From the NCBI RefSeq assembly GCF_040538665.1, contig NZ_JBEWXT010000001.1, positions 894,501 through 958,500 on the forward strand: DNA of 64,000 nt. Reading direction: 5' to 3'. Of this stretch, positions 1 through 64,000 are shown one piece after another. The DNA is from Aureibaculum sp. 2308TA14-22. GTDB lineage: Bacteria > Bacteroidota > Bacteroidia > Flavobacteriales > Flavobacteriaceae. The position numbers were made by a program, and so were the translations under genes. The notes under the pieces were generated by a model. The model saw only the letters and a list, made by a program, of their open reading frames with translations, was not told the origin of the DNA and ran no database searches. Within the stretch, counting starts at the first letter, position 1, and each line of letters begins with the position of its first letter.

Positions 1-818
1 ACGAATTGGAGAACAGTAACGATGGTATAGATTACAGTCCTCAGGAAATTGAAAAATATAATGATCGACTTCAGTTGCTGTACAATTTGCAAAAAAAGCA
101 CCAAGTAAATACCATTCAAGATTTATTAGAGAAAAAACAAATTTTAGAAGTAAAAGTAAGTGCCGTTGAAAATGCAGATGAAATTGTAAAGTTAAAACAA
201 AGTGAAATTTTAGAAGTAGAAAAACAGTTAAATTCAAGTTCGGAAATTTTACATAGCAACAGAAAGAAAGCAATTCCAGAATTAATTAAACAATTGGAGG
301 CGTTACTGAATAAATTAGAAATGCCTAATACTTCTTTTAGAATTAACCTTAAAAAAAGCGAAACCTTTTTTGGTAATGGTAAAGATGAACTGGAATTTTT
401 AATTTCCACAAATAAAGGGAGTAGTTTTGAAACCTTGAAGAAAATTGCTTCTGGTGGTGAAATGTCCAGAATTATGTTAGCGGTAAAATCCATTTTATGT
501 AATTATTCCAGTTTACCCACTATAATTTTTGATGAGATAGATACTGGTGTTTCGGGCGAAGTTTCAAATAGAATAGCTACTGTTATGTCAGCAATGAGTA
601 AAGAGATGCAAGTTATTGCCATTACACATTTGCCTCAAATTGCAGCAAAAGGAAAATATCATTTTAAAGTGTATAAAACGGATAAGGATAAAAAAACTTC
701 TACTAACATAAAACAGTTATCTGAAGCGGAAAGAATTCAGGAATTGGCAGAGATGCTGAGCGGAAAAGATATTGCAGAGACTGCCGTTGTACATGCAAAA
801 CAATTACTAGATCAATAA
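1..818 (+). CDS. recN: DNA repair protein RecN, C-terminal half (cut by window edge)
   Basis: RecN is an SMC-like ATPase that acts early in recombinational repair of double-strand breaks. Only the last ~271 residues are present; the family is usually about 550, so the Walker A domain lies outside the window. Visible are a coiled-coil-like stretch (first ~100 residues), the ABC signature SGGEMSR near residue 149, Walker B IIFDEIDTGVSG and the switch histidine in AITHLPQIAA. The reading frame is open to base 3, so the TTG at 6 is not a real start. fabI follows 57 bp downstream behind its own promoter-like element. Identification is firm because the signature, Walker B and H-loop occur in the order and spacing of RecN. 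Confidence 0.95.
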   Translation, partial: ELENSNDGIDYSPQEIEKYNDRLQLLYNLQKKHQVNTIQDLLEKKQILEVKVSAVENADEIVKLKQSEILEVEKQLNSSSEILHSNRKKAIPELIKQLEALLNKLEMPNTSFRINLKKSETFFGNGKDELEFLISTNKGSSFETLKKIASGGEMSRIMLAVKSILCNYSSLPTIIFDEIDTGVSGEVSNRIATVMSAMSKEMQVIAITHLPQIAAKGKYHFKVYKTDKDKKTSTNIKQLSEAERIQELAEMLSGKDIAETAVVHAKQLLDQ

Positions 819-827
819 TGCATAGTA

Positions 828-853
828 TTGATTTAAAATATTCATTAATTTTG
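828..853 (+). promoter_or_regulatory. Putative Bacteroidetes-type promoter of fabI
   Basis: TAATTTTG at 846-853 matches the TAnnTTTG -7 consensus, 22 bp before the fabI start. A TTG at 828-830 could be the -33 element, but the 15-nt spacing is shorter than usual, so the -33 part is uncertain. Confidence 0.4.
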
Positions 854-875
854 TAAAACCTTAAAAAATCTAAAT

Positions 876-1688
876 ATGTATAACTTATTAAAAGGAAAAC
901 GAGGAATTATTTTTGGTGCTTTAGATGAAAATTCCATAGCTTGGAAAACTGCTGAAAGAGCTCACGAAGAAGGTGCAAAATTTGTCTTGACCAACGCCCC
1001 AATCGCTATGCGAATGGGCGAAATTAATAAGTTAGCTGAAAAAACAGGTTCTGAAATTATACCAGCTGATGCCACTTCATTAGAAGATTTAGAAAATTTA
1101 GTTACAAAATCTACCGAAATTTTAGGCGGAAAACTAGATTTTGTATTGCATTCTATTGGAATGTCTGTAAATGTCAGAAAAAAAATACATTACACAGAAT
1201 CAAATTACGATTTTACTACCAAAGGTTGGGATGTTTCAGCAGTTTCATTCCACAAAGTAATGAACATTTTATATAAACAAGATGCAATGAACGAATGGGG
1301 TTCTATTGTTGCATTAACGTATATGGCGGCACAACGTGTTTTTCCCGATTATAATGATATGGCAGACAACAAAGCCTATTTAGAATCCATTGCCAGAAGT
1401 TTTGGTTACTTTTTTGGAACTGACAAAAAAGTAAGGGTTAATACTATTTCACAATCACCTACTCCAACTACCGCAGGGCAGGGTGTTAAAGGCTTTGATG
1501 GTTTTATTGCATATGCCGAAAAAATGTCACCATTAGGTAATGCTTCTGCCCAAGATTGTGCAGATTATACCATTTCTTTATTTTCTGATTTGACAAAGAA
1601 AGTAACATTGCAAAATTTGTTTCATGATGGAGGTTTTTCTAATATGGGTGTTAGTCAGTCAGTTATGGATTATTTTATGAAGGAATAA
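876..1688 (+). CDS. fabI: Enoyl-[acyl-carrier-protein] reductase (NADH)
   Basis: FabI catalyses the last reductive step of each cycle of type II fatty acid elongation in the cytoplasm. The 270-residue length is typical. The N-terminal Rossmann segment reads GKRGIIFGALDENSIAW, the diverged glycine motif of FabI-type SDR enzymes. The catalytic pair with FabI spacing is Tyr159 and Lys166 (DYNDMADNK). VRVNTISQSPTPTTAG follows, equivalent to the substrate-loop region of E. coli FabI. The gene appears to be monocistronic, with a -7-like element upstream. No odd features. Confidence 0.95.
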   Translation: MYNLLKGKRGIIFGALDENSIAWKTAERAHEEGAKFVLTNAPIAMRMGEINKLAEKTGSEIIPADATSLEDLENLVTKSTEILGGKLDFVLHSIGMSVNVRKKIHYTESNYDFTTKGWDVSAVSFHKVMNILYKQDAMNEWGSIVALTYMAAQRVFPDYNDMADNKAYLESIARSFGYFFGTDKKVRVNTISQSPTPTTAGQGVKGFDGFIAYAEKMSPLGNASAQDCADYTISLFSDLTKKVTLQNLFHDGGFSNMGVSQSVMDYFMKE

Positions 1689-1805
1689 TCGTTTGATAAA
1701 CCCTTTATTAGTTGCTTTTTTACAATTATCATTTTTATTGCATTTTTTTATAATTTTTTAAGAAAATATGCGTTATCAGGTATTATCAACCTATCAAAAA
1801 ATGAA

Positions 1806-2993
1806 ATGATGAAAGGAAAAACTACATACGGATTAATAATCGCGTTTTTCTTAGTGTTTACAGGATTATCGCAAGTGAATGCAAGCGAATTTGCTCCACC
1901 TGCTAATGACGATTGTGCCAATGCTATAACTTTAACAGTAAATACAGATTATTTATGTGGAACTGTTACTGCAGGAACATTGGTAGATGCTACTGCATCT
2001 TCTTTGGCATCTGATGGTGCCACAGGTAGTTGTCCTAGTGTTGCTACAAAAGCTAATGATGATGTATGGTTTAAGTTTGTTGCTACAGACGCATCACATA
2101 AAGTTCAACTATCGAATATAGCTGGTAGTACTTCTGACTTATATATGAATGTTTTTAACGGAGGAGTATCCGGTAATTGTCCAACCACGGCTTCTGATAC
2201 GCCAATTTATTGTAGTGATCCAGAAAGTGTTGATTTAAGCAGTCTTACAGCTGGTAATACCTATTTTATTAGAGTTTACAGTAATTCAACTGCCAGTGGT
2301 GCTACTACAACTTTTGATGTTTGTGTAGGTACAATGCCATCTGCACCAACTAATGACGATTGTGCTAATGCTGATGTAATCAGTAGTTTACCACACAATG
2401 CAAATTACGACGCCACTTCTGCAACAAATAATGCTGGTTTTATCTCAGCTACCGGCTGCGTAGATATGAACGACGGTGTTTGGTTTAAAATGATAGGTGA
2501 TGGAGGTAATATTACAGTAACGGCAGCTCCTAGTTCTTGGGATTTAGGAATAACTGTTTACACAGGGTCTTGTGGTACTTTTACTTGTGTTGATGATAGT
2601 AATATTGGTACGATAGACGTTATTGAAAGTGTAACTTTCGCCTCAACGAATGGTACAACTTATTATATTAATATAGCATATCCAAGTGGAACAGTAGATA
2701 ATTCTGAAGGAACTTTTGATCTTGCTATAACATCTTCGACCTTATCAATTGATAAAATTTTGGATAAAGGATTTACCTATTACCCAAACCCGGTTGATAA
2801 AGTATTAAAAATGAGAGCTAATGAGAATATTCAACAAGTTAGTTTATATTCTATTTTAGGAAAAGAAATTATGCGAGTAAATCAGAATGATGTACAAGCT
2901 GATTTAAATTTAAATAATTTACCTGCAGGAACTTATTTTGTAAAAGCTTATGTTGGAGGTAGTAGCGGAACATTTAAAATCCTTAAAAAATAA
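1806..2993 (+). CDS. Secreted T9SS cargo protein with two related beta domains
   Basis: A 395-residue exported protein of unknown specific function. It has a signal peptide (hydrophobic core about residues 9-20, ending near VNA), then two related domains that both open with a NDDCANA motif (about residues 33 and 181), rich in Gly, Thr, Ser and Asp with paired cysteines, as in surface beta-sandwich proteins. The C-terminus (about residue 325 on) has YYPNPVDKVL, an internal LYSILGKEI and LPAGTYFVKA, the hallmarks of a type A T9SS sorting domain, so export through PorU/PorV-type machinery is inferred. Two adjacent ATGs (1806, 1809) could start it; an ATG at 1801 runs into an immediate stop. An intrinsic terminator follows. 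Confidence 0.85.
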   Translation: MMKGKTTYGLIIAFFLVFTGLSQVNASEFAPPANDDCANAITLTVNTDYLCGTVTAGTLVDATASSLASDGATGSCPSVATKANDDVWFKFVATDASHKVQLSNIAGSTSDLYMNVFNGGVSGNCPTTASDTPIYCSDPESVDLSSLTAGNTYFIRVYSNSTASGATTTFDVCVGTMPSAPTNDDCANADVISSLPHNANYDATSATNNAGFISATGCVDMNDGVWFKMIGDGGNITVTAAPSSWDLGITVYTGSCGTFTCVDDSNIGTIDVIESVTFASTNGTTYYINIAYPSGTVDNSEGTFDLAITSSTLSIDKILDKGFTYYPNPVDKVLKMRANENIQQVSLYSILGKEIMRVNQNDVQADLNLNNLPAGTYFVKAYVGGSSGTFKILKK

Positions 2994-3016
2994 TTACATT
3001 TAAATTATATTCTAAA

Positions 3017-3041
3017 AGCTCTCAATTTGAGGGCTTTTTTT
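3017..3041 (+). terminator. Intrinsic terminator after the T9SS cargo gene
   Basis: An 8-bp stem (AGCTCTCA / TGAGGGCT, one G-T pair) with a 3-nt loop at 3017-3035 is followed by a run of seven T. It separates the cargo gene from the glycosyltransferase gene. Confidence 0.8.
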
Positions 3042-3068
3042 ATACCTATAATTTACAATTGCATTTCT

Positions 3069-3076
3069 TACCTTTG
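3069..3076 (+). promoter_or_regulatory. -7 promoter element before the glycosyltransferase gene
   Basis: TACCTTTG fits TAnnTTTG and lies 19 bp before the TTG start at 3096. No TTG is found at the usual -33 distance. Confidence 0.4.
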
Positions 3077-3095
3077 AGCTTTAAAAAATGATTAA

Positions 3096-4088
3096 TTGAA
3101 TCTTAACTTTTCTATAATAATTCCAGTTTATAATCGTCCAGATGAACTTGACGAACTATTGTCGAGCATTGCTTCACAACATTTTAAAGAAGATTTTGAG
3201 GTATTAGTTATAGAAGATGGTTCTAATTTAACTGCTAAACATATTGTTGATAGTTTTAAGGATGCATTTGATATTAACTATTTAACCAAAGACAATTCAG
3301 GCCCAGGCTTAAGCAGGAATTTTGGTATGCAACATGCCAACGGCAATTATTTTATCATTTTAGATTCAGACTGTATTTTACCAGAAAACTATCTAGCAAT
3401 TGTTTCAGATAGACTTTCTAATAGTTTTACAGATGCTTATGGAGGTGCGGATGCAGCACATACATCTTTTACCAAAATTCAAAAAGCAATAAATTATGCC
3501 ATGACTTCTGTTTTAACCACAGGAGGACTTAGAGGAAATAAAAACTTAAAAAAATTCCAACCCCGAAGTTTTAATATGGGATTGTCTAAAAGAGCTTTTG
3601 AAAAAACAGGAGGTTTTAACGCTATGCGTTTCGGTGAGGACATCAACCTTACTTTTAGGTTGTGGGAAAACAATTTTGAAACTCAATTCATTGAAGAAGC
3701 CTATGTTTACCATAAGAGAAGAGTTAGCTGGAAAAGTTTTTTTAAACAAACTTTTAATTTTGGTGCTGCAAGACCTATCTTAAATAAATTGCACCCAAAC
3801 ACAGCCAAAATAACGTATTGGTTTCCAAGTGTTTTTGTAATTGGCTTTATTCTATCAACAATTGGTCTACTTTTTAATTTTAAATGGTTTATTTCTTTAT
3901 TCTCAATTTATTTAATACTTATTTTATTAGACTCCTTTATTAAAAGCAAGAATATAGTCGTTGCGTTTTTAAGTATTTGGGCAACATTGGTAATGTTTTT
4001 TGGTTATGGTTTAGGTTTTTTACGTTCTAAGGTTAAATTATTAGTGGGTAAATCACCAAAACAAGCTTTCCCAGAGATGTTTAGATAA
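3096..4088 (+). CDS. Family 2 glycosyltransferase with C-terminal membrane segments
   Basis: A 330-residue GT-A enzyme expected to transfer an activated sugar to a lipid or glycan acceptor at the cytoplasmic face of the inner membrane. FSIIIPVYNRPDE opens the fold, ILDSDCILP holds the DxD-type metal/nucleotide motif (about residues 92-94), and FGEDINLTFRLW has the ED motif. Three hydrophobic segments (about residues 245-315) anchor it. The start is unusual: a stop codon (TAA 3093-3095) directly precedes TTG 3096, and the nearby ATG at 3088 is followed by a stop after three codons. TTG is therefore the only sensible start. Acceptor and donor cannot be read from sequence. Confidence 0.85.
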   Translation: MNLNFSIIIPVYNRPDELDELLSSIASQHFKEDFEVLVIEDGSNLTAKHIVDSFKDAFDINYLTKDNSGPGLSRNFGMQHANGNYFIILDSDCILPENYLAIVSDRLSNSFTDAYGGADAAHTSFTKIQKAINYAMTSVLTTGGLRGNKNLKKFQPRSFNMGLSKRAFEKTGGFNAMRFGEDINLTFRLWENNFETQFIEEAYVYHKRRVSWKSFFKQTFNFGAARPILNKLHPNTAKITYWFPSVFVIGFILSTIGLLFNFKWFISLFSIYLILILLDSFIKSKNIVVAFLSIWATLVMFFGYGLGFLRSKVKLLVGKSPKQAFPEMFR

Positions 4089-4179
4089 TAGTTAAAAGCA
4101 TAACTAAATAATGAATTTGGTTTATGTTTTTTGTACTTTTAACCACTAACTACAAACAGAAAAATAGAACCACTCAAAG

Positions 4180-5541
4180 ATGCAATACGCAAAAAACATA
4201 TTAGAGACTATTGGTAATACACCACTGGTAAAATTGAATACTATAACTCAGGAAGTTGATGCTTTGGTATTGGCCAAAGTGGAAACTTTTAATCCGGGAA
4301 ATTCAGTAAAAGACAGGATGGCGGTTAAAATGATTGATGATGCCGAAGTAGATGGAAGGTTAAAACCTGGAGGAACAATAATTGAAGGTACATCTGGTAA
4401 TACTGGTATGGGCTTAGCGTTGGCTGCTATTGTTAGAGGTTACAAATTAATCTGTGTAATAAGCGATAAGCAATCCAAAGAAAAAATGGATATTTTACGT
4501 GCCGTAGATGCAGAAGTTATCGTTTGTCCTACCAATGTAGAGCCTGAAGATCCTCGTTCTTATTATTCCGTATCTAAAAGATTAGCTACCGAAACCCCAA
4601 ATTCTTGGTATGTAAACCAATACGATAACCCTTCAAATAGTTTGGCTCATTACGAGCAAACCGGACCAGAAATTTGGGAGCAAACGGATGGTAAAATAAC
4701 ACATTTTGTGGTTGGTGTAGGTACAGGAGGAACCATTTCTGGAGTTGGTAAATTCCTTAAAGAGAAAAACTCTAATATAAAAATTTGGGGAGTAGATACG
4801 TACGGATCAGTTTTTAAAAAATATCACGAAACAGGTGTTTTTGATGAGAATGAGATTTATCCTTACATAACTGAAGGTATCGGTGAAGACATTCTACCAG
4901 AAAATGTAAATTTTGATATCATCGATGGTTTTACAAAAGTTACGGATAAAGATGCTGCCGTTTTTACTAGAAAATTAGCAAAAGAAGAGGGCATTTTTTG
5001 TGGTAATTCTGCAGGTTCCGCAATAAAGGGATTACTTCAATTTAAAGAGCATTTTAAACCTGAAGATGTTGTTGTGGTATTGTTTCACGATCATGGTAGT
5101 CGTTATGTGGGGAAAATGTTTAATGATGATTGGATGCGAGAACGCGGCTTTTTAGATGAAGAAATTACCACGGCAATAGATTTAATTAAGGACAGATTGA
5201 GCAGTCAGCTCATTACTGCAAAAACTGAAGAGCTGGTCTCTCATGCTATAGAAAGAATGCGTAAGCATGATATTTCTCAAATCCCTGTTGAAGACCAAAA
5301 TGGATTTGTAGGCTCAATAGATGAGAGCGATCTGTTCAAACTCTATTTTGAAGATAAAAATATAGCGGACAAACCTATAAAAGCCGTAATGCGAAAAGCG
5401 TTTCCTATTGTAAAAAAAGACGCACCAATTGATAAAATTTCTAATCTAATAAACAAGGATAATAAAGCTGTTCTAGTTGATTTAGATAATGGAAGCTATC
5501 AAATTATTACCAAATATGATGTAATTTCAGCCATACATTAA
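4180..5541 (+). CDS. PLP-dependent cystathionine beta-synthase / cysteine synthase-type enzyme with CBS domains
   Basis: A fold-type II PLP enzyme that should condense serine (or O-acetylserine) with homocysteine or sulfide. NPGNSVKDR holds the Schiff-base Lys44. GTSGNTGMGLALAA binds substrate and PLP, and GVGTGGTISGVGKFL is the phosphate-binding glycine loop. Residues ~335-453 form a tandem CBS pair (SHAIERMRKHDISQIPV and MRKAFPIV halves). There is no N-terminal haem-binding region of the animal enzyme. The CBS pair favours cystathionine beta-synthase over plain cysteine synthase and may sense adenosyl ligands; which substrate is used is inference. The M20 peptidase gene starts 16 bp downstream, so the two are probably co-transcribed. 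Confidence 0.88.
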   Translation: MQYAKNILETIGNTPLVKLNTITQEVDALVLAKVETFNPGNSVKDRMAVKMIDDAEVDGRLKPGGTIIEGTSGNTGMGLALAAIVRGYKLICVISDKQSKEKMDILRAVDAEVIVCPTNVEPEDPRSYYSVSKRLATETPNSWYVNQYDNPSNSLAHYEQTGPEIWEQTDGKITHFVVGVGTGGTISGVGKFLKEKNSNIKIWGVDTYGSVFKKYHETGVFDENEIYPYITEGIGEDILPENVNFDIIDGFTKVTDKDAAVFTRKLAKEEGIFCGNSAGSAIKGLLQFKEHFKPEDVVVVLFHDHGSRYVGKMFNDDWMRERGFLDEEITTAIDLIKDRLSSQLITAKTEELVSHAIERMRKHDISQIPVEDQNGFVGSIDESDLFKLYFEDKNIADKPIKAVMRKAFPIVKKDAPIDKISNLINKDNKAVLVDLDNGSYQIITKYDVISAIH

Positions 5542-5557
5542 CTCAAAATATAGTACC

Positions 5558-6865
5558 ATGAAAACAAACCTTATCAAAATTCTATGTATCAACTTTTTGC
5601 TACTGACAAGTTTTAGTTTTGCTCAGAAACTATCCAAAAACGAAAAGAAGCTTTTAAAAACAATAGAAACAAATAACACTGATGCGATTACTTTTCTAAA
5701 AAAAGTAGTGAACATTAATAGTGGTACAATGAACCATGATGGAGTAAAAAAAGTAGGTATGGTCTTCAAAGAAGCCTATGAAAACATTGGGTTCAATACA
5801 AGTTGGATAGACATGTCTGAAGTTAACCGTTCTGGGCATTTATTTGCGGAATCTTCTCCTAAAAAGGTAAAAGGCAAAAAGTTATTGTTAATAGGACATC
5901 TAGATACTGTTTTTGAAGAAGATAGCGAGTTTCAAGAATTTACGATGGTAAATGACAGTATAGCCCATGCACCGGGAGGCAATGATATGAAAGGTGGTGA
6001 TGTGATTATGTTATATGCCCTAAAAGCCTTGGCAGATAATGGATTGTTAAAGAATGCTCAAATAATAGCAGCTTATACAGGTGACGAAGAGAGTAGTGGA
6101 AAACCTATAAGTATCAGTAGAAAAGATTTAGTTGAAGCTGCTAAACGAAGCGATATTGCCTTGGGTTTTGAAACGTCAACTGGTTTTAACAATGCCACAG
6201 TAGCTAGAAGAGGTTCTTCTGGTTGGAAGGTTGAGGTTTCTGGTAAGCGTGCACATTCCTCAGGTGTTTTTAACGAGCGGGTAGGTGCAGGTGCTATTTT
6301 TGAAATTTCAAGGATTTTAAATGAATTTTATACCAAAGTAAAGGGAGAACAGTACCTAACTTTTAATCCAGGTGTGATTTTGGGTGGCACAACACTCAAC
6401 TTAGATGAAGCACTGAGCAAAGGCTCGGCTTTTGGGAAAAGTAATGTTGTGGCTCAAATGGCCTATGTTAGTGGAGGGCTACGTTTTATCTCTGAAGAAC
6501 AAAAGGAGAACGCAAGGGAAAAAATGCGAGAAATTGTTGCCAACAACTTACCACATACTTCTGCTAAAATTAGTTTTACGGATAGCTATCCCGCTATGGG
6601 ACCAACAGAGGGTAACCATAAATTATTACAAGTTTTAGATCAGGTAAGTAAAGATTTGAACCAAGGTGGAGTAGAAGCCTATGATCCGGGTAGAAGAGGA
6701 GCGGCGGATGTTTCTTTTGTTGCAGAATATGTAGATTGCCTTGACGGATTGGGTACGATGGGTAATGGTGCACACACTCCGAATGAGACGGTAAACCTAA
6801 ACACTATTGAAGATTTGACCAAAAGGACGGCAATTCTTATTTATAGGTTGATTAACCAGAAATAA
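5558..6865 (+). CDS. Exported M20-family zinc metallopeptidase
   Basis: A 435-residue dizinc hydrolase likely to cleave amide or peptide bonds outside the cytoplasm. It has a signal peptide (to about residue 22, ending FSFAQ). LLIGHLDTV provides metal ligand His114 and Asp116, GGNDMKGG the bridging Asp, TGDEESSG the catalytic Glu/Glu pair, and HTPNETVNL the C-terminal ligand His. The dimerisation domain lies between about residues 215 and 335. Closest in motif layout to carboxypeptidase G2-like M20 enzymes; the substrate is unknown. It follows the cystathionine beta-synthase gene by 16 bp and precedes the DUF2851 gene by 3 bp, so all three may form one operon. Confidence 0.85.
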   Translation: MKTNLIKILCINFLLLTSFSFAQKLSKNEKKLLKTIETNNTDAITFLKKVVNINSGTMNHDGVKKVGMVFKEAYENIGFNTSWIDMSEVNRSGHLFAESSPKKVKGKKLLLIGHLDTVFEEDSEFQEFTMVNDSIAHAPGGNDMKGGDVIMLYALKALADNGLLKNAQIIAAYTGDEESSGKPISISRKDLVEAAKRSDIALGFETSTGFNNATVARRGSSGWKVEVSGKRAHSSGVFNERVGAGAIFEISRILNEFYTKVKGEQYLTFNPGVILGGTTLNLDEALSKGSAFGKSNVVAQMAYVSGGLRFISEEQKENAREKMREIVANNLPHTSAKISFTDSYPAMGPTEGNHKLLQVLDQVSKDLNQGGVEAYDPGRRGAADVSFVAEYVDCLDGLGTMGNGAHTPNETVNLNTIEDLTKRTAILIYRLINQK

Positions 6866-6868
6866 TCA

Positions 6869-8152
6869 ATGTTTAAAGAAGATTTTTTACACTATATATG
6901 GAAATATAAATTATTTTCAACAGAAAAATTACTGACTACCCAAAAAGAACGTGTTGTAATACTAAATAGTGGAGAACATAACTTTAATTCAGGCTCTGAT
7001 TTTTTTAATGCTAAACTAGAAATAGATAATCAACTTTGGGCGGGTAATGTAGAGATTCACATAAAATCTTCTGATTGGTATGTACATGGTCATGAAAAAG
7101 ACAGTAATTACGACAATACCATTTTACATGTAGTTTGGCAGCACGATATTAATGTATATAGAAAAGACAATAGTGTAATCCCAACTTTAGTTCTAGAAAG
7201 CTATATCCAAAAAGATATATTAAACAACTATCTACAATTATTCTCGTCTCAACGTAAATGGATTAATTGTGAAAATGATATAAATAACATTAATGAATTT
7301 CAATTTTCTAATTGGCTAGAAAGACTATATATTGAAAGGTTAGAAGAAAAATCTAAGTTAATTAAAAGGTTGCTTTTAGATTCTAAAAACGATTGGGAAG
7401 CCGTATTATTTAAAATGTTAGCTAAAAACTTTGGGCTTAAAGTAAACGGGGATGCCTTTTTTAACCTTGCCAATCAGTTGGAGTATAGTGTTATTAGAAA
7501 ACAATCGCATAGCTTAATCGCTTTGGAAGCCTTGTTGTTCGGACAAAGTAATTTATTAGATGAAGATATTCAGGATTCTTATTATATTGATTTGCAGACA
7601 GAATATAATTTCTTAAAATCCAAATATCAATTAACTAACAATGAGAATATAGCTGTTCAATTTTTTAGGTTAAGACCTAACAATTTTCCGACAATTCGTA
7701 TTGCTCAATTGGCAGCTTTATTTAGTCAGAAGCAAAACCTATTTTCTAAAATTATAGCGGTTTCTAACGTAAAAGAGTATTATGAAATTTTTGATATTTC
7801 AGTCTCTAGTTTTTGGAAAACACATTATTCATTCACATCTCAGTCAAAAAAGAGTCAAAAAAAACTCACTAAACCTTTTATTGATTTATTATTAATAAAT
7901 ACAATCATTCCATTGAAATTCATGTATTTAAAATCTATTGATAAATTAAATGAAACAGAGATAATAGACATCGTTACGGAGTTAAAACCCGAAAAAAACA
8001 GTATTATTGATAAATTTAATCAATTAGGTGTAACATCTAAATCTTCATTAGAAACACAAGCATTGCTGCAGCTAAAGAATAATTATTGTGAAAAACAAAA
8101 ATGCTTGGAATGTGTTGTAGGTAAAAGCTTAATCAGTAAAAATTGCAATTAA
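6869..8152 (+). CDS. DUF2851 family protein
   Basis: A 427-residue cytoplasmic-looking protein of a family widespread in Bacteroidetes with no established function. Visible are an N-terminal block with LNSGEHNFNSGSDFFNAKLE and WAGNVEIHIKSSDWYVHGH, reminiscent of a nuclease-like beta core (family knowledge, not shown), a middle helical region, and a C-terminal cysteine cluster (CEKQKCLECVVGKSL, about residues 407-421) that could bind a metal. Starts 3 bp after the M20 peptidase stop, so it is probably translated from the same transcript. No signal peptide. Confidence 0.8.
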   Translation: MFKEDFLHYIWKYKLFSTEKLLTTQKERVVILNSGEHNFNSGSDFFNAKLEIDNQLWAGNVEIHIKSSDWYVHGHEKDSNYDNTILHVVWQHDINVYRKDNSVIPTLVLESYIQKDILNNYLQLFSSQRKWINCENDINNINEFQFSNWLERLYIERLEEKSKLIKRLLLDSKNDWEAVLFKMLAKNFGLKVNGDAFFNLANQLEYSVIRKQSHSLIALEALLFGQSNLLDEDIQDSYYIDLQTEYNFLKSKYQLTNNENIAVQFFRLRPNNFPTIRIAQLAALFSQKQNLFSKIIAVSNVKEYYEIFDISVSSFWKTHYSFTSQSKKSQKKLTKPFIDLLLINTIIPLKFMYLKSIDKLNETEIIDIVTELKPEKNSIIDKFNQLGVTSKSSLETQALLQLKNNYCEKQKCLECVVGKSLISKNCN

Positions 8153-8207
8153 AAAAGTATTGAAACCCCTATATTCAGGGATTGTATTTTCACGGGAAAG
8201 TGTCATT

Positions 8208-8235
8208 TTGGACTTTCACTTCTAGCATAGATTTG
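8208..8235 (+). promoter_or_regulatory. Well-matched -33/-7 promoter of the L,D-transpeptidase gene
   Basis: TTG at 8208-8210, 17-nt spacer, then TAGATTTG at 8228-8235, a full match to the Bacteroidetes TTG / TAnnTTTG promoter. Transcription should begin around 8240, upstream of both possible ATG starts of the next gene. Confidence 0.6.
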
Positions 8236-8323
8236 TAGTATCAAAAAACCTACAACTATGAAAAATATAATAATCACAGAAAGTGTGAAAATTAATTTGT
8301 TAAATTTGCAAATTGGTTTTCAT

Positions 8324-9967
8324 ATGAAAAAGACAATAAATTCTCTCCTAATTTTTGTTTTTGCTCTATTTATGTCGTGTGCAGAAAAGAGTCAAAAACC
8401 GATTATTGAAATACCAAAGACAGACTACAGGGCCGAGTTTAACCAATTTTTTGCCTCTAATCGCAATTCTATACTATCCGATAAGATAAATGAAATTCAA
8501 ATAGATAGCCTACATTGGTTAGAAACCTTGTATAAGAACATTAACTATTCAACATTATGGGTGTCCGATTCCATTACACTAAACACTAACGGTACCAAAT
8601 TATTAGAAACGTTGTCAGATGCCAATGCTTATGGATTGGATACAAGATTATACCCAATAAATGAGTTAAGAGCTATTCACAAGAAAATTGAACAAACCGA
8701 AAATAAAAAAAGTAGATACGCTTTGCTTAGCCACTTGGAAGCATTGTTGTCTTATGAGTATATGCGGTTTGGTAGGCATTTAAATTATGGTGTTTTAGAT
8801 TCTTTAAATAAAGTGTCTATTTTGCCCCGCAAAAAATTTAATATCAATTTACCCAAGTATGTACAGATAGCTTACGAAAAAGATAGCCTAATAGAGAAGT
8901 TGATAGAGTTTCAACCTAAACATAAGGAGTACAGAAACTTACAGAAAGGGTTAGTAAAATTTTTACAGAATTCAAGCCTTTCTACTGAAAGTATTAAAGT
9001 AGAAAATTTTAGAATGGATTCGGTAAAAGCAGTTTCTCAAGCTAAAAAAGCTCTAATTTTACACAACTACTTAACAGAAGAACATAAAGATTCCCTTTTT
9101 GCCAGTGCCTTGGAAAAGTTTCAACTAGATCATGGCTTAAAAGCCGATGGTCTGGTAGGTACAAATACCGCTAATGCTTTATCGGTAAGTCCTTACGAAT
9201 ACTATCAGCAAATTAAAGCAAGTTTAGAAAGATGGAGGTGGAAAGACAATTGGCCTTCAGATTATTTATTTGTAAATATACCATCCTATCGATTAAAAGT
9301 GGTCAACGATTATAAAGTTGCCAAAGAATATAATGTGGTGGTGGGAAGCGTTAAAAATCAAACTCCTGAAATAATAGATTCTTTGCAATATATAATAGCT
9401 TACCCTTATTGGAATGTGCCAAAAAAGATTTCGCTACGAGAAATTTTGGTAAAGGCTAAAAAGGATTCTACCTATTTAATTAGGAATAATTATGAGGTAA
9501 TAGGTAAGGATAAAGAAAAAATTGATCCTACGTCTGTAGATTGGAACGAAGTGAACAGAAGTAATTTCAATTATAAGTTCAGACAACAAGGAGGTAGCAT
9601 AAACGCTTTGGGCTTTGTTAAGTTTATTTTCCCCAATAAAGATGCTATTTATTTACACGATACCCCTACTAAATCACATTTTAATAGAGAACTAAGAGCC
9701 TATAGCCATGGTTGTATAAGAGTGCAAAACGCCTTAGATTTAGCAGATTATTTGCTGGAAAAAGACAAGAATAGGTTTACAATGGATACGGTTAATGCTT
9801 ACATAAAAAAGCGGAAAGAAAAGTGGATGCCAATGAAGAAGAATTTACCGGTATTCTTGTATTATGTTTCCGTTGAAGCTGATAGCATTGGTAAAATTAC
9901 TTTTTACAAAGATATTTATAAAGAGGATAAAAAACTGATTAGAAGTTTAGCTATAAACAGTAACTAA
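8324..9967 (+). CDS. L,D-transpeptidase lipoprotein, YcbB (LdtD)-like
   Basis: Makes 3-3 cross-links in periplasmic peptidoglycan through a catalytic cysteine. I prefer the ATG at 8324: it gives a lipoprotein signal (MKKTINSLLIFVFALFMSC) with the acylated Cys at position 20. The in-frame ATG at 8258 would add 22 residues that spoil this signal. Domains: a scaffold region, a peptidoglycan-binding repeat (KFQLDHGLKADGLVGTNTA), then a YkuD catalytic domain starting near SYRLKVVND and ending with HDTPTKSHF and the active-site SHGCIRV motif. The length (about 547 residues) and domain order match YcbB. It converges on another L,D-transpeptidase-like gene across a shared terminator. Confidence 0.88.
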   Translation: MKKTINSLLIFVFALFMSCAEKSQKPIIEIPKTDYRAEFNQFFASNRNSILSDKINEIQIDSLHWLETLYKNINYSTLWVSDSITLNTNGTKLLETLSDANAYGLDTRLYPINELRAIHKKIEQTENKKSRYALLSHLEALLSYEYMRFGRHLNYGVLDSLNKVSILPRKKFNINLPKYVQIAYEKDSLIEKLIEFQPKHKEYRNLQKGLVKFLQNSSLSTESIKVENFRMDSVKAVSQAKKALILHNYLTEEHKDSLFASALEKFQLDHGLKADGLVGTNTANALSVSPYEYYQQIKASLERWRWKDNWPSDYLFVNIPSYRLKVVNDYKVAKEYNVVVGSVKNQTPEIIDSLQYIIAYPYWNVPKKISLREILVKAKKDSTYLIRNNYEVIGKDKEKIDPTSVDWNEVNRSNFNYKFRQQGGSINALGFVKFIFPNKDAIYLHDTPTKSHFNRELRAYSHGCIRVQNALDLADYLLEKDKNRFTMDTVNAYIKKRKEKWMPMKKNLPVFLYYVSVEADSIGKITFYKDIYKEDKKLIRSLAINSN

Positions 9968-10008
9968 CAAAAACGGTCTGGAATAATTCCAGACCGTTTT
10001 TGTTAGTT
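9962..10008. terminator. Bidirectional terminator, 23-bp perfect inverted repeat
   Basis: Two 23-nt arms (9962-9984 and 9986-10008) are perfectly complementary around a single A. The left arm includes the stop codon of the YcbB-like gene. T runs on both strands (the GTTTTTG end and its complement) suit termination of both convergent genes. Confidence 0.85.
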
Positions 10009-10023
10009 GTATTTTCCTCAGTT

Positions 10024-10764
10024 TTATTTATTCGAAGCCAAAAGATTATCAGTAGCTATAAACTTTGATTTAGATAAATACTTTTCTTGCGGATAATAAA
10101 TAAATAAACAACTACCTTCTTTTATTTTAGAAATAATTGTTGAGTAATCTTTTTCTGGTAACGATGGGCAACCCCAGCTTCTACCTAATCTTCCATTTGA
10201 TTTAATAAAATCAGGATTTGCGTAGTCAGCAGCATGTATAACTACTGCACGTTCTCTGGCTTTGCTGTTAGAATACTCTAATCCGTCCAAACGCAAAGAA
10301 AGACCATGTTTGCCATGGTATGTTTCAGCGGTTTTATAAAAACCAATACTTGTTTGATGGCTGTTTACCTTATTTGAGAATTTTTTGGCGAATTCTAAAC
10401 CTGATTTTTCTCCGTGAGCTACAACACTTTTGTGTTCAATAGTTTGGGTTTCCATATTTATGATATAAAACCGCTCTGTATTGGCAGAAACACTCATGTC
10501 AATTATGGTTAAATACTTTGAATTATTTAATTCACCTTTGTTTTGTAATTGCACATAACCTTTTAACCCATGTTTAAAAGCATCAAAATCTAAGTCGTTA
10601 TCATTGATTCTTTGGTAAATTTCTTCAGAATATGACGAAAAAGTACGCTCGGTGTTTGAAGGCTTTTTTTCTGATTCGTTAAAGGTCGATGTTGGTGTTT
10701 TTCCTGCGTAGATTGGAAAAATTAAGATAAAACTGATAGTTAAAGTAAGTATTTTTTTATACAT
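10024..10764 (-). CDS. Murein L,D-transpeptidase catalytic-domain protein (YkuD_2 type)
   Basis: A 246-residue exported protein with signal peptide (MYKKILTLTISFILIFPIYAG). The domain begins around LNNSKYLTIIDMSVSAN. A histidine in AVVIHAADYA and a cysteine in GRSWGCPSLP correspond to the catalytic His and Cys of YkuD-like transpeptidases, but in the divergent WGCP form rather than SHGCIR. It is expected to act on peptidoglycan stem peptides in the periplasm; the activity of this branch is inferred from family membership. It converges with the YcbB-like gene, so the locus holds two different L,D-transpeptidase families back to back. Confidence 0.8.
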   Translation of the reverse strand: MYKKILTLTISFILIFPIYAGKTPTSTFNESEKKPSNTERTFSSYSEEIYQRINDNDLDFDAFKHGLKGYVQLQNKGELNNSKYLTIIDMSVSANTERFYIINMETQTIEHKSVVAHGEKSGLEFAKKFSNKVNSHQTSIGFYKTAETYHGKHGLSLRLDGLEYSNSKARERAVVIHAADYANPDFIKSNGRLGRSWGCPSLPEKDYSTIISKIKEGSCLFIYYPQEKYLSKSKFIATDNLLASNK

Positions 10765-10942
10765 ATAAATTAGTTTCTTTGGTAATTAAACATTCTAAGT
10801 GGTATTTTTCCTACCTACAATGCTAATTTTTTTCAAATCTTTTTTAATAATAATTGGGTTGAAAAAAATCAATTAAAAAAAACTTAATTCACAGCAACAA
10901 AAAATAATAACAATTTTATGTCAATTTTATTGCATTTAAAAA

Positions 10943-10971
10943 AAGAAAAAATAGATAATCTATTTTTTCTT
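10943..10971 (-). terminator. AT-rich intrinsic terminator with embedded stop codon
   Basis: 14-bp perfect inverted repeat (10943-10956 / 10958-10971). On the minus strand the stop codon of the upstream gene lies in the stem and a T run follows (10949-10937). It should end the transcript of the coiled-coil protein gene. Confidence 0.65.
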
Positions 10972-11601
10972 AGTGGTTTTGTCGGCGTATTTTTGCTTGT
11001 TCAATTCGTCTTGTAACTCTCTTCTTAATTTTTGTTCACGTTCTATAGAGCGTTGTCTGTGCCCTTCATATTCTTCTTCAATTTCGGCTTTGGCCTTTTT
11101 TGCCTCAACAGTAATACTATTACTACGTTTAAATTTACCTATAAAAAACAATAGTAAACCAGTTAAAGCTGCAATTATAGACCATAATATGGTATTATAA
11201 CCCGCTTTGCTCATCGGAAGTCCAAGAAGTTTTATACTATCTTTTTCTTCGGTAACTGCTGTTAAATTTCCCTTAGTTGCTTCTAGTTTAACATTTAAAG
11301 AATCTATGTTGGCTTTTTGACTACTTACTACATTTTGACTTTCTAAATAAATTTTTCTAGCTTGTTTTAGAGAATCCGCAACATTGTCTCTAAACTTAAA
11401 TAAATTATTAAGCTTTATAGATCTGTAAACTTGCCCAGTTCTGGGATCTGTCCATTTAGCTGATTTTTTATATAAATAATCGAACTGACTTTCAATAGTT
11501 CCACTATTTAAGGAACCTTTTTCTTCCTCTTTTTGGGCAAAAACAGTAGCTGTTACCGCGACGCAAAGGAGAAATGTGATTAGAATTTTGGCGAATTTCA
11601 T
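10960..11601 (-). CDS. Exported single-pass coiled-coil membrane protein, function unknown
   Basis: I do not recognise a functional family. The 213-residue protein has a signal peptide (ends TVFAQ), an extracytoplasmic part with a conserved-looking WTDPRTGQVYRSIKL stretch, a coiled coil (about residues 75-120, rich in Q, K, S, L), one transmembrane helix (ILWSIIAALTGLLLFFIG, about 140-157) and a highly charged C-terminal coiled coil (about 165-205). The layout suggests a scaffold or stress-type envelope protein. It has its own -7 element upstream and a terminator overlapping its stop codon, so it is a monocistronic unit. Confidence 0.7.
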   Translation of the reverse strand: MKFAKILITFLLCVAVTATVFAQKEEEKGSLNSGTIESQFDYLYKKSAKWTDPRTGQVYRSIKLNNLFKFRDNVADSLKQARKIYLESQNVVSSQKANIDSLNVKLEATKGNLTAVTEEKDSIKLLGLPMSKAGYNTILWSIIAALTGLLLFFIGKFKRSNSITVEAKKAKAEIEEEYEGHRQRSIEREQKLRRELQDELNKQKYADKTTKKK

Positions 11602-11634
11602 TTATTTTAATTTAGAGTTGTATAATTCAGCGTT

Positions 11635-11642
11635 CAAAAGTA
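11635..11642 (-). promoter_or_regulatory. -7 promoter element of the coiled-coil membrane protein gene
   Basis: Minus-strand TACTTTTG (plus CAAAAGTA) fits TAnnTTTG, 34 bp before the start codon. No good -33 TTG is visible. Confidence 0.4.
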
Positions 11643-11692
11643 AATAATTACTTCTAAACATGAAAGTTAAAGCATAAAAAAAGTAGAGACTG

Positions 11693-14107
11693 TTAATATA
11701 ATTTATTGTATTTCGATGGATTAACCTCATTCATAATATTGTAAAGACCTTCAAAAATATCTTCAATTGAAGGTTTTGAAAAGTAGTCGCCGTCGGTGCC
11801 ATAGGCAGGCCTATGACTTTTGGCCGTAATAGTTAAAGGTTTGCTATCTAAAAATTGATAAGCATTTTGTTTGTTTATAATCTGATCTAAAAGATATGCA
11901 GAAGCCGCACCAGGCACATCTTCATCAATAACAACTAATCTGTTTGTTTTTTCTATACTTTTAACAACTTGGTTGTCAATATCAAATGGTAATAATGTCT
12001 GGGCATCGATAATTTCTATATCAATTTCTGCTTTAAGCAACTCTTTTGAGGCTTCCTCTACTAATTTTAACGTAGATCCATAAGAGACCACAGTAATATC
12101 TACACCTTCTTTTATGATCTCTACCACACCTATCGGCGTAGTAAATTCACCTAAATTGGACGGTAAATCTTCCTTTAGCCTGTAGCCATTTAAATTTTCA
12201 ACAATTAAAGCGGGTTCATCACTTTTTAGGAGTGTATTATAAAAACCTGCAGCTTTGGTCATATTTCTTGGTGTTAAAATATAAACACCTCTTAAAAGGT
12301 GGATAACCGCTCCCATGTGCGAACCAGAATGCCAAATTCCCTCCAACCGATGTCCTCTTGTTCTTATAATTAACGGAGCTTTTTGTCTGCCAAAAGTTCT
12401 GTAACGAAGTGTTGCCAAATCATCACTTAAAATTTGTAATCCGTATAGTAAATAATCGAGGTATTGAATTTCTGCAATAGGTCTTAACCCTCTCATAGCC
12501 ATTCCAATGCCTTGCCCCATAATACTTGCTTCTCTAATACCTGTATCAGCTACTCTTAATTCACCATATTTTTGCTGTAAACCCTCTAAGCCTTGATTTA
12601 CATCACCAATTTTACCTGCATCTTCTCCAAAAATAAGCAGAGATTCATGTTGTGATAAAAGAGCATCAAAATTATCTCTTAAAATAATTCTGGCATCAAC
12701 AATTTCAGCTTCTTCAGGATAAGTTGGTTTAACTTCTTTTACCGAAGTGGCCGCATTTTCGTTTTCACTGTAAAGATGTGCACTGTAATTTTGATGTTGT
12801 TCTTTATCAAAATTTTTAATCCATTTAATTAATAAATCTTTTTCTTTGCTATTTTCATTCCGAACATACACCAAGCACCTTCTTGCAGTTGATAGCACAT
12901 CCTTTTTTAATGGATCTTTTATGGCTTCTAAATCGTTTTTTAGCTTTAATATAAATGGTTTGTTATTGCTCTTTTGTGCTAAATTAACGAGTAACGATAC
13001 AACTTCTTTTTGTGCATGAACTATATCTTGTAAGTAAGTATTCCAAGCTAACCTTTTAGCAGCACTAACCTCTCTTTTAGCATCTTTTGCTATAGTTATG
13101 AGTTCTTCTTCATTTTCAAAAACTTCAATAATCCATTCTTTCATTTTAGCATTACAGTCATGAGCTGTTTCCCACTCCAAACGCTCAGTGGTTTTGTATC
13201 TTTCGTGCGAACCTGAAGTTGAATGTCCTTGAGGCTGCGTTAGCTCTTTTACATGAATTAAAACAGGAACATGGTTTTTTCTGGCAATGGTTGAAGCTTC
13301 ATTATAAACATCTATCAGCTTTGAGTAATCCCATCCGTTGACGGTGAAAATTTCATAACCATCTACATCATCGGTACGCTGAAAACCTTCTAATACTTCT
13401 GAAATACTTTCTTTTGTAGTATGATGCTTGGCGTGAACAGAAATGCCGTATTCATCATCCCAAATACTAATAACCATTGGTACTTGCAAAACTCCAGCAG
13501 CATTAAAAGTTTCAAAAAAATGCCCTTCAGAAGTACTGGCATTTCCTATTGTGCCCCAAGCTATTTCGTTACCGTTATTAGAAAAAGTAGTATGTTTTTT
13601 CAGCTTAGGAATCTCTCTGTACATTTTAGAGGCTTGAGCCAAGCCTAACAAACGAGGCATTTGCCCAGCAGTAGGGGAAATATCTGCACTAATGTTTTTT
13701 TGTTGCATTTGGTTTTTCCAAGTGCCGTCTTCGTTAAGGGTATGTGTAGTAAAATGCCCGCCCATTTGTCTTCCAGCGGAATAAGGTTCAGCAACTATAT
13801 CGGTATGGGCATATAATCCCGCAAAAAACTGTTCAGGGGTTAATTCGCCAATAGCCATCATAAAGGTTTGGTCACGGTAATAGCCAGAACGCCAATCACC
13901 ATTTTTAAACGCTTTTGCCATTGCCAGTTGAGGCACTTCTTTTCCATCACCAAAAATTCCGAATTTTGCTTTACCCGTTAAGACTTCTCTTCTTCCTAAA
14001 AGACTACACTCCCTACTAATAACAGCAATTTTATAGTCTTCAAGAATTTCTTTTTTAAATTCTTCAAACGATAATTTATGCTCTGATGTTATTGTTTTTT
14101 CTGACAT
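11693..14107 (-). CDS. 2-oxoacid dehydrogenase E1, fused alpha and beta subunits
   Basis: An 804-residue TPP-dependent E1, likely of the branched-chain 2-oxoacid dehydrogenase class, decarboxylating 2-oxoacids and loading E2. Residues ~15-370 are the alpha part (GDGKEVPQLAMAKAF, YYRDQTFMMAIGELTPE, then the cofactor motif). Residues ~460-800 are the beta part (ADTGIREASIMGQGIGMAMRG, RTRGHRLEGIWHSGSHMG, VIDEDVPGAASAYLL). The usual GDG...NN thiamin pyrophosphate motif reads GNASTSEG...DDEYG (residues 188-221), differing at the metal-ligand positions. The alpha-beta fusion is known in Bacteroidetes. No E2 or E3 gene lies nearby. A -33/-7 promoter sits upstream. Confidence 0.88.
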   Translation of the reverse strand: MSEKTITSEHKLSFEEFKKEILEDYKIAVISRECSLLGRREVLTGKAKFGIFGDGKEVPQLAMAKAFKNGDWRSGYYRDQTFMMAIGELTPEQFFAGLYAHTDIVAEPYSAGRQMGGHFTTHTLNEDGTWKNQMQQKNISADISPTAGQMPRLLGLAQASKMYREIPKLKKHTTFSNNGNEIAWGTIGNASTSEGHFFETFNAAGVLQVPMVISIWDDEYGISVHAKHHTTKESISEVLEGFQRTDDVDGYEIFTVNGWDYSKLIDVYNEASTIARKNHVPVLIHVKELTQPQGHSTSGSHERYKTTERLEWETAHDCNAKMKEWIIEVFENEEELITIAKDAKREVSAAKRLAWNTYLQDIVHAQKEVVSLLVNLAQKSNNKPFILKLKNDLEAIKDPLKKDVLSTARRCLVYVRNENSKEKDLLIKWIKNFDKEQHQNYSAHLYSENENAATSVKEVKPTYPEEAEIVDARIILRDNFDALLSQHESLLIFGEDAGKIGDVNQGLEGLQQKYGELRVADTGIREASIMGQGIGMAMRGLRPIAEIQYLDYLLYGLQILSDDLATLRYRTFGRQKAPLIIRTRGHRLEGIWHSGSHMGAVIHLLRGVYILTPRNMTKAAGFYNTLLKSDEPALIVENLNGYRLKEDLPSNLGEFTTPIGVVEIIKEGVDITVVSYGSTLKLVEEASKELLKAEIDIEIIDAQTLLPFDIDNQVVKSIEKTNRLVVIDEDVPGAASAYLLDQIINKQNAYQFLDSKPLTITAKSHRPAYGTDGDYFSKPSIEDIFEGLYNIMNEVNPSKYNKLY

Positions 14108-14130
14108 ATATTGCTTTTACGGAAGTTCTG

Positions 14131-14161
14131 CAAAAGTACGATTTTTAGAAAAGAAAATCAA
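14131..14161 (-). promoter_or_regulatory. -33/-7 promoter of the fused E1 gene
   Basis: On the minus strand TTG (14161-14159), 20-nt spacer, TACTTTTG (14138-14131). The -7 element lies 24 bp before the start codon. Confidence 0.5.
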
Positions 14162-14265
14162 AAAAATTGACAGTTCATTTTTGGCTGAGTCAAATACTAT
14201 TCACGGAAAATTGAAAAGGAAACTGGGAGGTAAATATTGCCTAATTTGGTGCATATAAATAAGAA

Positions 14266-15240
14266 TTAACTTATTAAAGCCTCCTCAAGGGCATTACCAA
14301 ACAAGTCCTCCAAACTAATTCCAGCTTCTTGGGCTTGCATGGGTAATAAACTCTCGGAGGTTAACCCAGGTACTGTATTTATTTCTATAAAATGAGGTTC
14401 ATCTCCAATAAAAATATATTCGGCTCTGGAAAAGCCCTTCATGTTTAATATTTTATAAACTTGGGCAGCAACTGCATTCAGATTTTGTAGTTTCTTTTCA
14501 GAAATTCTGGCAGGTGTAATTTCTTTGCTTTTCCCTAAATATTTGGCTTCGTAATCAAAAAAGTCATTTTCAGAAACAATTTCAGTAGGCGGCAGTACTT
14601 TTACTTTTCCTTCGTATTCAATAACACCAATAGAAACCTCAGTACCGTCCAAAAACGATTCAATAAGTATTTCGGTATCTTCTTTAAAAGCTGTTTCTAA
14701 AGCAGCAGCTAACTGTTCTTTTTTAGAAACTTTAGAAATTCCGAAACTAGAACCCGCATTATTAGGTTTTACAAAACAGGGCAAACCTACTTTTTCAAAT
14801 ATGGCATCTTCATCAATAGTATCACCTTGGTTCAAATAAACGGAAGTAGCTGTTTTAACACCATATGCTTTTACTACACTTAGTGTATCACGCTTGTTAA
14901 AGGTCAGTGCCATTTGGTAGAACGGTGCTGAGGTATGTTTAATACCTAACAACTGAAAATAAGCAAGAATTACCCCATTTTCGCCGGGATTGCCGTGTAT
15001 TGCATTAAAAACACAATCAAAAGTAATTGTTGTACCGTTTATTTCTGTAGAAAAATCATGTTTGTTAATTGGGTATTCATTTGCATTATCATCTAAAACT
15101 ACCCATTTTTCTTTTAGAATATGTACACGGTAAGGCTTATATTTTTCCCGGTTCAGATGGCTAAAAACAACGTTACCGCTTTTTAAAGAAATATTGACCT
15201 CGGAGGAATAGCCTCCCATGATTATTGCTATATTTTTCAT
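14266..15240 (-). CDS. ddl: D-alanine--D-alanine ligase
   Basis: An ATP-grasp enzyme joining two D-alanines for the peptidoglycan precursor. Length 324 is close to the usual 300-370. The motifs follow the Ddl order: MGGYSSEVNISLKSG at the N-terminus, HGNPGENGVILAYFQLLGI, LTFNKRDTL, PCFVKPNNAGSSFGI for ATP binding, FLDGTEVSIGV, and the C-terminal FIEINTVPGLTSESLLP with the Mg-binding Glu and Asn. Divergent from the PASTA protein / rluD pair, a gene order I associate with Flavobacteriaceae. A -7 element (CAAAAGTA on plus) lies 30 bp upstream. Confidence 0.95.
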   Translation of the reverse strand: MKNIAIIMGGYSSEVNISLKSGNVVFSHLNREKYKPYRVHILKEKWVVLDDNANEYPINKHDFSTEINGTTITFDCVFNAIHGNPGENGVILAYFQLLGIKHTSAPFYQMALTFNKRDTLSVVKAYGVKTATSVYLNQGDTIDEDAIFEKVGLPCFVKPNNAGSSFGISKVSKKEQLAAALETAFKEDTEILIESFLDGTEVSIGVIEYEGKVKVLPPTEIVSENDFFDYEAKYLGKSKEITPARISEKKLQNLNAVAAQVYKILNMKGFSRAEYIFIGDEPHFIEINTVPGLTSESLLPMQAQEAGISLEDLFGNALEEALIS

Positions 15241-15269
15241 TGTAGAAATGAGTTCTGATCATTCAAAAA

Positions 15270-15277
15270 CAAAAGTA
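15270..15277 (-). promoter_or_regulatory. -7 promoter element of ddl
   Basis: Minus-strand TACTTTTG, 30 bp before the ddl start codon. No convincing -33 TTG. Confidence 0.4.
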
Positions 15278-15310
15278 TCAAAAAAACAGATAGCTTTTTT
15301 CTTTTTTACG

Positions 15311-15318
15311 TAAGTTTG
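15311..15318 (+). promoter_or_regulatory. -7 promoter element facing the PASTA / rluD genes
   Basis: TAAGTTTG fits TAnnTTTG. It lies 21 bp before a 22-codon ORF and 110 bp before the PASTA gene. Confidence 0.4.
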
Positions 15319-15338
15319 TAACAGTTAAAATTATACGC

Positions 15339-15407
15339 ATGAAATTAGCCTTAACTGAAAGTTGTTGCGACCAAAATGTTAATTGGCTAATTCCGTCTGA
15401 CCTTTGA
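15339..15407 (+). CDS. Possible 22-residue leader peptide
   Basis: An ATG ORF of 22 codons (MKLALTESCCDQNVNWLIPS followed by DL) ends 21 bp before the PASTA gene. It sits at a natural distance from the -7 element at 15311-15318, which is why I list it. No homologue is known to me, there is no clear ribosome binding site, and it could easily be chance. Confidence 0.2.
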   Translation: MKLALTESCCDQNVNWLIPSDL

Positions 15408-15427
15408 AAATCAATAAAAATTAACAG

Positions 15428-15991
15428 ATGAAAATCATTCAGTATTTAAAAAGTAAAATTTTTATCAGAACCATTATTTTAATGGGCATTATTGTAATTG
15501 CCGTGGTTTTTGGTTTAAAAGCTTTATTGGCCTATACTACAAATCACGATCAGAAAATATTGGTGCCTGATTTGAAAAAAATGTCTTTGGCTGATACTGA
15601 AACTACATTAACGAATTTAAGTTTGAATTTTGTTGTTATTGATTCTGCAAGTTTTAATCCTGAATATCCACCAAAATCGGTAATAGATCAAGACCCTGAG
15701 GCGGGCGATCATGTTAAGGAAAATAGAAAAATATACTTGACCTTAAATCCGTCTAGTTATAAAAAAATTCCGATACCTGATGTGTTGAATAAAACTAAAA
15801 GACAGGTAGAGACCCATTTAAAATCTATCGGGTTTAAAATAGGGAAATACCAATACGTACCTGACTTGGGTAGAGATGTTGTCCGAAAAATGAAACATGA
15901 GGGTAAGGAATTGGAAATGGGCGACTTAGTGCCTAAAAATTCTGTAATTGACTTGGTATTAGGTGATGGAACTGGTGGACAGGATCAGTAA
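15428..15991 (+). CDS. Membrane-anchored PASTA-domain protein
   Basis: A 187-residue protein with a short cytoplasmic N-terminus, one transmembrane helix (about residues 17-36) and an extracytoplasmic region with two to three PASTA modules: VPDLKKMSLADTETTLTNL (from ~44), IPDVLNKTKRQVETHLKSIG (from ~118), each with the typical DQDPEAG-like turn or its remnant. PASTA domains bind peptidoglycan or muropeptides; here there is no attached kinase or transpeptidase domain. The gap to rluD is only 3 bp, so the two are co-transcribed, and ddl is divergent, which fits a cell-wall role. Confidence 0.85.
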   Translation: MKIIQYLKSKIFIRTIILMGIIVIAVVFGLKALLAYTTNHDQKILVPDLKKMSLADTETTLTNLSLNFVVIDSASFNPEYPPKSVIDQDPEAGDHVKENRKIYLTLNPSSYKKIPIPDVLNKTKRQVETHLKSIGFKIGKYQYVPDLGRDVVRKMKHEGKELEMGDLVPKNSVIDLVLGDGTGGQDQ

Positions 15992-15994
15992 TGT

Positions 15995-17026
15995 ATGAAT
16001 AACGACAATCACGAAATAGATAACGATCAAGACGATTTATACGAGCATTACAACTTTACTGCTGCTGAGGGTCAAGAACCGTTGCGAGTAGACAAGTTTT
16101 TAATGAACTTTATTGAAAACGCTACTCGTAATAAAATTCAACAAGCTATAAAAGCGGGCAATGTATTGGTAAATGATGCTGTGGTAAAAGCCAACCACAA
16201 GGTAAAACCATTTGATGTGGTACGTGTTGTATTGGCACATCCGCCGCATGAAAATTTATTGGTTGCCGAAGATATTCCTTTAGACATTATTTACGAAGAC
16301 AATGAGGTACTGGTGGTGAACAAACCAGCGGGAATGGTAGTACATCCAGGTCATGGTAACTATAATGGTACGTTGGTTAACGGATTGATACATCATGTAG
16401 AAAACCTGCCCACAAACTCCAATGAACGCCCAGGGCTAGTACACCGTATTGACAAAGATACTAGTGGGTTGTTGGTGGTTGCCAAAACCGAATTTGCCAT
16501 GTCTCATTTGGCAAATCAGTTTTATGACCGTACCACGGAGCGGTTGTATTATGCCTTAGTTTGGGGCAATGTAGCAGAAGACGAAGGTACTATTGAAGGC
16601 CATATAGGTAGAAGCTTAAAAAACAGATTGCAAATGAGTGTTTTCCCTGATGGGGAACATGGTAAACCTGCCGTTACACATTATAAGGTGTTAGAACGTT
16701 TTAGTTATGTTACCTTGGTACAATGTAAATTAGAAACGGGCAGAACCCACCAAATTAGAGCCCATTTTAAACATATTGGCCATACCCTGTTTAGTGACGA
16801 ACGTTATGGCGGTAATGCAGTTTTAAAAGGCACAACTTTTACCAAATACAAGCAATTTGTAGATAATTGTTTTAAACTATTACCCAGACAAGCCTTGCAT
16901 GCCAAAACCTTGGGGTTTATACACCCTATTACCAAAAAGAAACTACAATTTAATTCTGAATTGCCTTTAGATATGCAACAGGCTATTGAAAAATGGCGGA
17001 GTTATACGGTGCATCAGAAAGAATAA
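15995..17026 (+). CDS. rluD: RluA-family 23S rRNA pseudouridine synthase, RluD-like
   Basis: Converts uridine to pseudouridine in 23S rRNA. An S4 RNA-binding domain comes first (LRVDKFLMNFIENATRNKIQ, about residues 29-90). The catalytic domain has the family HRIDKDTSGLLVVAK motif with the catalytic Asp (about residue 150), and GRTHQIRAHFKHIGHTLFSD near residue 250. At 343 residues with an S4 domain it fits RluD better than RluA or RluC; target positions are assigned by family only. It begins 3 bp after the PASTA gene. Confidence 0.9.
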   Translation: MNNDNHEIDNDQDDLYEHYNFTAAEGQEPLRVDKFLMNFIENATRNKIQQAIKAGNVLVNDAVVKANHKVKPFDVVRVVLAHPPHENLLVAEDIPLDIIYEDNEVLVVNKPAGMVVHPGHGNYNGTLVNGLIHHVENLPTNSNERPGLVHRIDKDTSGLLVVAKTEFAMSHLANQFYDRTTERLYYALVWGNVAEDEGTIEGHIGRSLKNRLQMSVFPDGEHGKPAVTHYKVLERFSYVTLVQCKLETGRTHQIRAHFKHIGHTLFSDERYGGNAVLKGTTFTKYKQFVDNCFKLLPRQALHAKTLGFIHPITKKKLQFNSELPLDMQQAIEKWRSYTVHQKE

Positions 17027-17029
17027 TTT

Positions 17030-17186
17030 CTATCCCTCCGCCCTTTGTTCAAGAGAGGAACCAGTTCCCAACAAAGTAATAAGTAAAAATTATAATCTTT
17101 TATCTAAAATTTAAATGTTACTCAGTTCCCCTCTTGTGTAAAGAGGGGGATGAATTCTGCTTTTTTGCAGAAGAAAGGGGAGATAG
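17030..17186. repeat. Direct repeat copy A beside DUF559 gene 1
   Basis: A 157-bp element that begins CTATCCCTCCG and ends GGGGAGATAG, so its ends are imperfect inverted repeats. Inside are two hairpins: CCCCTCTT / AAGAGGGG around 17128-17150 and TTCTGC / GCAGAA around 17155-17174. The right two thirds are nearly identical to copy B at 17577-17755; relative to B the first part lacks about 22 bp, including one arm of a hairpin. It lies between rluD and the DUF559 gene. Confidence 0.85.
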
Positions 17187-17188
17187 TT

Positions 17189-17557
17189 TTATTGAGATTT
17201 ATAATTATTTCTAATTTCTTGCAAAACTGAAGGCAAGTAGTCAAAAACGAATTTATTTTCAAAACGAATTACGGTGTAACCTAAATCATTCAGATAGTTA
17301 GTTCTTTTTAAATCATACTCTTGAGCGGCAGTATTATTATGTACTTCACCATCCAACTCAATAATTAATTTTTCTGAAGCACAGTAAAAATCAACTATAT
17401 AATTTCCAATGCTATGTTGTCTAGAAAACTTTTTACCATCAAGTTGTTTTGCCTTTAAATACTTCCATAAAAAAACTTCTGCTGGTGTTAGATTTGACCT
17501 AAGTTTCTTTCTTAAGTTTAATAATTTCTTATTGTTATGGCCGTTTTTGTTATTCAT
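17189..17557 (-). CDS. DUF559 endonuclease-like protein (locus 1)
   Basis: A 122-residue protein of the DUF559 family, related to very-short-patch-repair-type endonuclease folds. Visible: a basic N-terminus, a TPAEVFLWKYLKAKQL segment, the core RQHSIGNYIVDFYCASEKL with an Asp, and IIELDGEVH with a Glu-x-Asp pair, the spacing expected for a PD-(D/E)xK-like active site. It lies between direct repeats A and B and is bordered by inverted ATAAAACTAT-type ends. A TATATTTG element (17571-17564, minus) lies only 7 bp before the ATG. A second copy is at 29858-30217. A role in moving or processing the flanking repeats is inference. Confidence 0.85.
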   Translation of the reverse strand: MNNKNGHNNKKLLNLRKKLRSNLTPAEVFLWKYLKAKQLDGKKFSRQHSIGNYIVDFYCASEKLIIELDGEVHNNTAAQEYDLKRTNYLNDLGYTVIRFENKFVFDYLPSVLQEIRNNYKSQ

Positions 17558-17576
17558 TCAAAACAAATATATAAAA

Positions 17577-17755
17577 CTATCCCTCCGTCCAGACTTATCG
17601 TCAGGACACCTCCCTTTTCACAAGGGAGGAACCAGTTCAGAATAAAATTACTAGTAAAATTATAACTTTTTTCTCTAAATTATAAATGTTATCTGGTTCC
17701 CCTCTTGTGTAAAGAGGGGGATGAATTCTGCTTTTGCAGAAGAAAGGGGAGATAG
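17577..17755. repeat. Direct repeat copy B beside DUF559 gene 1
   Basis: A 179-bp relative of copy A in the same orientation, on the 5' side of the DUF559 gene. It starts CTATCCCTCCG and ends GGGGAGATAG. It has a complete 8-bp hairpin CCTCCCTT / AAGGGAGG (17609-17629) that copy A has largely lost, plus the CCCCTCTT / AAGAGGGG and TTCTGC / GCAGAA hairpins shared with A. Confidence 0.85.
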
Positions 17756-17828
17756 GTTACTATCTTTTTGTCTATGTTAAGGATGCTACAGATTACTTTA
17801 GACCAATTCCCCTTAGCAGAAGTAAATA

Positions 17829-18842
17829 TTAATTATTTTTTAACCAATTATCAAAATCAACCAATTTATTTTCATTCTCATTTAACCATTTTTTGGAGTT
17901 TTCATTACCAATTTGAGTAATATAAGTACAATAGGTTTTCAAATGTTCGCTTTTGGCTAAACTATAAAAGAAAGGGGTATAGAAAGTTGACCAAATGTCT
18001 TTATTTTGTTCCTTTTTCAGCTCACCTAGAATTTTAAAAAATGATTCAGTATTCTTAACAAACATTTCATCTTCAGTCTTTCCTTCGTTTTCCTCTGAGT
18101 ATTTAGAAGCCTCTAGTAAACCAATCATTAATTCAGCAGCTCCAAACCTATCGTCTTTATTGGGAGAAAGTAAAATGTTAACAGAGTTTGACTTATTTTT
18201 ATCCTTTGATACATTTCCTCCAAAGTTTTTTTGAAGTATTTGATAGCCTTCATTCGATCTTTTAGAATTTGGTTCTAAAAAAAGAAAGTAATGTGAAGCC
18301 AAGACGGATTGAACAGCATTACCTTTTTGATTATGAATGTTGGCTAACATTAAATGACTACTGGCATGATTTGGGTTAATTTCAATGGCTTTAATCGCAT
18401 TTTCTTCTGCATCGTCTAACTTATTTATTTTAAAATAGTTTAGTGCGAGATTGTAATGTAATAAATAATGAGGTTCAGTTGTTTTTATGGCTTTTTTAAA
18501 AAGTTTAATAGATTCTTTTGTTTTACCTAACATGTCTAAAGCTGAACCTTTGGTCATATAGGCTTGATTCATATATTCAGCTTTTTGCTTAAGTACCACA
18601 TCTGCATGTTTGATGGCTTTTTTATAATCTGCTTTTGAAAAATAGCTTAGAGCAATTTCGTAATTTACTAGTGTAGATTTAGGGTTTATTTCCAACGCTT
18701 TTTTATAGGTGTCAATAGCTTTGTCATATTCACCTTTATCGTGTTGTTGTATGCCTTCTTTTACAAAATCTTCTATAGTTGATTGTGCAAAACTTGGAAT
18801 GGATATTAAAAGTAAGAGTAAAATTGTTATTATTGGTTTCAT
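17829..18842 (-). CDS. Exported tetratricopeptide repeat protein
   Basis: A 337-residue protein with a signal peptide (ending SIPSFAQS) and about four to five TPR units between residues 22 and 200, e.g. GEYDKAIDTYKKALEINP, KADYKKAIKHADVVLKQ and LDDAEENAIKAIEINPNHA. The C-terminal ~130 residues are non-repetitive and acidic, without a domain I recognise. TPR arrays mediate protein contacts, so a scaffold role in the periplasm or at the surface is likely, but the partner is unknown. It stands alone between the DUF559 repeats and the cassette-like LRR gene. Confidence 0.8.
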   Translation of the reverse strand: MKPIITILLLLLISIPSFAQSTIEDFVKEGIQQHDKGEYDKAIDTYKKALEINPKSTLVNYEIALSYFSKADYKKAIKHADVVLKQKAEYMNQAYMTKGSALDMLGKTKESIKLFKKAIKTTEPHYLLHYNLALNYFKINKLDDAEENAIKAIEINPNHASSHLMLANIHNQKGNAVQSVLASHYFLFLEPNSKRSNEGYQILQKNFGGNVSKDKNKSNSVNILLSPNKDDRFGAAELMIGLLEASKYSEENEGKTEDEMFVKNTESFFKILGELKKEQNKDIWSTFYTPFFYSLAKSEHLKTYCTYITQIGNENSKKWLNENENKLVDFDNWLKNN

Positions 18843-18929
18843 TTTTTCTGTTTTATAATGGGTAATGGTTAGATAAGTTTAGTTGATTTCGATAAGCTAG
18901 GTTATAAGGAGCATCAAAAAGAGTAAATA

Positions 18930-18968
18930 CGTTAGAACTAGCAATTAATTCTACACGTTGTTGCCAAT
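18930..18968. repeat. Cassette-type boundary element, 3' side of the LRR gene
   Basis: On the minus (gene) strand this reads ATTGGCAACAACGTGTAG and continues into an imperfect fold. GTTGCCAAT at 18960-18968 is the exact reverse complement of ATTGGCAAC at 20221-20229 on the other side of the gene. It resembles the left half of an attC-like site; the right half is not clear here. Confidence 0.5.
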
Positions 18969-18973
18969 AGTGT

Positions 18974-20212
18974 TTACTTTTTTATAATTTTTTTTGTTCC
19001 CGAAATTCCTTTGTCATCTGTCACTTTGCAAAAGTAAAGTCCCTTATGCAATTCAGAAGTGTCAATTTTAATTAATCCATTTGAATCCGAATATGAAGAT
19101 ATTAACTGTCCGATATTATTAAAAATTTCTAGTTGAACAATAATAGAATTGGTTCTTATATGCAGATTTTTTGAGGTTGGAATAGGGTATAAAGATAAAT
19201 TAGTCAAGAAATATTCATTTGAATGAAGAGTTCTACAATTTTCTGTAAAATTAACTGAAGGCCCAAAGTTCGACAAAAACTCGACGTTATTTATATCATC
19301 AACACATACCGTTGATAAATTTGGCAGCAAAATAAATGGAGTTGCAGTAGGATCAGAATTGTCAAAATTATGATTATTACCATTTTTGAAATTGATGGAT
19401 GTTAAATTTTCATTAAATCCACATTCAATACGTATCAATGACATATTATTGCTTAAATCAAGAGTGGAAAAGTTATTTGAGGCACAATATAGCTCAATTA
19501 AAGATACATTGTTACTTACATCAAGATGTGAAATAGTATAGTTATAACCACATTGTAAATATGTTAAAGAAGTGTTATTACTTACATCAAGATTTGAAAG
19601 ATTATTTGAAGAACAATCTAAATATTCTAATGAAACATTATTTCTAAAATCGATGTTAGAAATCTCATTTCTTTCTAATCCAAGGGATTTTAACAATATA
19701 TTCTTGCTTAGGTCTAGGTTAGAAAGTTTGTTCCTACTACATGATAATGATAGTAAAGAGGTATTATTGCTCACATCTAGATTTGAAAGTTTATTATCTG
19801 CACATACTAAATTTGTTAAGGAGATATTATTATTTAGGTTGAGATCAATGAGGTCGTTATCCGAACAATTTAAATGGGTCAAAGATATATTGTTACTAAG
19901 ATCAAAAGTTGAAAGCTTATTTCCACGGCAATCTAATCGGATTAGTGCAGTAAAAGATGATATACCAACTAAGGACTCAATATCCCTATAAGTAATATAT
20001 AAAGAAGATATGTTTTGAGCTTCACTTAATTGTATTTCATTATCATTATTAATATCTATTGCAACCCAATTATCTGATAGGTCCTTTGCAATTAGATTTG
20101 TTTTAGTGGCTGATAACAATGTATTCTTGAACTTTTGATCTGGAATATTCACTGTTTGTCCATGAACAAACATTATATTAAATAACATGAAAATTTTTAA
20201 TAATTTTTTCAT
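18974..20212 (-). CDS. Leucine-rich-repeat surface protein with T9SS sorting domain
   Basis: A 412-residue exported protein. Signal peptide to about residue 19 (MFVHGQ). An N-terminal region holds a DINNDNEIQLSEA loop resembling a calcium-binding dockerin/EF-hand turn. Then come eight to nine 21-residue leucine-rich repeats (about residues 90-275) of the pattern L..L.CS.N.LS.LDVSNN.SL, with Cys at a fixed position. The C-terminal ~75 residues (LSLYPIPTSKNLHI, LEIFNNIGQLI, LHKGLYFCKV) form a type A T9SS sorting domain. It is probably a surface adhesin-like protein. Short inverted repeats lie 5 bp and 8 bp outside its ends, so it looks like the cargo of a cassette. Confidence 0.85.
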   Translation of the reverse strand: MKKLLKIFMLFNIMFVHGQTVNIPDQKFKNTLLSATKTNLIAKDLSDNWVAIDINNDNEIQLSEAQNISSLYITYRDIESLVGISSFTALIRLDCRGNKLSTFDLSNNISLTHLNCSDNDLIDLNLNNNISLTNLVCADNKLSNLDVSNNTSLLSLSCSRNKLSNLDLSKNILLKSLGLERNEISNIDFRNNVSLEYLDCSSNNLSNLDVSNNTSLTYLQCGYNYTISHLDVSNNVSLIELYCASNNFSTLDLSNNMSLIRIECGFNENLTSINFKNGNNHNFDNSDPTATPFILLPNLSTVCVDDINNVEFLSNFGPSVNFTENCRTLHSNEYFLTNLSLYPIPTSKNLHIRTNSIIVQLEIFNNIGQLISSYSDSNGLIKIDTSELHKGLYFCKVTDDKGISGTKKIIKK

Positions 20213-20220
20213 TCTTAATT

Positions 20221-20418
20221 ATTGGCAACGCCCAGCATAAGAAAAGTAGGGCTGTTAAAATTCTCTGACCTTCGATCTGGCTCAAGCCAAAGCTTTTGTA
20301 TTTTGTGATTATTTTTTCTTTTTAATTGCCAAATCTAAAGATTTGGCGACCTCGTAAATATAGCCAAAACCCTTATCTTAAGCACTATCCGCCCTATTTT
20401 TTTTATACCTTGTTAGGC
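20221..20418. repeat. attC-like folded site upstream of the LRR gene
   Basis: On the minus strand this runs from GCCTAAC (20418-20412, fits RYYYAAC) to GCTGGGCG (20236-20229). Inner arms TAGGGC (20247-20252) and GCCCTA (20391-20396) pair, and a perfect hairpin GCCAAATCT / AGATTTGGC lies at 20328-20347. Ends that pair imperfectly around inner arms are the layout of integron attC sites. A 65-codon plus-strand ORF across it is not credible as a gene. Confidence 0.5.
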
Positions 20419-20880
20419 TCTGTTGCTCTTGTTCCATTCCAATTGGCATCTTTTTTCGCAACATTTGGTTTCCCGCGTCAATATTCAATTCCCCCGTTTA
20501 AAATTCCCCCGGACAGATTGTAAAAAACTTTTAAATTTTAATTAATTCCGCACAGCAATTGTCTTTTTTATTTTTTTAAAGATTGTCCACGCGAATTGGA
20601 ACGTCTCCGCTTAAGGAATTCTCTAATTACCAGTGTTTTTTGCAATCTTTTTTCGCGTTTTAAATTACTTTCGCCCAATAGTGCCTAACAATTGTATAAA
20701 TGCCTAACAATTGTACATAGTTGTAATTATTTTTATAATTGAAATTAAGAAGCTAAAACGAAGAATACTACAAATAGGTTGGAGTAGGGGTTTCTATTTA
20801 GCGACTACCCACCAAATATAAGAAGAAATATTTTAAAATGAAATTAAATAGGGGTGGATAGTTAAATAACCTAATTACAA
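20419..20880. other. Gene-free region with 264-bp cassette-like segment and a 15-bp tandem repeat
   Basis: No convincing gene in 20213-20880. Segment 20419-20682 lies between RYYYAAC/GTTRRRY-type ends: GTTAGGC at 20412-20418 and the two GCCTAAC at 20683-20689 and 20702-20708. It contains C runs and short self-complementary stretches but only tiny ORFs. TGCCTAACAATTGTA occurs twice with a 19-bp period (20682-20696 and 20701-20715). The last ~160 bp before the DUF3179 gene show nothing recognisable. Confidence 0.5.
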
Positions 20881-23319
20881 TTAATAAATGATTCTTGTTT
20901 CAGGAAAAACATTAACCCATGCAAACCAAAAAACCTCATGTGCAGGTATCCGTAAGAGGCGTTGTTTTTCCGGGCCTACCAAAGCCTCTTCTTTTACTAG
21001 CCATACTTCGCCATTAATATCTTTTAATTTCCCATTCTTATAGGTTTTGAATTGCTGGTTATCAATGGCATAGGCACGGCTGGCTCCGTTACTTTCGGTG
21101 ATGATTAACAACCGTTGATCTTCAATCTTATCGTGATGAATTCTTTTACGTTTTAAATAATCTACAGCAATGGCTAAGGGTTGTGCTGCAAAGTTTTTGG
21201 GGCGAGGTATAAAAACCCTAGCTTTATTGGGTAAACGCCTGTCCAATCTTTGTACTGGAAACATCAGGTTGTCATCCGCAAAATAGTCCTTGTAAGCTTC
21301 ACCTTCAGCATAATTTCTGGCATGCCCAGTTTCAATAGAGAGCACTTGCGTAGTTGGATGCCGCTTTCGCCATGCTCCCCAAGTCGTGGTTTCTACAGGT
21401 AGCGTAGATAGCTCAATATTCTGTTCAACCAAAGGACCCACTACAGGGGTACCCATAATAGTATTCCATAACGATTGCGTAGCCTGGTCATACATTAATT
21501 TATTAGAGCGATAGAGAAATCCACTGGTTCCTAATTTATGCTTTACGCCGTTATATTCAGTATCATAGATAATAACGGTACCGCAAAGTGTACAATACAC
21601 AACTGCAATAGATTGGTCTCCTATATCGTCCGTAAGAAATTCGTGCCATGCCAAAATACGTTTTGGATACGCACGAGCTTCTCCATGAATTACAAGGCCA
21701 AAAACAACGTCAGTATCTGAAAGATATGTGGCCTCATTGGCAGCCATCATGGTAGGTGATTTTAACGTTGGGATACCGTCCTTGCTAACACCACCCCAAA
21801 CAATTTCGTCCAATCGAATTATGGTTTGGTTCTCTCTTCCAGTAAAGTATTTATAAAAAGCAGAATCAACAGCACTATACAAATATCCTTTAAAGTCAGC
21901 ATAGTAATTTCCATATTTGGGCGAACGTTTCCACAACCATTGGATACCATTAAAATAATCAGCTTTAAGTTCAGGCTCATGTTTGTTCAATACGGCTTTA
22001 ATTTCTTGTTGTTGCCAATCATCTTTGCTTAACCTCAATATATCAAGTAGCGGAGCTATATAGCCTTGAGACCAATTTTGTTGTAAAAAACGTAACGCTG
22101 CTGTCTTTTTTTGCTGATCGTAACCAATAAGATTCTTAAAAATTTGTAGAGTGTCCACTAACTTTGGTGCTGATTGCTTGGTGTTACTATCTAAAAAGCT
22201 ATTGTAATCAATAGGTAAGGTGGAAGCCAGACGCTGATTTGCCCAGTAGCCGTATTCTCTTACTGCCGCTTTATTAATGATATTTCCACGTTTATCAAAT
22301 AACAAATAGGGTTCTATTTTATACAGTCTAGAAACTTGGTTTTGCACCTTTTTTCCTAGAGATTGGGTTCTGCTAGACCCCAATTTTCGCTGTTCTGCAA
22401 GTGAGACGTTAACTTGTACTTCATTTTCAGAAGACATGGTTAACCCGAGGTGTTTGATGGTTAAAAATTCAGGAAAGTGCAGTTGATAATTCCCAGTGAG
22501 ACTATCGGGTTGAATAAGCGTACTTAATTCTGTTGGATTAAGAATGGTCTTAAACGTTCCTGCTTCATACTCTTCAAAAGTAAGCTCGTAGCCCAATTCT
22601 TTTAGTGCCGCTTTATTGGGACTCTTTAAAAGACTTCGTAAAAAGTGCGGTAAGCTGTGAGTATAGATATTTTCTCTTCTCTTACTATAACGCGTATCAT
22701 CAGGTTTTGCTTTGTTAATGTATTGACCGTTGCCTTTGTAATAGGTAGAACCATCTGTTTTGATGGATAACTCCTCAAGCCAGAAACGAATAGTATAGCC
22801 TAAGTAGTCGTTTTCTATTTCTAAGAGATCGGTTGCATTTACCGTTAAGATTTCATTCTTTTCTTCGAATTGCAAAACTTCTGGATTTAAAATTTTACAA
22901 CTAGCGGCAGCTTTGCCTTCTCCCAATAGGGTTTTTCTAAATCTTCTAAAATTTTTCTTCCATTTTCTACTCTTTTTAGCCGTAAGGAGAACTTCATTCA
23001 AATTTACAGTTTTACCAAACATTTCGAGCGTATCACGATTCACTAGACTTTGATATTGCTCTGGGCTAATGGATAGTGTTTTGTATAATACATGCCTTAT
23101 AACGAGTAATTGCGTTTCCTGTTTGGAAACGTTAAGTTTACAGTAGCCATTTTTATCGCTTATAGTACCTAGGCTGGAGTTGTTTATAAAAATATGGGCG
23201 TCTACTATTGGTTTTTTAGTGACTTCATCAATCAAACGGAATTTCAACTCGAGGTTCTGAGCGTTGACCAATTGTAGGCAACTCAGTCCAATCCAGAAGC
23301 AAAAAAATATCCGTCTCAT
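20881..23319 (-). CDS. DUF3179-domain exported protein with N-terminal CarboxypepD_reg-like domain
   Basis: About 812 residues; I start at the second ATG (23319) because it gives a clean signal peptide (MRRIFFCFWIGLSCLQLVNA), the first (23334) adding five residues. An N-terminal beta domain of the carboxypeptidase-regulatory-like type (LIDEVTKKPIVDAHIFINN) is followed by about 400 residues of unknown fold. The C-terminal DUF3179 domain (about residues 505-780) has VIHGEARAYPKRILAWHEF, VVYCTLCGTVIIYD with a CxxC, and LWNTIMGTPVVG. The function of DUF3179 is not established; the CxxC suggests metal or redox chemistry. Several segments look richer in G and C than neighbouring genes, a weak sign of transfer. 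Confidence 0.8.
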   Translation of the reverse strand: MRRIFFCFWIGLSCLQLVNAQNLELKFRLIDEVTKKPIVDAHIFINNSSLGTISDKNGYCKLNVSKQETQLLVIRHVLYKTLSISPEQYQSLVNRDTLEMFGKTVNLNEVLLTAKKSRKWKKNFRRFRKTLLGEGKAAASCKILNPEVLQFEEKNEILTVNATDLLEIENDYLGYTIRFWLEELSIKTDGSTYYKGNGQYINKAKPDDTRYSKRRENIYTHSLPHFLRSLLKSPNKAALKELGYELTFEEYEAGTFKTILNPTELSTLIQPDSLTGNYQLHFPEFLTIKHLGLTMSSENEVQVNVSLAEQRKLGSSRTQSLGKKVQNQVSRLYKIEPYLLFDKRGNIINKAAVREYGYWANQRLASTLPIDYNSFLDSNTKQSAPKLVDTLQIFKNLIGYDQQKKTAALRFLQQNWSQGYIAPLLDILRLSKDDWQQQEIKAVLNKHEPELKADYFNGIQWLWKRSPKYGNYYADFKGYLYSAVDSAFYKYFTGRENQTIIRLDEIVWGGVSKDGIPTLKSPTMMAANEATYLSDTDVVFGLVIHGEARAYPKRILAWHEFLTDDIGDQSIAVVYCTLCGTVIIYDTEYNGVKHKLGTSGFLYRSNKLMYDQATQSLWNTIMGTPVVGPLVEQNIELSTLPVETTTWGAWRKRHPTTQVLSIETGHARNYAEGEAYKDYFADDNLMFPVQRLDRRLPNKARVFIPRPKNFAAQPLAIAVDYLKRKRIHHDKIEDQRLLIITESNGASRAYAIDNQQFKTYKNGKLKDINGEVWLVKEEALVGPEKQRLLRIPAHEVFWFAWVNVFPETRIIY

Positions 23320-23446
23320 TTTAAATATAAACATTAACTCCTAAAAATAGACGGTAAAATGAGCCTCTAATTACACCTAAAATTTTGGTTGATTTCACCT
23401 CTATTAAACTCCATCATGATGATTTAAGAAGTTAGTATTTAAAAGA

Positions 23447-23474
23447 AAAGCTTCACTTTGCAAAGTGAAGCTTT
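23447..23474 (-). terminator. Intrinsic terminator after the M1 peptidase gene
   Basis: A perfect 28-nt palindrome with 14-bp arms ending in AAAGCTTC / GAAGCTTT lies 35 bp after the M1 peptidase stop. On the minus strand it is followed by a T-rich stretch. Confidence 0.75.
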
Positions 23475-23508
23475 AAAAAATGTCTTTTATCGCTATGTAT
23501 GTTATAAA

Positions 23509-25644
23509 TTATCCCCTTATTTTATTTTTAAATTTTTCAAATTTATTGCCCTCCTTTTTTGGCCAGTTATTATTAGAAGTATCTACATCTGCAGTCTCTA
23601 AATCAGGATCTATTGCAATATTTATAATTTCTTTATTAGAATAAACTGCTTTGGTAACTTCTTTATCATTATATCTCCAAATTTGAGCGGGATACGTTTT
23701 CCTTTCTTTTGAACCGTCTGCGTAGGTATATTCAACAATAATTGGCATTACTAAGCCTCCGGGCTTATCAAATGTAATTTCGTAGAAATACTTAGAATTG
23801 GCTCTTTTAGGAGACTTAAATTTTAATGTTTTTGTAGTATCTTGAACAAAATTAACGATATCTCCTTTTCTTTCTTCAGCATAGAATTTTTTTACATTTT
23901 TAATTCCTATATCAGTAACGTCAGTTGTATAGAACCAACCTCTCCAAAACCAATCTAAGTCAATAGCAGAAGCATCTTCCATTGTTCTAAAGAAATCTGC
24001 AGGTGTTGGGTGTTTAAACATCCAACGTTGAGAATACGTTCTAAAAGCATGATCAAATAATTCTCTACCCATAATGGTTTCACGTAAAATCCACAATGCA
24101 GTTGCAGGTTTTCCGTATGCATTGTTACCAAAACTATATACATTATCTCCTTTTGACATAATAGGAGCTATATAAGCTTGATCTCCATCCATATAATCAA
24201 CAATATTTTTTGGTAACCCTCTTCGTAAAGGATATCCTTCTTCATAATCCATCATTGCCAACATTTGAACAAATGAATTTAAACCTTCATCCATCCAAGT
24301 CCATTGACGCTCATCAGAATTTACAATCATCGGAAAAAAGTTGTGTCCAACTTCGTGAATAGTCACTCCAATCATTCTATATTTTGTTCTATCGGAGTAG
24401 GTCCCATCCGGATTAGGTCTACCAGGATTGAAACATATTTGAGGATATTCCATTCCCATTTGTCCATCCACTCCAATAGCTTTGTGGTAAGGATAATCAA
24501 ATGTATGTCTAGAGTAGGTTTTTAATGTTTGAGCCACAGCTCTTGTAGAGTGATCGCCATATAATGGATTGGCTTCTCTGGTATAGTATGAATACGCCAT
24601 AACCGTTTTGCCATTAATATCAACAGCCATACCATCCCAAATAAACTTTCTAGAGGTAGCAAAAGCATAATCTCTAACATTTTCTGCAAAAAACTTCCAT
24701 GTCTTTGTTTTCTTAGAAAAGCCTTTTTCAAGTTTTATGGCTTCGTCTTGAGAGTGAATTATAACAGGATTATCAAAGGTTTTTTTTGCTTCAGCTAACT
24801 TTTTGAGTTGTTTTTTTGTTAAGACTTCTTTTTCATTCAACAATACTCCAGTTGCTCCAAGCATATGGTCAGCAGGAGTGGTAATGTTTACCGTATAATC
24901 TCCAAACTCTAAAGCAAATTCACTTCTTCCCCAAAATTGATCGTTTTGCCAACCCTCTACATTATCATACACACATAATCTCGGAAAGAATTGTGCAATA
25001 ACATAACTGTTATTGCCATCCTCAGGGAAATGCTCAAAACCAGATCTACCACCATCGGTTATATGATTGTTTATATTGTACCACCAAGAAACCTTAAACT
25101 TAAATGTTTCTCCAGATGCTAAAGGTTTCGGTAAGTTTATACGCATCATGGTTTGATTGATGGTGTGTGACAAACTACTGTCGTCTATATTTGTAACACT
25201 TGTTATGTTAAACCCACCATCAAAAGGATCATTCAAATAGGCTTTGTCAAACCTAGCTTTTGTTGTACCTTTTGGAATTGCACTTGGTTGAATATCTGGC
25301 GTTTTAGAATCTGCAGCACGCATATTTTGATCTAATTGTAACCATAAATAGGTTAATTCATCTGCTGAGTTATTGTGGTAAGTTATTGTTTCACTTCCGG
25401 TAATTTTTTGATTTTTATCATCTAATATAATATCGATAACATAATCTACTTTTTGCTGTGTGTAATTTACACCAGGAGCACCGGAGGCGGTTCGTTGGCT
25501 ATTAGGCGTTGCTAGAACATCTTTAAGCTGTCTAAATTTATTTTGATTTGTATGTCCTTCCTGTGTTTTTCTAGGAGTGTTTTGTGCAAAAACAGCAGTT
25601 GATATAAACAACACAGATAGTACAAAAGTGGTTAATTTTTTCAT
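23509..25644 (-). CDS. Exported M1-family zinc aminopeptidase-like protein
   Basis: A 711-residue protein with signal peptide (ending STAVFAQN). The zinc site is HEVGHNFF plus the downstream Glu in WTWMDEGLNSF, the HExxH-18-E arrangement of M1 peptidases, near residues 430-455. The exopeptidase GxMEN motif is altered to DGQMGMEYP, as in several Bacteroidetes M1 relatives, so classical aminopeptidase activity is not certain. The N-terminal beta domain (about 60-280) and the C-terminal region after residue 560 fit the family. Probably periplasmic or surface-located. A strong terminator follows. Confidence 0.88.
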   Translation of the reverse strand: MKKLTTFVLSVLFISTAVFAQNTPRKTQEGHTNQNKFRQLKDVLATPNSQRTASGAPGVNYTQQKVDYVIDIILDDKNQKITGSETITYHNNSADELTYLWLQLDQNMRAADSKTPDIQPSAIPKGTTKARFDKAYLNDPFDGGFNITSVTNIDDSSLSHTINQTMMRINLPKPLASGETFKFKVSWWYNINNHITDGGRSGFEHFPEDGNNSYVIAQFFPRLCVYDNVEGWQNDQFWGRSEFALEFGDYTVNITTPADHMLGATGVLLNEKEVLTKKQLKKLAEAKKTFDNPVIIHSQDEAIKLEKGFSKKTKTWKFFAENVRDYAFATSRKFIWDGMAVDINGKTVMAYSYYTREANPLYGDHSTRAVAQTLKTYSRHTFDYPYHKAIGVDGQMGMEYPQICFNPGRPNPDGTYSDRTKYRMIGVTIHEVGHNFFPMIVNSDERQWTWMDEGLNSFVQMLAMMDYEEGYPLRRGLPKNIVDYMDGDQAYIAPIMSKGDNVYSFGNNAYGKPATALWILRETIMGRELFDHAFRTYSQRWMFKHPTPADFFRTMEDASAIDLDWFWRGWFYTTDVTDIGIKNVKKFYAEERKGDIVNFVQDTTKTLKFKSPKRANSKYFYEITFDKPGGLVMPIIVEYTYADGSKERKTYPAQIWRYNDKEVTKAVYSNKEIINIAIDPDLETADVDTSNNNWPKKEGNKFEKFKNKIRG

Positions 25645-25758
25645 GTTTTAATTGTTAGTTTTTTAAAGAGGGTTAAATTAAGAAGAAATGTGTTTAGAAT
25701 GAAATTAAATAGGAAGTGTTATTTAAAAGGTTTTTATTAATGCTATAAACACAACTTC

Positions 25759-27012
25759 TTATTCAATTATAGCTGCATTAATAAATTCCTGTAATTGTTG
25801 GCGTAAGCCTAACTGCCTGTAAGGCGAAAGTTGAATCATCATTACATACACCAAGTTATGTTTTGCATCTATTTTAAAGTAAGTGCCTGCGGCTCCACCC
25901 CAACCATATACTTTTTCTAAGACATTGGGGTTTTCTCCACGAATGGCAAAGCCCAAACCGAAACTTGCTTCCCCATTTGGCAATCTAAGCCCTTCTGATT
26001 GATGTTTTCTTGTTTCATCTAAATGGTCAGCAGTCATTAATGCGATGGTTTCTGGTTTTAAAATGCTGACGTTATTTAAACTTCCATCGTTTAGAAGCAT
26101 TTGACAAAATTTTAAATAATCAAAGGTGGTGGAGACTAAACCGCCACCACCATTAAAAAGGGTAACTTCATTAATATATCTATTGTCATCATGGGGTTCT
26201 GACACATAGAGTCCGCCGTTGGCATTCCATCTGTAACCTGTTGCAAAACGATGGACTTTACTTCTAGGCAATTGAAAATGGGTATCGTTCATTTGTAGAG
26301 GTTCAAAAATGGAATCTTTTAGGTACTGTTTTAGTGTTTTGCCAGAAAGCACTTCAATTAAATAGCCGCAGATATTAGTAGACAGCCCATATTGCCAGTT
26401 GGTACCGGGCTCAAATTGCAGCGGGATTGTGCTCAGTTTTTTTACAAATTCTTTATTGTTTTTTGAGGTATACAAATTGGCTTGAGTATAGTATTGGTTT
26501 AGTGTTGTATTACGACCATTTCCGTAATTATAACCTGAGGTATGCCTTAACAGATCTATAATCCGTATTGGATTTTTGGCTGGAACTAAGGTAGTACCGT
26601 TTAGAACATTTAATTTTTTAAATTCAGGTATGTATTTGTAAAGGGGATCGTCCAATTTGAATTTTCCTTGTTCGTACAATTGCATTAACGCAACAGATAC
26701 AATGGGTTTGGTCATTGAAAAAATTCTAAAGATGCTATTTTCATTTACAGGTGTTTCTTTTTCAATATTCAAATACCCATAACTGTCAAAATAAATGAGT
26801 TTTCCGTTACGTAGTATTCCAGTTTGGATACCAGCTAATTGTTTTTCATCCACTAACTTATGAAAATAGATTTCCATTTTTTGGAGTGAATCTTTAGATA
26901 TATTTGCCTTATCTGGGTTTGATAAATCAGTCAATTGAAATTGAGCAAAAGTATTGTAATTACCTATTAATGATATAATTAATAAGCTATAAATTGTTTT
27001 TAATGTTTTCAT
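25759..27012 (-). CDS. Exported serine hydrolase, beta-lactamase / PBP class C-like
   Basis: A 417-residue protein with a signal peptide (ending NTFAQF). FRIFSMTKPIVSVALMQL contains the catalytic SxxK motif (Ser about residue 100), YGLSTNICGYLIEVLSG the second motif region with Tyr, and VYGWGGAAGTYFKID takes the place of the KTG-type third motif. These suit the class C/esterase-like serine hydrolase family, whose members act as esterases, D-aminopeptidases or lactonases more often than as resistance enzymes. Substrate unknown. It lies downstream of the PadR / permease-prefix pair on the same strand, 232 bp from the membrane gene. Confidence 0.85.
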   Translation of the reverse strand: MKTLKTIYSLLIISLIGNYNTFAQFQLTDLSNPDKANISKDSLQKMEIYFHKLVDEKQLAGIQTGILRNGKLIYFDSYGYLNIEKETPVNENSIFRIFSMTKPIVSVALMQLYEQGKFKLDDPLYKYIPEFKKLNVLNGTTLVPAKNPIRIIDLLRHTSGYNYGNGRNTTLNQYYTQANLYTSKNNKEFVKKLSTIPLQFEPGTNWQYGLSTNICGYLIEVLSGKTLKQYLKDSIFEPLQMNDTHFQLPRSKVHRFATGYRWNANGGLYVSEPHDDNRYINEVTLFNGGGGLVSTTFDYLKFCQMLLNDGSLNNVSILKPETIALMTADHLDETRKHQSEGLRLPNGEASFGLGFAIRGENPNVLEKVYGWGGAAGTYFKIDAKHNLVYVMMIQLSPYRQLGLRQQLQEFINAAIIE

Positions 27013-27243
27013 GGGTTTAATTTACTTTTAATTAAAAAAGTAATGCTGTGCAAAATTAAATTTTTGTTTTCCTTTTTTACAATTATGTAATAATAAAAAG
27101 AATAGAGAGCAAAAAAAAGACGGGCACAAAAGCTACTTATTTTTAAATAATTAACATTCTCATCGGATAATCCAAATTTCGACACATTGCATAAATCAAA
27201 ACCAAATAAATAGTTAAATACTTTCAAAGAAAATTTTTCATAT

Positions 27244-27933
27244 TTATTTAGCAATTTTTACTTTTTTTTCTTTTTTTGAATGATATGTCAGGATAAACGA
27301 GAAAGTAAAAATAAAGATAACTAAAATAATTTGATATAATTTTAAGCTGATATGTAAGCTGTCAAAACTTGATTTATTTAAAGAATTAACTAACAAAATT
27401 GTACTAAAAAAAATAGTTATTCTTAAGATGATTATGGCTATAATTAATAAGGATAAACTCTTAAAAATCCTCACATTTAAGTTTTCATTTTTGTATAATA
27501 GATATATAAACCTTATTGGTAAAATTGTTATAAGAGTTAGTACTCCTATTGAAACAGAATTTAAGTTGGCATCGTTTGTTCCCAGTTCTTTGGCTAGATA
27601 TATTGACACAGTGAGGAATAATTCTGTTATGGAAAGAAATGCTATAAACAATAAAATACCATTTATATAAGGTTTAATTTTATTCAATATATATGTTTTT
27701 CGGTTTACTTTGCTAAATTCTTGGGTTAACATATCTGTATTTCCCATTCTTTTTTTGGCAATTAAAAAGGCTTCCTCTTCGACTAAACCGATTTTTTGTA
27801 ATTGTTCTATCTCCTCTAAGATGTGACTTTCTAATTCATTGGTATTGTCAATTGTTATATTAGGATTTTGAGACAAGTTAGCTTTCCAACTGTTTATGCT
27901 ATTCTTTAAATTAAATTTGGTTCTATTTTCCAT
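27244..27933 (-). CDS. Permease-prefix (HAAS-type) domain membrane protein
   Basis: About 229 residues from the ATG at 27933 (an upstream ATG at 27966 would add 11). A soluble N-terminal helical domain (LESHILEEIEQLQKIGLVEEEAFLIAKKR, shown here in two parts: ELESHILEEIEQL and EEEAFLIAKKRMG) is the module found before permeases and in PadR-partner proteins. It is followed by about four transmembrane helices between residues 90 and 225. It overlaps the PadR gene by 28 bp, so translation is coupled. By analogy with PadR-HAAS pairs in other bacteria it is probably an anti-PadR or envelope stress partner; this is inference. Confidence 0.75.
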   Translation of the reverse strand: MENRTKFNLKNSINSWKANLSQNPNITIDNTNELESHILEEIEQLQKIGLVEEEAFLIAKKRMGNTDMLTQEFSKVNRKTYILNKIKPYINGILLFIAFLSITELFLTVSIYLAKELGTNDANLNSVSIGVLTLITILPIRFIYLLYKNENLNVRIFKSLSLLIIAIIILRITIFFSTILLVNSLNKSSFDSLHISLKLYQIILVIFIFTFSFILTYHSKKEKKVKIAK

Positions 27934-28250
27934 AGTTTTAATATTATTTGGTTGATTGCTGTCCAATTTTCTTTTTCTGATGCCAGTTCTTTTTTTCCTT
28001 TATCACATAGTTTATAGTATTTTCTTTTTCTTCCCGAGTCGCCAATTTTCCAATACGATTGAATAAATTCTTTTTTTTCTAGTTTGTGTAAAACAGGGTA
28101 TAAAGTACCATCTCCATAGGCTATTTTGCCATTAGAAATATCCTTTACTTTTTTAATAATTTCATAACCGTACGATTCGTTTTTTGATAGGATGGATAGA
28201 ATAATTGGAATAGAAGAAGCTCCAATTAATTCTTTAGATAGTTTTTCCAT
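27906..28250 (-). CDS. PadR-family transcriptional regulator
   Basis: A 114-residue winged-helix repressor. I start at MEKLSKELIG (ATG 28250) rather than the ORF start at 28337, because the extra 29 residues are unlike the family and would overlap the promoter and operator. PadR hallmarks: IPIILSILSKNESYGYEI in helices 1-2, GDGTLYPVLHKLEKKEFI for the recognition helix, and SGRKRKYYKLCDKGKKEL for the wing. The operator-promoter overlap just upstream shows autorepression, as is usual in this family. It is translated together with the membrane partner gene. Confidence 0.9.
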   Translation of the reverse strand: MEKLSKELIGASSIPIILSILSKNESYGYEIIKKVKDISNGKIAYGDGTLYPVLHKLEKKEFIQSYWKIGDSGRKRKYYKLCDKGKKELASEKENWTAINQIILKLWKIEPNLI

Positions 28251-28269
28251 AGTTGTTTCTTTGAGAATA

Positions 28270-28300
28270 CAAACATACATAGAAGTTCTATGTATATCAA
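28270..28300 (-). promoter_or_regulatory. padR promoter with palindromic operator
   Basis: Minus strand: TTG (28300-28298), 20-nt spacer, TATGTTTG (28277-28270), then 19 bp to the start codon. A 21-bp palindrome with perfect 10-bp arms, ATACATAGAA / TTCTATGTAT, occupies 28275-28295, covering the spacer and the edge of the -7 box. A repressor bound there would block RNA polymerase. Confidence 0.7.
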
Positions 28301-28382
28301 ATATTTTTGATTTTTTTTCTAAATGACGAAATCTCAAGTTTTCATTTTACTTAGTAGTGCAGGATGCTAAGACGAGTTCTTT

Positions 28383-28862
28383 TTATTTGTTGTCATTAAT
28401 TTCCATCCTCATTTTTAACAAATCGGGTTGAAGTCCAATTTTTTTGTACGCATTTATAGCACTACTATTGTTAGCATAAACATCTAGCTGAATTTCAGAA
28501 ATACCTTGAGTCGCTGCCCATGTTATTAATTCATGAGTCAGCTTTCCGTTAATACCTTTTCCTCTATGGTTTGGGGAAACATACATAAACCCCAAATACG
28601 CAAATTGATCTGGTTTTTTATAGGATGCAGAATTTTTAATCAATGCATAGCCAGAACCCACAAGTTCATTATTAATTACGGCAACTAGTAGTTGAGCATC
28701 ATTACTTATGATAAAATCTTCTATATGATAGTAACTTATAGGATCATCTTTTAAATTAGGAGCAAAAGGGCGTTCATATTTAATAAGTTCTTGCTCAAAT
28801 TGTTTTAAAGTAGTTAGGTCATTTAATGTTGCCTTCCGTATTTGTAAATGCTGTGTATTCAA
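28383..28862 (-). CDS. GNAT-family N-acetyltransferase
   Basis: A 159-residue acetyl-CoA-dependent acyltransferase. The central strand and pyrophosphate loop read FAYLGFMYVSPNHRGKGINGKLT (here FMYVSPNHRGKGINGKL), the R-G-K-G-I/N form of the Q/RxxGxG/A motif. QLDVYANNSSAINAYKKIG is the C-terminal motif B. The substrate is unknown. The only start available is TTG 28862, which overlaps a TAnnTTTG-like string (28867-28860), so either the start or that promoter reading is wrong. It stands alone between the PadR promoter and yaaA. Confidence 0.8.
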   Translation of the reverse strand: MNTQHLQIRKATLNDLTTLKQFEQELIKYERPFAPNLKDDPISYYHIEDFIISNDAQLLVAVINNELVGSGYALIKNSASYKKPDQFAYLGFMYVSPNHRGKGINGKLTHELITWAATQGISEIQLDVYANNSSAINAYKKIGLQPDLLKMRMEINDNK

Positions 28863-28996
28863 AGGTATTTTTTAAAGAAAGTTAATAGTTATAAAAGTAA
28901 TGAAAATATTCAATTTTAGTATTTATTATTTGAATCGCATTGTGTTTGTTTAATCAAATAAGCTTTGTATTTTTACAACTCACGAAACTGTATGAA

Positions 28997-29755
28997 ATGA
29001 AAATAGTTATATCTCCAGCAAAGTCATTAGATTTTGAATCTAAAGTGCCTACAAAAAAATATACAGAACCTATTTTTTCTGCCGAAGCTGAAAAACTCAG
29101 TACCGTCTTAAAAAAGAAAAGTGCTAAGCAATTATCTAAATTGATGAATATTTCTGATAATTTAGGACAATTGAATTATGAACGGAATCAACAATGGTGT
29201 TTGCCTTTTACACCAGAGAATTCTAAGCAGGCTATTTATGCGTTTAATGGTGATGTGTTTAGAGGGTTGGATGTTGCAACAATACCGACAGAAAAATTAG
29301 ATCAATTACAGGATAAGCTACGGATTATTTCGGGTCAATATGGCTTGTTAAAACCATTAGATTTGATGCAACCTTACCGCCTAGAAATGGGTACACGATT
29401 AAAAATAGGTAGAAAGAATAATTTGTATCAGTATTGGGACAACACGATAACTGAAGCCCTAAATGACGAATTGAAAGAAAACGAACCCGTAATCAATTTG
29501 GCAAGTACAGAGTACTTTAAAGCGATAAAACCAAAGGTGTTAAAATCACCTATTATTACTCCAGTTTTTAAGGACTTAAAAAACGGTCAATATAAAACTA
29601 TTATGACTTATGCCAAACTGGCTAGAGGCTATATGGTACGTTATATCATTGATAATGATATCAATACTGTTGAAGAATTAAAAGGTTTTGACACCGAAGG
29701 TTATGCTTTTGATGCCAATATGTCTTCTGAAAATGAGTTGGTGTTTACCAGATAG
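28997..29755 (+). CDS. yaaA: Peroxide stress protein YaaA
   Basis: 252 residues from ATG 28997, where MKIVISPAKSLDFES matches the conserved YaaA N-terminus; the ORF extends 19 codons upstream without family similarity. Other conserved blocks are YAFNGDVFRGLD, RIISGQYGLLKPLDLMQPYRLEMG, NLASTEYFKAI and KLARGYMVRYII. In E. coli YaaA lowers intracellular free iron and limits Fenton damage during peroxide stress, and binds DNA. Cytoplasmic. Monocistronic; the GC-rich hairpin of the second DUF559 locus lies 33 bp after the stop and may serve as terminator. Confidence 0.92.
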   Translation: MKIVISPAKSLDFESKVPTKKYTEPIFSAEAEKLSTVLKKKSAKQLSKLMNISDNLGQLNYERNQQWCLPFTPENSKQAIYAFNGDVFRGLDVATIPTEKLDQLQDKLRIISGQYGLLKPLDLMQPYRLEMGTRLKIGRKNNLYQYWDNTITEALNDELKENEPVINLASTEYFKAIKPKVLKSPIITPVFKDLKNGQYKTIMTYAKLARGYMVRYIIDNDINTVEELKGFDTEGYAFDANMSSENELVFTR

Positions 29756-29787
29756 GTATATCAAATAAATTTTGCTAACTTTTAATT

Positions 29788-29809
29788 CTCCTCCTTTTTC
29801 AAGGAGGAG
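29788..29809. repeat. GC-rich hairpin, 3' side of DUF559 gene 2
   Basis: CTCCTCCTT (29788-29796) pairs perfectly with AAGGAGGAG (29801-29809) across a 4-nt loop. The segment from here to the gene (29810-29857) ends GGTGGTTAAACT, mirrored by TTAACCCC on the other side of the gene. Confidence 0.75.
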
Positions 29810-29857
29810 TGGATTTATGTGTGCGGTAGCAAAGCATAAAGACGAGGTGGTTAAACT

Positions 29858-30217
29858 CTAATTTTTAAAATTACTAGCGATAACTTCTAATACCAGTTCT
29901 AAACTTTCGAAAACCATTTTATTCTCGAACCTAGTAATTTTTAATCCTAACTCTTCTAATAAATGTGTTCTTTGTTCATCATAATTTTGTTGGGCAAAAT
30001 CTAAATGTACCGCTCCATCTAACTCAATAACAAGATTCTCAGAGGCACAGTAAAAATCTACAATGTAATTACCTATACTATGTTGCCTTCTAAATTTTCT
30101 CCCTTTTAATTGCTTCCTTTGAAGTGACTTCCACAATACAGCTTCTGCTGATGTCGATTTATTCCGAAGTGCTTTTCTGCGTTCTTCAAGATATTTACGA
30201 TTATGTAGCTTACTCAT
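29858..30217 (-). CDS. DUF559 endonuclease-like protein (locus 2)
   Basis: A 119-residue homologue of the protein at 17189-17557. The two share RQHSIGNYIVDFYCASE followed by IELDG and a VH pair, plus the SAEAVLWKSLQRKQL / PAEVFLWKYLKAKQL segment and RFENK near the C-terminus. The Asp of VDFYC and Glu-x-Asp of IELDG are candidate metal ligands. As at locus 1, GC-rich hairpins lie on both sides (29788-29809 and 30282-30304), the latter 65 bp from the start codon against 52 bp at locus 1. The proteins are clearly diverged, so this is not a recent duplication. Confidence 0.85.
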   Translation of the reverse strand: MSKLHNRKYLEERRKALRNKSTSAEAVLWKSLQRKQLKGRKFRRQHSIGNYIVDFYCASENLVIELDGAVHLDFAQQNYDEQRTHLLEELGLKITRFENKMVFESLELVLEVIASNFKN

Positions 30218-30228
30218 TTATTAATTTT

Positions 30229-30304
30229 TTAACCCCTCCGCCCATTAACTTGCTATTAAATTTAAAACTATCAGCTGGGCACCTCCCCTTGAAAAAAGGG
30301 GAGG
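30229..30304. repeat. GC-rich hairpin element, 5' side of DUF559 gene 2
   Basis: Starts TTAACCCCTCCGCCC (compare CTATCCCTCCGTCC in repeat B) and ends in a perfect 9-bp hairpin CCTCCCCTT / AAGGGGAGG (30282-30290 / 30296-30304). Position and sense relative to the gene match repeat B of locus 1. Confidence 0.75.
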
Positions 30305-30318
30305 AATCTTTTATTTAA

Positions 30319-31836
30319 TTACCTCACAAAAACCTGCCCCTCACCAATAGTATTATTTCTGCTCACGGGAAAAACAACAAATGTGGTTCTTTTTTTAATT
30401 TTTTTGTAAATATTAAAATGCGTTTCTCCTGTTAAAGCAATAATTTTTGAAGGATTATTAATGTCCATTGCTTCGTCACGATTAAATTTATAGACTAGAA
30501 ATTTCACAGCTTCTTTAGCTTCGTTTTCGGGCATTACTTTCCATGATAATCTATAATTACGTCTTTTTATTTTAATAATTTCTATATCAGATACAGGTTC
30601 AGGAATAAAATTTTCAGCATGATTAGTTGGTGGAGGTAGCGTAGGGTATGGGTAGTAGTTCTTTTTCAAGATTTCATTAATACCAAATGCATTTTTATTA
30701 AAACTTTTGGCACTAAAATAAGTAGTGCCTTTTATATTTTTATAGGTTTTGTTGAGGTCTAATTGCTTTTCAATTTCCGTTTTATTTTGTTGTTGCCAAG
30801 CTTCGTCTTGTTTATCACCATTTAATCTGTACATGGCCTGCCCTATGTATAAATTGGTATCAAAATTGTTTTTTGACCACCAGTCCACTATTTTTTTATA
30901 ATCCGCTCTGTCAAAACCAATATGCCAATAAGCTTGAGGCAAAATATAATCGAGCCATCCATTTTTTAGCCATAACAATACATCGGCATATAAGTCATCA
31001 TAATTTGTTTGCCCAGCATCGGTATCAGAACCTGTCGGATCATCTGCTTTGTTACGCCAAACCCCAAAAGGACTAATGCCAAATTGTACCCAAGGTTTTA
31101 TAGATTTTATGGTAGTATGCAGCTCTTTGATGATTGTGTTTACATTATCCCTACGCCAATCATCCAATTGATCTGGGTAAAATTTACCGCCATATTTTTT
31201 AAAAGCATCCGCATCAGGAAACACTTCGTTTTCTATTTTATAGGGATAAAAATAATCATCAAAATGAATGGCATCCACATCATAATTTTGTACAATATCC
31301 GCCACTACTTTATTGGTATAAGTCCTAACTTCAGGTACTCCAGGATTAAAATAAGTAGTATTGCCATAATTTAAAAACCATTCAGGTTTCTCTTTAATAA
31401 GAGCCAAGGGAGTTGTAGTGGTTTTTTCATAATTTATTAAAACACGATAGGGATTTAACCATGCATGAAATTCCATTCCCCGTTTATGAGTCTCGGCAAT
31501 TGCCATAGCCAACGGATCGTAGTACGGTTTTGGCGGACTGTTAACACTATCCGTTAAATAGGCCGACCAAGGTTCGTACTTGGAATTGTAAAAAGCATCT
31601 GCCGTAGGTCGGATTTGAAAAATAACGGCATTAAAATTCATGCCCTTGAATTTATCTAATAATTTTATGAGTTCGGCTTTTTGAGTTGCTGGACTAAGGT
31701 TTTTCTTACTGGGCCAATCAATATTATTGACTGTAGCTATCCAAACCCCTCTAAATTCGTGATTGATATGTTGAGAAAACACAAATTGAATTGAAAATAA
31801 AATAACAATTATTATGTAAACTATTTTTCTAATCAT
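30319..31836 (-). CDS. Exported GH10-like (DUF187/GHL10) glycoside hydrolase
   Basis: A 505-residue exported protein (signal peptide ending FVFSQ). EFRGVWIATVNNIDWPS, FNAVIFQIRPTADAFY, MEFHAWLNPYRV and DAIHFDDYFYPY follow the order of the GHL10 TIM-barrel family; the acidic pair in IHFDD is the likely catalytic region. The C-terminal ~90 residues (from about SDIEIIKIKRRNYRLSW) look like a fibronectin type III-like beta domain. Relatives act on peptidoglycan-type glycans or surface polysaccharides; the substrate here is not known. It starts 9 bp after the L-serine dehydratase stop, so the two are co-transcribed although functionally unrelated. Confidence 0.82.
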   Translation of the reverse strand: MIRKIVYIIIVILFSIQFVFSQHINHEFRGVWIATVNNIDWPSKKNLSPATQKAELIKLLDKFKGMNFNAVIFQIRPTADAFYNSKYEPWSAYLTDSVNSPPKPYYDPLAMAIAETHKRGMEFHAWLNPYRVLINYEKTTTTPLALIKEKPEWFLNYGNTTYFNPGVPEVRTYTNKVVADIVQNYDVDAIHFDDYFYPYKIENEVFPDADAFKKYGGKFYPDQLDDWRRDNVNTIIKELHTTIKSIKPWVQFGISPFGVWRNKADDPTGSDTDAGQTNYDDLYADVLLWLKNGWLDYILPQAYWHIGFDRADYKKIVDWWSKNNFDTNLYIGQAMYRLNGDKQDEAWQQQNKTEIEKQLDLNKTYKNIKGTTYFSAKSFNKNAFGINEILKKNYYPYPTLPPPTNHAENFIPEPVSDIEIIKIKRRNYRLSWKVMPENEAKEAVKFLVYKFNRDEAMDINNPSKIIALTGETHFNIYKKIKKRTTFVVFPVSRNNTIGEGQVFVR

Positions 31837-31845
31837 TTTTTTAAT

Positions 31846-33270
31846 TTAACAGTCAGACAAGGCCACATTTACTGCCAATCCACCTGTTGAGGTTTCTTTA
31901 TAATTGGTATTCATATCCTTTGCTGTTTCCCACATGGTATTAACGACTTTATCTAAAGGTACTTTTGCATTTTTCGGGTCGGTTTCTAAAGCCAATTCCG
32001 CGGCATGAATCGCTTTTATGGCCCCCATTGAATTGCGTTCAATACAAGGTACTTGTACCAATCCAGCAATGGGGTCACAAGTCAATCCCAAATGATGCTC
32101 CATAGCAATTTCGGCAGCTATCAATACCTGTTCTGGTGAGCCGCCCAAAATCTCTGTCAACGCTCCTGCGGCCATAGCTGCGGAAACACCTATTTCTGCT
32201 TGGCAGCCGCCCATTGCAGCTGAAATGGTCGCTCCTTTTTTAAAAATACTGCCAATTTCTCCAGCAACCAACAAGAATTTTTTGATATGCTCAAAATCGG
32301 CATCGTGGTTTTCTATGACCAAATAATACATCAATACTGCTGGGATTACCCCAGCACTTCCGTTGGTTGGAGCGGTAACTACACGACCTAATGAGGCGTT
32401 AACCTCATTTACGCTCAAAGCAAAGCAACTTACCCATTTTAGTATTTGACGGAATTTAACTTCCGTTTTTCGAATAGCTTCCAACCATTCCTGTGGATTG
32501 TTATATAAAGAAACACCTATTAAGTTTTTGTGCGTATCAAAAGCACGTCGTCTCACATTGAGTCCGCCAGGCAAATTACCCTCCGTATGACAGCCAATGT
32601 ACATACATTCAAGCATGGTGTTCCAGATACGATTGAATTCATGATCGATTTTTTCAGGAGTTCTAATGGATTTTTCATTTTCTAAAACAACTTCTGATAT
32701 GGTTAAGTCAAGATCTTTACAATAGGCCAGTAATTCCGCTCCCAACTTTATAGGGTAAGGAAACGTATTTAAAAATATTTCTTTGTTCTTTTTTGCGTTT
32801 TTTCGTTCTTTTTTTACCACAAAACCACCACCAATAGAGTAGAGGGTAGAACTACTTTTCTTATTATCAATTATAGCGGTAAACTTCATTCCATTGGCAT
32901 GAAAAGGTAAAAATTTTCTATTAAAAACAATGTCGGTCTCGGTATTAAAAGGAATTTGCTTTTCATTATTAAAAGCCAGAGTCTTATTGTTTTTAATAGC
33001 GGCGATGATGGTTTCAATACTTTCGGTGGGTATGGTTTCCGGATCGGCACCGCTTAAACCGAGCAATAAGGCATAATCCGTTGCATGTCCTTTTCCCGTT
33101 AAGGACAAAGAACCGTATAAATCAACTGCAATTTTTTCGACTTTTTCGAATTTATCAGACGTTTTCAATTCTTTTATCCATCGCTCTGCGGCACGCCAGG
33201 GGCCCAAGGTATGAGAACTCGAAGGGCCTACACCAATTTTTAGCATATCAAAAACCGAAACACACTCCAT
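31846..33270 (-). CDS. L-serine ammonia-lyase (iron-sulfur, single-chain)
   Basis: A 474-residue [4Fe-4S] L-serine dehydratase producing pyruvate and ammonia. The N-terminal beta domain starts [20 protein letters not shown], the substrate loop. The catalytic alpha domain has [20 protein letters not shown], and [19 protein letters not shown]. Cysteines in [16 protein letters not shown] and VPCIER are candidate cluster ligands. Both halves (alpha and beta of the Gram-positive type) are fused, as in E. coli SdaA. Promoter-like CAAAAATA lies 27 bp upstream. It is the first gene of a pair with the GHL10 hydrolase. Confidence 0.93.
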
Positions 33271-33296
33271 TATTTTATTGTTAGAATATTAACAAT

Positions 33297-33304
33297 CAAA
33301 AATA
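33297..33304 (-). promoter_or_regulatory. -7 promoter element of the L-serine dehydratase gene
   Basis: Minus-strand TATTTTTG, 27 bp before the start codon. No clear -33 TTG. Confidence 0.4.
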
Positions 33305-33436
33305 GATAAAACATAATGATTATTTAGGAGTAAAGATTAAAAAATTGATAGTTATAAATGTCTCAAAATTAGTAGAAATCTGCCACTCTGTCATTATTAT
33401 ATAAAAAATGCTGTCAAAACCCAATAAAATTAGCGT

Positions 33437-33451
33437 TGGCATAAAGATTGA
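33437..33451 (+). promoter_or_regulatory. Sigma54-like promoter upstream of dnaK
   Basis: TGGCAT, five bases, TTGA: the spacing of the -24/-12 consensus TGGCAC-N5-TTGC with two mismatches. It lies 55 bp before the dnaK start. No TAnnTTTG element is seen in the same gap facing dnaK. Confidence 0.35.
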
Positions 33452-33505
33452 CTATTTAGAAACAGTAATCAAAAATTATAGTCAAAAATTAAATACATAT
33501 AAATT

Positions 33506-35419
33506 ATGAGTAAAATTATAGGAATAGATTTAGGAACAACCAACTCATGTGTTTCTGTTATGGAAGGTAACGAGCCGGTAGTAATTCCTAATGCAGAAGG
33601 TAAAAGAACAACACCTTCTATTGTAGCATTTGTTGAAGGTGGCGAACGCAAAATTGGCGACCCTGCTAAAAGACAAGCAGTAACTAATCCTACAAAAACG
33701 GTATATTCTATTAAGCGTTTTATGGGTAATAAATATTCTGAATCTAAAAAAGAAGCAGAACGTGTACCTTATAAAGTGGTTAAAGGAGATAACGATACCC
33801 CAAGAGTTGATATTGATGGTAGAATGTACACGCCTCAAGAAATATCTGCTATGGTATTGCAAAAAATGAAAAAAACAGCCGAAGACTATTTAGGTCATGA
33901 GGTTAAAGAAGCAGTAGTAACTGTACCTGCTTATTTTAATGATGCTCAACGGCAAGCTACTAAAGAAGCTGGTGAGATTGCAGGTTTAAAAGTAAGCCGA
34001 ATTATAAATGAGCCTACTGCTGCGGCATTAGCTTATGGTTTGGATAAATCTGGAGAAGATAAAAAAATTGCTGTTTATGATTTAGGTGGTGGTACTTTTG
34101 ATATCTCTATCCTAGAAATTGGTGATGGTGTTTTTGAAGTGCTATCTACAAATGGAGACACACATTTAGGTGGTGATGATTTTGACCAAGTTATAATCGA
34201 CTGGTTGGCAGAAGAGTTTAAGAAAGATGAAAATATGGATCTTAGAAAAGATCCCATGGCATTACAACGTTTAAAAGAAGCTGCTGAAAAAGCGAAAATA
34301 GAATTATCATCAAGTACACAAACGGAGATCAATTTACCTTATGTTACTGCAACTGCTAGTGGCCCTAAACACTTGGTAAGAACATTGACTAGAGCAGCTT
34401 TTGAAAAGTTAGCAGATGATTTGGTAAAGCGTTCTATGACTCCTGTGGCAAAAGCCTTAAAAGATGCTGATTTATCTACCAAAGATATTGATGAAGTAAT
34501 TTTAGTAGGTGGTTCTACTCGTATTCCTAGAATTCAAGAAGAAGTAAAAAAATTCTTTGGAAAAGATCCTCATAAAGGAGTAAACCCAGATGAAGTAGTT
34601 GCTGTAGGTGCGGCTATACAAGGTGGTGTTTTGACAGGCGATGTTAAAGATGTATTGTTGTTGGATGTTACTCCATTGTCTTTAGGTATTGAAACTATGG
34701 GTAATGTAATGACTAAATTAATTGAGGCTAATACGACTATCCCTACTAAAAAATCACAAGTATTTTCAACTGCTGCTGATAATCAACCTTCGGTAGAAAT
34801 TCATGTGTTACAAGGTGAACGTGCAATGGCGGGAGATAACAAAACAATTGGCCGTTTTCATCTAGATGGAATTCCACCTGCACCAAGAGGCGTACCTCAA
34901 ATTGAAGTAACTTTTGATATTGATGCTAATGGTATAATCAATGTATCTGCTAAAGATAAAGGTACAGGTAAAGAGCATAACATCCGTATTGAAGCATCTT
35001 CAGGATTATCAGAAGAAGAAATCAAAAAGATGAAAGCTGATGCCGAGGCCAATGCCGATGCGGATAAACAAGCAAAAGAAACTGCTGAAAAAATCAACGG
35101 TGCTGATGCTATGATTTTCCAAACGGAAAAACAATTAAAAGAGTTTGGAGATAAATTATCTGCTGATAAAAAAGAACCAATAGAGTCTGCGTTGGAGGAA
35201 TTGAAAAAAGCACATGAATCTAAAGATTTGGCACAAATAGATGCTGCCATGGAAACGATAAATGAAGCTTGGAAAGTAGCCTCTGAAGAAATGTACAAAG
35301 CACAACAAGAAGCTGGCGGTGCTACTGCTGATGCAGGAGATGCTACTGGAACCGAAGGTTCGGCCACGGAAGGAGATGATGTGCAAGATGTAGATTTTGA
35401 AGAAGTAAAAGAAGATTAA
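33506..35419 (+). CDS. dnaK: Chaperone DnaK (Hsp70)
   Basis: A 637-residue cytoplasmic ATP-dependent chaperone, working with DnaJ and GrpE, neither of which is in the window. ATPase domain signatures: [17 protein letters not shown] (residue 4 on), [15 protein letters not shown] (about 190) and [17 protein letters not shown] (about 330). The substrate-binding domain starts near [13 protein letters not shown], and the lid is Lys/Glu/Ala rich. The C-terminus ends in the acidic [14 protein letters not shown] tail typical of DnaK. It stands alone, with a possible sigma54-type promoter and a strong terminator. Confidence 0.98.
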
Positions 35420-35441
35420 TTTAATAGTAATTAATTATAAC

Positions 35442-35478
35442 AAAAATCCCGTTTCAAGCATTGAAACGGGATTTTTTT
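35442..35478 (+). terminator. Intrinsic terminator of dnaK
   Basis: 16-bp perfect stem (35442-35457 / 35461-35476), 3-nt loop, followed by T residues, 22 bp after the dnaK stop. The symmetric A/T ends could also stop the convergent CAP-domain gene. Confidence 0.9.
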
Positions 35479-35577
35479 GTTTTGATCCGATTAGTATCGG
35501 AAACTATATATAAGTATTTAGCTGGGTTAATTTCTTTTGTTGAGTAATATAACTTTAAAAGTTTTAGTTTATTATAT

Positions 35578-36042
35578 CTAACGATAAAATAATTGTGTAA
35601 AATAATAAGTACCTTCAGAATTTTGTATTGCTGCAATACCAGTATGGGTAAAATTACCTTCAATGTTTTCCTTATGGCCAGAACTATTTAACCAAGCAGT
35701 TACTACTTTTTGAGCAGTATTATAACCATAAGCAACATTTTCTCCTGTACCTTTTGCATTTTCATTTCTTTTCAGATTTTCAGTTCGTGCTTTAAAATTA
35801 TCATGACTGATTTTATCTTGTGCAATCATATATTTGCTATGGTCAATAGCCAAATTGTCGGCAGTAGTATTTCTTGATAATTTTTCAAGCCCTTTACTTT
35901 CTCTATGAGCATTTACCAATGTTAAAATTTCATCGGTAATACTAGTTTCTACAATTATTTCATCACTTTCATCTTCAGAGCATCCCGTTATTGAGAAAAT
36001 CATCAAAATAACTAAACCGTATTTTAAAAAATTTGTTTTCAT
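35578..36042 (-). CDS. CAP-domain (SCP/PR1, YkwD-like) lipoprotein
   Basis: A 154-residue protein with a lipoprotein signal (LVILMIFSITGC, Cys at about 21) followed by an acidic linker. The CAP domain has VNAHRESKGLEKL, DHSKYMIAQDKISHDNF, TGENVAYGYN and WLNSSGHKENIEG, carrying the His and Glu residues conserved in CAP proteins. Bacterial YkwD-like proteins are envelope-associated; some relatives are reported to hydrolyse or bind cell-wall or lipid ligands, but no activity is established for this branch. Own -7 element upstream; convergent with dnaK. Confidence 0.88.
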   Translation of the reverse strand: MKTNFLKYGLVILMIFSITGCSEDESDEIIVETSITDEILTLVNAHRESKGLEKLSRNTTADNLAIDHSKYMIAQDKISHDNFKARTENLKRNENAKGTGENVAYGYNTAQKVVTAWLNSSGHKENIEGNFTHTGIAAIQNSEGTYYFTQLFYR

Positions 36043-36078
36043 GGGTTTAAGTTCTTAAAGTTAGCTTGATATATAACT

Positions 36079-36086
36079 CAAAAATA
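36079..36086 (-). promoter_or_regulatory. -7 promoter element of the CAP-domain gene
   Basis: Minus-strand TATTTTTG, 37 bp before the start codon. Confidence 0.4.
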
Positions 36087-36232
36087 TAAAATTTAGTATA
36101 TGGTTTTTTATTAGATAGCAGTAATTACAGGGCGTCCTATATATAAAGAGAACATCTTATTGAGCAAAATAATTTGTAATTTAAACGCAAAAAAGTTACT
36201 ATTTTAACTCAGACTCCTCTGTCAAAATCCAT

Positions 36233-36240
36233 TACCTTTG
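36233..36240 (+). promoter_or_regulatory. -7 promoter element of the MATE/flippase/LysE operon
   Basis: TACCTTTG, 23 bp before the TTG start of the MATE gene; no -33 TTG at usual distance. The same octamer precedes the TTG-initiated glycosyltransferase gene at 3069-3076. Confidence 0.4.
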
Positions 36241-36263
36241 CCAGCATTAAAATTAAAAATTAC

Positions 36264-37640
36264 TTGAACCTTAAAGCGTACACATCAGAATTTAGATATA
36301 ATTTGAAATTGGCATACCCAGTTATGTTGGGTATGATAGGCCATACATTGGTTAGTTTTATCGATAATATTATGGTGGGTCAGCTAGGTACTGCTGAGTT
36401 GGCAGCAGTATCTTTGGGTAATAGTTTCGTTTTTATCGCTATGAGTTTAGGCATAGGGTTTTCAACCGCTATAACACCATTAGTTGCAGAAGCTGACGGT
36501 GAAAAAAATATCGAAAAAGGCAAACAGGCCTTTAACCATGGATTGATTTTGTGTACCATTTTGGGAGTTGCTTTATTTTTAATGATTCTGGCAATAAAGC
36601 CATTGATGTATCATATGGATCAGCCAGCAGAAGTGGTTGACTTAGCCATGCCCTATTTGAATTTGGTTGCGTTTTCTTTGGTTCCTCTAATAATGTTTCA
36701 AGGATTTAAACAATTTGCAGATGGTTTGTCACAAACCAAATATGCTATGTATGCTACTATTTTGGCAAATGTTATAAACGTTGTGCTAAATTATGTGTTG
36801 ATTTTTGGAAAATTTGGGTTCCCAGAAATGGGCATTATCGGTGCGGCCATTGGTACATTAGTTTCAAGAGTGGTTATGTTGGCTTATATATGGTTACTGT
36901 TAAAATCTAAAGAAAAGTTTAAACCTTATTTTGAACGGTTTAGTTTTAGTAATGTCAAAAAGACAATTTTAAGAAAAATTATAAATCTTGGCTTTCCATC
37001 GGCTTTACAAATGTTTTTTGAAGTTGCCATATTTACTGCAGCCATATGGTTAAGCGGAGTATTGGGGAAAAATCCTCAGGCGGCAAATCAAATTGCATTA
37101 AACTTATCGTCAATGACATTTATGGTAGCAATGGGGTTAAGCGTTACTGCTATGATTAGGGTCGGTAACCAAAAAGGATTAAAAAGCTTTAAGGAATTAC
37201 GACGTATTGCATTTTCTATTTTCTTATTGACTTTCTTTTTAGATATTATTTTCGCATTGATATTTATGATATTCAATCAAGAGTTACCCAAAATATATGT
37301 TGATGAACATGATATGTTGAATCAAATTGATAACCTTGAAGTAATAAGCATTGCAGCCAAATTATTATTAGTATCAGCAGTTTTTCAAATATCTGATGGA
37401 TTGCAAGTTGTAGTTTTAGGTGCTTTGAGGGGTTTGCAAGATGTGAAAATACCAACGGTAATTACTTTTATTGCTTATTGGTTAATTGGTTTTCCTATTT
37501 CTTACTTTTTAGGAAAAGAAGATATGTACGGCAGCGTTGGTATTTGGCTAGGGTTGTTAGCAGGCTTAACCGCGTCCGGAATATTATTGTATATTCGATT
37601 TAATTATTTGACCAAAAAATTAATTCATCAAACAATTTAG
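36264..37640 (+). CDS. MATE-family multidrug/organic cation exporter
   Basis: A 458-residue inner-membrane transporter with about 12 transmembrane helices in two halves. LAYPVMLGMIGHTLVSFIDN and IMVGQLGTAELAAVSLGNS open the first half, LGFPSALQMFFEVAIFT the second, in the MATE pattern, which couples export to Na+ or H+. The substrate is not predictable. TTG 36264 is the start that keeps the N-terminal segment NLKAYTSEFRYNLKLAYP; no ATG precedes it in frame. It is followed by two more membrane-protein genes at 3-bp and 0-bp spacing, forming an operon. Confidence 0.9.
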   Translation: MNLKAYTSEFRYNLKLAYPVMLGMIGHTLVSFIDNIMVGQLGTAELAAVSLGNSFVFIAMSLGIGFSTAITPLVAEADGEKNIEKGKQAFNHGLILCTILGVALFLMILAIKPLMYHMDQPAEVVDLAMPYLNLVAFSLVPLIMFQGFKQFADGLSQTKYAMYATILANVINVVLNYVLIFGKFGFPEMGIIGAAIGTLVSRVVMLAYIWLLLKSKEKFKPYFERFSFSNVKKTILRKIINLGFPSALQMFFEVAIFTAAIWLSGVLGKNPQAANQIALNLSSMTFMVAMGLSVTAMIRVGNQKGLKSFKELRRIAFSIFLLTFFLDIIFALIFMIFNQELPKIYVDEHDMLNQIDNLEVISIAAKLLLVSAVFQISDGLQVVVLGALRGLQDVKIPTVITFIAYWLIGFPISYFLGKEDMYGSVGIWLGLLAGLTASGILLYIRFNYLTKKLIHQTI

Positions 37641-37643
37641 TAA

Positions 37644-39101
37644 ATGGGCATTGTTTTTAAACAATCTTTTACCAACACTCTTATTTTATTTTTAGGATTT
37701 GCCATAGGAGGAACAAATGTCCTGTTTTTATACACGCACTTTCTACATGAAGATTATTATGGTTTAAACACCTTTTTACTCTCAACAGCAAATATTCTAA
37801 TGCCATTGTTGGTGTTGGGCATGCAGCACACTATTGTTAAATTTTTTACATCCTACAAAACAAAATATGAGCAAGATCAATTTTTAACCACTTCATTAGT
37901 GTTGCCATTATTGGTTATTGTTCCGTTAGCTTTTATAGGTGCTTTATTTTATGAGAATATTGCTGGTTGGTTATCAAAAGAGAACGCCATAATTAAACCG
38001 TACACTTACCTTATTTTTTTGACAGCTGTTTTTATGGGATACTTTGAAGTATTTTATGCGTTCAGCAAAGTACAATACCAATCTGTTTTTGGAAATTTTT
38101 TAAGAGAAATCTTTTCTCGTATATGTACTACATTTTTATTAATAGCCGTTTATATGCAGTGGATAACCGATGTGGAGTTTATTTATGCTATAGTCATAGT
38201 ATATGCCATTAGAATGCTGATTATGCTGTTTTCTGCATTTAGACTATACACACCGGAGTTTGTTTTTAAATTTCCCCAAAACGCTAAAGAGATTTTATCC
38301 TACTCTTTCTATATTATTTTGGCAGGATCGGCAAGTGGTATTTTATTAGATATTGATAAATTTATGATTCCACAGCTCGAACAAATTGCTGAGGTTGCCT
38401 ATTATGCTGTAGGTATTTATATAGCTTCAGTTATTGCCATTCCGTCTAGGGCAATGCAACAAATTATCAATCCACTTACGGCTAAGGAACTCAATGATAA
38501 CAATTTAATGGAAGTCGCAAGTCTATATAGAAAAAGCTCAATAACACTACTCGTGGCTGGTGGATTACTCTTTTTACTAATCAATTTGAACATACAAGAC
38601 TTATATGCATTCATTAATAAACCAGAATATGCAGTAGGAGGAATGATCGTTTTAATGATTTCAATTTCGGAGCTCTATAAGCTAGCATTGGGCACCAATG
38701 GGGCAATCTTGACCAATTCTAATCACTATAAAGTATTTTTCTATTTCTCTATAGCCATGGCCTTAAGTGTCATCTTTTTAAATAGATGGTTAATTCAGGT
38801 AATGGGTATTAATGGTGCAGCCTTGGCAACCTTAATAGTGGTTTTGGCTTTCAGTACTTTTAAGATTATTTATATTCAATTAAAATTGGATATGCAGCCT
38901 TTTACGAAAAAAACGGTACTTGTTTTAGCTATAATTTCAATATTGTTTTTTGTGTTTTACTTTCTAATATTACCCTTTCATCCCTTGGTAAATATGATTG
39001 TGAAATCTATTTTATTAAGTATTGTGTATACCGTTTTAATTTACAAATTAAACATTTCTGAAGATATTAATAGTCTAATTAATAAATACATTAGAAGGTA
39101 A
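37644..39101 (+). CDS. Polysaccharide (Wzx/MurJ-like) flippase of the MOP superfamily
   Basis: A 485-residue protein with about 14 hydrophobic helices. It begins FKQSFTNTLILFLGFAIGGT, typical of oligosaccharide flippases that move lipid-linked sugars across the inner membrane, and carries a polysaccharide-biosynthesis C-terminal type second half (ISELYKLALGTNGAIL, INGAALATLIVVL). No glycan gene cluster surrounds it, so the cargo is open; teichoic-like, exopolysaccharide or lipid II-like substrates are all possible. It shares an operon with MATE and LysE genes. Confidence 0.8.
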   Translation: MGIVFKQSFTNTLILFLGFAIGGTNVLFLYTHFLHEDYYGLNTFLLSTANILMPLLVLGMQHTIVKFFTSYKTKYEQDQFLTTSLVLPLLVIVPLAFIGALFYENIAGWLSKENAIIKPYTYLIFLTAVFMGYFEVFYAFSKVQYQSVFGNFLREIFSRICTTFLLIAVYMQWITDVEFIYAIVIVYAIRMLIMLFSAFRLYTPEFVFKFPQNAKEILSYSFYIILAGSASGILLDIDKFMIPQLEQIAEVAYYAVGIYIASVIAIPSRAMQQIINPLTAKELNDNNLMEVASLYRKSSITLLVAGGLLFLLINLNIQDLYAFINKPEYAVGGMIVLMISISELYKLALGTNGAILTNSNHYKVFFYFSIAMALSVIFLNRWLIQVMGINGAALATLIVVLAFSTFKIIYIQLKLDMQPFTKKTVLVLAIISILFFVFYFLILPFHPLVNMIVKSILLSIVYTVLIYKLNISEDINSLINKYIRR

Positions 39102-39710
39102 ATGACATTTATATCACACTTTTTATTGGGCTTTATTTCTGCATTTGTAGGTTTGCTGGCACCGGGTATGCTAAACATGACTGCAGTTAGAACTACCATA
39201 GAACAAGGAAAAAAAGCTGGATTAATATTTTCAATAGGAGCGGCTATTGTTGTATTTATTCAAGTCTCCATTGCTTTGGTTTTTGCCAGCTATCTAAGTC
39301 AAAACCCTAATGTATTGGATAATTTGAGGATTGCTGCTATAATCGTATTTTTTGTTTTAGCAGTGTTTTTCTTTATACAGACCAAAAGAAATTCAAAAAT
39401 CAAAGGAAAAACAAAAAAAGGGAATTTATTTTTTATCGGGGTTTTAATGTCGTCGATTAACATGTTGGCCATTCCTTTTTATTTTGGCTTAGCTACTTAT
39501 TTTTCGGCCCACGGACAGTTGATTATAGAAAAACCTTACATTTTATTGTTTGTAATTGGATCAGTCTTGGGTTCATTTTTGCTGTTTTTTGTTTATGTAA
39601 CTTTTGCGGGTATAATTTCCAAAAAAGCTAAGTTTATTGCCATGAACATTAATTATATTTTAAGTGGGCTGTTTTTGGTTTTAGGATTTATCGCTCTTTT
39701 AAGAAGTTAG
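39102..39710 (+). CDS. LysE-family translocator
   Basis: A 202-residue protein with six predicted transmembrane segments. FLLGFISAFVGLLAPGMLNM carries the N-terminal LysE motif (G-x-x-x-P-G-x) and the family-typical glycine-rich helix SIGAAIVVFIQVSIAL follows. LysE proteins export amino acids or related small metabolites. Its ATG directly follows the stop codon of the flippase gene with no gap, so translation is coupled. Which solute is exported cannot be read. Confidence 0.8.
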   Translation: MTFISHFLLGFISAFVGLLAPGMLNMTAVRTTIEQGKKAGLIFSIGAAIVVFIQVSIALVFASYLSQNPNVLDNLRIAAIIVFFVLAVFFFIQTKRNSKIKGKTKKGNLFFIGVLMSSINMLAIPFYFGLATYFSAHGQLIIEKPYILLFVIGSVLGSFLLFFVYVTFAGIISKKAKFIAMNINYILSGLFLVLGFIALLRS

Positions 39711-39775
39711 ATTGGAAAAAATAGCATTCAATTTTCAAATAAAGGCATTACCAATAAAATCCGTAAATTAATTAT

Positions 39776-39783
39776 TATATTTG
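39776..39783 (+). promoter_or_regulatory. -7 promoter element of the DinB-like gene
   Basis: TATATTTG, 23 bp before the ATG at 39807. No -33 TTG found. Confidence 0.4.
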
Positions 39784-39806
39784 CGACTAAAGGTCAAAAT
39801 TTTAAT

Positions 39807-40304
39807 ATGATTGATGCTATAGAAAATAATTTAAAAAGAGGGGTTCGACTTTTAAATGCAATAAACGACACTCAATATAGCAACACGTCTGTTCAGCCTT
39901 ATCATTCAAGTATAGGTATTCATATGCGTCATATATTAGACGTATTTGATTGTATTTTTTGTGGACTAGAAACGAAACAAATTAATCTTTCTGAAAGAAA
40001 ACGTAACGAATTGGCCGAGCAAAAAACCGTTATGGGTTTGGCATATTTTGATGAAATTATCAACAAACTGGAACGATTGAACACTACTGATTTGGATCAG
40101 GTAGTTGAGGTTTCAGACGATTTAGGATTGGGCATGGTAACTACTAAATATACCTTAGCCTCTATTTTGGTACAAGCCCACAGTCATGCCATACATCATT
40201 TTGCCAGTATTGGTTATATTATTTCACAATTAGGCATTGAATTACCCGATGTTGATTTTGGATATAACCCAACTACACCAAAAACAGCTGAAAACTTCAA
40301 ATAG
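39807..40304 (+). CDS. DinB-like four-helix-bundle protein
   Basis: A 165-residue protein with the DinB/YfiT layout: YHSSIGIHMRHILDVFDCI in helix 2 and QAHSHAIHHFASIGYIISQLG in helix 4, offering the histidines that bind a divalent metal in this family. Members act as thiol transferases or metal-dependent hydrolases, or have unknown roles. Cytoplasmic. It converges on the ATP-grasp gene, and their 3' ends overlap by 8 bp. Confidence 0.8.
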   Translation: MIDAIENNLKRGVRLLNAINDTQYSNTSVQPYHSSIGIHMRHILDVFDCIFCGLETKQINLSERKRNELAEQKTVMGLAYFDEIINKLERLNTTDLDQVVEVSDDLGLGMVTTKYTLASILVQAHSHAIHHFASIGYIISQLGIELPDVDFGYNPTTPKTAENFK

Positions 40305-41361
40305 TTGTTTTATTAAGTCTGGTAATTTTTTTTGAATATTTTCTTAGAAAAGACAGTTCTTTTAAAGAAGGTTGGAGCGGAGGATATGAAACATTAAAAT
40401 CATCGTGGTTCTTTCTCGCAATTGTATTCATTATTTGCCAATGATTAAAAATACTTTTTAAGGATGCAAAATAATTACCTTTGTCAGAATCGTAAATGTG
40501 TGTTGGTTCTGAAATGATTCCATTAAGCTCAAGTACTTTAAAATTTTCTCCTTTTTTTAATTTTTCCAGTGATTCATATTTTATATCAAAGCGGCCGTAA
40601 TAAAAACCTGATATATTTTCTGTTAATTTATCTAAAAAATGTACCAGCTCAGTATCTATTAAATGATTTCCATTTATAAACTGAGTACCTTTTGAATGGT
40701 TTCCTATAACAGTTAGTTTTATAACTTCACCTTTTTTTGGAATGTTAAAGAATTTTTCTTGATGTAATTTCTCGAATATTTTATAGTATAAAAATGCACG
40801 TTTATCTTCTAAAATTAATTTTGACAAATTGTCAACTCCATTTCCTTTAACGGTTATAAATTTTTTTAAGGTTACTGATGTAATTTTCCCTTTAGTTTCT
40901 TCTGGAATTTTATAATAAAATAATCCTATTTCTTTTTCGTAACCCACATATTCTTGTAAAATAATAGCAATGGTATTCTTTTTAAGATAATTTTCTAAAT
41001 CAGTTTGATTATTAATTTTTTTAACTAAATAGCCTCGAAAACCAATGTCGGGTTTTGCTATTAGCGGAAACAGAATATCGGCTTTTAACAATAATTTTAA
41101 AACAGAATTAAACTCAGTTTCTGGCAGAATTAAAATTGATTTTGGACTGTATGCCTTGGGTAACAATTGTAATGTTTTTGATTTTGACTCAGTACCTATA
41201 CCTGAATATTTAATTGCAGGATTAACTATTAATGGAAGAGTTAAATTTTTAGCTCTTATGGCTTTATATAAGAAATATGGTAATAACGGAGCGTAAAATA
41301 AAAAAGTTGGCCAATGTTCAGAATGGAAAAGTTTTGTAAAGAAAATCTTAGCTTTTATCAT
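40297..41361 (-). CDS. ATP-grasp family protein, third gene of the murQ cluster
   Basis: About 354 residues from ATG 41361, which overlaps the end of the DUF6095 gene by 14 bp; an upstream ATG at 41409 would overlap by 62 bp. FPLIAKPDIGFRGYLVKKI and IILQEYVGYEKEIGLFYY give the ATP-binding lysine and hinge, and FKVLELNGIISEPTHIYD the C-terminal Mg-binding Glu/Asn, as in D-Ala-D-Ala-ligase-like enzymes. PKAYSPKSILILPE may bind substrate. The product formed is unknown. Position behind murQ suggests a peptide- or amide-bond-forming step linked to cell-wall metabolism; that is inference. Confidence 0.75.
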   Translation of the reverse strand: MIKAKIFFTKLFHSEHWPTFLFYAPLLPYFLYKAIRAKNLTLPLIVNPAIKYSGIGTESKSKTLQLLPKAYSPKSILILPETEFNSVLKLLLKADILFPLIAKPDIGFRGYLVKKINNQTDLENYLKKNTIAIILQEYVGYEKEIGLFYYKIPEETKGKITSVTLKKFITVKGNGVDNLSKLILEDKRAFLYYKIFEKLHQEKFFNIPKKGEVIKLTVIGNHSKGTQFINGNHLIDTELVHFLDKLTENISGFYYGRFDIKYESLEKLKKGENFKVLELNGIISEPTHIYDSDKGNYFASLKSIFNHWQIMNTIARKNHDDFNVSYPPLQPSLKELSFLRKYSKKITRLNKTTI

Positions 41362-41590
41362 TTTCACTTTTCCTATCAAATAAAAATCTAGAAATTTTAA
41401 TAAGCCCAAAAGCAGTTGTTAAAATTGCGGCAAGACCTAAAACAATTCCTAAAACCAACAATAAATAAGTGTCGTCTTTTTTTACTGCTTTAAAACCAAT
41501 GGTAATGAGTATAGGAGCAAAAAATAATAAGGGTAGGGCAATGCCTAAATATTTAAGTGCACCAAATAATGTAGGTTTATTAGTACTCAC
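41348..41590 (-). CDS. Small two-helix membrane protein, DUF6095-like
   Basis: An 80-residue protein with two hydrophobic helices (about 12-32 and 42-62) and a charged C-terminus ending SENDKS. It resembles the small flavobacterial DUF6095 family, whose function is unknown. It overlaps murQ by 11 bp upstream and the ATP-grasp gene by 14 bp downstream, so the three are translationally coupled. Confidence 0.75.
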   Translation of the reverse strand: MSTNKPTLFGALKYLGIALPLLFFAPILITIGFKAVKKDDTYLLLVLGIVLGLAAILTTAFGLIKISRFLFDRKSENDKS

Positions 41591-42398
41591 GAGTATAATT
41601 ATTTATGGCATTTCTAACATTGCCATGTTTTTTTATAAGCTCTTCAGCCAACGCTCTGTCAATATCAAGTTCTTTCATTAGCATTTTATGACCTCTGTCC
41701 ACTAGCTTGTTATTAGAAAGCTGCATGTCAACCATTTTATTGCCCTTAACTTTACCTAATTGTATCATGGTTGTTGTGGTAATCATATTAAGGATAAGTT
41801 TTTGAGCTGTACCCGCTTTCATACGTGAGCTTCCGGTAACAAATTCAGGCCCAACCACCACCACTATTGGATATGCTGCTGTCAAAGCTAATGGGCTATC
41901 TTCGTTGCATGTAATACAGCCTGTAATAATATTGTTTTTGTTACATTCTTCAAGTGCAGCAATAACATAAGGAGTTGTCCCTGAAGCCGCAATACCTACC
42001 ACAACATCTTTATCAGAAATTTGATGTTCTTGTAAATCTTTCCAACCCTGAGTAGTAGAGTCTTCGGCATGTTCTACAGATTTCCTTATAGCAAAGTCTC
42101 CTCCAGCTATTAAACCTACTACCAATGTAGATGGAACACCAAATGTTGGCGGACATTCAGAAGCATCTAAAATACCCAAACGACCACTTGTTCCTGCTCC
42201 AATATAAAATAAACGTCCTCCTTTTTTTAGTTTTAAAACAATTTGCTCAACCAATTTTTCTATTTGAGGTAATACTCTTTCAACAGCATTGGGTACGGTT
42301 TTGTCTTCGGTATTTATATTGGTAAGTAATTCATTAATACTCATCTTTTCCAGATGATTATAATTGGAGTCTTGTTCAGTAGTTTTGGTAAAATTCAT
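41580..42398 (-). CDS. murQ: N-acetylmuramic acid 6-phosphate etherase
   Basis: MurQ cleaves the lactyl ether of MurNAc-6-phosphate, giving GlcNAc-6-phosphate and D-lactate in peptidoglycan recycling. 272 residues, slightly shorter than the usual ~300. The N-terminus has the family start TEQDSNYNHLEKMSINELL. The SIS domain reads GRLFYIGAGTSGRLGILDASECPPTFG, with the catalytic Glu in ASECPPTFG. ASGTTPYVIAAL and SSRMKAGTAQKLILNMITT follow. First gene of the overlapping murQ / DUF6095 / ATP-grasp cluster, with a -7 element 26 bp upstream. Confidence 0.95.
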   Translation of the reverse strand: MNFTKTTEQDSNYNHLEKMSINELLTNINTEDKTVPNAVERVLPQIEKLVEQIVLKLKKGGRLFYIGAGTSGRLGILDASECPPTFGVPSTLVVGLIAGGDFAIRKSVEHAEDSTTQGWKDLQEHQISDKDVVVGIAASGTTPYVIAALEECNKNNIITGCITCNEDSPLALTAAYPIVVVVGPEFVTGSSRMKAGTAQKLILNMITTTTMIQLGKVKGNKMVDMQLSNNKLVDRGHKMLMKELDIDRALAEELIKKHGNVRNAINNYTREY

Positions 42399-42424
42399 AT
42401 ACTATTATGGTTGGTACGTTTTTC

Positions 42425-42432
42425 CAAAAGTA
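42425..42432 (-). promoter_or_regulatory. -7 promoter element of murQ
   Basis: Minus-strand TACTTTTG, 26 bp before the murQ start codon. A TTG lies 24 nt further upstream, longer than the usual spacing. Confidence 0.4.
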
Positions 42433-42462
42433 CATATTTTTTTACTATTGTAAATTCAAAAA

Positions 42463-43275
42463 TTACTGAATAACATAAGTAGTCTCATCAACTTCAGATA
42501 ATCTAAAATAACCAAGGGGAAAGTTTTCTTTATTTGTAGTGTTTACACAATTACCTCTAACTGTAGCTGGTTGCGTTTCAAATGGACCACCACCTTCTTC
42601 ACTTGTCTGCTGCAATAAAATAAACATAAATTCATAAAAGTGGCTAGAAGTACCGTAAGTTCTAATTTTTATTTCAGTACCAATTTCTAAATCTTCACTA
42701 GAATAGTAAGCAAAAACCTCATTTCCGTTTACAAATTCATCTTTAAAAACCTCTAGTGTGGGTAGGGTAGGTATATCATCTGAAAACTCAAGAAGATAGT
42801 AATTATCTTCATCAATAGGGTCTTGGGTGTAGGCCTTAATTTCATAGTCTTCAGCCAAAAATCCACCACCTTTGCTTTGCTCTACACGTATAATAGGACT
42901 TACCGATTTTAAAGTTTCAGTAGCCGTATAGGTTTCATTGTTGTAAATAACGGTAAGCTGATAAGTTTCATCAATAACAGGGTTAAAATTGTTGTTAATG
43001 TAAATTCCGGTATTACCGTCTTCATTAAAAAGAAACACAACATTTTGAGAATTGGTAACTTTGACCTGTGCTCCATTGGCGGGGGGCACCTCATCATTAA
43101 AATAGGGTGCAGAAAGCGTCAGTTTAATAGCTTGATTGTTGCCCGTGGTACCCTTTAACCAATTAATTGATGCATCAATAATCAGTTTAGGTTCTGATTG
43201 TGGCAAATCCACAACTATAACATCTTCACAAGAGATAAAACCAATCAATGCAATTAAAAGAACTATTTTTTTCAT
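42463..43275 (-). CDS. DUF4249 lipoprotein paired with the TonB receptor
   Basis: About 270 residues from ATG 43275, which gives a lipoprotein signal (MKKIVLLIALIGFISC); the ORF extends 9 codons further. PKLIIDASINWLKGTTGNNQ, VTNSQNVVFLFNEDGNTGIY and FEFMFILLQQTSEEGGGPF-type segments match the DUF4249 family, beta-rich lipoproteins encoded next to TonB-dependent receptors in Bacteroidetes. A surface or periplasmic partner of the receptor is likely. It follows the receptor gene within 40 bp. It is not a SusD homologue. Confidence 0.85.
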   Translation of the reverse strand: MKKIVLLIALIGFISCEDVIVVDLPQSEPKLIIDASINWLKGTTGNNQAIKLTLSAPYFNDEVPPANGAQVKVTNSQNVVFLFNEDGNTGIYINNNFNPVIDETYQLTVIYNNETYTATETLKSVSPIIRVEQSKGGGFLAEDYEIKAYTQDPIDEDNYYLLEFSDDIPTLPTLEVFKDEFVNGNEVFAYYSSEDLEIGTEIKIRTYGTSSHFYEFMFILLQQTSEEGGGPFETQPATVRGNCVNTTNKENFPLGYFRLSEVDETTYVIQ

Positions 43276-43315
43276 GTGTTTAAATTTTTTCAATGTAACC
43301 AATACTCATTATGGA

Positions 43316-45688
43316 CTAAAATTTAAAATTATATGATATAGACGGTACAATACCAAAAATAGATAATCTTGTAGCTTCGTTTACACCAGTTTCGTTATTA
43401 GTACCAAAACTTACTGAGGCTGCATTCCTTCTATTATAAACATTATAAACACCAAAAACCCATTCACTTTGCCAACCTTTATTTTTATTAGGTTTTGGCG
43501 TATAATTGGCCGAAATATCTAGGCGATGATAATTTGGTAATCTAAATTCGTTTCTACCAGTATAACTTGGAATAGTAATACCATTATACAAATATTGTGC
43601 ATTGGGATAGGTGGTGGGTTGCCCCGTTTGAAATAGAAAATTGGAATTAAATGTCCATTTTTTGTTCAGTTCGTAACTTGCTGTTAAAGAAATATCATGG
43701 GTTTTATCATATCCCGTTTTATACCATTTTCCGTTATTTATGCCTAACTCTGAAGTCGTTCTTCCTGGAGTTTGTTGCTCAGATTTTGATAATGTATAAG
43801 CCAACCAACCTTTTAATCTACCTTCGTTTTTTCGTAATAAAAGTTCTAATCCGTATGCTCTTGCTTTACCGTTTAGAATAACTTGCTCAATAGCATTATT
43901 AGCAATTAAATCAGCACCATCTATATAATCAATTCGGTTTTTAATGTCTTTATAAAAACTTTCTACTTCAATGGAGTATTTATCGTCATTAAAACTCTTA
44001 AAATAACCAATAGCATACTGATTCAATAATTGAGGTTTGATGTATTTGCCACTAGGCGTCCAAACATCTAAGGGCGTTGGCGAACTGGTATTTGATAACA
44101 GATGCAAATATTGACTCATTCTATTGTAACTGGCTTTAACAGATGACACATCGTTTAATTGATATGCCAGAGAAAATCTGGGTTCTAAATTGCCGAAAGA
44201 TTTTATGGTTTTACTTCTTTTAAACGATTCGGTTCCAATAGGTAAGGCTTTTTCATAAATTTGAAGTTCTTCATTAAATGTTATCGCTTCATCATTTGTA
44301 TAAGTGTTCAGTTCGTCTTGTCCCAATCTTAAAAAGGAGCTGTATCTTAAACCATAAGACAATGCTAACTTAGGTGTTACTTGATGTTCGGCATCAAGGT
44401 ACAGAGCATTTTCAAATGCATATTTATCAATTAATTTAAACTCGTTAATCCCCGAAGTAGGAGTAGAAGGTTCTATTTTACCAGGATTAAATTTGTAATA
44501 AATACTATTTAGACCATACTCTAATTTGAATTTATCATTCAGATAATGTTTAAAATCATATTTAACATTTAAGTTTTGTATACCCGAATTCCAATTGAAT
44601 TCGACCAAATTCAATTTTAATCCATAATAATAATCTGAATAAATCAGAGAAACATTAGAAAATAACTTGTCAGAAAATAAATGATTCCACCTAAAATTAA
44701 CAACGGTGTTTCCATAAGTATTTTCAAAACTGTCCGAGATACTGAACACATCCCTACCAAAATACCCAGATAAGTAAATATTATTGTTTGGATTGATTTT
44801 ATAGCTTAATTTAGTGTTCAAATCGTAAAAATAGGCCACATTGTCAAGATCAAACAGAGGTAAAAATAAATGGGCATAAGAAGTTCTTCCGCCCAATAAA
44901 AAAGAGCCTTTATTTTTTTTAAGCGGACCTTCTAGCAACAATCTACTAGATACAATTCCGATACCTCCGTTGGCATGAAATTTTTTGCTGTTTCCTTCCT
45001 TCTGGTAAATGTCCAATACCGAAGAAACTCTACCGCCATAACGGGCAGGGATACCACCTTTATAGAGCTTTAAATCTTTAATAGCATCAGGATTAAAAAC
45101 AGAAAAGAAACCAAATAAATGTGACGAATTGTAAATTGTAGCTTCATCTAATAAAATTAAATTTTGATCTACTGCACCGCCACGCACATTAAAACCCGAA
45201 GAACCTTCTCCGGCATTGGTAACTCCTGGTAGCAAAGTAATTGACTTGATAACATCTACTTCGCCCAATACAACAGGAATTTGTTTTATGGTTGCGGAAG
45301 TCAATGCATTTACACTCATCTGAGGTTTTCTGATATTTAATTTCTCTACATTCTCTTTAATAATAACCTCATCTAACGTTTCAGAAGTTTCTTCTAAACT
45401 AAAATTTTTAGAGATATCTTTATCCAAAGTTATCGTTGTTCTAATATCTTTAAAGCCTACATAGCTTATTAAAACAGCGTAAGTTCCTTCGGGTATGGTT
45501 ATCGAGTAAAAACCATATTCATTAGTAACAGTACCAGTTTGTAATTCAGAAAATATAATATTAACACCTATAAGTGTTTCGTTACTAGACGCTTCTGATA
45601 TTGTACCACTTAACGTGAATTTTTCTTGTGCGGAAAGAATAGCTACTTGAAAAAATAATAGAAGTGCAATTAATTTAAGTTTGTTCAA
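43316..45688 (-). CDS. TonB-dependent outer-membrane receptor with CarboxypepD_reg-like N-terminus
   Basis: A 790-residue outer-membrane receptor. Signal peptide (ending AILSAQ), an N-terminal beta domain (FTLSGTISEASSNETLIGVN, about residues 22-100), a plug domain with QIPVVLGEVDVIKSITLLPGV and FNVRGGAVDQNLILLD, then a C-terminal beta-barrel with alternating aromatic strands ending in SYNFKF, a typical terminal beta signal. It takes up a ligand using the TonB-ExbBD energy system. The ligand is unknown; DUF4249-linked receptors are not of the SusC type. A -7 element is 18 bp before the start. Confidence 0.9.
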   Translation of the reverse strand: MNKLKLIALLLFFQVAILSAQEKFTLSGTISEASSNETLIGVNIIFSELQTGTVTNEYGFYSITIPEGTYAVLISYVGFKDIRTTITLDKDISKNFSLEETSETLDEVIIKENVEKLNIRKPQMSVNALTSATIKQIPVVLGEVDVIKSITLLPGVTNAGEGSSGFNVRGGAVDQNLILLDEATIYNSSHLFGFFSVFNPDAIKDLKLYKGGIPARYGGRVSSVLDIYQKEGNSKKFHANGGIGIVSSRLLLEGPLKKNKGSFLLGGRTSYAHLFLPLFDLDNVAYFYDLNTKLSYKINPNNNIYLSGYFGRDVFSISDSFENTYGNTVVNFRWNHLFSDKLFSNVSLIYSDYYYGLKLNLVEFNWNSGIQNLNVKYDFKHYLNDKFKLEYGLNSIYYKFNPGKIEPSTPTSGINEFKLIDKYAFENALYLDAEHQVTPKLALSYGLRYSSFLRLGQDELNTYTNDEAITFNEELQIYEKALPIGTESFKRSKTIKSFGNLEPRFSLAYQLNDVSSVKASYNRMSQYLHLLSNTSSPTPLDVWTPSGKYIKPQLLNQYAIGYFKSFNDDKYSIEVESFYKDIKNRIDYIDGADLIANNAIEQVILNGKARAYGLELLLRKNEGRLKGWLAYTLSKSEQQTPGRTTSELGINNGKWYKTGYDKTHDISLTASYELNKKWTFNSNFLFQTGQPTTYPNAQYLYNGITIPSYTGRNEFRLPNYHRLDISANYTPKPNKNKGWQSEWVFGVYNVYNRRNAASVSFGTNNETGVNEATRLSIFGIVPSISYNFKF

Positions 45689-45705
45689 ATTTTCTTATTT
45701 TCAGG

Positions 45706-45713
45706 CAAAAATA
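45706..45713 (-). promoter_or_regulatory. -7 promoter element of the TonB receptor operon
   Basis: Minus-strand TATTTTTG, 18 bp before the receptor start codon. Confidence 0.4.
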
Positions 45714-45721
45714 TTAAAAAT

Positions 45722-45739
45722 AGCTACGTTGAAGTAGCT
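45722..45739 (-). terminator. Possible weak terminator after icd
   Basis: 6-bp stem AGCTAC / GTAGCT with a 6-nt loop, followed on the minus strand by ATTTTTAA, 68 bp after the icd stop. The stem is short, so this is tentative. Confidence 0.4.
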
Positions 45740-45807
45740 TTTAACTTTTATTTAATACATAGGCAATTCCAATAAATAGAATAAACTCAATAAGTATTAA
45801 TCTGGTT

Positions 45808-48045
<2,238 letters not shown>

Positions 48046-48071
48046 TTATTAACAAATAAATTTAGCGAGAG

Positions 48072-48079
48072 CAAATCTA
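48072..48079 (-). promoter_or_regulatory. -7 promoter element of icd
   Basis: Minus-strand TAGATTTG, 39 bp before the icd start codon. No -33 TTG at usual spacing. Confidence 0.4.
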
Positions 48080-48149
48080 CTAATAAAAGTGTGAACTTCT
48101 ATGCGATAAAGCAATTTGTTAAGCTTTTTTAAAGGTAAGATAAAATACA

Positions 48150-48177
48150 AAAAGCACCTTAATAAAAAGGTGCTTTT
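48150..48177 (-). terminator. Intrinsic terminator between small ORF and icd
   Basis: 11-bp perfect stem AAAAGCACCTT / AAGGTGCTTTT with a 6-nt loop. On the minus strand it lies 15 bp after the stop of the 25-codon ORF at 48192-48269 and upstream of the icd promoter. Confidence 0.75.
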
Positions 48178-48191
48178 AAGTTATCGTTCTT

Positions 48192-48269
48192 CTATAATAT
48201 TAGTGATGGTGTGCTAAACACTATGCTAAAATAAAATGTAAGAACAATTTTTTTGAATCTAAAACTCAT
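48192..48269 (-). CDS. Possible 25-residue hydrophobic peptide
   Basis: ATG 48269 to TAG 48192 encodes MSFRFKKIVLTFYFSIVFST followed by PSLIL: a basic start, then a hydrophobic helix-like run, as in a minimal signal-anchor peptide. It has its own terminator 15 bp downstream, and the beginning of the ORF is one arm of an 11-bp inverted repeat, so it may be a real regulated unit. No homologue is known to me and no clear ribosome binding site is present. Toxin-like, small membrane or leader peptide roles are all conceivable. Confidence 0.35.
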   Translation of the reverse strand: MSFRFKKIVLTFYFSIVFSTPSLIL

Positions 48270-48327
48270 AGTACTCTTTCAAAATAAAAACAAAAAGGGG
48301 TAATTTATATTTTGAATTTAGATTCAA
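48253..48327 (-). repeat. 11-bp inverted repeat spanning the small ORF start
   Basis: TTGAATCTAAA (48253-48263) and TTTAGATTCAA (48317-48327) are perfect complements 53 bp apart. In a minus-strand transcript the stem would put the start codon of the small ORF in its loop. The outer copy is itself part of a TTGAAT-TTAG-ATTCAA dyad (48312-48327). Confidence 0.5.
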
Positions 48328-48567
48328 GGCGTTAAAAATACATTTATTCGCCTTATAATGTGTAAATTAGAAAATAGATTTTGTTAACTCGATACTAACA
48401 TAGGTTATTAACAATTGTTAATAAAGTAGAATTTTGACTTTTCTTTGAATGATGTACTATAAATTATTTAATTCGTTGTAAATTTATAAATACAGGTAGA
48501 TTTGTAAACATCACCTGAGTTTACTATTGATTGCATGATTGTTTAAGAAGATTTTTTGAATAAACAT
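48328..48567. other. AT-rich intergenic stretch with a 20-bp palindrome
   Basis: No gene visible. A perfect 20-bp palindrome at 48405-48424 consists of two inverted TTATTAACA units separated by AT. A related pair is at 51665-51684. The rest, up to the DUF6624 stop, shows nothing recognisable. Confidence 0.5.
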
Positions 48568-49248
48568 TTAGTTTGTGTTTCTTCTCCGTTCCATTTCAAA
48601 TTCCTCACTTCGCTTTATTTGTTCTTCAAGATTCCATTCAAAATCAAATCTATTTTTAAGAAATTTAGCAATTGGTTCTAATCCAATTTTTGCTCTCCTT
48701 TTATCTACATTTTTAGGATCGAGCACAGGCCATACATTAAAACTTTTAGTTTCCGGATAGTATTTCATCTGCCCTCCATAAATTTGTAAATCTCCTCTTT
48801 CTGTTGCAATTCGATCCTCAGCTCTAACCAAAAAATGAGGTTCTAACTTTTTATCTTTTACGGCCGCTCTCATCATTGGTAGATAGTGTATTCGAATCTC
48901 ATTATCTGAATGTTGAATAACATTGCTTATGGTTAAATTGCCTTGTAAGCCAGCCATTTCTTTAGATGGCCATCCATATTTGTCCAGAATTTCCTTTATT
49001 TTCCTTTCATTAACAATATGATTCCGCTTATAAATTGCCTGCTGTTCCTTAACCAATTCTGATTCAGCACCATATATCTTCATAAGTGAATCTCTTAATG
49101 TAATTGGTCGTTGTTCTGACTTCCAGATAGTATCAAGGACTGCAATCAAGTTTACTTCATTCTTAACGTTTGTAAGTTTTTCTTTTAATCTGTTCTTGTT
49201 CGAGCAACTCATTGCTATTAGAAAGCTAAACAATATAATGTGTTTCAT
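48568..49248 (-). CDS. DUF6624-like lipoprotein
   Basis: A 226-residue protein with a short lipoprotein signal (MKHIILFSFLIAMSC). The central part has VLDTIWKSEQRPITLRD, IYKRNHIVNERKIKEILDKYGWPS and LEPHFLVRAEDRIATERGDLQIYGGQ, which I recognise as the DUF6624 pattern (function unknown); the mixed charged helix then beta block could be enzymatic. It follows the methyltransferase gene by 23 bp on the same strand and belongs to the accessory island 48.2-51.1 kb. Confidence 0.75.
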   Translation of the reverse strand: MKHIILFSFLIAMSCSNKNRLKEKLTNVKNEVNLIAVLDTIWKSEQRPITLRDSLMKIYGAESELVKEQQAIYKRNHIVNERKIKEILDKYGWPSKEMAGLQGNLTISNVIQHSDNEIRIHYLPMMRAAVKDKKLEPHFLVRAEDRIATERGDLQIYGGQMKYYPETKSFNVWPVLDPKNVDKRRAKIGLEPIAKFLKNRFDFEWNLEEQIKRSEEFEMERRRNTN

Positions 49249-49271
49249 TATTTAATAAGGTTTTATGCTTT

Positions 49272-49838
49272 TTATTTTTCAACGACTACCATTCGGTAAT
49301 CAGTTTTTGATTTATGTCCGCTTTCTTTATCTTCAAAAATATACTTGAATTTTTTGTCAATTAATCTGTTCAGTTTATTTTCAAAGTCAATCGTTTTATT
49401 TAAAATCTCAATTTTTTTCCCTGTATCCTGAATACAAAAAACTACTAAACAGCCTTTCTTAATTTTAGATAGTATTTTTTTGATAAAATCAGTTTCTTTT
49501 TTTTTGTCATTTTTTGTAAAATGAAACATACTGTCAAGCAGAATAAAATCATAATTCGCAAAATTGTCAAATTTAAAAATGTCGGTTACTCTTCCAGTTA
49601 AGTTTAAATTTTCAGTTTTAGAAATTTCATTCATTTGTTCAATTCCAACTTTTGAATTATCAATTCCAGTAACTTTAAATCCAAGTCGAGCCAATGGAAT
49701 CGAATCTCTCCCTTGTCCGCAACCCAAGTCTAATACTTTCCCTTTCTTATGCTGTGAAGCAAAAAACTCAATCAGTTCTGGATAGGGTTCTCCGAACAGA
49801 TTCTCAGTTTGATAATATTTGTCGTAGGTTACTGTCAT
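49272..49838 (-). CDS. Class I SAM-dependent methyltransferase, TehB-like
   Basis: A 188-residue Rossmann methyltransferase. VLDLGCGQGRDSIPLARLG is motif I (SAM glycine loop), VTGIDNSKVGIEQM supplies the acidic residue binding the SAM ribose, and NYDFILLDSMFHF is the motif IV region. C-terminal part (from ~115) follows the family. The length and motifs resemble TehB-like or thiopurine-type methyltransferases; the substrate is unknown. It begins 22 bp after an attC-like site and is followed by the DUF6624 gene, so the pair may be one cassette. Confidence 0.82.
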   Translation of the reverse strand: MTVTYDKYYQTENLFGEPYPELIEFFASQHKKGKVLDLGCGQGRDSIPLARLGFKVTGIDNSKVGIEQMNEISKTENLNLTGRVTDIFKFDNFANYDFILLDSMFHFTKNDKKKETDFIKKILSKIKKGCLVVFCIQDTGKKIEILNKTIDFENKLNRLIDKKFKYIFEDKESGHKSKTDYRMVVVEK

Positions 49839-49860
49839 TTCTATTTTTAGGCATTAAGTA

Positions 49861-49927
49861 CAACGGTTGGTATATGAAGCGTAGCAACCGAATGGAAGCT
49901 ATGATTTCATATACATTGTTGGCGGTA
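49861..49927. repeat. attC-like folded site between two accessory genes
   Basis: GTATATGAA (49870-49878) pairs perfectly with TTCATATAC (49906-49914). Outside them CAAC (49861-49864) pairs with GTTG (49918-49921) past bulged bases; inside is a small TAGC / GCTA stem. It ends GGCGGTA (49921-49927), the exact reverse complement of TACCGCC at 51076-51082 on the other side of the serine hydrolase gene. Confidence 0.5.
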
Positions 49928-49930
49928 GTT

Positions 49931-51049
49931 TTACTTTACAAGGCTGCTATTCAATACTATCTTCCTTATCTTATTTTCGAAATAATAAACTATATTACCT
50001 GTAATGACATCGGGGCTTCCTGCAATAGCATCAGGATCTCGACAGTAAATGTTTTCCCATATAATGACATCCACATCTTTTTCGGGAACGTAAAATTTAA
50101 TACATACAAAACCAAACCCTCTGCCACCATGCCCAATATGAGGGGTTGGATGTTGATCATGAACTCTAAGACCATAAGCATAGCCAATGGTGTCATTATC
50201 AAAAGCTGCATGAGGCCCTCTGTTGCTTGGGGTAGTCATCATTTTTTGATAATCTGCATTTAGAATTAGTCCCTTATAAAGTTTCGTATCCCAAGTATTC
50301 AAGTCTCGAGCTGTCGAAATGATACCACCCGCAGGAATAAAATCTTTCCACGATTCTTTGGTTTCACCCATATTATCAAACTCTATCAAGCTCAGTTCCC
50401 CACCTTTAAGGTTATATTCTTTGACCAAATCACCGTTGTGCTTGTCAATTTCATAACAATAGGTATTGTTCATTCCCAGTTCTATGAATAAATCATTTGC
50501 CGCTTGAATATATGTTTTACCAGATACCTTCTCAATAATCCTACCTAATAAACCGTAACCAGGGTTGCTATATCGATAGCCATTTCCTGGTTCAAATATC
50601 AAAGGTCGTTCGATTCCAACTATCCCTGAAGACATATTCAGCAAATGATGAACTGTTACCGTGTCCGCCCAACTATGTGAGAGATTAGGCAGATAAGCAC
50701 GAATTGGGGTCTGCAAATCTATCTTTCCATTTTCTACTTCTTTCAATATCAAAACGGCAGTTACTTGTTTGCTATTCGACATTATTCTAAATTTATCTTC
50801 GATTGAAATCGGAGTTTTGTTTTCAAAATCAGAATAACCATATTCCTTTAGATATTTTGTTTCTCCATTTTTGGTAATGAGAATAACACCGTTGAAAAAA
50901 CGAGGACTTGTCGTTTTTATCAAACTATCTATTCTTATAGAATAGTCTTCAGCAATTTCTTTTACTCGCTTGCTTCTGTTTTCTCGGTTGTTGCAGCTAA
51001 AGATGAATAAAGCAATCATGAGAAATGAGGCTTTGATTATGTATTTCAT
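49931..51049 (-). CDS. Serine hydrolase lipoprotein, beta-lactamase / PBP class C-like
   Basis: A 372-residue protein with a lipoprotein signal (MKYIIKASFLMIALFIFSC). Motif 1 is FRIMSNSKQVTAVLIL (SxxK variant: Ser-Asn-Ser-Lys), motif 2 YRYSNPGYGLLGRIIEKVSG with the YSN triad, and motif 3 THIGHGGRGFGFVC, in the place of KTG. These fit class C-type esterases/peptidases; antibiotic hydrolysis is not implied. Seven-bp inverted repeats lie 4 bp after the stop and 27 bp before the start, so it looks like a cassette gene. Substrate unknown. Confidence 0.82.
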   Translation of the reverse strand: MKYIIKASFLMIALFIFSCNNRENRSKRVKEIAEDYSIRIDSLIKTTSPRFFNGVILITKNGETKYLKEYGYSDFENKTPISIEDKFRIMSNSKQVTAVLILKEVENGKIDLQTPIRAYLPNLSHSWADTVTVHHLLNMSSGIVGIERPLIFEPGNGYRYSNPGYGLLGRIIEKVSGKTYIQAANDLFIELGMNNTYCYEIDKHNGDLVKEYNLKGGELSLIEFDNMGETKESWKDFIPAGGIISTARDLNTWDTKLYKGLILNADYQKMMTTPSNRGPHAAFDNDTIGYAYGLRVHDQHPTPHIGHGGRGFGFVCIKFYVPEKDVDVIIWENIYCRDPDAIAGSPDVITGNIVYYFENKIRKIVLNSSLVK

Positions 51050-51075
51050 AGAATTCGAAGTTTTTATTATTTAAT

Positions 51076-51114
51076 TACCGCCCAACATATATGTAACCGC
51101 ATTTTGGTTATATC
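51076..51114. repeat. attC-like half site upstream of the serine hydrolase gene
   Basis: On the minus strand this ends in GTTGGGC (51086-51080), an exact GTTRRRY, then GGTAATT towards the gene. Inside is a TAACC / GGTTA hairpin (51094-51110). The other outer arm is not clear in the adjacent DNA. Confidence 0.45.
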
Positions 51115-51664
51115 TTTTATAGTTGCAATATAGTTAATAATAAAAAGAGGCAGTACTAATAGGGTAAGTTTTGTCTATAAAAAACTAAAGCCATAAGAGA
51201 AATTGCTTTCCATTATGGCTATTAGCTGAAACAGTTAACTCAAGTTTGTAAAACTAATGCTTTACATAGACTACTTATTTAAAAACAGTACACTCAGTTA
51301 ATCTATTTCTTTAAAATACCGTTGCAATCAGTAAAATGTTACAGCCTAAACTGCATCATTATGTTTGCTTTTGCATTTTAAAATGTTTTTAATAATGTTG
51401 TCAGTTCCAATTATTCATGCTAAACACTTGGTATTGATTTCGAACTGGTTTTTAAATCAGTTCACCATTATTAAAAACAAAAGAACGTTCTTTTAGGATT
51501 TTTACCCACAGCACTTCATAAAACGATGGTTTAGATTTTACTCCTTATATCAACTTTACCGAAATACCTTAATGTCGATAAAAATTCTACAACAAATATA
51601 ACAAGGTTATGGTTAAAAGTAGCCTAATTGTAGATTGAAGTTATTAAAAATAAATAAACAGCGT
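51115..51664. other. Gene-free AT-rich stretch between island and rplS
   Basis: No convincing gene in 550 bp. Structural points: a hairpin AGCCATAA / TTATGGCT (51189-51220), a GAACTG / CAGTTC inverted repeat around 51451-51472, a perfect 16-bp palindrome AAAAGAACGTTCTTTT (51479-51494), and TTACCCACA (51502-51510), one base from the DnaA box consensus. The longest ATG ORF is 37 codons (51383-51496) and unconvincing. Confidence 0.4.
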
Positions 51665-51684
51665 TTATTAACATTTGTTAATAG
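51665..51684. repeat. Inverted pair of TTATTAACA units
   Basis: TTATTAACA, TT, TGTTAATAG: two inverted nonamers with one mismatch at the end, abutting the rplS terminator. Same arrangement as the palindrome at 48405-48424. Confidence 0.5.
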
Positions 51685-51685
51685 A

Positions 51686-51717
51686 AAAGCCCTATACCTG
51701 AAAAGGTATAGGGCTTT
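51686..51717 (-). terminator. Intrinsic terminator of rplS
   Basis: 14-bp perfect stem with a 4-nt loop (51686-51699 / 51704-51717), 21 bp after the rplS stop, followed by TTCTATT on the minus strand. Confidence 0.85.
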
Positions 51718-51738
51718 ATATTTTTTATGACTAATTTT

Positions 51739-52089
51739 TTAGTGCTGTGTTTCTTTAATTCTGGCTTTTTTACCAGTAAGATTTCTAAAATAGAAAATTC
51801 TAGCTCTTCTAACTGCACCTTTCTTATTAACCTCTATTTTTTGGATAGCGGGTAAGTTTACCGGAAAAATACGTTCAACACCTATGGTGCCTGACATTTT
51901 TCTTATGGTAAACGTTTCAGATGAACCTGAACCTCTTCGTTGAATAACTACACCTTTAAAAAACTGTATTCTTGTTTTATTACCTTCTTTAATTTCGTAA
52001 TAAACGGTTATGGTATCACCAGCAGCAAACTGAGGGATTTCATTTTTTGCTACAAATTCATTCTGTACAAACTTTACTAAATCTTCCAT
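51739..52089 (-). CDS. rplS: 50S ribosomal protein L19
   Basis: 116 residues, the usual length. L19 lies at the 30S-50S interface. FAAGDTITVYYEIKEGNKTR, FKGVVIQRRGSGSSETFTIR, VERIFPVNLPAIQKIEV and the basic end RRARIFYFRNLTGKKARIKE are characteristic. It is downstream of trmD on the same strand, a common pairing, but has its own promoter-like element and a strong terminator. Confidence 0.98.
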   Translation of the reverse strand: MEDLVKFVQNEFVAKNEIPQFAAGDTITVYYEIKEGNKTRIQFFKGVVIQRRGSGSSETFTIRKMSGTIGVERIFPVNLPAIQKIEVNKKGAVRRARIFYFRNLTGKKARIKETQH

Positions 52090-52158
52090 TTTTATATTTT
52101 TTAGAAAATTTCAAAGACCAACATTCACGGTTTTCGTCAGAGGTTGATTTTGAGTGTG

Positions 52159-52166
52159 CAAATGTA
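52159..52166 (-). promoter_or_regulatory. -7 promoter element of rplS
   Basis: Minus-strand TACATTTG, 70 bp before the rplS start codon, in the trmD-rplS gap. Confidence 0.4.
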
Positions 52167-52203
52167 ATGAATTATTTTGTAAGAAAGGTAGGTAATATTG
52201 AAA

Positions 52204-52890
52204 TTATTTTTTACTCTTTTTTAATAAATCCGGACGAATATTTTTTGTTCTTTCCATTGCTTTTTCTGTACGCCATTCTTCAATTTTAGGAAAATTACCT
52301 GACAATAATACGTCTGGCACTTTCTTGTCTTTATATTCAGAAGGTCTTGTATATACAGGTGGTGCCAACAACCCGTCTTGAAAAGAATCACTTAACGCTG
52401 AGGTTTCGTCGCCTAAAACTCCCGGAATCAACCGTATAATGCTATCGCATAAAACTGCTGCGGCCAATTCGCCGCCGCTCAATACATAATCGCCAATTGA
52501 GATTTCTTTTGTAATCAGTAAATCGCGTACTCTGTGGTCAATACCTTTGTAATGTCCACACAAAACAATTATGTTTTCATTCAGAGAAAGTGTATTTGCC
52601 GTTTGCTGGTCAAGTGTTTTTGCGTCAGGTGTCATGTAGATAATCTCATCATAATTTCGCTCAGATTTTAGCTTAGAGATGCATTTATCTATTGGTTCTA
52701 TCATCATTACCATACCCGATTCTCCTCCGTAGGGAGCATCATCGATTTTACCGTATTTATTTATGGCGTAATCTCTTAAATTATGAAAATGAACAGTTAC
52801 CAACTTTTTATCAATGGCTCTTTTGATAATAGAATGCTCAAAAGGGCTTTTTATTAAGTCTGGTAAAACGGTAATAATATCTATTCGCAT
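52204..52890 (-). CDS. trmD: tRNA (guanosine(37)-N1)-methyltransferase
   Basis: TrmD methylates G37 of tRNAs with a G36, preventing frameshifts, through a SPOUT knot fold with SAM. 228 residues. [21 protein letters not shown] at the N-terminus, [17 protein letters not shown], the knot region [15 protein letters not shown] and [20 protein letters not shown], and [16 protein letters not shown] are all family signatures. The C-terminal helical domain binds tRNA. It is upstream of rplS on the same strand. Confidence 0.97.
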
Positions 52891-52953
52891 TATTTTTAGT
52901 GTTGGATATTCAATTCATTTGACTAATATATTTCATGTTAATTGCTGAATCAA

Positions 52954-54594
52954 TTAGTAAAGTTCTTTATAATATTGTGTTGCCATACGTTTACTGCCAA
53001 ATTCAGGGAGTACATTGTCTATACTTTGAAACACAATATCTTGCCATTTTTTAGGTGTACTATAATATAGAGGTAGTACTTTGTTCTCTAAAATATCATA
53101 AAGGCTATCACTATCTATTTTGTCCTGATCCCAAGCGGGTAGGTTGTGATCTACTTCAGGAAACACAAAACAATTCTTCTCATTTTTAACAAATTCTGGT
53201 ATCCAGCCATCATTGGTAGATACATTTACAGACCCGTTCATTGCTGCTGTCATGCCACTAGTACCGGATGCTTCCCGTGTAATTCTAGGTGTATTTAGCC
53301 AAATATCCGATCCGTATTTCAACTTTCTCGACAATTCTATTTCATAACCTGTCAGTATGGTAATGTTGGGTTTGGGTTTAGAATAATTTACCAAATAATT
53401 GAAAGTATCAATTGCACCATAATCAAAAGGATAGGGTTTGCCAGCCCAAATAATTTGAACAGGATAGTTGCCATTGGAAATTAGCCTTTCAAAACGCTCT
53501 ATATCAAAAAGTAATAAGTCCGCTCGCTTATAAGCTGCAAATCGTCGTGCCCAAACTATAGTTAAAGTATTAGGGTCGAATTGCTTACCAGTTTGATTAA
53601 AAACCTCTTGGAAGAGCACTTTTTTTAATTCCTTTTTTCTTTTGGTATAGGCTTTTGCATTTTTTTTCGCCGCTGCTTTTTTTATACTGGTGTCTTGCCA
53701 AAATTTTTGATTTTGGGCGTTGGTAATGGGAATAATGTTACTGATTGCCTCAAAACCTTTCCACATATCTTTTGCAACCTTTGCATGCAATTTAGAAACC
53801 GCGTTCGATTTTTTAGCCATCCTAAGGGCAGCAACGGTATAATTTATCATTCCGCCATTAACAACCTCTTTTTCCAGTTCTTTTTGCGATAAAAATTTTC
53901 CAAAGAAACCACAGCGGTTTAAGTGACGAGCTTCACGCTCTTCGTTTCCTGCTGCAACCGGAGTATGGGTTGTAAAAACCATTTGATTTTTTTTAATGCC
54001 TTTATCTTTCAAATAATAAAAAGCCGGCAATGCATGACCTTCATTTAGATGATAAACATCCGCTCCTCCCAAGGCTTCTACGATTTTTGCACCTCCAATA
54101 CCCAAAACAATGCTTTGTGATACCCGAGTTACTTCGTTCGAATCATATAAATGATTTGTAATTGTTCTTGATAAATGATCATTCCTATCTACATCCGTGG
54201 TCAATAAATAAATAGGTACCGTACCGAATATTTCTGGTTTTAACACCATGGCACGAACTTTTACCGAGGCATTGTCGTGAATTTTAATCTCAACTTCCAA
54301 GCCTGAGTCTTCTAAAAAATCATAATGTTTTTCAGTAAAATCAACTTTTAAGGTTTGATCGTCATTCCTGTTTTGGTCATAGTAGCCATATTTCCATAAT
54401 ATGCCAATTCCAATTTGGTTTTGTTTTAGCTCAAATGCCGATTTCATATGTGACCCAGCTAAAAAACCAAGTCCGCCAGAGTAAATCTTCAATGCTTGGT
54501 CAATACCAAACTCCATACTAAAATAAGCTACTTTTTTGTTAAATTGTTTTGCGGGTTTATAGGGATGGTACCATTTATTGTACTTAGAAGACAT
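52954..54594 (-). CDS. Alpha-glucan phosphorylase-family protein (GlgP-like)
   Basis: A 546-residue GT35-type protein of the short alpha-glucan phosphorylase branch, expected to release glucose 1-phosphate from glycogen or maltodextrin. AYFSMEFGIDQALKIYSGGL at the N-terminus, YHLNEGHALPAFYYL, FTTHTPVAAGNEE, WARRFAAYKRADLLL and TREASGTSGMTAAMNGSVNV follow the family. The PLP-binding lysine, found as EASGTxxMK in glycogen phosphorylase, is a threonine here (Thr449). Either the Schiff base is made by another lysine, or the protein is not a classical phosphorylase. No other glycogen gene is nearby. Confidence 0.8.
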   Translation of the reverse strand: MSSKYNKWYHPYKPAKQFNKKVAYFSMEFGIDQALKIYSGGLGFLAGSHMKSAFELKQNQIGIGILWKYGYYDQNRNDDQTLKVDFTEKHYDFLEDSGLEVEIKIHDNASVKVRAMVLKPEIFGTVPIYLLTTDVDRNDHLSRTITNHLYDSNEVTRVSQSIVLGIGGAKIVEALGGADVYHLNEGHALPAFYYLKDKGIKKNQMVFTTHTPVAAGNEEREARHLNRCGFFGKFLSQKELEKEVVNGGMINYTVAALRMAKKSNAVSKLHAKVAKDMWKGFEAISNIIPITNAQNQKFWQDTSIKKAAAKKNAKAYTKRKKELKKVLFQEVFNQTGKQFDPNTLTIVWARRFAAYKRADLLLFDIERFERLISNGNYPVQIIWAGKPYPFDYGAIDTFNYLVNYSKPKPNITILTGYEIELSRKLKYGSDIWLNTPRITREASGTSGMTAAMNGSVNVSTNDGWIPEFVKNEKNCFVFPEVDHNLPAWDQDKIDSDSLYDILENKVLPLYYSTPKKWQDIVFQSIDNVLPEFGSKRMATQYYKELY

Positions 54595-54624
54595 TTTATT
54601 AGGGATAAGGTTTAAGGTTTAATT

Positions 54625-55671
54625 TTACTTTTTAAAAGGGATTTCCAAATGTGTGTCACTTCCCGAAATAATATTGGCAATGACTCTGGTTTGAGGATAC
54701 TGTTCTAAAATTATTTTTATAAATACAGTAATAGGAATAGACATTATCATGCCAGGAACGCCCCAAATAAAGCCCCAGAACATTAACATTACCAATACGG
54801 TTATAATATTTATGGAGAAGGATTTTCCCATGAAAATGGGCTCTAAAATACTGCCAAATAATACCTGTACACCAGTGATGGTTATTATAAAAAACAATAA
54901 TATACTGTTCGGGTCTAATTCGACAAAAGCAAATAACGATAGTAAGATTACAGTGATAAAAGAACCTACCATTTGAACAAAATTTATTGTAAAAGCAAAC
55001 AAGCCCCAAAAAATAGGAAAGCTTACATCAAAAAAGTAACAGGCCAATCCAGTACAGATTCCTGTACCTAAACTGACTAAAAACTTAACTTTTATAAACT
55101 TTGCAATATCCTTCTCAATTTTTATAAAAGTTTTTACAGAAGTGTGTTTTTGTTTAAGGATGGTGTTGTTCATTAATTTTTGAACATTAATAGATTCGGC
55201 CAACCAAAGTACCACAAAAAAGGCTGTCATCAATGTCATTGTTATTGTATTGCCTATATAACTTACTGTAGTGCCAAAATTGTCTTTGTTTAGAAACTGC
55301 TTTAAAAAATTTCTATCAGTTCCGTAATCAATTCCAAAAAACTGCTCTATTGAATTAAGCAGAGCCAACAATTTTACCTGTGCCTTTTCTATAAAAGCAT
55401 CATTTGTCGCTATTATTTCCCTACTTGATAAGTGAATTAGTTCGCCAACAATTTTTAAACCTCCAATAATTATCAGTATAACAATAGAAATACTGATTGC
55501 TTTTGGTATTCCTTTTTTTTGGAGCCAACGTAACAAGGGTAAAAACAGTAAGGCAATAAACATTGAAAACACTAGTGGTATAAAAATAAACGATAGTATT
55601 TTTAACAAATAAAATACTACGGGTATCACTAGAATTAACAATAGTGTATTTGTTGTTTTAAGATTGTTCAT
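54625..55671 (-). CDS. AI-2E family (PerM-like) membrane transporter
   Basis: A 348-residue inner-membrane protein with about seven to eight hydrophobic helices: two closely spaced N-terminal helices, a soluble loop (about 75-130), then the family end WGLFAFTINFVQMVGSFITV and FWGFIWGVPGMIMSIPITVF. AI-2E proteins export small molecules such as AI-2 or act as Na+/H+ antiporters in studied cases; the substrate here is unknown. It has its own -7 element 24 bp upstream and is 31 bp from the glucan phosphorylase gene. Confidence 0.85.
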   Translation of the reverse strand: MNNLKTTNTLLLILVIPVVFYLLKILSFIFIPLVFSMFIALLFLPLLRWLQKKGIPKAISISIVILIIIGGLKIVGELIHLSSREIIATNDAFIEKAQVKLLALLNSIEQFFGIDYGTDRNFLKQFLNKDNFGTTVSYIGNTITMTLMTAFFVVLWLAESINVQKLMNNTILKQKHTSVKTFIKIEKDIAKFIKVKFLVSLGTGICTGLACYFFDVSFPIFWGLFAFTINFVQMVGSFITVILLSLFAFVELDPNSILLFFIITITGVQVLFGSILEPIFMGKSFSINIITVLVMLMFWGFIWGVPGMIMSIPITVFIKIILEQYPQTRVIANIISGSDTHLEIPFKK

Positions 55672-55694
55672 TGTTGATGAATAATTTTAGTGGG

Positions 55695-55702
55695 CAAAGT
55701 TA
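55695..55702 (-). promoter_or_regulatory. -7 promoter element of the AI-2E transporter gene
   Basis: Minus-strand TAACTTTG, 24 bp before the start codon, just outside the 3' end of prmC. Confidence 0.4.
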
Positions 55703-55703
55703 A

Positions 55704-56573
55704 TTAAAGATTTGATTTTTTAATCGCTTTTATCATTCTTTTGTTACCAAAAATATCTTTACGTAATTCAATAGTATTAAAACCTTTTTGGGCTAATAAT
55801 TGCATTGTTTCTGAAGCCAAATATTGATTAATTTCTAAATAAATCAGTCCGCTTTCTATTAAACTTTCTTTTGCAAAATCGGCAATTTTATCATAAAACA
55901 ACAATGGATTTTCATCTTTAACAAATAAGGCTAAATGAGGCTCGTTTTGCAATACGTTGTTATGCATTTCATGTTTTTCCAATTCACGCACATAAGGTGG
56001 ATTACTAACAATAATATCATATTTTGTTGTAATTGGAGTTATATTACTATTCAAAATATCCTGTTCCATAAAATTAACTTCTACTTGGTTTAACGTTGCA
56101 TTTTGCTTTGCAACAGCTAGTGCTTTTTTAGAAACGTCAATTGCAGAAATTTTTGATTTTGGTAAATTTTTAGCCAGACCGATAGCGATACAGCCACTTC
56201 CTGTGCCAATATCTAAGATGTTGGTAGATGATGAATTTATTAGGTTTTCTTCTTCCAAAATCCAGCTTACTAATTCTTCTGTTTCTGGTCTTGGAATCAA
56301 AATATTTTCGTGGACTTTAAAAGTCAGTCCATAAAATTCGGTTTTACCTATTATGTATTGTATTGGTTTTTCTTCTTTTAATAATTTTAAGGATTGTTTA
56401 AAATAGTTTAAATCGTTTTCAGAAATTTTCAGGTTTTGTTGTAAAATAATTTCTGTTTTTGGCAGCTTTAAACAATCTTCAATCAGCAAATAATAAAATG
56501 ATAGTATTTCTTTTTTAGGATAACTATTTTTTAATACTTCAATAAAAAGAGATTTTAGTTCTAATAAGGTCAT
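55704..56573 (-). CDS. prmC: Peptide chain release factor N5-glutamine methyltransferase
   Basis: PrmC methylates the glutamine of the GGQ motif in release factors RF1 and RF2. 289 residues. An N-terminal helical domain is followed by KTEFYGLTFKVHENILIPRPETEELVSW (parts: FYGLTFKVHENILIPRPETE), the SAM motif LDIGTGSGCIAIGLAK, and the substrate-binding VSNPPYVRELEKHEM with NPPY. The stop overlaps the start of the upstream GNAT gene by 4 bp, giving a coupled pair. Confidence 0.95.
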   Translation of the reverse strand: MTLLELKSLFIEVLKNSYPKKEILSFYYLLIEDCLKLPKTEIILQQNLKISENDLNYFKQSLKLLKEEKPIQYIIGKTEFYGLTFKVHENILIPRPETEELVSWILEEENLINSSSTNILDIGTGSGCIAIGLAKNLPKSKISAIDVSKKALAVAKQNATLNQVEVNFMEQDILNSNITPITTKYDIIVSNPPYVRELEKHEMHNNVLQNEPHLALFVKDENPLLFYDKIADFAKESLIESGLIYLEINQYLASETMQLLAQKGFNTIELRKDIFGNKRMIKAIKKSNL

Positions 56574-57052
56574 TCGTTTAGCTTTTTAAGCATCCAAACA
56601 CCGCAAGCACAATGGCCAGTATTGCCCAATGGGCCTTCTAAATGGATAAATCCATTTTTTTTATATAAATGTATAGCAGCTTTCATGCTAGGGTCGGTTT
56701 CTATGTAGCATTGTGTATAGCCAAAACTTTTCGCTTTTTTCAGGCATTTTTCAATTAGTAGATTTCCGTACCCTTTTCCTCTAGCAATAGGGTCAAAATA
56801 CATTTTTTGAAGCTCGCAGACATTATCGGAATTATTCTTTAAAGCTTTAATTCCAGCTCCACCCACTATTTTACCATCATTTTCTATAACAAGGTAAGTC
56901 TCATTGCTTTTTTGATAAGCTTCGTACATTTTTGTAGTTTCAATATCTTCATAGGCTGTTCCGGTAGTGGGCAGGCCAAATTCTACAATCGTTGTTTTGA
57001 TGATTTGTTCGATTTGTGCATTGTCCGATGGTTTGATTTTTCTGATAATCAT
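56570..57052 (-). CDS. GNAT-family N-acetyltransferase
   Basis: A 160-residue GNAT enzyme. IIRKIKPSDNAQIEQIIKTT starts the fold, YLVIENDGKIVGGAGIKAL is the central strand, LQKMYFDPIARGKGYGNLLI the acetyl-CoA pyrophosphate loop (RGKGYG), and IETDPSMKAAIHLYKKNGF the last motif. Substrate unknown. It overlaps prmC by 4 bp and is divergent from ribD with only 28 bp between start codons, so the promoters of the two units must share this space. Confidence 0.85.
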   Translation of the reverse strand: MIIRKIKPSDNAQIEQIIKTTIVEFGLPTTGTAYEDIETTKMYEAYQKSNETYLVIENDGKIVGGAGIKALKNNSDNVCELQKMYFDPIARGKGYGNLLIEKCLKKAKSFGYTQCYIETDPSMKAAIHLYKKNGFIHLEGPLGNTGHCACGVWMLKKLNE

Positions 57053-57080
57053 ATCGTTTTAAATAATGTATTTTTGCGAT

Positions 57081-58121
57081 GTGAATATACACGAAAAATA
57101 CATAAAACGTTGTTTGCAATTGGCAAAAAACGGATTGGGCCTAACCAGACCGAATCCAATGGTGGGCTGTGTAATTGTACATGATAATAATATAATAGGC
57201 GAGGGATTTACAAATCCTTTTGGTGGCAATCATGCCGAAGTAAACGCAATTAATTCGGTTAGTGACAGAAAGTTGTTGCAAAAATCCACGCTTTATGTAA
57301 GTTTAGAACCCTGTAGTCATTTTGGAAAAACGCCGCCATGTTCTGATTTGATTATCAAACACAACATTTCTAAAGTAGTGGTCGGTTGTATAGATCCTTT
57401 TGAGGCGGTAGCGGGTAGGGGAGTTAAAAAGTTGCAAGAATCAGGTTGTGAGGTAATTTTTGGTGTTTTAGAAAAGGAATGCATTGAACTGAATAAACGG
57501 TTTTTTACTTATCACACAAAAAAAAGACCTTATATTATATTGAAATGGGCAGAAACCAAAGATGGGTTTATTGCTCCAACAACAAAAAGAAAAGAAAACA
57601 AACCTGTTTGGATAACGAATAAATATTCTCGCCAATTAGTTCATAAATGGAGGGCAGAAGAACAAGCTATTTTAGTGGGTACAACCACGGCTATTGAAGA
57701 TAACCCGAAGTTGGATGTGCGTGATTGGATTGGTGAAAATCCGTTGAGATTGATTTTGGATAGAAACTTAAGAGTACCAAATAATTATAATGTTTTTGAT
57801 GGAAGTAATCGGACAGTAGTATTTACCGAAAAAGATAAAAAGGACAAGAATAATTTAAAGTATTCTAAAATTGATTTTACTAAAAACATTCCGCAACAAA
57901 TTTGTGATTATTTGTGTAAAAAAGAAATTCAATCAGTTATTATTGAAGGTGGTACGAAAACGCTTCAATCTTTTATAGATACTGACTTATGGGATGAAGC
58001 CAGAATTTTTACTGGAGATGTCTCATTTTCTGACGGAGTAAAAGCACCTATTATATATGGTAGAGATATTCTAAATAAAAAGATAAAATATGATACTTTA
58101 AAAATTTTACAAAACGAATAA
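57081..58121 (+). CDS. ribD: Bifunctional riboflavin biosynthesis protein RibD
   Basis: RibD deaminates the pyrimidine ring and reduces the ribosyl side chain of the riboflavin precursor. The deaminase zinc site is GGNHAEVNAI and LEPCSHFGKTPPC; the reductase half starts near KRPYIILKWAETKDGFIAP and has KWRAEEQAILVGTTTAIEDNP and IEGGTKTLQSF. I prefer the GTG start at 57081, since MNIHEKYIKRC is the usual family N-terminus and an upstream ATG (57066) lies within a TATTTTTG (57069-57076) that fits the -7 consensus. About 346 residues. Confidence 0.95.
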   Translation: MNIHEKYIKRCLQLAKNGLGLTRPNPMVGCVIVHDNNIIGEGFTNPFGGNHAEVNAINSVSDRKLLQKSTLYVSLEPCSHFGKTPPCSDLIIKHNISKVVVGCIDPFEAVAGRGVKKLQESGCEVIFGVLEKECIELNKRFFTYHTKKRPYIILKWAETKDGFIAPTTKRKENKPVWITNKYSRQLVHKWRAEEQAILVGTTTAIEDNPKLDVRDWIGENPLRLILDRNLRVPNNYNVFDGSNRTVVFTEKDKKDKNNLKYSKIDFTKNIPQQICDYLCKKEIQSVIIEGGTKTLQSFIDTDLWDEARIFTGDVSFSDGVKAPIIYGRDILNKKIKYDTLKILQNE

Positions 58122-58157
58122 TCCTAAAGCCTTAAGTTAGCTAAAACAAAAATTTAG

Positions 58158-58766
58158 TTGAAAGAAAACGATACATATAAGACCATAACTAAACCTTCTG
58201 AAGAGGTTATTTTTAAAGATAGGGGCAGTAAATTCTTGGGATATGCGTTTCCGTTACAAAGTGAAGATGAGGTAAAACAGATTGTAGAAAATCTCAAAAA
58301 TCAGCATCATAAAGCTAGACATTGGTGCTATGCTTGGCGAATTGGCATTGAGCATGTGCAATACCGCACTAACGATGATGGTGAACCTAATAATTCTGCT
58401 GGTCTGCCTATTTACGGGCAAATATTATCAAATAGAGTAACTAATGTATTGGTTGTGATTGTCCGTTATTTTGGCGGCACCAAATTAGGGGTTGGCGGAT
58501 TGGTAAATGCATATAAAACTACTGCTCAACTGGCGTTGGAATCGGCTAGAATCACAACCAAAACAATAAATACACATTTTAAACTTTTATTTGAATATCC
58601 TCAAATGAATACGGTAATTCGGATTGTAAAAGACACCAATGCAACTATTGTAAAGCAAAAAATGGAATTAAAATGTGAGTTTGTTATAGCGATTAGAAAA
58701 AGTGAAGCAGAAAAATTACAATCTGCACTATCAGAATCAAGATTCATTAGTTGGAAAGTGATTTAA
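58158..58766 (+). CDS. YigZ/IMPACT family protein
   Basis: A 202-residue protein of the conserved IMPACT/YigZ family. FKDRGSKFLGYAFPLQSEDE starts the domain, HKARHWCYAWRIGI and RTNDDGEPNNSAGLPIYGQI hold the conserved core, and VVIVRYFGGTKLGVGGLVNAY is the signature. The C-terminal ~65 residues are a small ferredoxin-like domain (DUF1949 type). Function is unresolved; it is thought to act in translation-linked or stress processes in eukaryotes. The start is TTG at 58158 (no in-frame ATG nearby). It converges with the thioesterase gene with a 4-bp overlap. Confidence 0.88.
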   Translation: MKENDTYKTITKPSEEVIFKDRGSKFLGYAFPLQSEDEVKQIVENLKNQHHKARHWCYAWRIGIEHVQYRTNDDGEPNNSAGLPIYGQILSNRVTNVLVVIVRYFGGTKLGVGGLVNAYKTTAQLALESARITTKTINTHFKLLFEYPQMNTVIRIVKDTNATIVKQKMELKCEFVIAIRKSEAEKLQSALSESRFISWKVI

Positions 58767-59170
58767 TTAAAAAATGCACTTACTTTTTCTAAAATATAAT
58801 CTGGAGCTTTAGTGGGTCTATTTCTTTCAGTATCAATAAAAACCAATGTCGTAGTGCCTTTTGTTAGCAGTTCTTTCGCTTCATTATAAAGCTCATAAGC
58901 AAAATCGATTTTAAATCCAGGCTTTTTTAACAATACGGTTTTAAGGGTAAGTAAATCGTCATATTTAGCTGGTTTTAAATAATTTATATTCAAATTGATA
59001 ACGGGAAGCATTATACCCAGTTCTTCCATTTTTTTATAGGATAATCCCAGTTCACGAAGCCATTCTACTCTGCCCATTTCAAAATATTGGGCATAATTGC
59101 CGTAGTACACATATTTCATCTGATCTGTCTCTCCGTAGCGTACTCTAATATTTATTTCATGGTTCAACAT
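58763..59170 (-). CDS. 4HBT-family acyl-CoA thioesterase (YbgC-like)
   Basis: A 135-residue hotdog-fold thioesterase. RVRYGETDQMKYVYYGNYAQYFEMGRVEW (shown as RVRYGETDQMKYVYYGNY) holds the catalytic Asp of the DxMxxVxxxxY motif, and IDFAYELYNEAKELLTKG the second half. Cleaves short- to long-chain acyl-CoA; in E. coli YbgC is linked to the Tol-Pal region, which is not present here. It lies 168 bp from dnaA, divergent from it. Confidence 0.88.
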   Translation of the reverse strand: MLNHEINIRVRYGETDQMKYVYYGNYAQYFEMGRVEWLRELGLSYKKMEELGIMLPVINLNINYLKPAKYDDLLTLKTVLLKKPGFKIDFAYELYNEAKELLTKGTTTLVFIDTERNRPTKAPDYILEKVSAFFN

Positions 59171-59249
59171 AAATTTGCTATATTTGGCGTGAGAGTTTAC
59201 TAAAAAAAAAATTGAAAAACAATAGAAAAAAAATTTTTTATACTAAATA

Positions 59250-59258
59250 TTATTCACA
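59250..59258 (+). promoter_or_regulatory. DnaA box upstream of dnaA
   Basis: TTATTCACA is an exact match to the DnaA box consensus TTATNCACA, 80 bp before the dnaA start. It would allow DnaA to regulate its own gene. Only one full-consensus box is visible in the gap. Confidence 0.55.
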
Positions 59259-59338
59259 TTTTTGTAACGCAAAATAAGTGAGAGTGTAAACCCAATTTAA
59301 TTCACTCTGTGTCTAACCAACAAAACTAATTAACACGA

Positions 59339-60766
59339 ATGAGTAAAACTGCTACTTCAGTTTGGAATAATTGTTTGTCTTTTATAAAGGACAATATCAA
59401 GCCCCAAGCATATAAAACATGGTTTGAGCCAATTAAGCCGATAAAAATAGCTGGAGACGCATTAACAATTCAAGTTCCAAGTAAGTTTTTTTACGAATGG
59501 TTAGAAGAGCACTACATTAAATTGTTAAGAGTTGCCTTAGTGAGGGAGTTAGGTGATGATGCAAAACTGGTTTATGATGTGCGGATGGAAAATGCCTACA
59601 GTAGTAAAAATCCTCACACGGTTAAAATTCCAAGTTCAAATAGAAAGCCTTTCAATTCCCAAGGAATAACAGTTCCTTTAGAAATTGATAAAAGAGAGTT
59701 GCGGAATCCTTTTATTATTCCAGGAATTCAAAAAGTAAAAATAGAATCTCAACTTAATCCCAATTATAATTTTGATAGCTTTATAGAAGGCGACTCCAAT
59801 CGTTTGGCAAGATCGGCAAGTATGGCTGTGGCCAACAAACCAGGAGGCACTTCTTTTAATCCTCTATTAATATATGGTGGTGTTGGTTTGGGTAAAACGC
59901 ATTTGGCTCACGCCATTGGCGTTGATATCAAAGACAAGTATCCTGAAAAAACGGTATTGTATATTTCAGCTGAAAAATTCACGCAACAATATATCGATTC
60001 CGTAAAAGGCAATACAAGAAACGATTTTATTCATTTTTATCAGATGATAGATGTGCTGATTGTTGATGATGTTCAGTTTTTATCCGGAAAATCGGGCACG
60101 CAAGATGTCTTTTTCCATATTTTCAATCATTTGCACCAAAATGGTAAGCAAGTCATATTAACATCAGATAAGGCTCCTGTGGATATGCAGGATATTGAGC
60201 AGCGTTTGTTGTCTCGTTTTAAATGGGGGTTGTCGGCAGAGCTAATGGCTCCCGATTATGAAACCCGAATTTCAATACTACAGAAAAAACTATTTAGAGA
60301 TGGTGTGGAAATGCCCGATGAAATAGTGGAATACATTGCTAAAAATATTAAATCAAACGTAAGGGAACTTGAGGGAGTGCTAATCTCTATGATTGCTCAA
60401 GCTTCTTTTAATAGAAAAGAATTTACATTAGCCTTAACCAAGCAAATAGTAGACAAATTTGTTAAAAACACTAAACGTGAGGTTTCTATTGATTATATTC
60501 AAAAAGTAGTTTCCAAATATTTTGAAATGGATGTTACTACTTTGCAATCTAAAACCCGTAAACGTCACATTGTTCAAGCACGTCAGTTGGCCATGTATTT
60601 TGCTAAGCGTATGACAAAAGCTTCATTAGCAAGTATAGGTTCTCAAATTGGAAGTAGAGATCATGCCACTGTACTACATGCTTGTAAAACTGTTGATAAT
60701 CTTACCGAAACCGACAAGCAGTTCAGAAAATATGTTGACGATATAACTAAAAAATTGTCATTTTAA
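59339..60766 (+). CDS. dnaA: Chromosomal replication initiator protein DnaA
   Basis: A 475-residue AAA+ initiator. Domain I is at the N-terminus (WNNCLSFIKDNIKPQAYKTWF). Domain III has Walker A GGVGLGKTHLAH (about residue 180), Walker B VLIVDDVQFLSG and sensor DIEQRLLSRFKWGL. Domain IV ends with SLASIGSQIGSRDHATVLHA, the DNA-binding signature. The replication origin is not obvious immediately beside it; a single consensus DnaA box lies upstream. The phosphatase gene follows 10 bp downstream. Confidence 0.98.
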   Translation: MSKTATSVWNNCLSFIKDNIKPQAYKTWFEPIKPIKIAGDALTIQVPSKFFYEWLEEHYIKLLRVALVRELGDDAKLVYDVRMENAYSSKNPHTVKIPSSNRKPFNSQGITVPLEIDKRELRNPFIIPGIQKVKIESQLNPNYNFDSFIEGDSNRLARSASMAVANKPGGTSFNPLLIYGGVGLGKTHLAHAIGVDIKDKYPEKTVLYISAEKFTQQYIDSVKGNTRNDFIHFYQMIDVLIVDDVQFLSGKSGTQDVFFHIFNHLHQNGKQVILTSDKAPVDMQDIEQRLLSRFKWGLSAELMAPDYETRISILQKKLFRDGVEMPDEIVEYIAKNIKSNVRELEGVLISMIAQASFNRKEFTLALTKQIVDKFVKNTKREVSIDYIQKVVSKYFEMDVTTLQSKTRKRHIVQARQLAMYFAKRMTKASLASIGSQIGSRDHATVLHACKTVDNLTETDKQFRKYVDDITKKLSF

Positions 60767-60776
60767 TACCCTAACA

Positions 60777-61238
60777 ATGACTCGTATCTTAATGGTATGT
60801 CTCGGTAATATTTGTCGTTCGCCATTGGCTGAAGGCATCTTAAAGTCAAAAGTTGATTCGCAAAAAGTTTTTATTGATTCTGCTGGAACTGGAGGTTACC
60901 ATATAGGTAAATTGCCCGATAACCGCTCAATTGCCGTTGCCAAAAAATACAATTTGGATATCACGGACCAACGCTGTAGAAAATTTCGTCAGTCGGATTT
61001 TGATGAATTCGATTTGATTTATGTAATGGATGCTTTTAATAAAGAAGATGTTTTAAGTTTGGCAAGAAATGAAAGTGATAGGTCTAGAGTCAAAATGATT
61101 TTAAACGAGGTTTTTCCTAATGAAAATGTTGATGTTCCTGATCCTTATCATGATACGGAGCGAGGTTTTGAAAATGTATATCAGATGCTAAACAAGGCAT
61201 GCACTATAATTGCCGATAAGTTAAATGATGGGGAGTAA
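60777..61238 (+). CDS. Low-molecular-weight protein tyrosine phosphatase
   Basis: A 153-residue phosphatase. The P-loop is CLGNICRS (CX5R, Cys at residue 8), and VPDPYHDTERGFENVY carries the general-acid Asp. Such enzymes remove phosphate from tyrosine in regulators of polysaccharide production or similar systems; the target is unknown. It follows dnaA by 10 bp and overlaps the next gene by 14 bp, so the three are likely one transcript. Confidence 0.93.
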   Translation: MTRILMVCLGNICRSPLAEGILKSKVDSQKVFIDSAGTGGYHIGKLPDNRSIAVAKKYNLDITDQRCRKFRQSDFDEFDLIYVMDAFNKEDVLSLARNESDRSRVKMILNEVFPNENVDVPDPYHDTERGFENVYQMLNKACTIIADKLNDGE

Positions 61239-61944
61239 TAAAGGAAAATTGTATTTAATTCCCACTACGCTAGGAGATAACGAGCCTTTAGAGGTATTAC
61301 CTATCTCGGTAAAAAAAATTATTGAACGCACTAACCATTATATTGTTGAGAACGAAAAATCAGCACGACGGTTTATAAAAAAAGTAACACCTAGAAAATC
61401 ACAACCCAATTTAACCATTTATTTATTGGATAAATTTACTGATAATCTGGAGATTCAACATTATTTAGATGTTTGTACTGATGGTGTCAATGTAGGTTTG
61501 CTGTCCGAAGCTGGTGTGCCCGCTGTTGCTGATCCAGGTGCTGCAATTGTAGAATTAGCTCATCAAAAAAATATTAGCGTTGTGCCATTGGTAGGCCCGT
61601 CATCCATAACAATGGCAATGATGGCATCTGGTTTAAACGGACAGAATTTTGCATTTAACGGTTATTTGCCAATTGATAAAGCAGATCGTAAGAAAAGCAT
61701 AAAACAGTTAGAGAAATTATCGTTTGATAAAAATCAATCTCAAATCTTTATAGAAACGCCTTACCGTAACGAAAAAATGGTTGAGGACTTATTGCAAGTG
61801 CTTTCTGATCAAACTAAATTGTGTATTGCAGTAGATATTACTTTGCCCACCGAGTATATTAAAACGATGTCCGTTAACGATTGGAAAAAGCAAAAGGTAA
61901 ATTTGCATAAACGACCAGCAATATTTATTTTACATAAAATGTAA
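61225..61944 (+). CDS. RsmI-like SAM-dependent methyltransferase (tetrapyrrole methylase fold)
   Basis: A 239-residue protein of the tetrapyrrole methylase superfamily. KLYLIPTTLGDNEPLEVLP opens it, where RsmI has an NLY-TPIGN-type start. VGLLSEAGVPAVADPGAAIVELA and VPLVGPSSITMAMMASGLN are the SAM-binding and domain-boundary motifs of RsmI. The N-terminal departure suggests a paralogue rather than the 16S C1402 ribose methylase itself, so I give no symbol. Two adjacent ATGs (61225, 61228) can start it; both overlap the phosphatase gene. Confidence 0.85.
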   Translation: MMGSNKGKLYLIPTTLGDNEPLEVLPISVKKIIERTNHYIVENEKSARRFIKKVTPRKSQPNLTIYLLDKFTDNLEIQHYLDVCTDGVNVGLLSEAGVPAVADPGAAIVELAHQKNISVVPLVGPSSITMAMMASGLNGQNFAFNGYLPIDKADRKKSIKQLEKLSFDKNQSQIFIETPYRNEKMVEDLLQVLSDQTKLCIAVDITLPTEYIKTMSVNDWKKQKVNLHKRPAIFILHKM

Positions 61945-61973
61945 AAATCCTCAATTTAAAATTGAGGATTTTT
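61943..61973. terminator. Bidirectional intrinsic terminator
   Basis: 15-bp perfect arms (61943-61957 / 61959-61973) around a single A, with T runs at both outer ends. It separates the methyltransferase gene from the convergent lysozyme-like gene. Confidence 0.85.
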
Positions 61974-62006
61974 TGTTGATAGTTAATGCTTTCTGTATTT
62001 CTTATA

Positions 62007-62636
62007 TTACAGAACGGGATGCCTGTTCGCTTCGATAAACGAAGTGTCGTAACCAGCAAATTTCTTTATGTAGTAACTTATGCTACTACCATAAGCATCT
62101 TCAAAGGTTGTACGCCCGTAACTACGCAAGTATTTTTTTACATTACCAGCTCCAGCCAAGTGTGCGGCAGCCAAAATACCTGATTCCGTAATTGTTACAC
62201 CATTAATTCTTTTGCCTACAAACCTTTTAATATCTCTTTTTAGAATCCATTTGTTTACCGAGCATAATGCTAGAAAGGCATCTTCTTGTAACTCAGCATC
62301 TTTTAAGAATTCAGCAGTATTATAAATTTTAAAACGTTTTAGTGTTCCTTTTCCAAATTGATATTTACCCAAATACCCAAAAGTGTTAACTCTGTTGTAT
62401 TTCCCTTGAGATTCTTTAAAAGCCAATGCTTCTTTAAAACCAATAAAAGATTTACCGGTAGTTGGAGAATCAAAAAAAGTAACGGGTTCAATTTCTTGTG
62501 GTACGGTTGCAAAATAGTCAGTACTAGGTACATTGTATTTTGCTTCTTTAGTATCTATTTTGTACATACCAGTAAAACTGGATATTGTAAAAATGGTTAC
62601 TAATAATACTAATAGTTTACTAGTTTTCTTTTTCAT
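62007..62636 (-). CDS. Exported lysozyme-like (transglycosylase-fold) protein
   Basis: A 209-residue protein with a signal or anchor segment (residues 7-22). ALAFKESQGKYNRVNTFGYLG resembles the ES-x-x-x-Y core of lysozyme-like transglycosylases, with Glu about residue 74 as the candidate acid. GKYQFGKGTLKRF and AAAHLAGAGNVKKYLRSYGR match the second half of that fold. It should bind or cleave peptidoglycan in the periplasm. A full -33/-7 promoter precedes it. Certainty about catalysis is limited because the family is divergent. Confidence 0.7.
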   Translation of the reverse strand: MKKKTSKLLVLLVTIFTISSFTGMYKIDTKEAKYNVPSTDYFATVPQEIEPVTFFDSPTTGKSFIGFKEALAFKESQGKYNRVNTFGYLGKYQFGKGTLKRFKIYNTAEFLKDAELQEDAFLALCSVNKWILKRDIKRFVGKRINGVTITESGILAAAHLAGAGNVKKYLRSYGRTTFEDAYGSSISYYIKKFAGYDTSFIEANRHPVL

Positions 62637-62680
62637 TGTTGATGCATTAAAGGGGTTAAACGCATTTTCAATTCAGCCCG

Positions 62681-62710
62681 CAAATATACAACAAAAATTT
62701 TAATTACCAA
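62681..62710 (-). promoter_or_regulatory. -33/-7 promoter of the lysozyme-like gene
   Basis: Minus strand: TTG (62710-62708), 19-nt spacer, TATATTTG (62688-62681), 44 bp before the start codon. A full match to the Bacteroidetes consensus. Confidence 0.6.
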
Positions 62711-62739
62711 AATATTTTAAAAGACTGATTTTCAATTTA

Positions 62740-63669
62740 TTAAAAATAAAATAAATGAAATTTGCTACGCCCTTTAGAGTTGATTTCGAGCGTAGGAGCA
62801 GGGATTTTGATAAAATTTATCGTAGAGAAGAGTGTTTTCAAAAATTTAGATTGTGTTTTTATTTTAGATAGGTCAACATCTAGACTTAAATAAAACTGTC
62901 TATAACGCTCGGGAGGGTTTGCAATACTATTATCAATAAAATAATCATCACTACTTGAAATCATTCCCTCAGCTCCATAACCAACTGCAATATTCAGCCA
63001 TTTAGGGAAATTACTTTCTTTAGCAAATGACCATATATTGGCTGATAACCAATACGTTTGTCCGTTATAGTCTTTTAAGGTTTGTTCTAAGAAATTTTCT
63101 CCGAGTAATTCTGGACGTTGACTGGCATATTTTGTCGTATGGAACGAATATTTCATTAAAATACGCTGTTCGTCCCACAACAATTCTTGTCCTATTAACA
63201 ATCCTGTACCCGTAGCATTAGCCAAAATATCAGAAGGTGAAAATCCCCATTCTTCTGAAAAACCATCAAAAATTTCTACAACGCTTAAAAAGCCGAAGCC
63301 TAAGGTAGCCCCATATAGTAATTGATTCTTTTTACTTTCACCAGCCCAATCCAATACATTCATTCCCACTTTACCCACATAATAGGCTCCCATCGCATGT
63401 CCGGCTTTATCCATTTGTAGCCAATCGTTACTGTCGTTTATGGTGTGGAAAGAAGAAGAATCATAATTGGCATACCACAATTGGTGCATACCAACCAAAG
63501 TAAGACCCGTCAAAGAAGCTTCTGTAATATAAACTGCGTTTCTTCTTTTGGTATTTAAACTATCTGATTTTTCCCAAAAAGATATATTTTGTTGTGCAAC
63601 TGTTGTAAAACTAATAGAAAGCAGGAAAAGTAAGGTTGAAATTTGCTTATAACAGATACAACTAGACAT
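62740..63669 (-). CDS. DUF2279 exported membrane protein
   Basis: About 309 residues from ATG 63669, placed 4 bp after the mltG stop and giving a signal peptide (YKQISTLLFLLSISFTTVAQ). The ORF extends 33 codons upstream inside mltG and that part is not credible. WLQMDKAGHAMGAYYVGKVG and IFDGFSEEWGFSPSDILANATG are the DUF2279 core, with conserved His and acidic residues, in a family whose function is unknown. The second half is beta-rich and ends in an aromatic FHLFYF, suggestive of an outer-membrane or periplasmic partner. Confidence 0.82.
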   Translation of the reverse strand: MSSCICYKQISTLLFLLSISFTTVAQQNISFWEKSDSLNTKRRNAVYITEASLTGLTLVGMHQLWYANYDSSSFHTINDSNDWLQMDKAGHAMGAYYVGKVGMNVLDWAGESKKNQLLYGATLGFGFLSVVEIFDGFSEEWGFSPSDILANATGTGLLIGQELLWDEQRILMKYSFHTTKYASQRPELLGENFLEQTLKDYNGQTYWLSANIWSFAKESNFPKWLNIAVGYGAEGMISSSDDYFIDNSIANPPERYRQFYLSLDVDLSKIKTQSKFLKTLFSTINFIKIPAPTLEINSKGRSKFHLFYF

Positions 63670-63673
63670 AAAC

Positions 63674-64000
63674 CTATCTGTTAATGCCTTGTTTATTAAG
63701 CCAATCATGGTATTTCCGTGCATTTCTGAGATGCTGGGCTTGAGTTCTTGCAAAAGCGTGTGCTCCAATATCGGTTACATTGGCACACATATAATAGTAT
63801 TCGTGTTTTTCAGCATTTAGTACCGCATCTATCGAAGAAATATCGGGCATAGCAATTGGAGCAGGAGGTAAGCTTGCATTTTTATAGGTGTTATAGGGTG
63901 AATCGATTAAAAGATCATCATTCAAAACACGTTTTACCTCATAATCTTGACCATGTTTTTGTTTTAACGCAAAAATTACCGTAGGATCTGCCTGTAAAGG
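63674..64000 (-). CDS. mltG: Endolytic murein transglycosylase MltG, C-terminal part (cut by window edge)
   Basis: MltG cleaves nascent glycan strands in the inner membrane, setting their length. About 108 C-terminal residues are present: ADPTVIFALKQKHG, VKRVLNDDLLIDSPYNTYKN and LPPAPIAMPDISSIDAVLNA, the conserved YceG end, where SPYNTY and LPP.PI are the family's signature. The catalytic Glu lies outside the window. The frame is open to the window edge. DUF2279 follows directly downstream with a 4-bp gap. Confidence 0.9.
   Translation of the reverse strand, partial: PLQADPTVIFALKQKHGQDYEVKRVLNDDLLIDSPYNTYKNASLPPAPIAMPDISSIDAVLNAEKHEYYYMCANVTDIGAHAFARTQAQHLRNARKYHDWLNKQGINR

Follow-up and report, generated by a model that had tools for sequence, protein, structure and literature searches.

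The DUF559 gene found in a 64,000-nucleotide stretch of the genome of Aureibaculum sp. 2308TA14-22 (the whole stretch analysed here, called the window) and the triplex-motif (TM) repeats beside it probably form one mobile element, in which a homing-type nuclease gene has triplex-motif ends and whose mobility and cleavage activity we infer. The element is best read as REP-RAYT-like in layout and as homing-endonuclease-like in fold and nested behaviour, with no tyrosine transposase. More tentatively, it may represent a bacteria-wide class of mobile elements, in which a homing-fold nuclease of the DUF559/YcjD type has triplex repeats as its ends, is the source and the spreader of the BoxC/PIT/TM repeats, and inserts both intergenically and, with no splicing involved, in frame within essential genes. 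The TM repeat class is already known, and what is new is its DUF559 partner.

The sequence-only reading had placed a 122-residue DUF559 gene between two direct, structured repeat copies, with inverted ends bordering the gene and with less hairpin material in copy A than in copy B, and all of this is borne out by the alignments, by the PF04480 match and by the two perfect inverted decamers (Table 1), which lie inside a 16-nt inverted repeat of 88% identity. Copies A and B share an ungapped core of 127 nt (80% identity) and are 84% identical over positions 33–179 of copy B. Both carry the end boxes CTATCCCTCC (at 17030 and 17577) and GGGGAGATAG (17177–17186 and 17746–17755), while the extra stem of copy B is missing from copy A, whose left hairpin is a broken remnant. 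The repeat consists of arms, each made up of a pyrimidine-purine hairpin and a distant box mirroring one stem, as in the right arm of copy B (R stem AGAGGGG, third strand GGGGAGA) and its left arm (Y stem CCTCCC, outer box CCCTCC). The outer boxes, whose mirror relation to the hairpin stems had escaped the sequence-only reading, are the third strands of predicted intrastrand-triplex motifs. No transposase was found between the window repeats, an Rfam search returned no family at the window repeat, and no certain target-site duplication was seen at the insert junctions, which were read by eye. Near the element, the minus strand at 18974–20212 encodes a protein that resembles leucine-rich-repeat proteins and ends in what looks like a C-terminal sorting tail (judged by eye), and an L19-Flavobacteria ribosomal protein leader (Rfam RF03130) is present at 52119–52146 of the window, also on the minus strand.

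Table 1. The two DUF559 genes of the window and the repeats beside them (positions are those of the window)
Feature	Position	Strand	Remarks
Repeat copy A	17030–17186		outer box CTATCCCTCC, broken left hairpin, AT-rich centre, right hairpin, third strand GGGGAGATAG
Triplex motif in copy A	17128–17183	+	Y stem CCCCTCT, R stem AGAGGGG, mirror third strand GGGGAGA
Inverted decamer ATAGTTTTAT	17183–17192		3' side of DUF559 gene
DUF559 gene, 122 aa	17189–17557	-	PF04480, E 1.1e-34; homing-endonuclease/Vsr-type predicted fold
Inverted decamer ATAAAACTAT	17571–17580		5' side of DUF559 gene
Repeat copy B, complete	17577–17755		outer box, extra stem 17587–17607, left hairpin 17609–17629, centre, right hairpin 17699–17719, third strand
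Left triplex motif of copy B	17584–17629	-	motif scan
Right triplex motif of copy B	17699–17752	+	motif scan
Triplex motif, 3' side of second DUF559 gene	29788–29847	+	motif scan
Second DUF559 gene, 119 aa	29858–30217	-	not seen in the sequence-only reading
C-rich box and hairpin CCTCCCC..GGGGAGG, 5' of second DUF559 gene	30233–30304		spacing too long for the scan, unscored

Scanned for triplex motifs, the window yields four, every one adjacent to one of its two DUF559 genes, and five mononucleotide shuffles of it yield none; the hairpins of the second gene occupy 29788–29809 and 30282–30304. The whole genome has five DUF559 matches, each of which has pyrimidine-purine hairpins on at least one side, and the match at C1:625018 lies in frame inside recG, within an open frame of 851 codons. 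Y1_Tnp/RAYT (PF01797) has no match in this genome, and RAYT was therefore rejected as the mobiliser of the window repeats. The pattern CCCTCN{3,14}GAGGG occurs 20 times in the genome against 3 times for the reversed pattern, and the 14 loci read, which hold 15 of the 20 matches, comprise seven solo motifs away from any DUF559 gene, three DUF559 elements (L303, L305 and L306, the third strand of L303 being unscored by the scan), three terminator-like loci and one coding locus. The pattern thus occurs in solo copies as well as in DUF559-linked ones. The full 157/179-bp copy has only four places in the genome, and it is the single arm, the triplex motif, that makes up the repeating unit.

Across genomes, a TM lies at most 300 bp away at 127 of the 149 non-redundant DUF559 loci, and on both sides of the gene at 82; motif orientation relative to the gene is mixed (58 inverted and 24 direct). 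The genes were collected by protein similarity, and E. coli ycjD was added by position; no gene was counted solely via the repeat search. The 195 DUF559 rows were reduced to 161 by collapse at about 88% identity, and 149 of these have full 300-bp flanks. Free-standing genes have a TM at 106 of 118 loci (67 on both sides), and DUF559 domains within frames of at least 300 codons at 21 of 31 (15 on both sides). Nested copies may be over-represented, as the 28 and 30 loci contributed by two of the protein searches were those of well-scoring matches. By source, a TM is present at 64 of the 69 loci from the best 80 of 552 confirmed stretches, at 27/37 from this genome and its relatives, at 22/27 from sampled Bacteroidota genomes (DUF559/YcjD being present in 222 of 392 of these), and at all 13 E. 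coli and plasmid loci (seven on both sides), which come from Cyanobacteria, Deinococcota, Alpha- and Gammaproteobacteria, with the plasmid loci drawn from 13 of 40 matching plasmid records. Viral DUF559 loci have a TM in four of seven cases, and in one of the three with full flanks in the main count. Among the controls, mononucleotide-shuffled flanks carry a TM at 0/149 loci and positions 1.5 kb from the gene at 1/77, the latter number being smaller because many loci are short. Control genes, from which too-short loci were dropped, have a TM at 0/28 GIY-YIG loci (of 30, larger proteins included), 0/29 RluD loci (own genome left out), 0/30 uninvaded host-gene pieces and 2/12 Y1_Tnp loci (of 13), where the motif is on one side.

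The sequence-only reading had accepted as refutation repeats in many genomes that have no DUF559 gene, or DUF559 genes that routinely lack repeats, and instances of both occur: 22 of the 149 loci, 11 of them nested, have no TM by the scan definition, and repeats are present in ycjD-negative E. coli and in one relative without any DUF559 gene (G016, 22 pattern matches). The tie is therefore a strong one with exceptions. Among 60 relatives, the excess of repeats correlates weakly with DUF559 number (Spearman 0.23, p 0.08), and it differs between genomes with at least two DUF559 genes and those with none (p 0.013). Four near-identical DUF559 genes are clustered at L077 (G010:C1:4829500–4837000), with GTCCCC..GGGGAC/AGGGGTG ends at most, and L079 has two further DUF559 genes.

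The type of motif goes with the DUF559 subfamily, as judged from sequence comparison. Over 135 motif-bearing loci, protein and motif similarity are only slightly correlated (r 0.12, against a largest value of 0.11 in 500 permutations). At all 18 testable loci, the motif is closer to that of a similar DUF559 gene in other genomes than to that of a distant DUF559 gene in the same genome, and the same holds at 13/13 testable loci, partly interdependent, once pairs whose outer flanks are homologous have been left out.

The BoxC/PIT/TM repeats were first described in the 1990s, and no mobilising gene is known for them. According to the main text of Holder et al. 2015 (PMC4666352), the repeats now named TM-ECO (formerly BoxC, PIT) are intrastrand-triplex repeats with triplex formation in vitro, reported for TM-ECO only, which in K-12 are always intergenic with no mobility gene near and around which variability is high; that text contains neither 'ycj' nor any word starting with 'nuclease'. 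No literature tying DUF559 or ycjD to these repeats was found in a search that most subscription journals lay outside of. In K-12, ycjD (1351407–1351760) is a DUF559 gene, and the motif 168 bp from it is the published TM-ECO no. 9 (1351239–1351204; TM-ECO table of PMC4666352). At its 3' end, ycjD overlaps with a further motif, a degenerate one, while the scan found no motif on its 5' side, so the E. coli copy, with both motifs on the 3' side, is not framed on both sides. In 60 evenly spaced records of 5393 matching ones, motif places have a median of 18 in the 37 ycjD-positive E. coli records (the ycjD place included) and of 5 in the 23 ycjD-negative ones, 8 of which have 12–16 places, these counts being confounded by phylogroup.

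In sequence, the DUF559-linked motifs have the same build as BoxC/PIT/TM-ECO, with a Y stem, an R stem and a third strand in mirror order, and they likewise occur as solo and inverted-pair copies, are polymorphic between strains and include E. coli no. 9 next to ycjD. They differ in that they frame DUF559 genes and also occur in frame inside genes. The exact TM-ECO pattern with its 3-nt second loop is present in the E. coli copy beside ycjD but not in the four window motifs, which have 18–31 nt between R stem and third strand.

DUF559 is also found in frame inside RecG, LeuS and MetH, as well as in UvrC, HsdR, HsdS and DNA-methylase-like genes, this second set of hosts being judged by eye from the surrounding protein. 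Counted as distinct sequences, the sites are full or short (uninvaded) in 4 versus 13 cases for RecG, 10 versus 21 for LeuS and 8 versus 11 for MetH, and the insertion points are loops variable in length and sequence. The ends of the nested copies belong to the insert and are missing at the empty sites; they contain no stop codons in the host frame and are translated palindromes. Two short LeuS sites (L133 in G007 and L180 in G042) carry a lone in-frame motif arm without the nuclease. By hand count, open frames of at least 800 codons with a DUF559 match below E 1e-10 make up at least 39 rows in the sampled Bacteroidota and 13 of the 67 rows of another protein-similarity listing. The empty sites that the sequence-only reading had expected in relatives are therefore present for the copies nested in RecG, LeuS and MetH, but elsewhere the candidates were unsuitable: the region downstream of rluD was not usable as an orthologous empty site, and fabI-sapF of E. 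coli was rejected as a clean one, with efflux genes there in the three ycjD-less records read (PMC12817139). In the LeuS of G035 (L141), another short palindrome, ATTATTGCCGAAGGCAATAAT, lies in frame at the same insertion point, and the LeuS loop may be a general acceptor of palindromic DNA.

In a tree of 60 of the free copies and 35 nested copies, the nested DUF559 domains fall into separate clades, one for each host site (support 99/98 for LeuS, 98/94 for RecG and 94/88 for MetH), while many forks are left unresolved by 123 columns for 95 rows. The LeuS host tree disagrees with the insert tree, and presence of the insert requires at least five changes that are forced by well supported branches. 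The host sequence of L337 falls among uninvaded relatives, while its insert groups with those of genus g1 (100/99), and L012 and L034 are sisters by LeuS host sequence, but their inserts are not. As far as sequence trees go, site-specific lineages together with host/insert conflict are the pattern of a homing element, with the clades applying to the nested copies and the conflict to LeuS. The clades by themselves would be equally compatible with ancient insertions that were passed on vertically and lost many times, and the LeuS conflict may come from transfer together with host flanks by recombination. Of the 128 free copies 124 retain residues D56, E67 and D69, as do 32 of the 33 nested ones, so nuclease activity seems to be under selection. 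The nested RecG copies of G007 and G010 had been considered dead (EIDV for EIDG), an assignment that was dropped as they keep all three residues.

The structure model of the window DUF559 protein has a mean pLDDT of 88.6. Foldseek placed ahead of all others 3hrl, an uncharacterised endonuclease-like protein (45% identical), followed by the homing endonuclease I-Bth0305I (3r3p, E 2.7e-4), with Vsr (1vsr, E 0.03) at rank 7. The model thus has a fold of the EDxHD/Vsr type, EDxHD being the motif name of the Vsr-type homing endonucleases. YcjD has already been placed in the PD-(D/E)XK superfamily, its profile having retrieved Vsr (PMC1189080). The DUF559 elements resemble homing endonucleases of this type (I-Bth0305I, the closest solved fold after 3hrl) in their nested copies with site-specific lineages and in the host/insert conflict at LeuS, but differ from them in that their ends are structured and also occur solo and that many copies lie between genes, and no intron or intein was recognised at the DUF559 loci read.

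Rickettsia palindromic elements are palindromic DNA lying in frame within protein genes, as are the nested DUF559 copies, and we know of no dedicated transposase and no nuclease gene for them. These elements, named in the text of PMC3733652, differ in sequence by a CGTC tag. According to the same source, the REP-RAYT system (REPtron) likewise has palindromic repeats flanking a small DNA-processing enzyme, solo copies elsewhere and a repeat type that goes with the enzyme subfamily, but DUF559 is a PD-(D/E)XK-type nuclease instead of an HUH/Y1 tyrosine transposase, and a third-strand box stands in place of the GTAG tag (PMC3733652). No GTAG tag was seen by eye at the hairpin feet, where the ends are CTATCCCTCC/GGGGAGATAG or C/G-rich boxes. 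The proposal that the nuclease acts on or spreads the repeats in the manner of RAYTs and REPs therefore stands with respect to layout (127/149 loci with controls near zero, solo copies, no Y1_Tnp in this genome), but not with respect to enzyme logic: the predicted fold is of homing-endonuclease/Vsr type, and the site-specific, homing-like behaviour inside genes had not been foreseen. The ShiLan domain, as described in the text of PMC11855218, is also inserted in coding genes without splicing domains and with the host frame left open, but its nuclease is of the HNH family, is found in phages and is read out of frame, and 'palindrom' does not occur in that text.

As a possible mechanism, the nuclease would cut or nick an unoccupied site, or the motif extruded as a hairpin or triplex, and repair of the break would copy the element, ends included, into the site. 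As the nested ends have no stop codons in the host frame, it is proposed that copies arriving in frame in an essential gene, at a loop that tolerates them, would survive, with the host protein retaining the insert. Solo motifs (BoxC/PIT/TM-ECO) would be ends left after gene loss, or non-autonomous copies spread in trans like REPs by RAYTs, and the nuclease may recognise the structured ends, which may also help to keep the frame open and may remain as solo repeats. The homing part of this scheme is suggested by the LeuS tree conflict, and recognition of the motif by the nuclease by their association. What speaks against the scheme is that 22/149 genes lack a TM, that motif orientation is mixed, that the E. 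coli motifs lie on one side of ycjD, that copy numbers correlate weakly and that motifs occur in genomes devoid of DUF559.

Four other explanations have to be weighed against a mobile DUF559/TM element. Triplex motifs might be passive hot spots that break DNA and attract insertions, with DUF559 genes merely landing there; the reported variability around TM-ECO sites (PMC4666352, main text) and the commonness of solo motifs agree with this. It is rather unlikely, as the small GIY-YIG genes of the same genomes have no TM (0/28) and Y1_Tnp genes few (2/12), nested copies bring their ends with them as part of the insert, empty sites lacking them, and motif type tracks DUF559 subfamily. Movement of the repeats by a different enzyme, whether RAYT/IS200-like or of another kind, with the nuclease as cargo or a passenger, would suit the REPtron-like layout and the Y1_Tnp genes in five of the seven other genomes searched alongside this one. 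This reading is improbable given that this genome has no Y1_Tnp match, that the Y1_Tnp genes of other genomes carry different hairpins and that the loci read show no further gene recurring between their motifs.

Little likelihood also attaches to DUF559 being a repair, restriction or defence nuclease, with the motif as its substrate and with no role in its spread. The predicted fold is Vsr-like, there is weak similarity to the defence-library models DpdF and methyl-directed restriction enzyme, and some plasmid copies adjoin methyltransferase genes; those of cyanobacterial plasmids at L349, L351, L354 and L361 are near PglX or DUF1156, so some may sit in defence islands. Against this, in-frame nesting, patchy sites and the host/insert conflict at LeuS are traits of selfish elements, and the window protein has no convincing defence-system match (best E 0.0026). 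That the hairpins are simply terminators or regulatory hairpins belonging to small genes would suit the three terminator-like loci among the 14 read, but is very improbable for motifs that lie on both sides at 82/149 loci, are absent from RluD flanks (0/29), occur in frame inside genes and keep the mirror third strand.

The link between DUF559 and TM joins two questions, the role of DUF559/YcjD and the ownerless BoxC/PIT/TM repeats, and makes them testable together. If the reading as a mobile DUF559/TM element is true, palindromic repeat systems would have a second enzyme class beside RAYTs, a route by which palindromic DNA enters protein genes without splicing would be suggested, and the variability around TM sites would have a cause other than triplex-driven breakage.

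Other repeats were seen beside other enzymes. GIY-YIG was rejected as a partner of the same repeat, as its loci have no TM and carry other repeats: several small GIY-YIG genes of the same genomes (L088–L112) are flanked, as read by eye, by repeats of the CGTCATTGCGAGG, TTCGAGTG and CTGAAACAAGTTCAG types, which is perhaps another nuclease-repeat pairing. Several Y1_Tnp genes of relatives (L118–L125) adjoin GCTCC..GGAGC or GCCCTGAAAGGGC hairpins, as expected of RAYT-type systems, and four equal-scoring GIY-YIG matches with a period of 377 bp are found at G010:C1:4923863–4925209.
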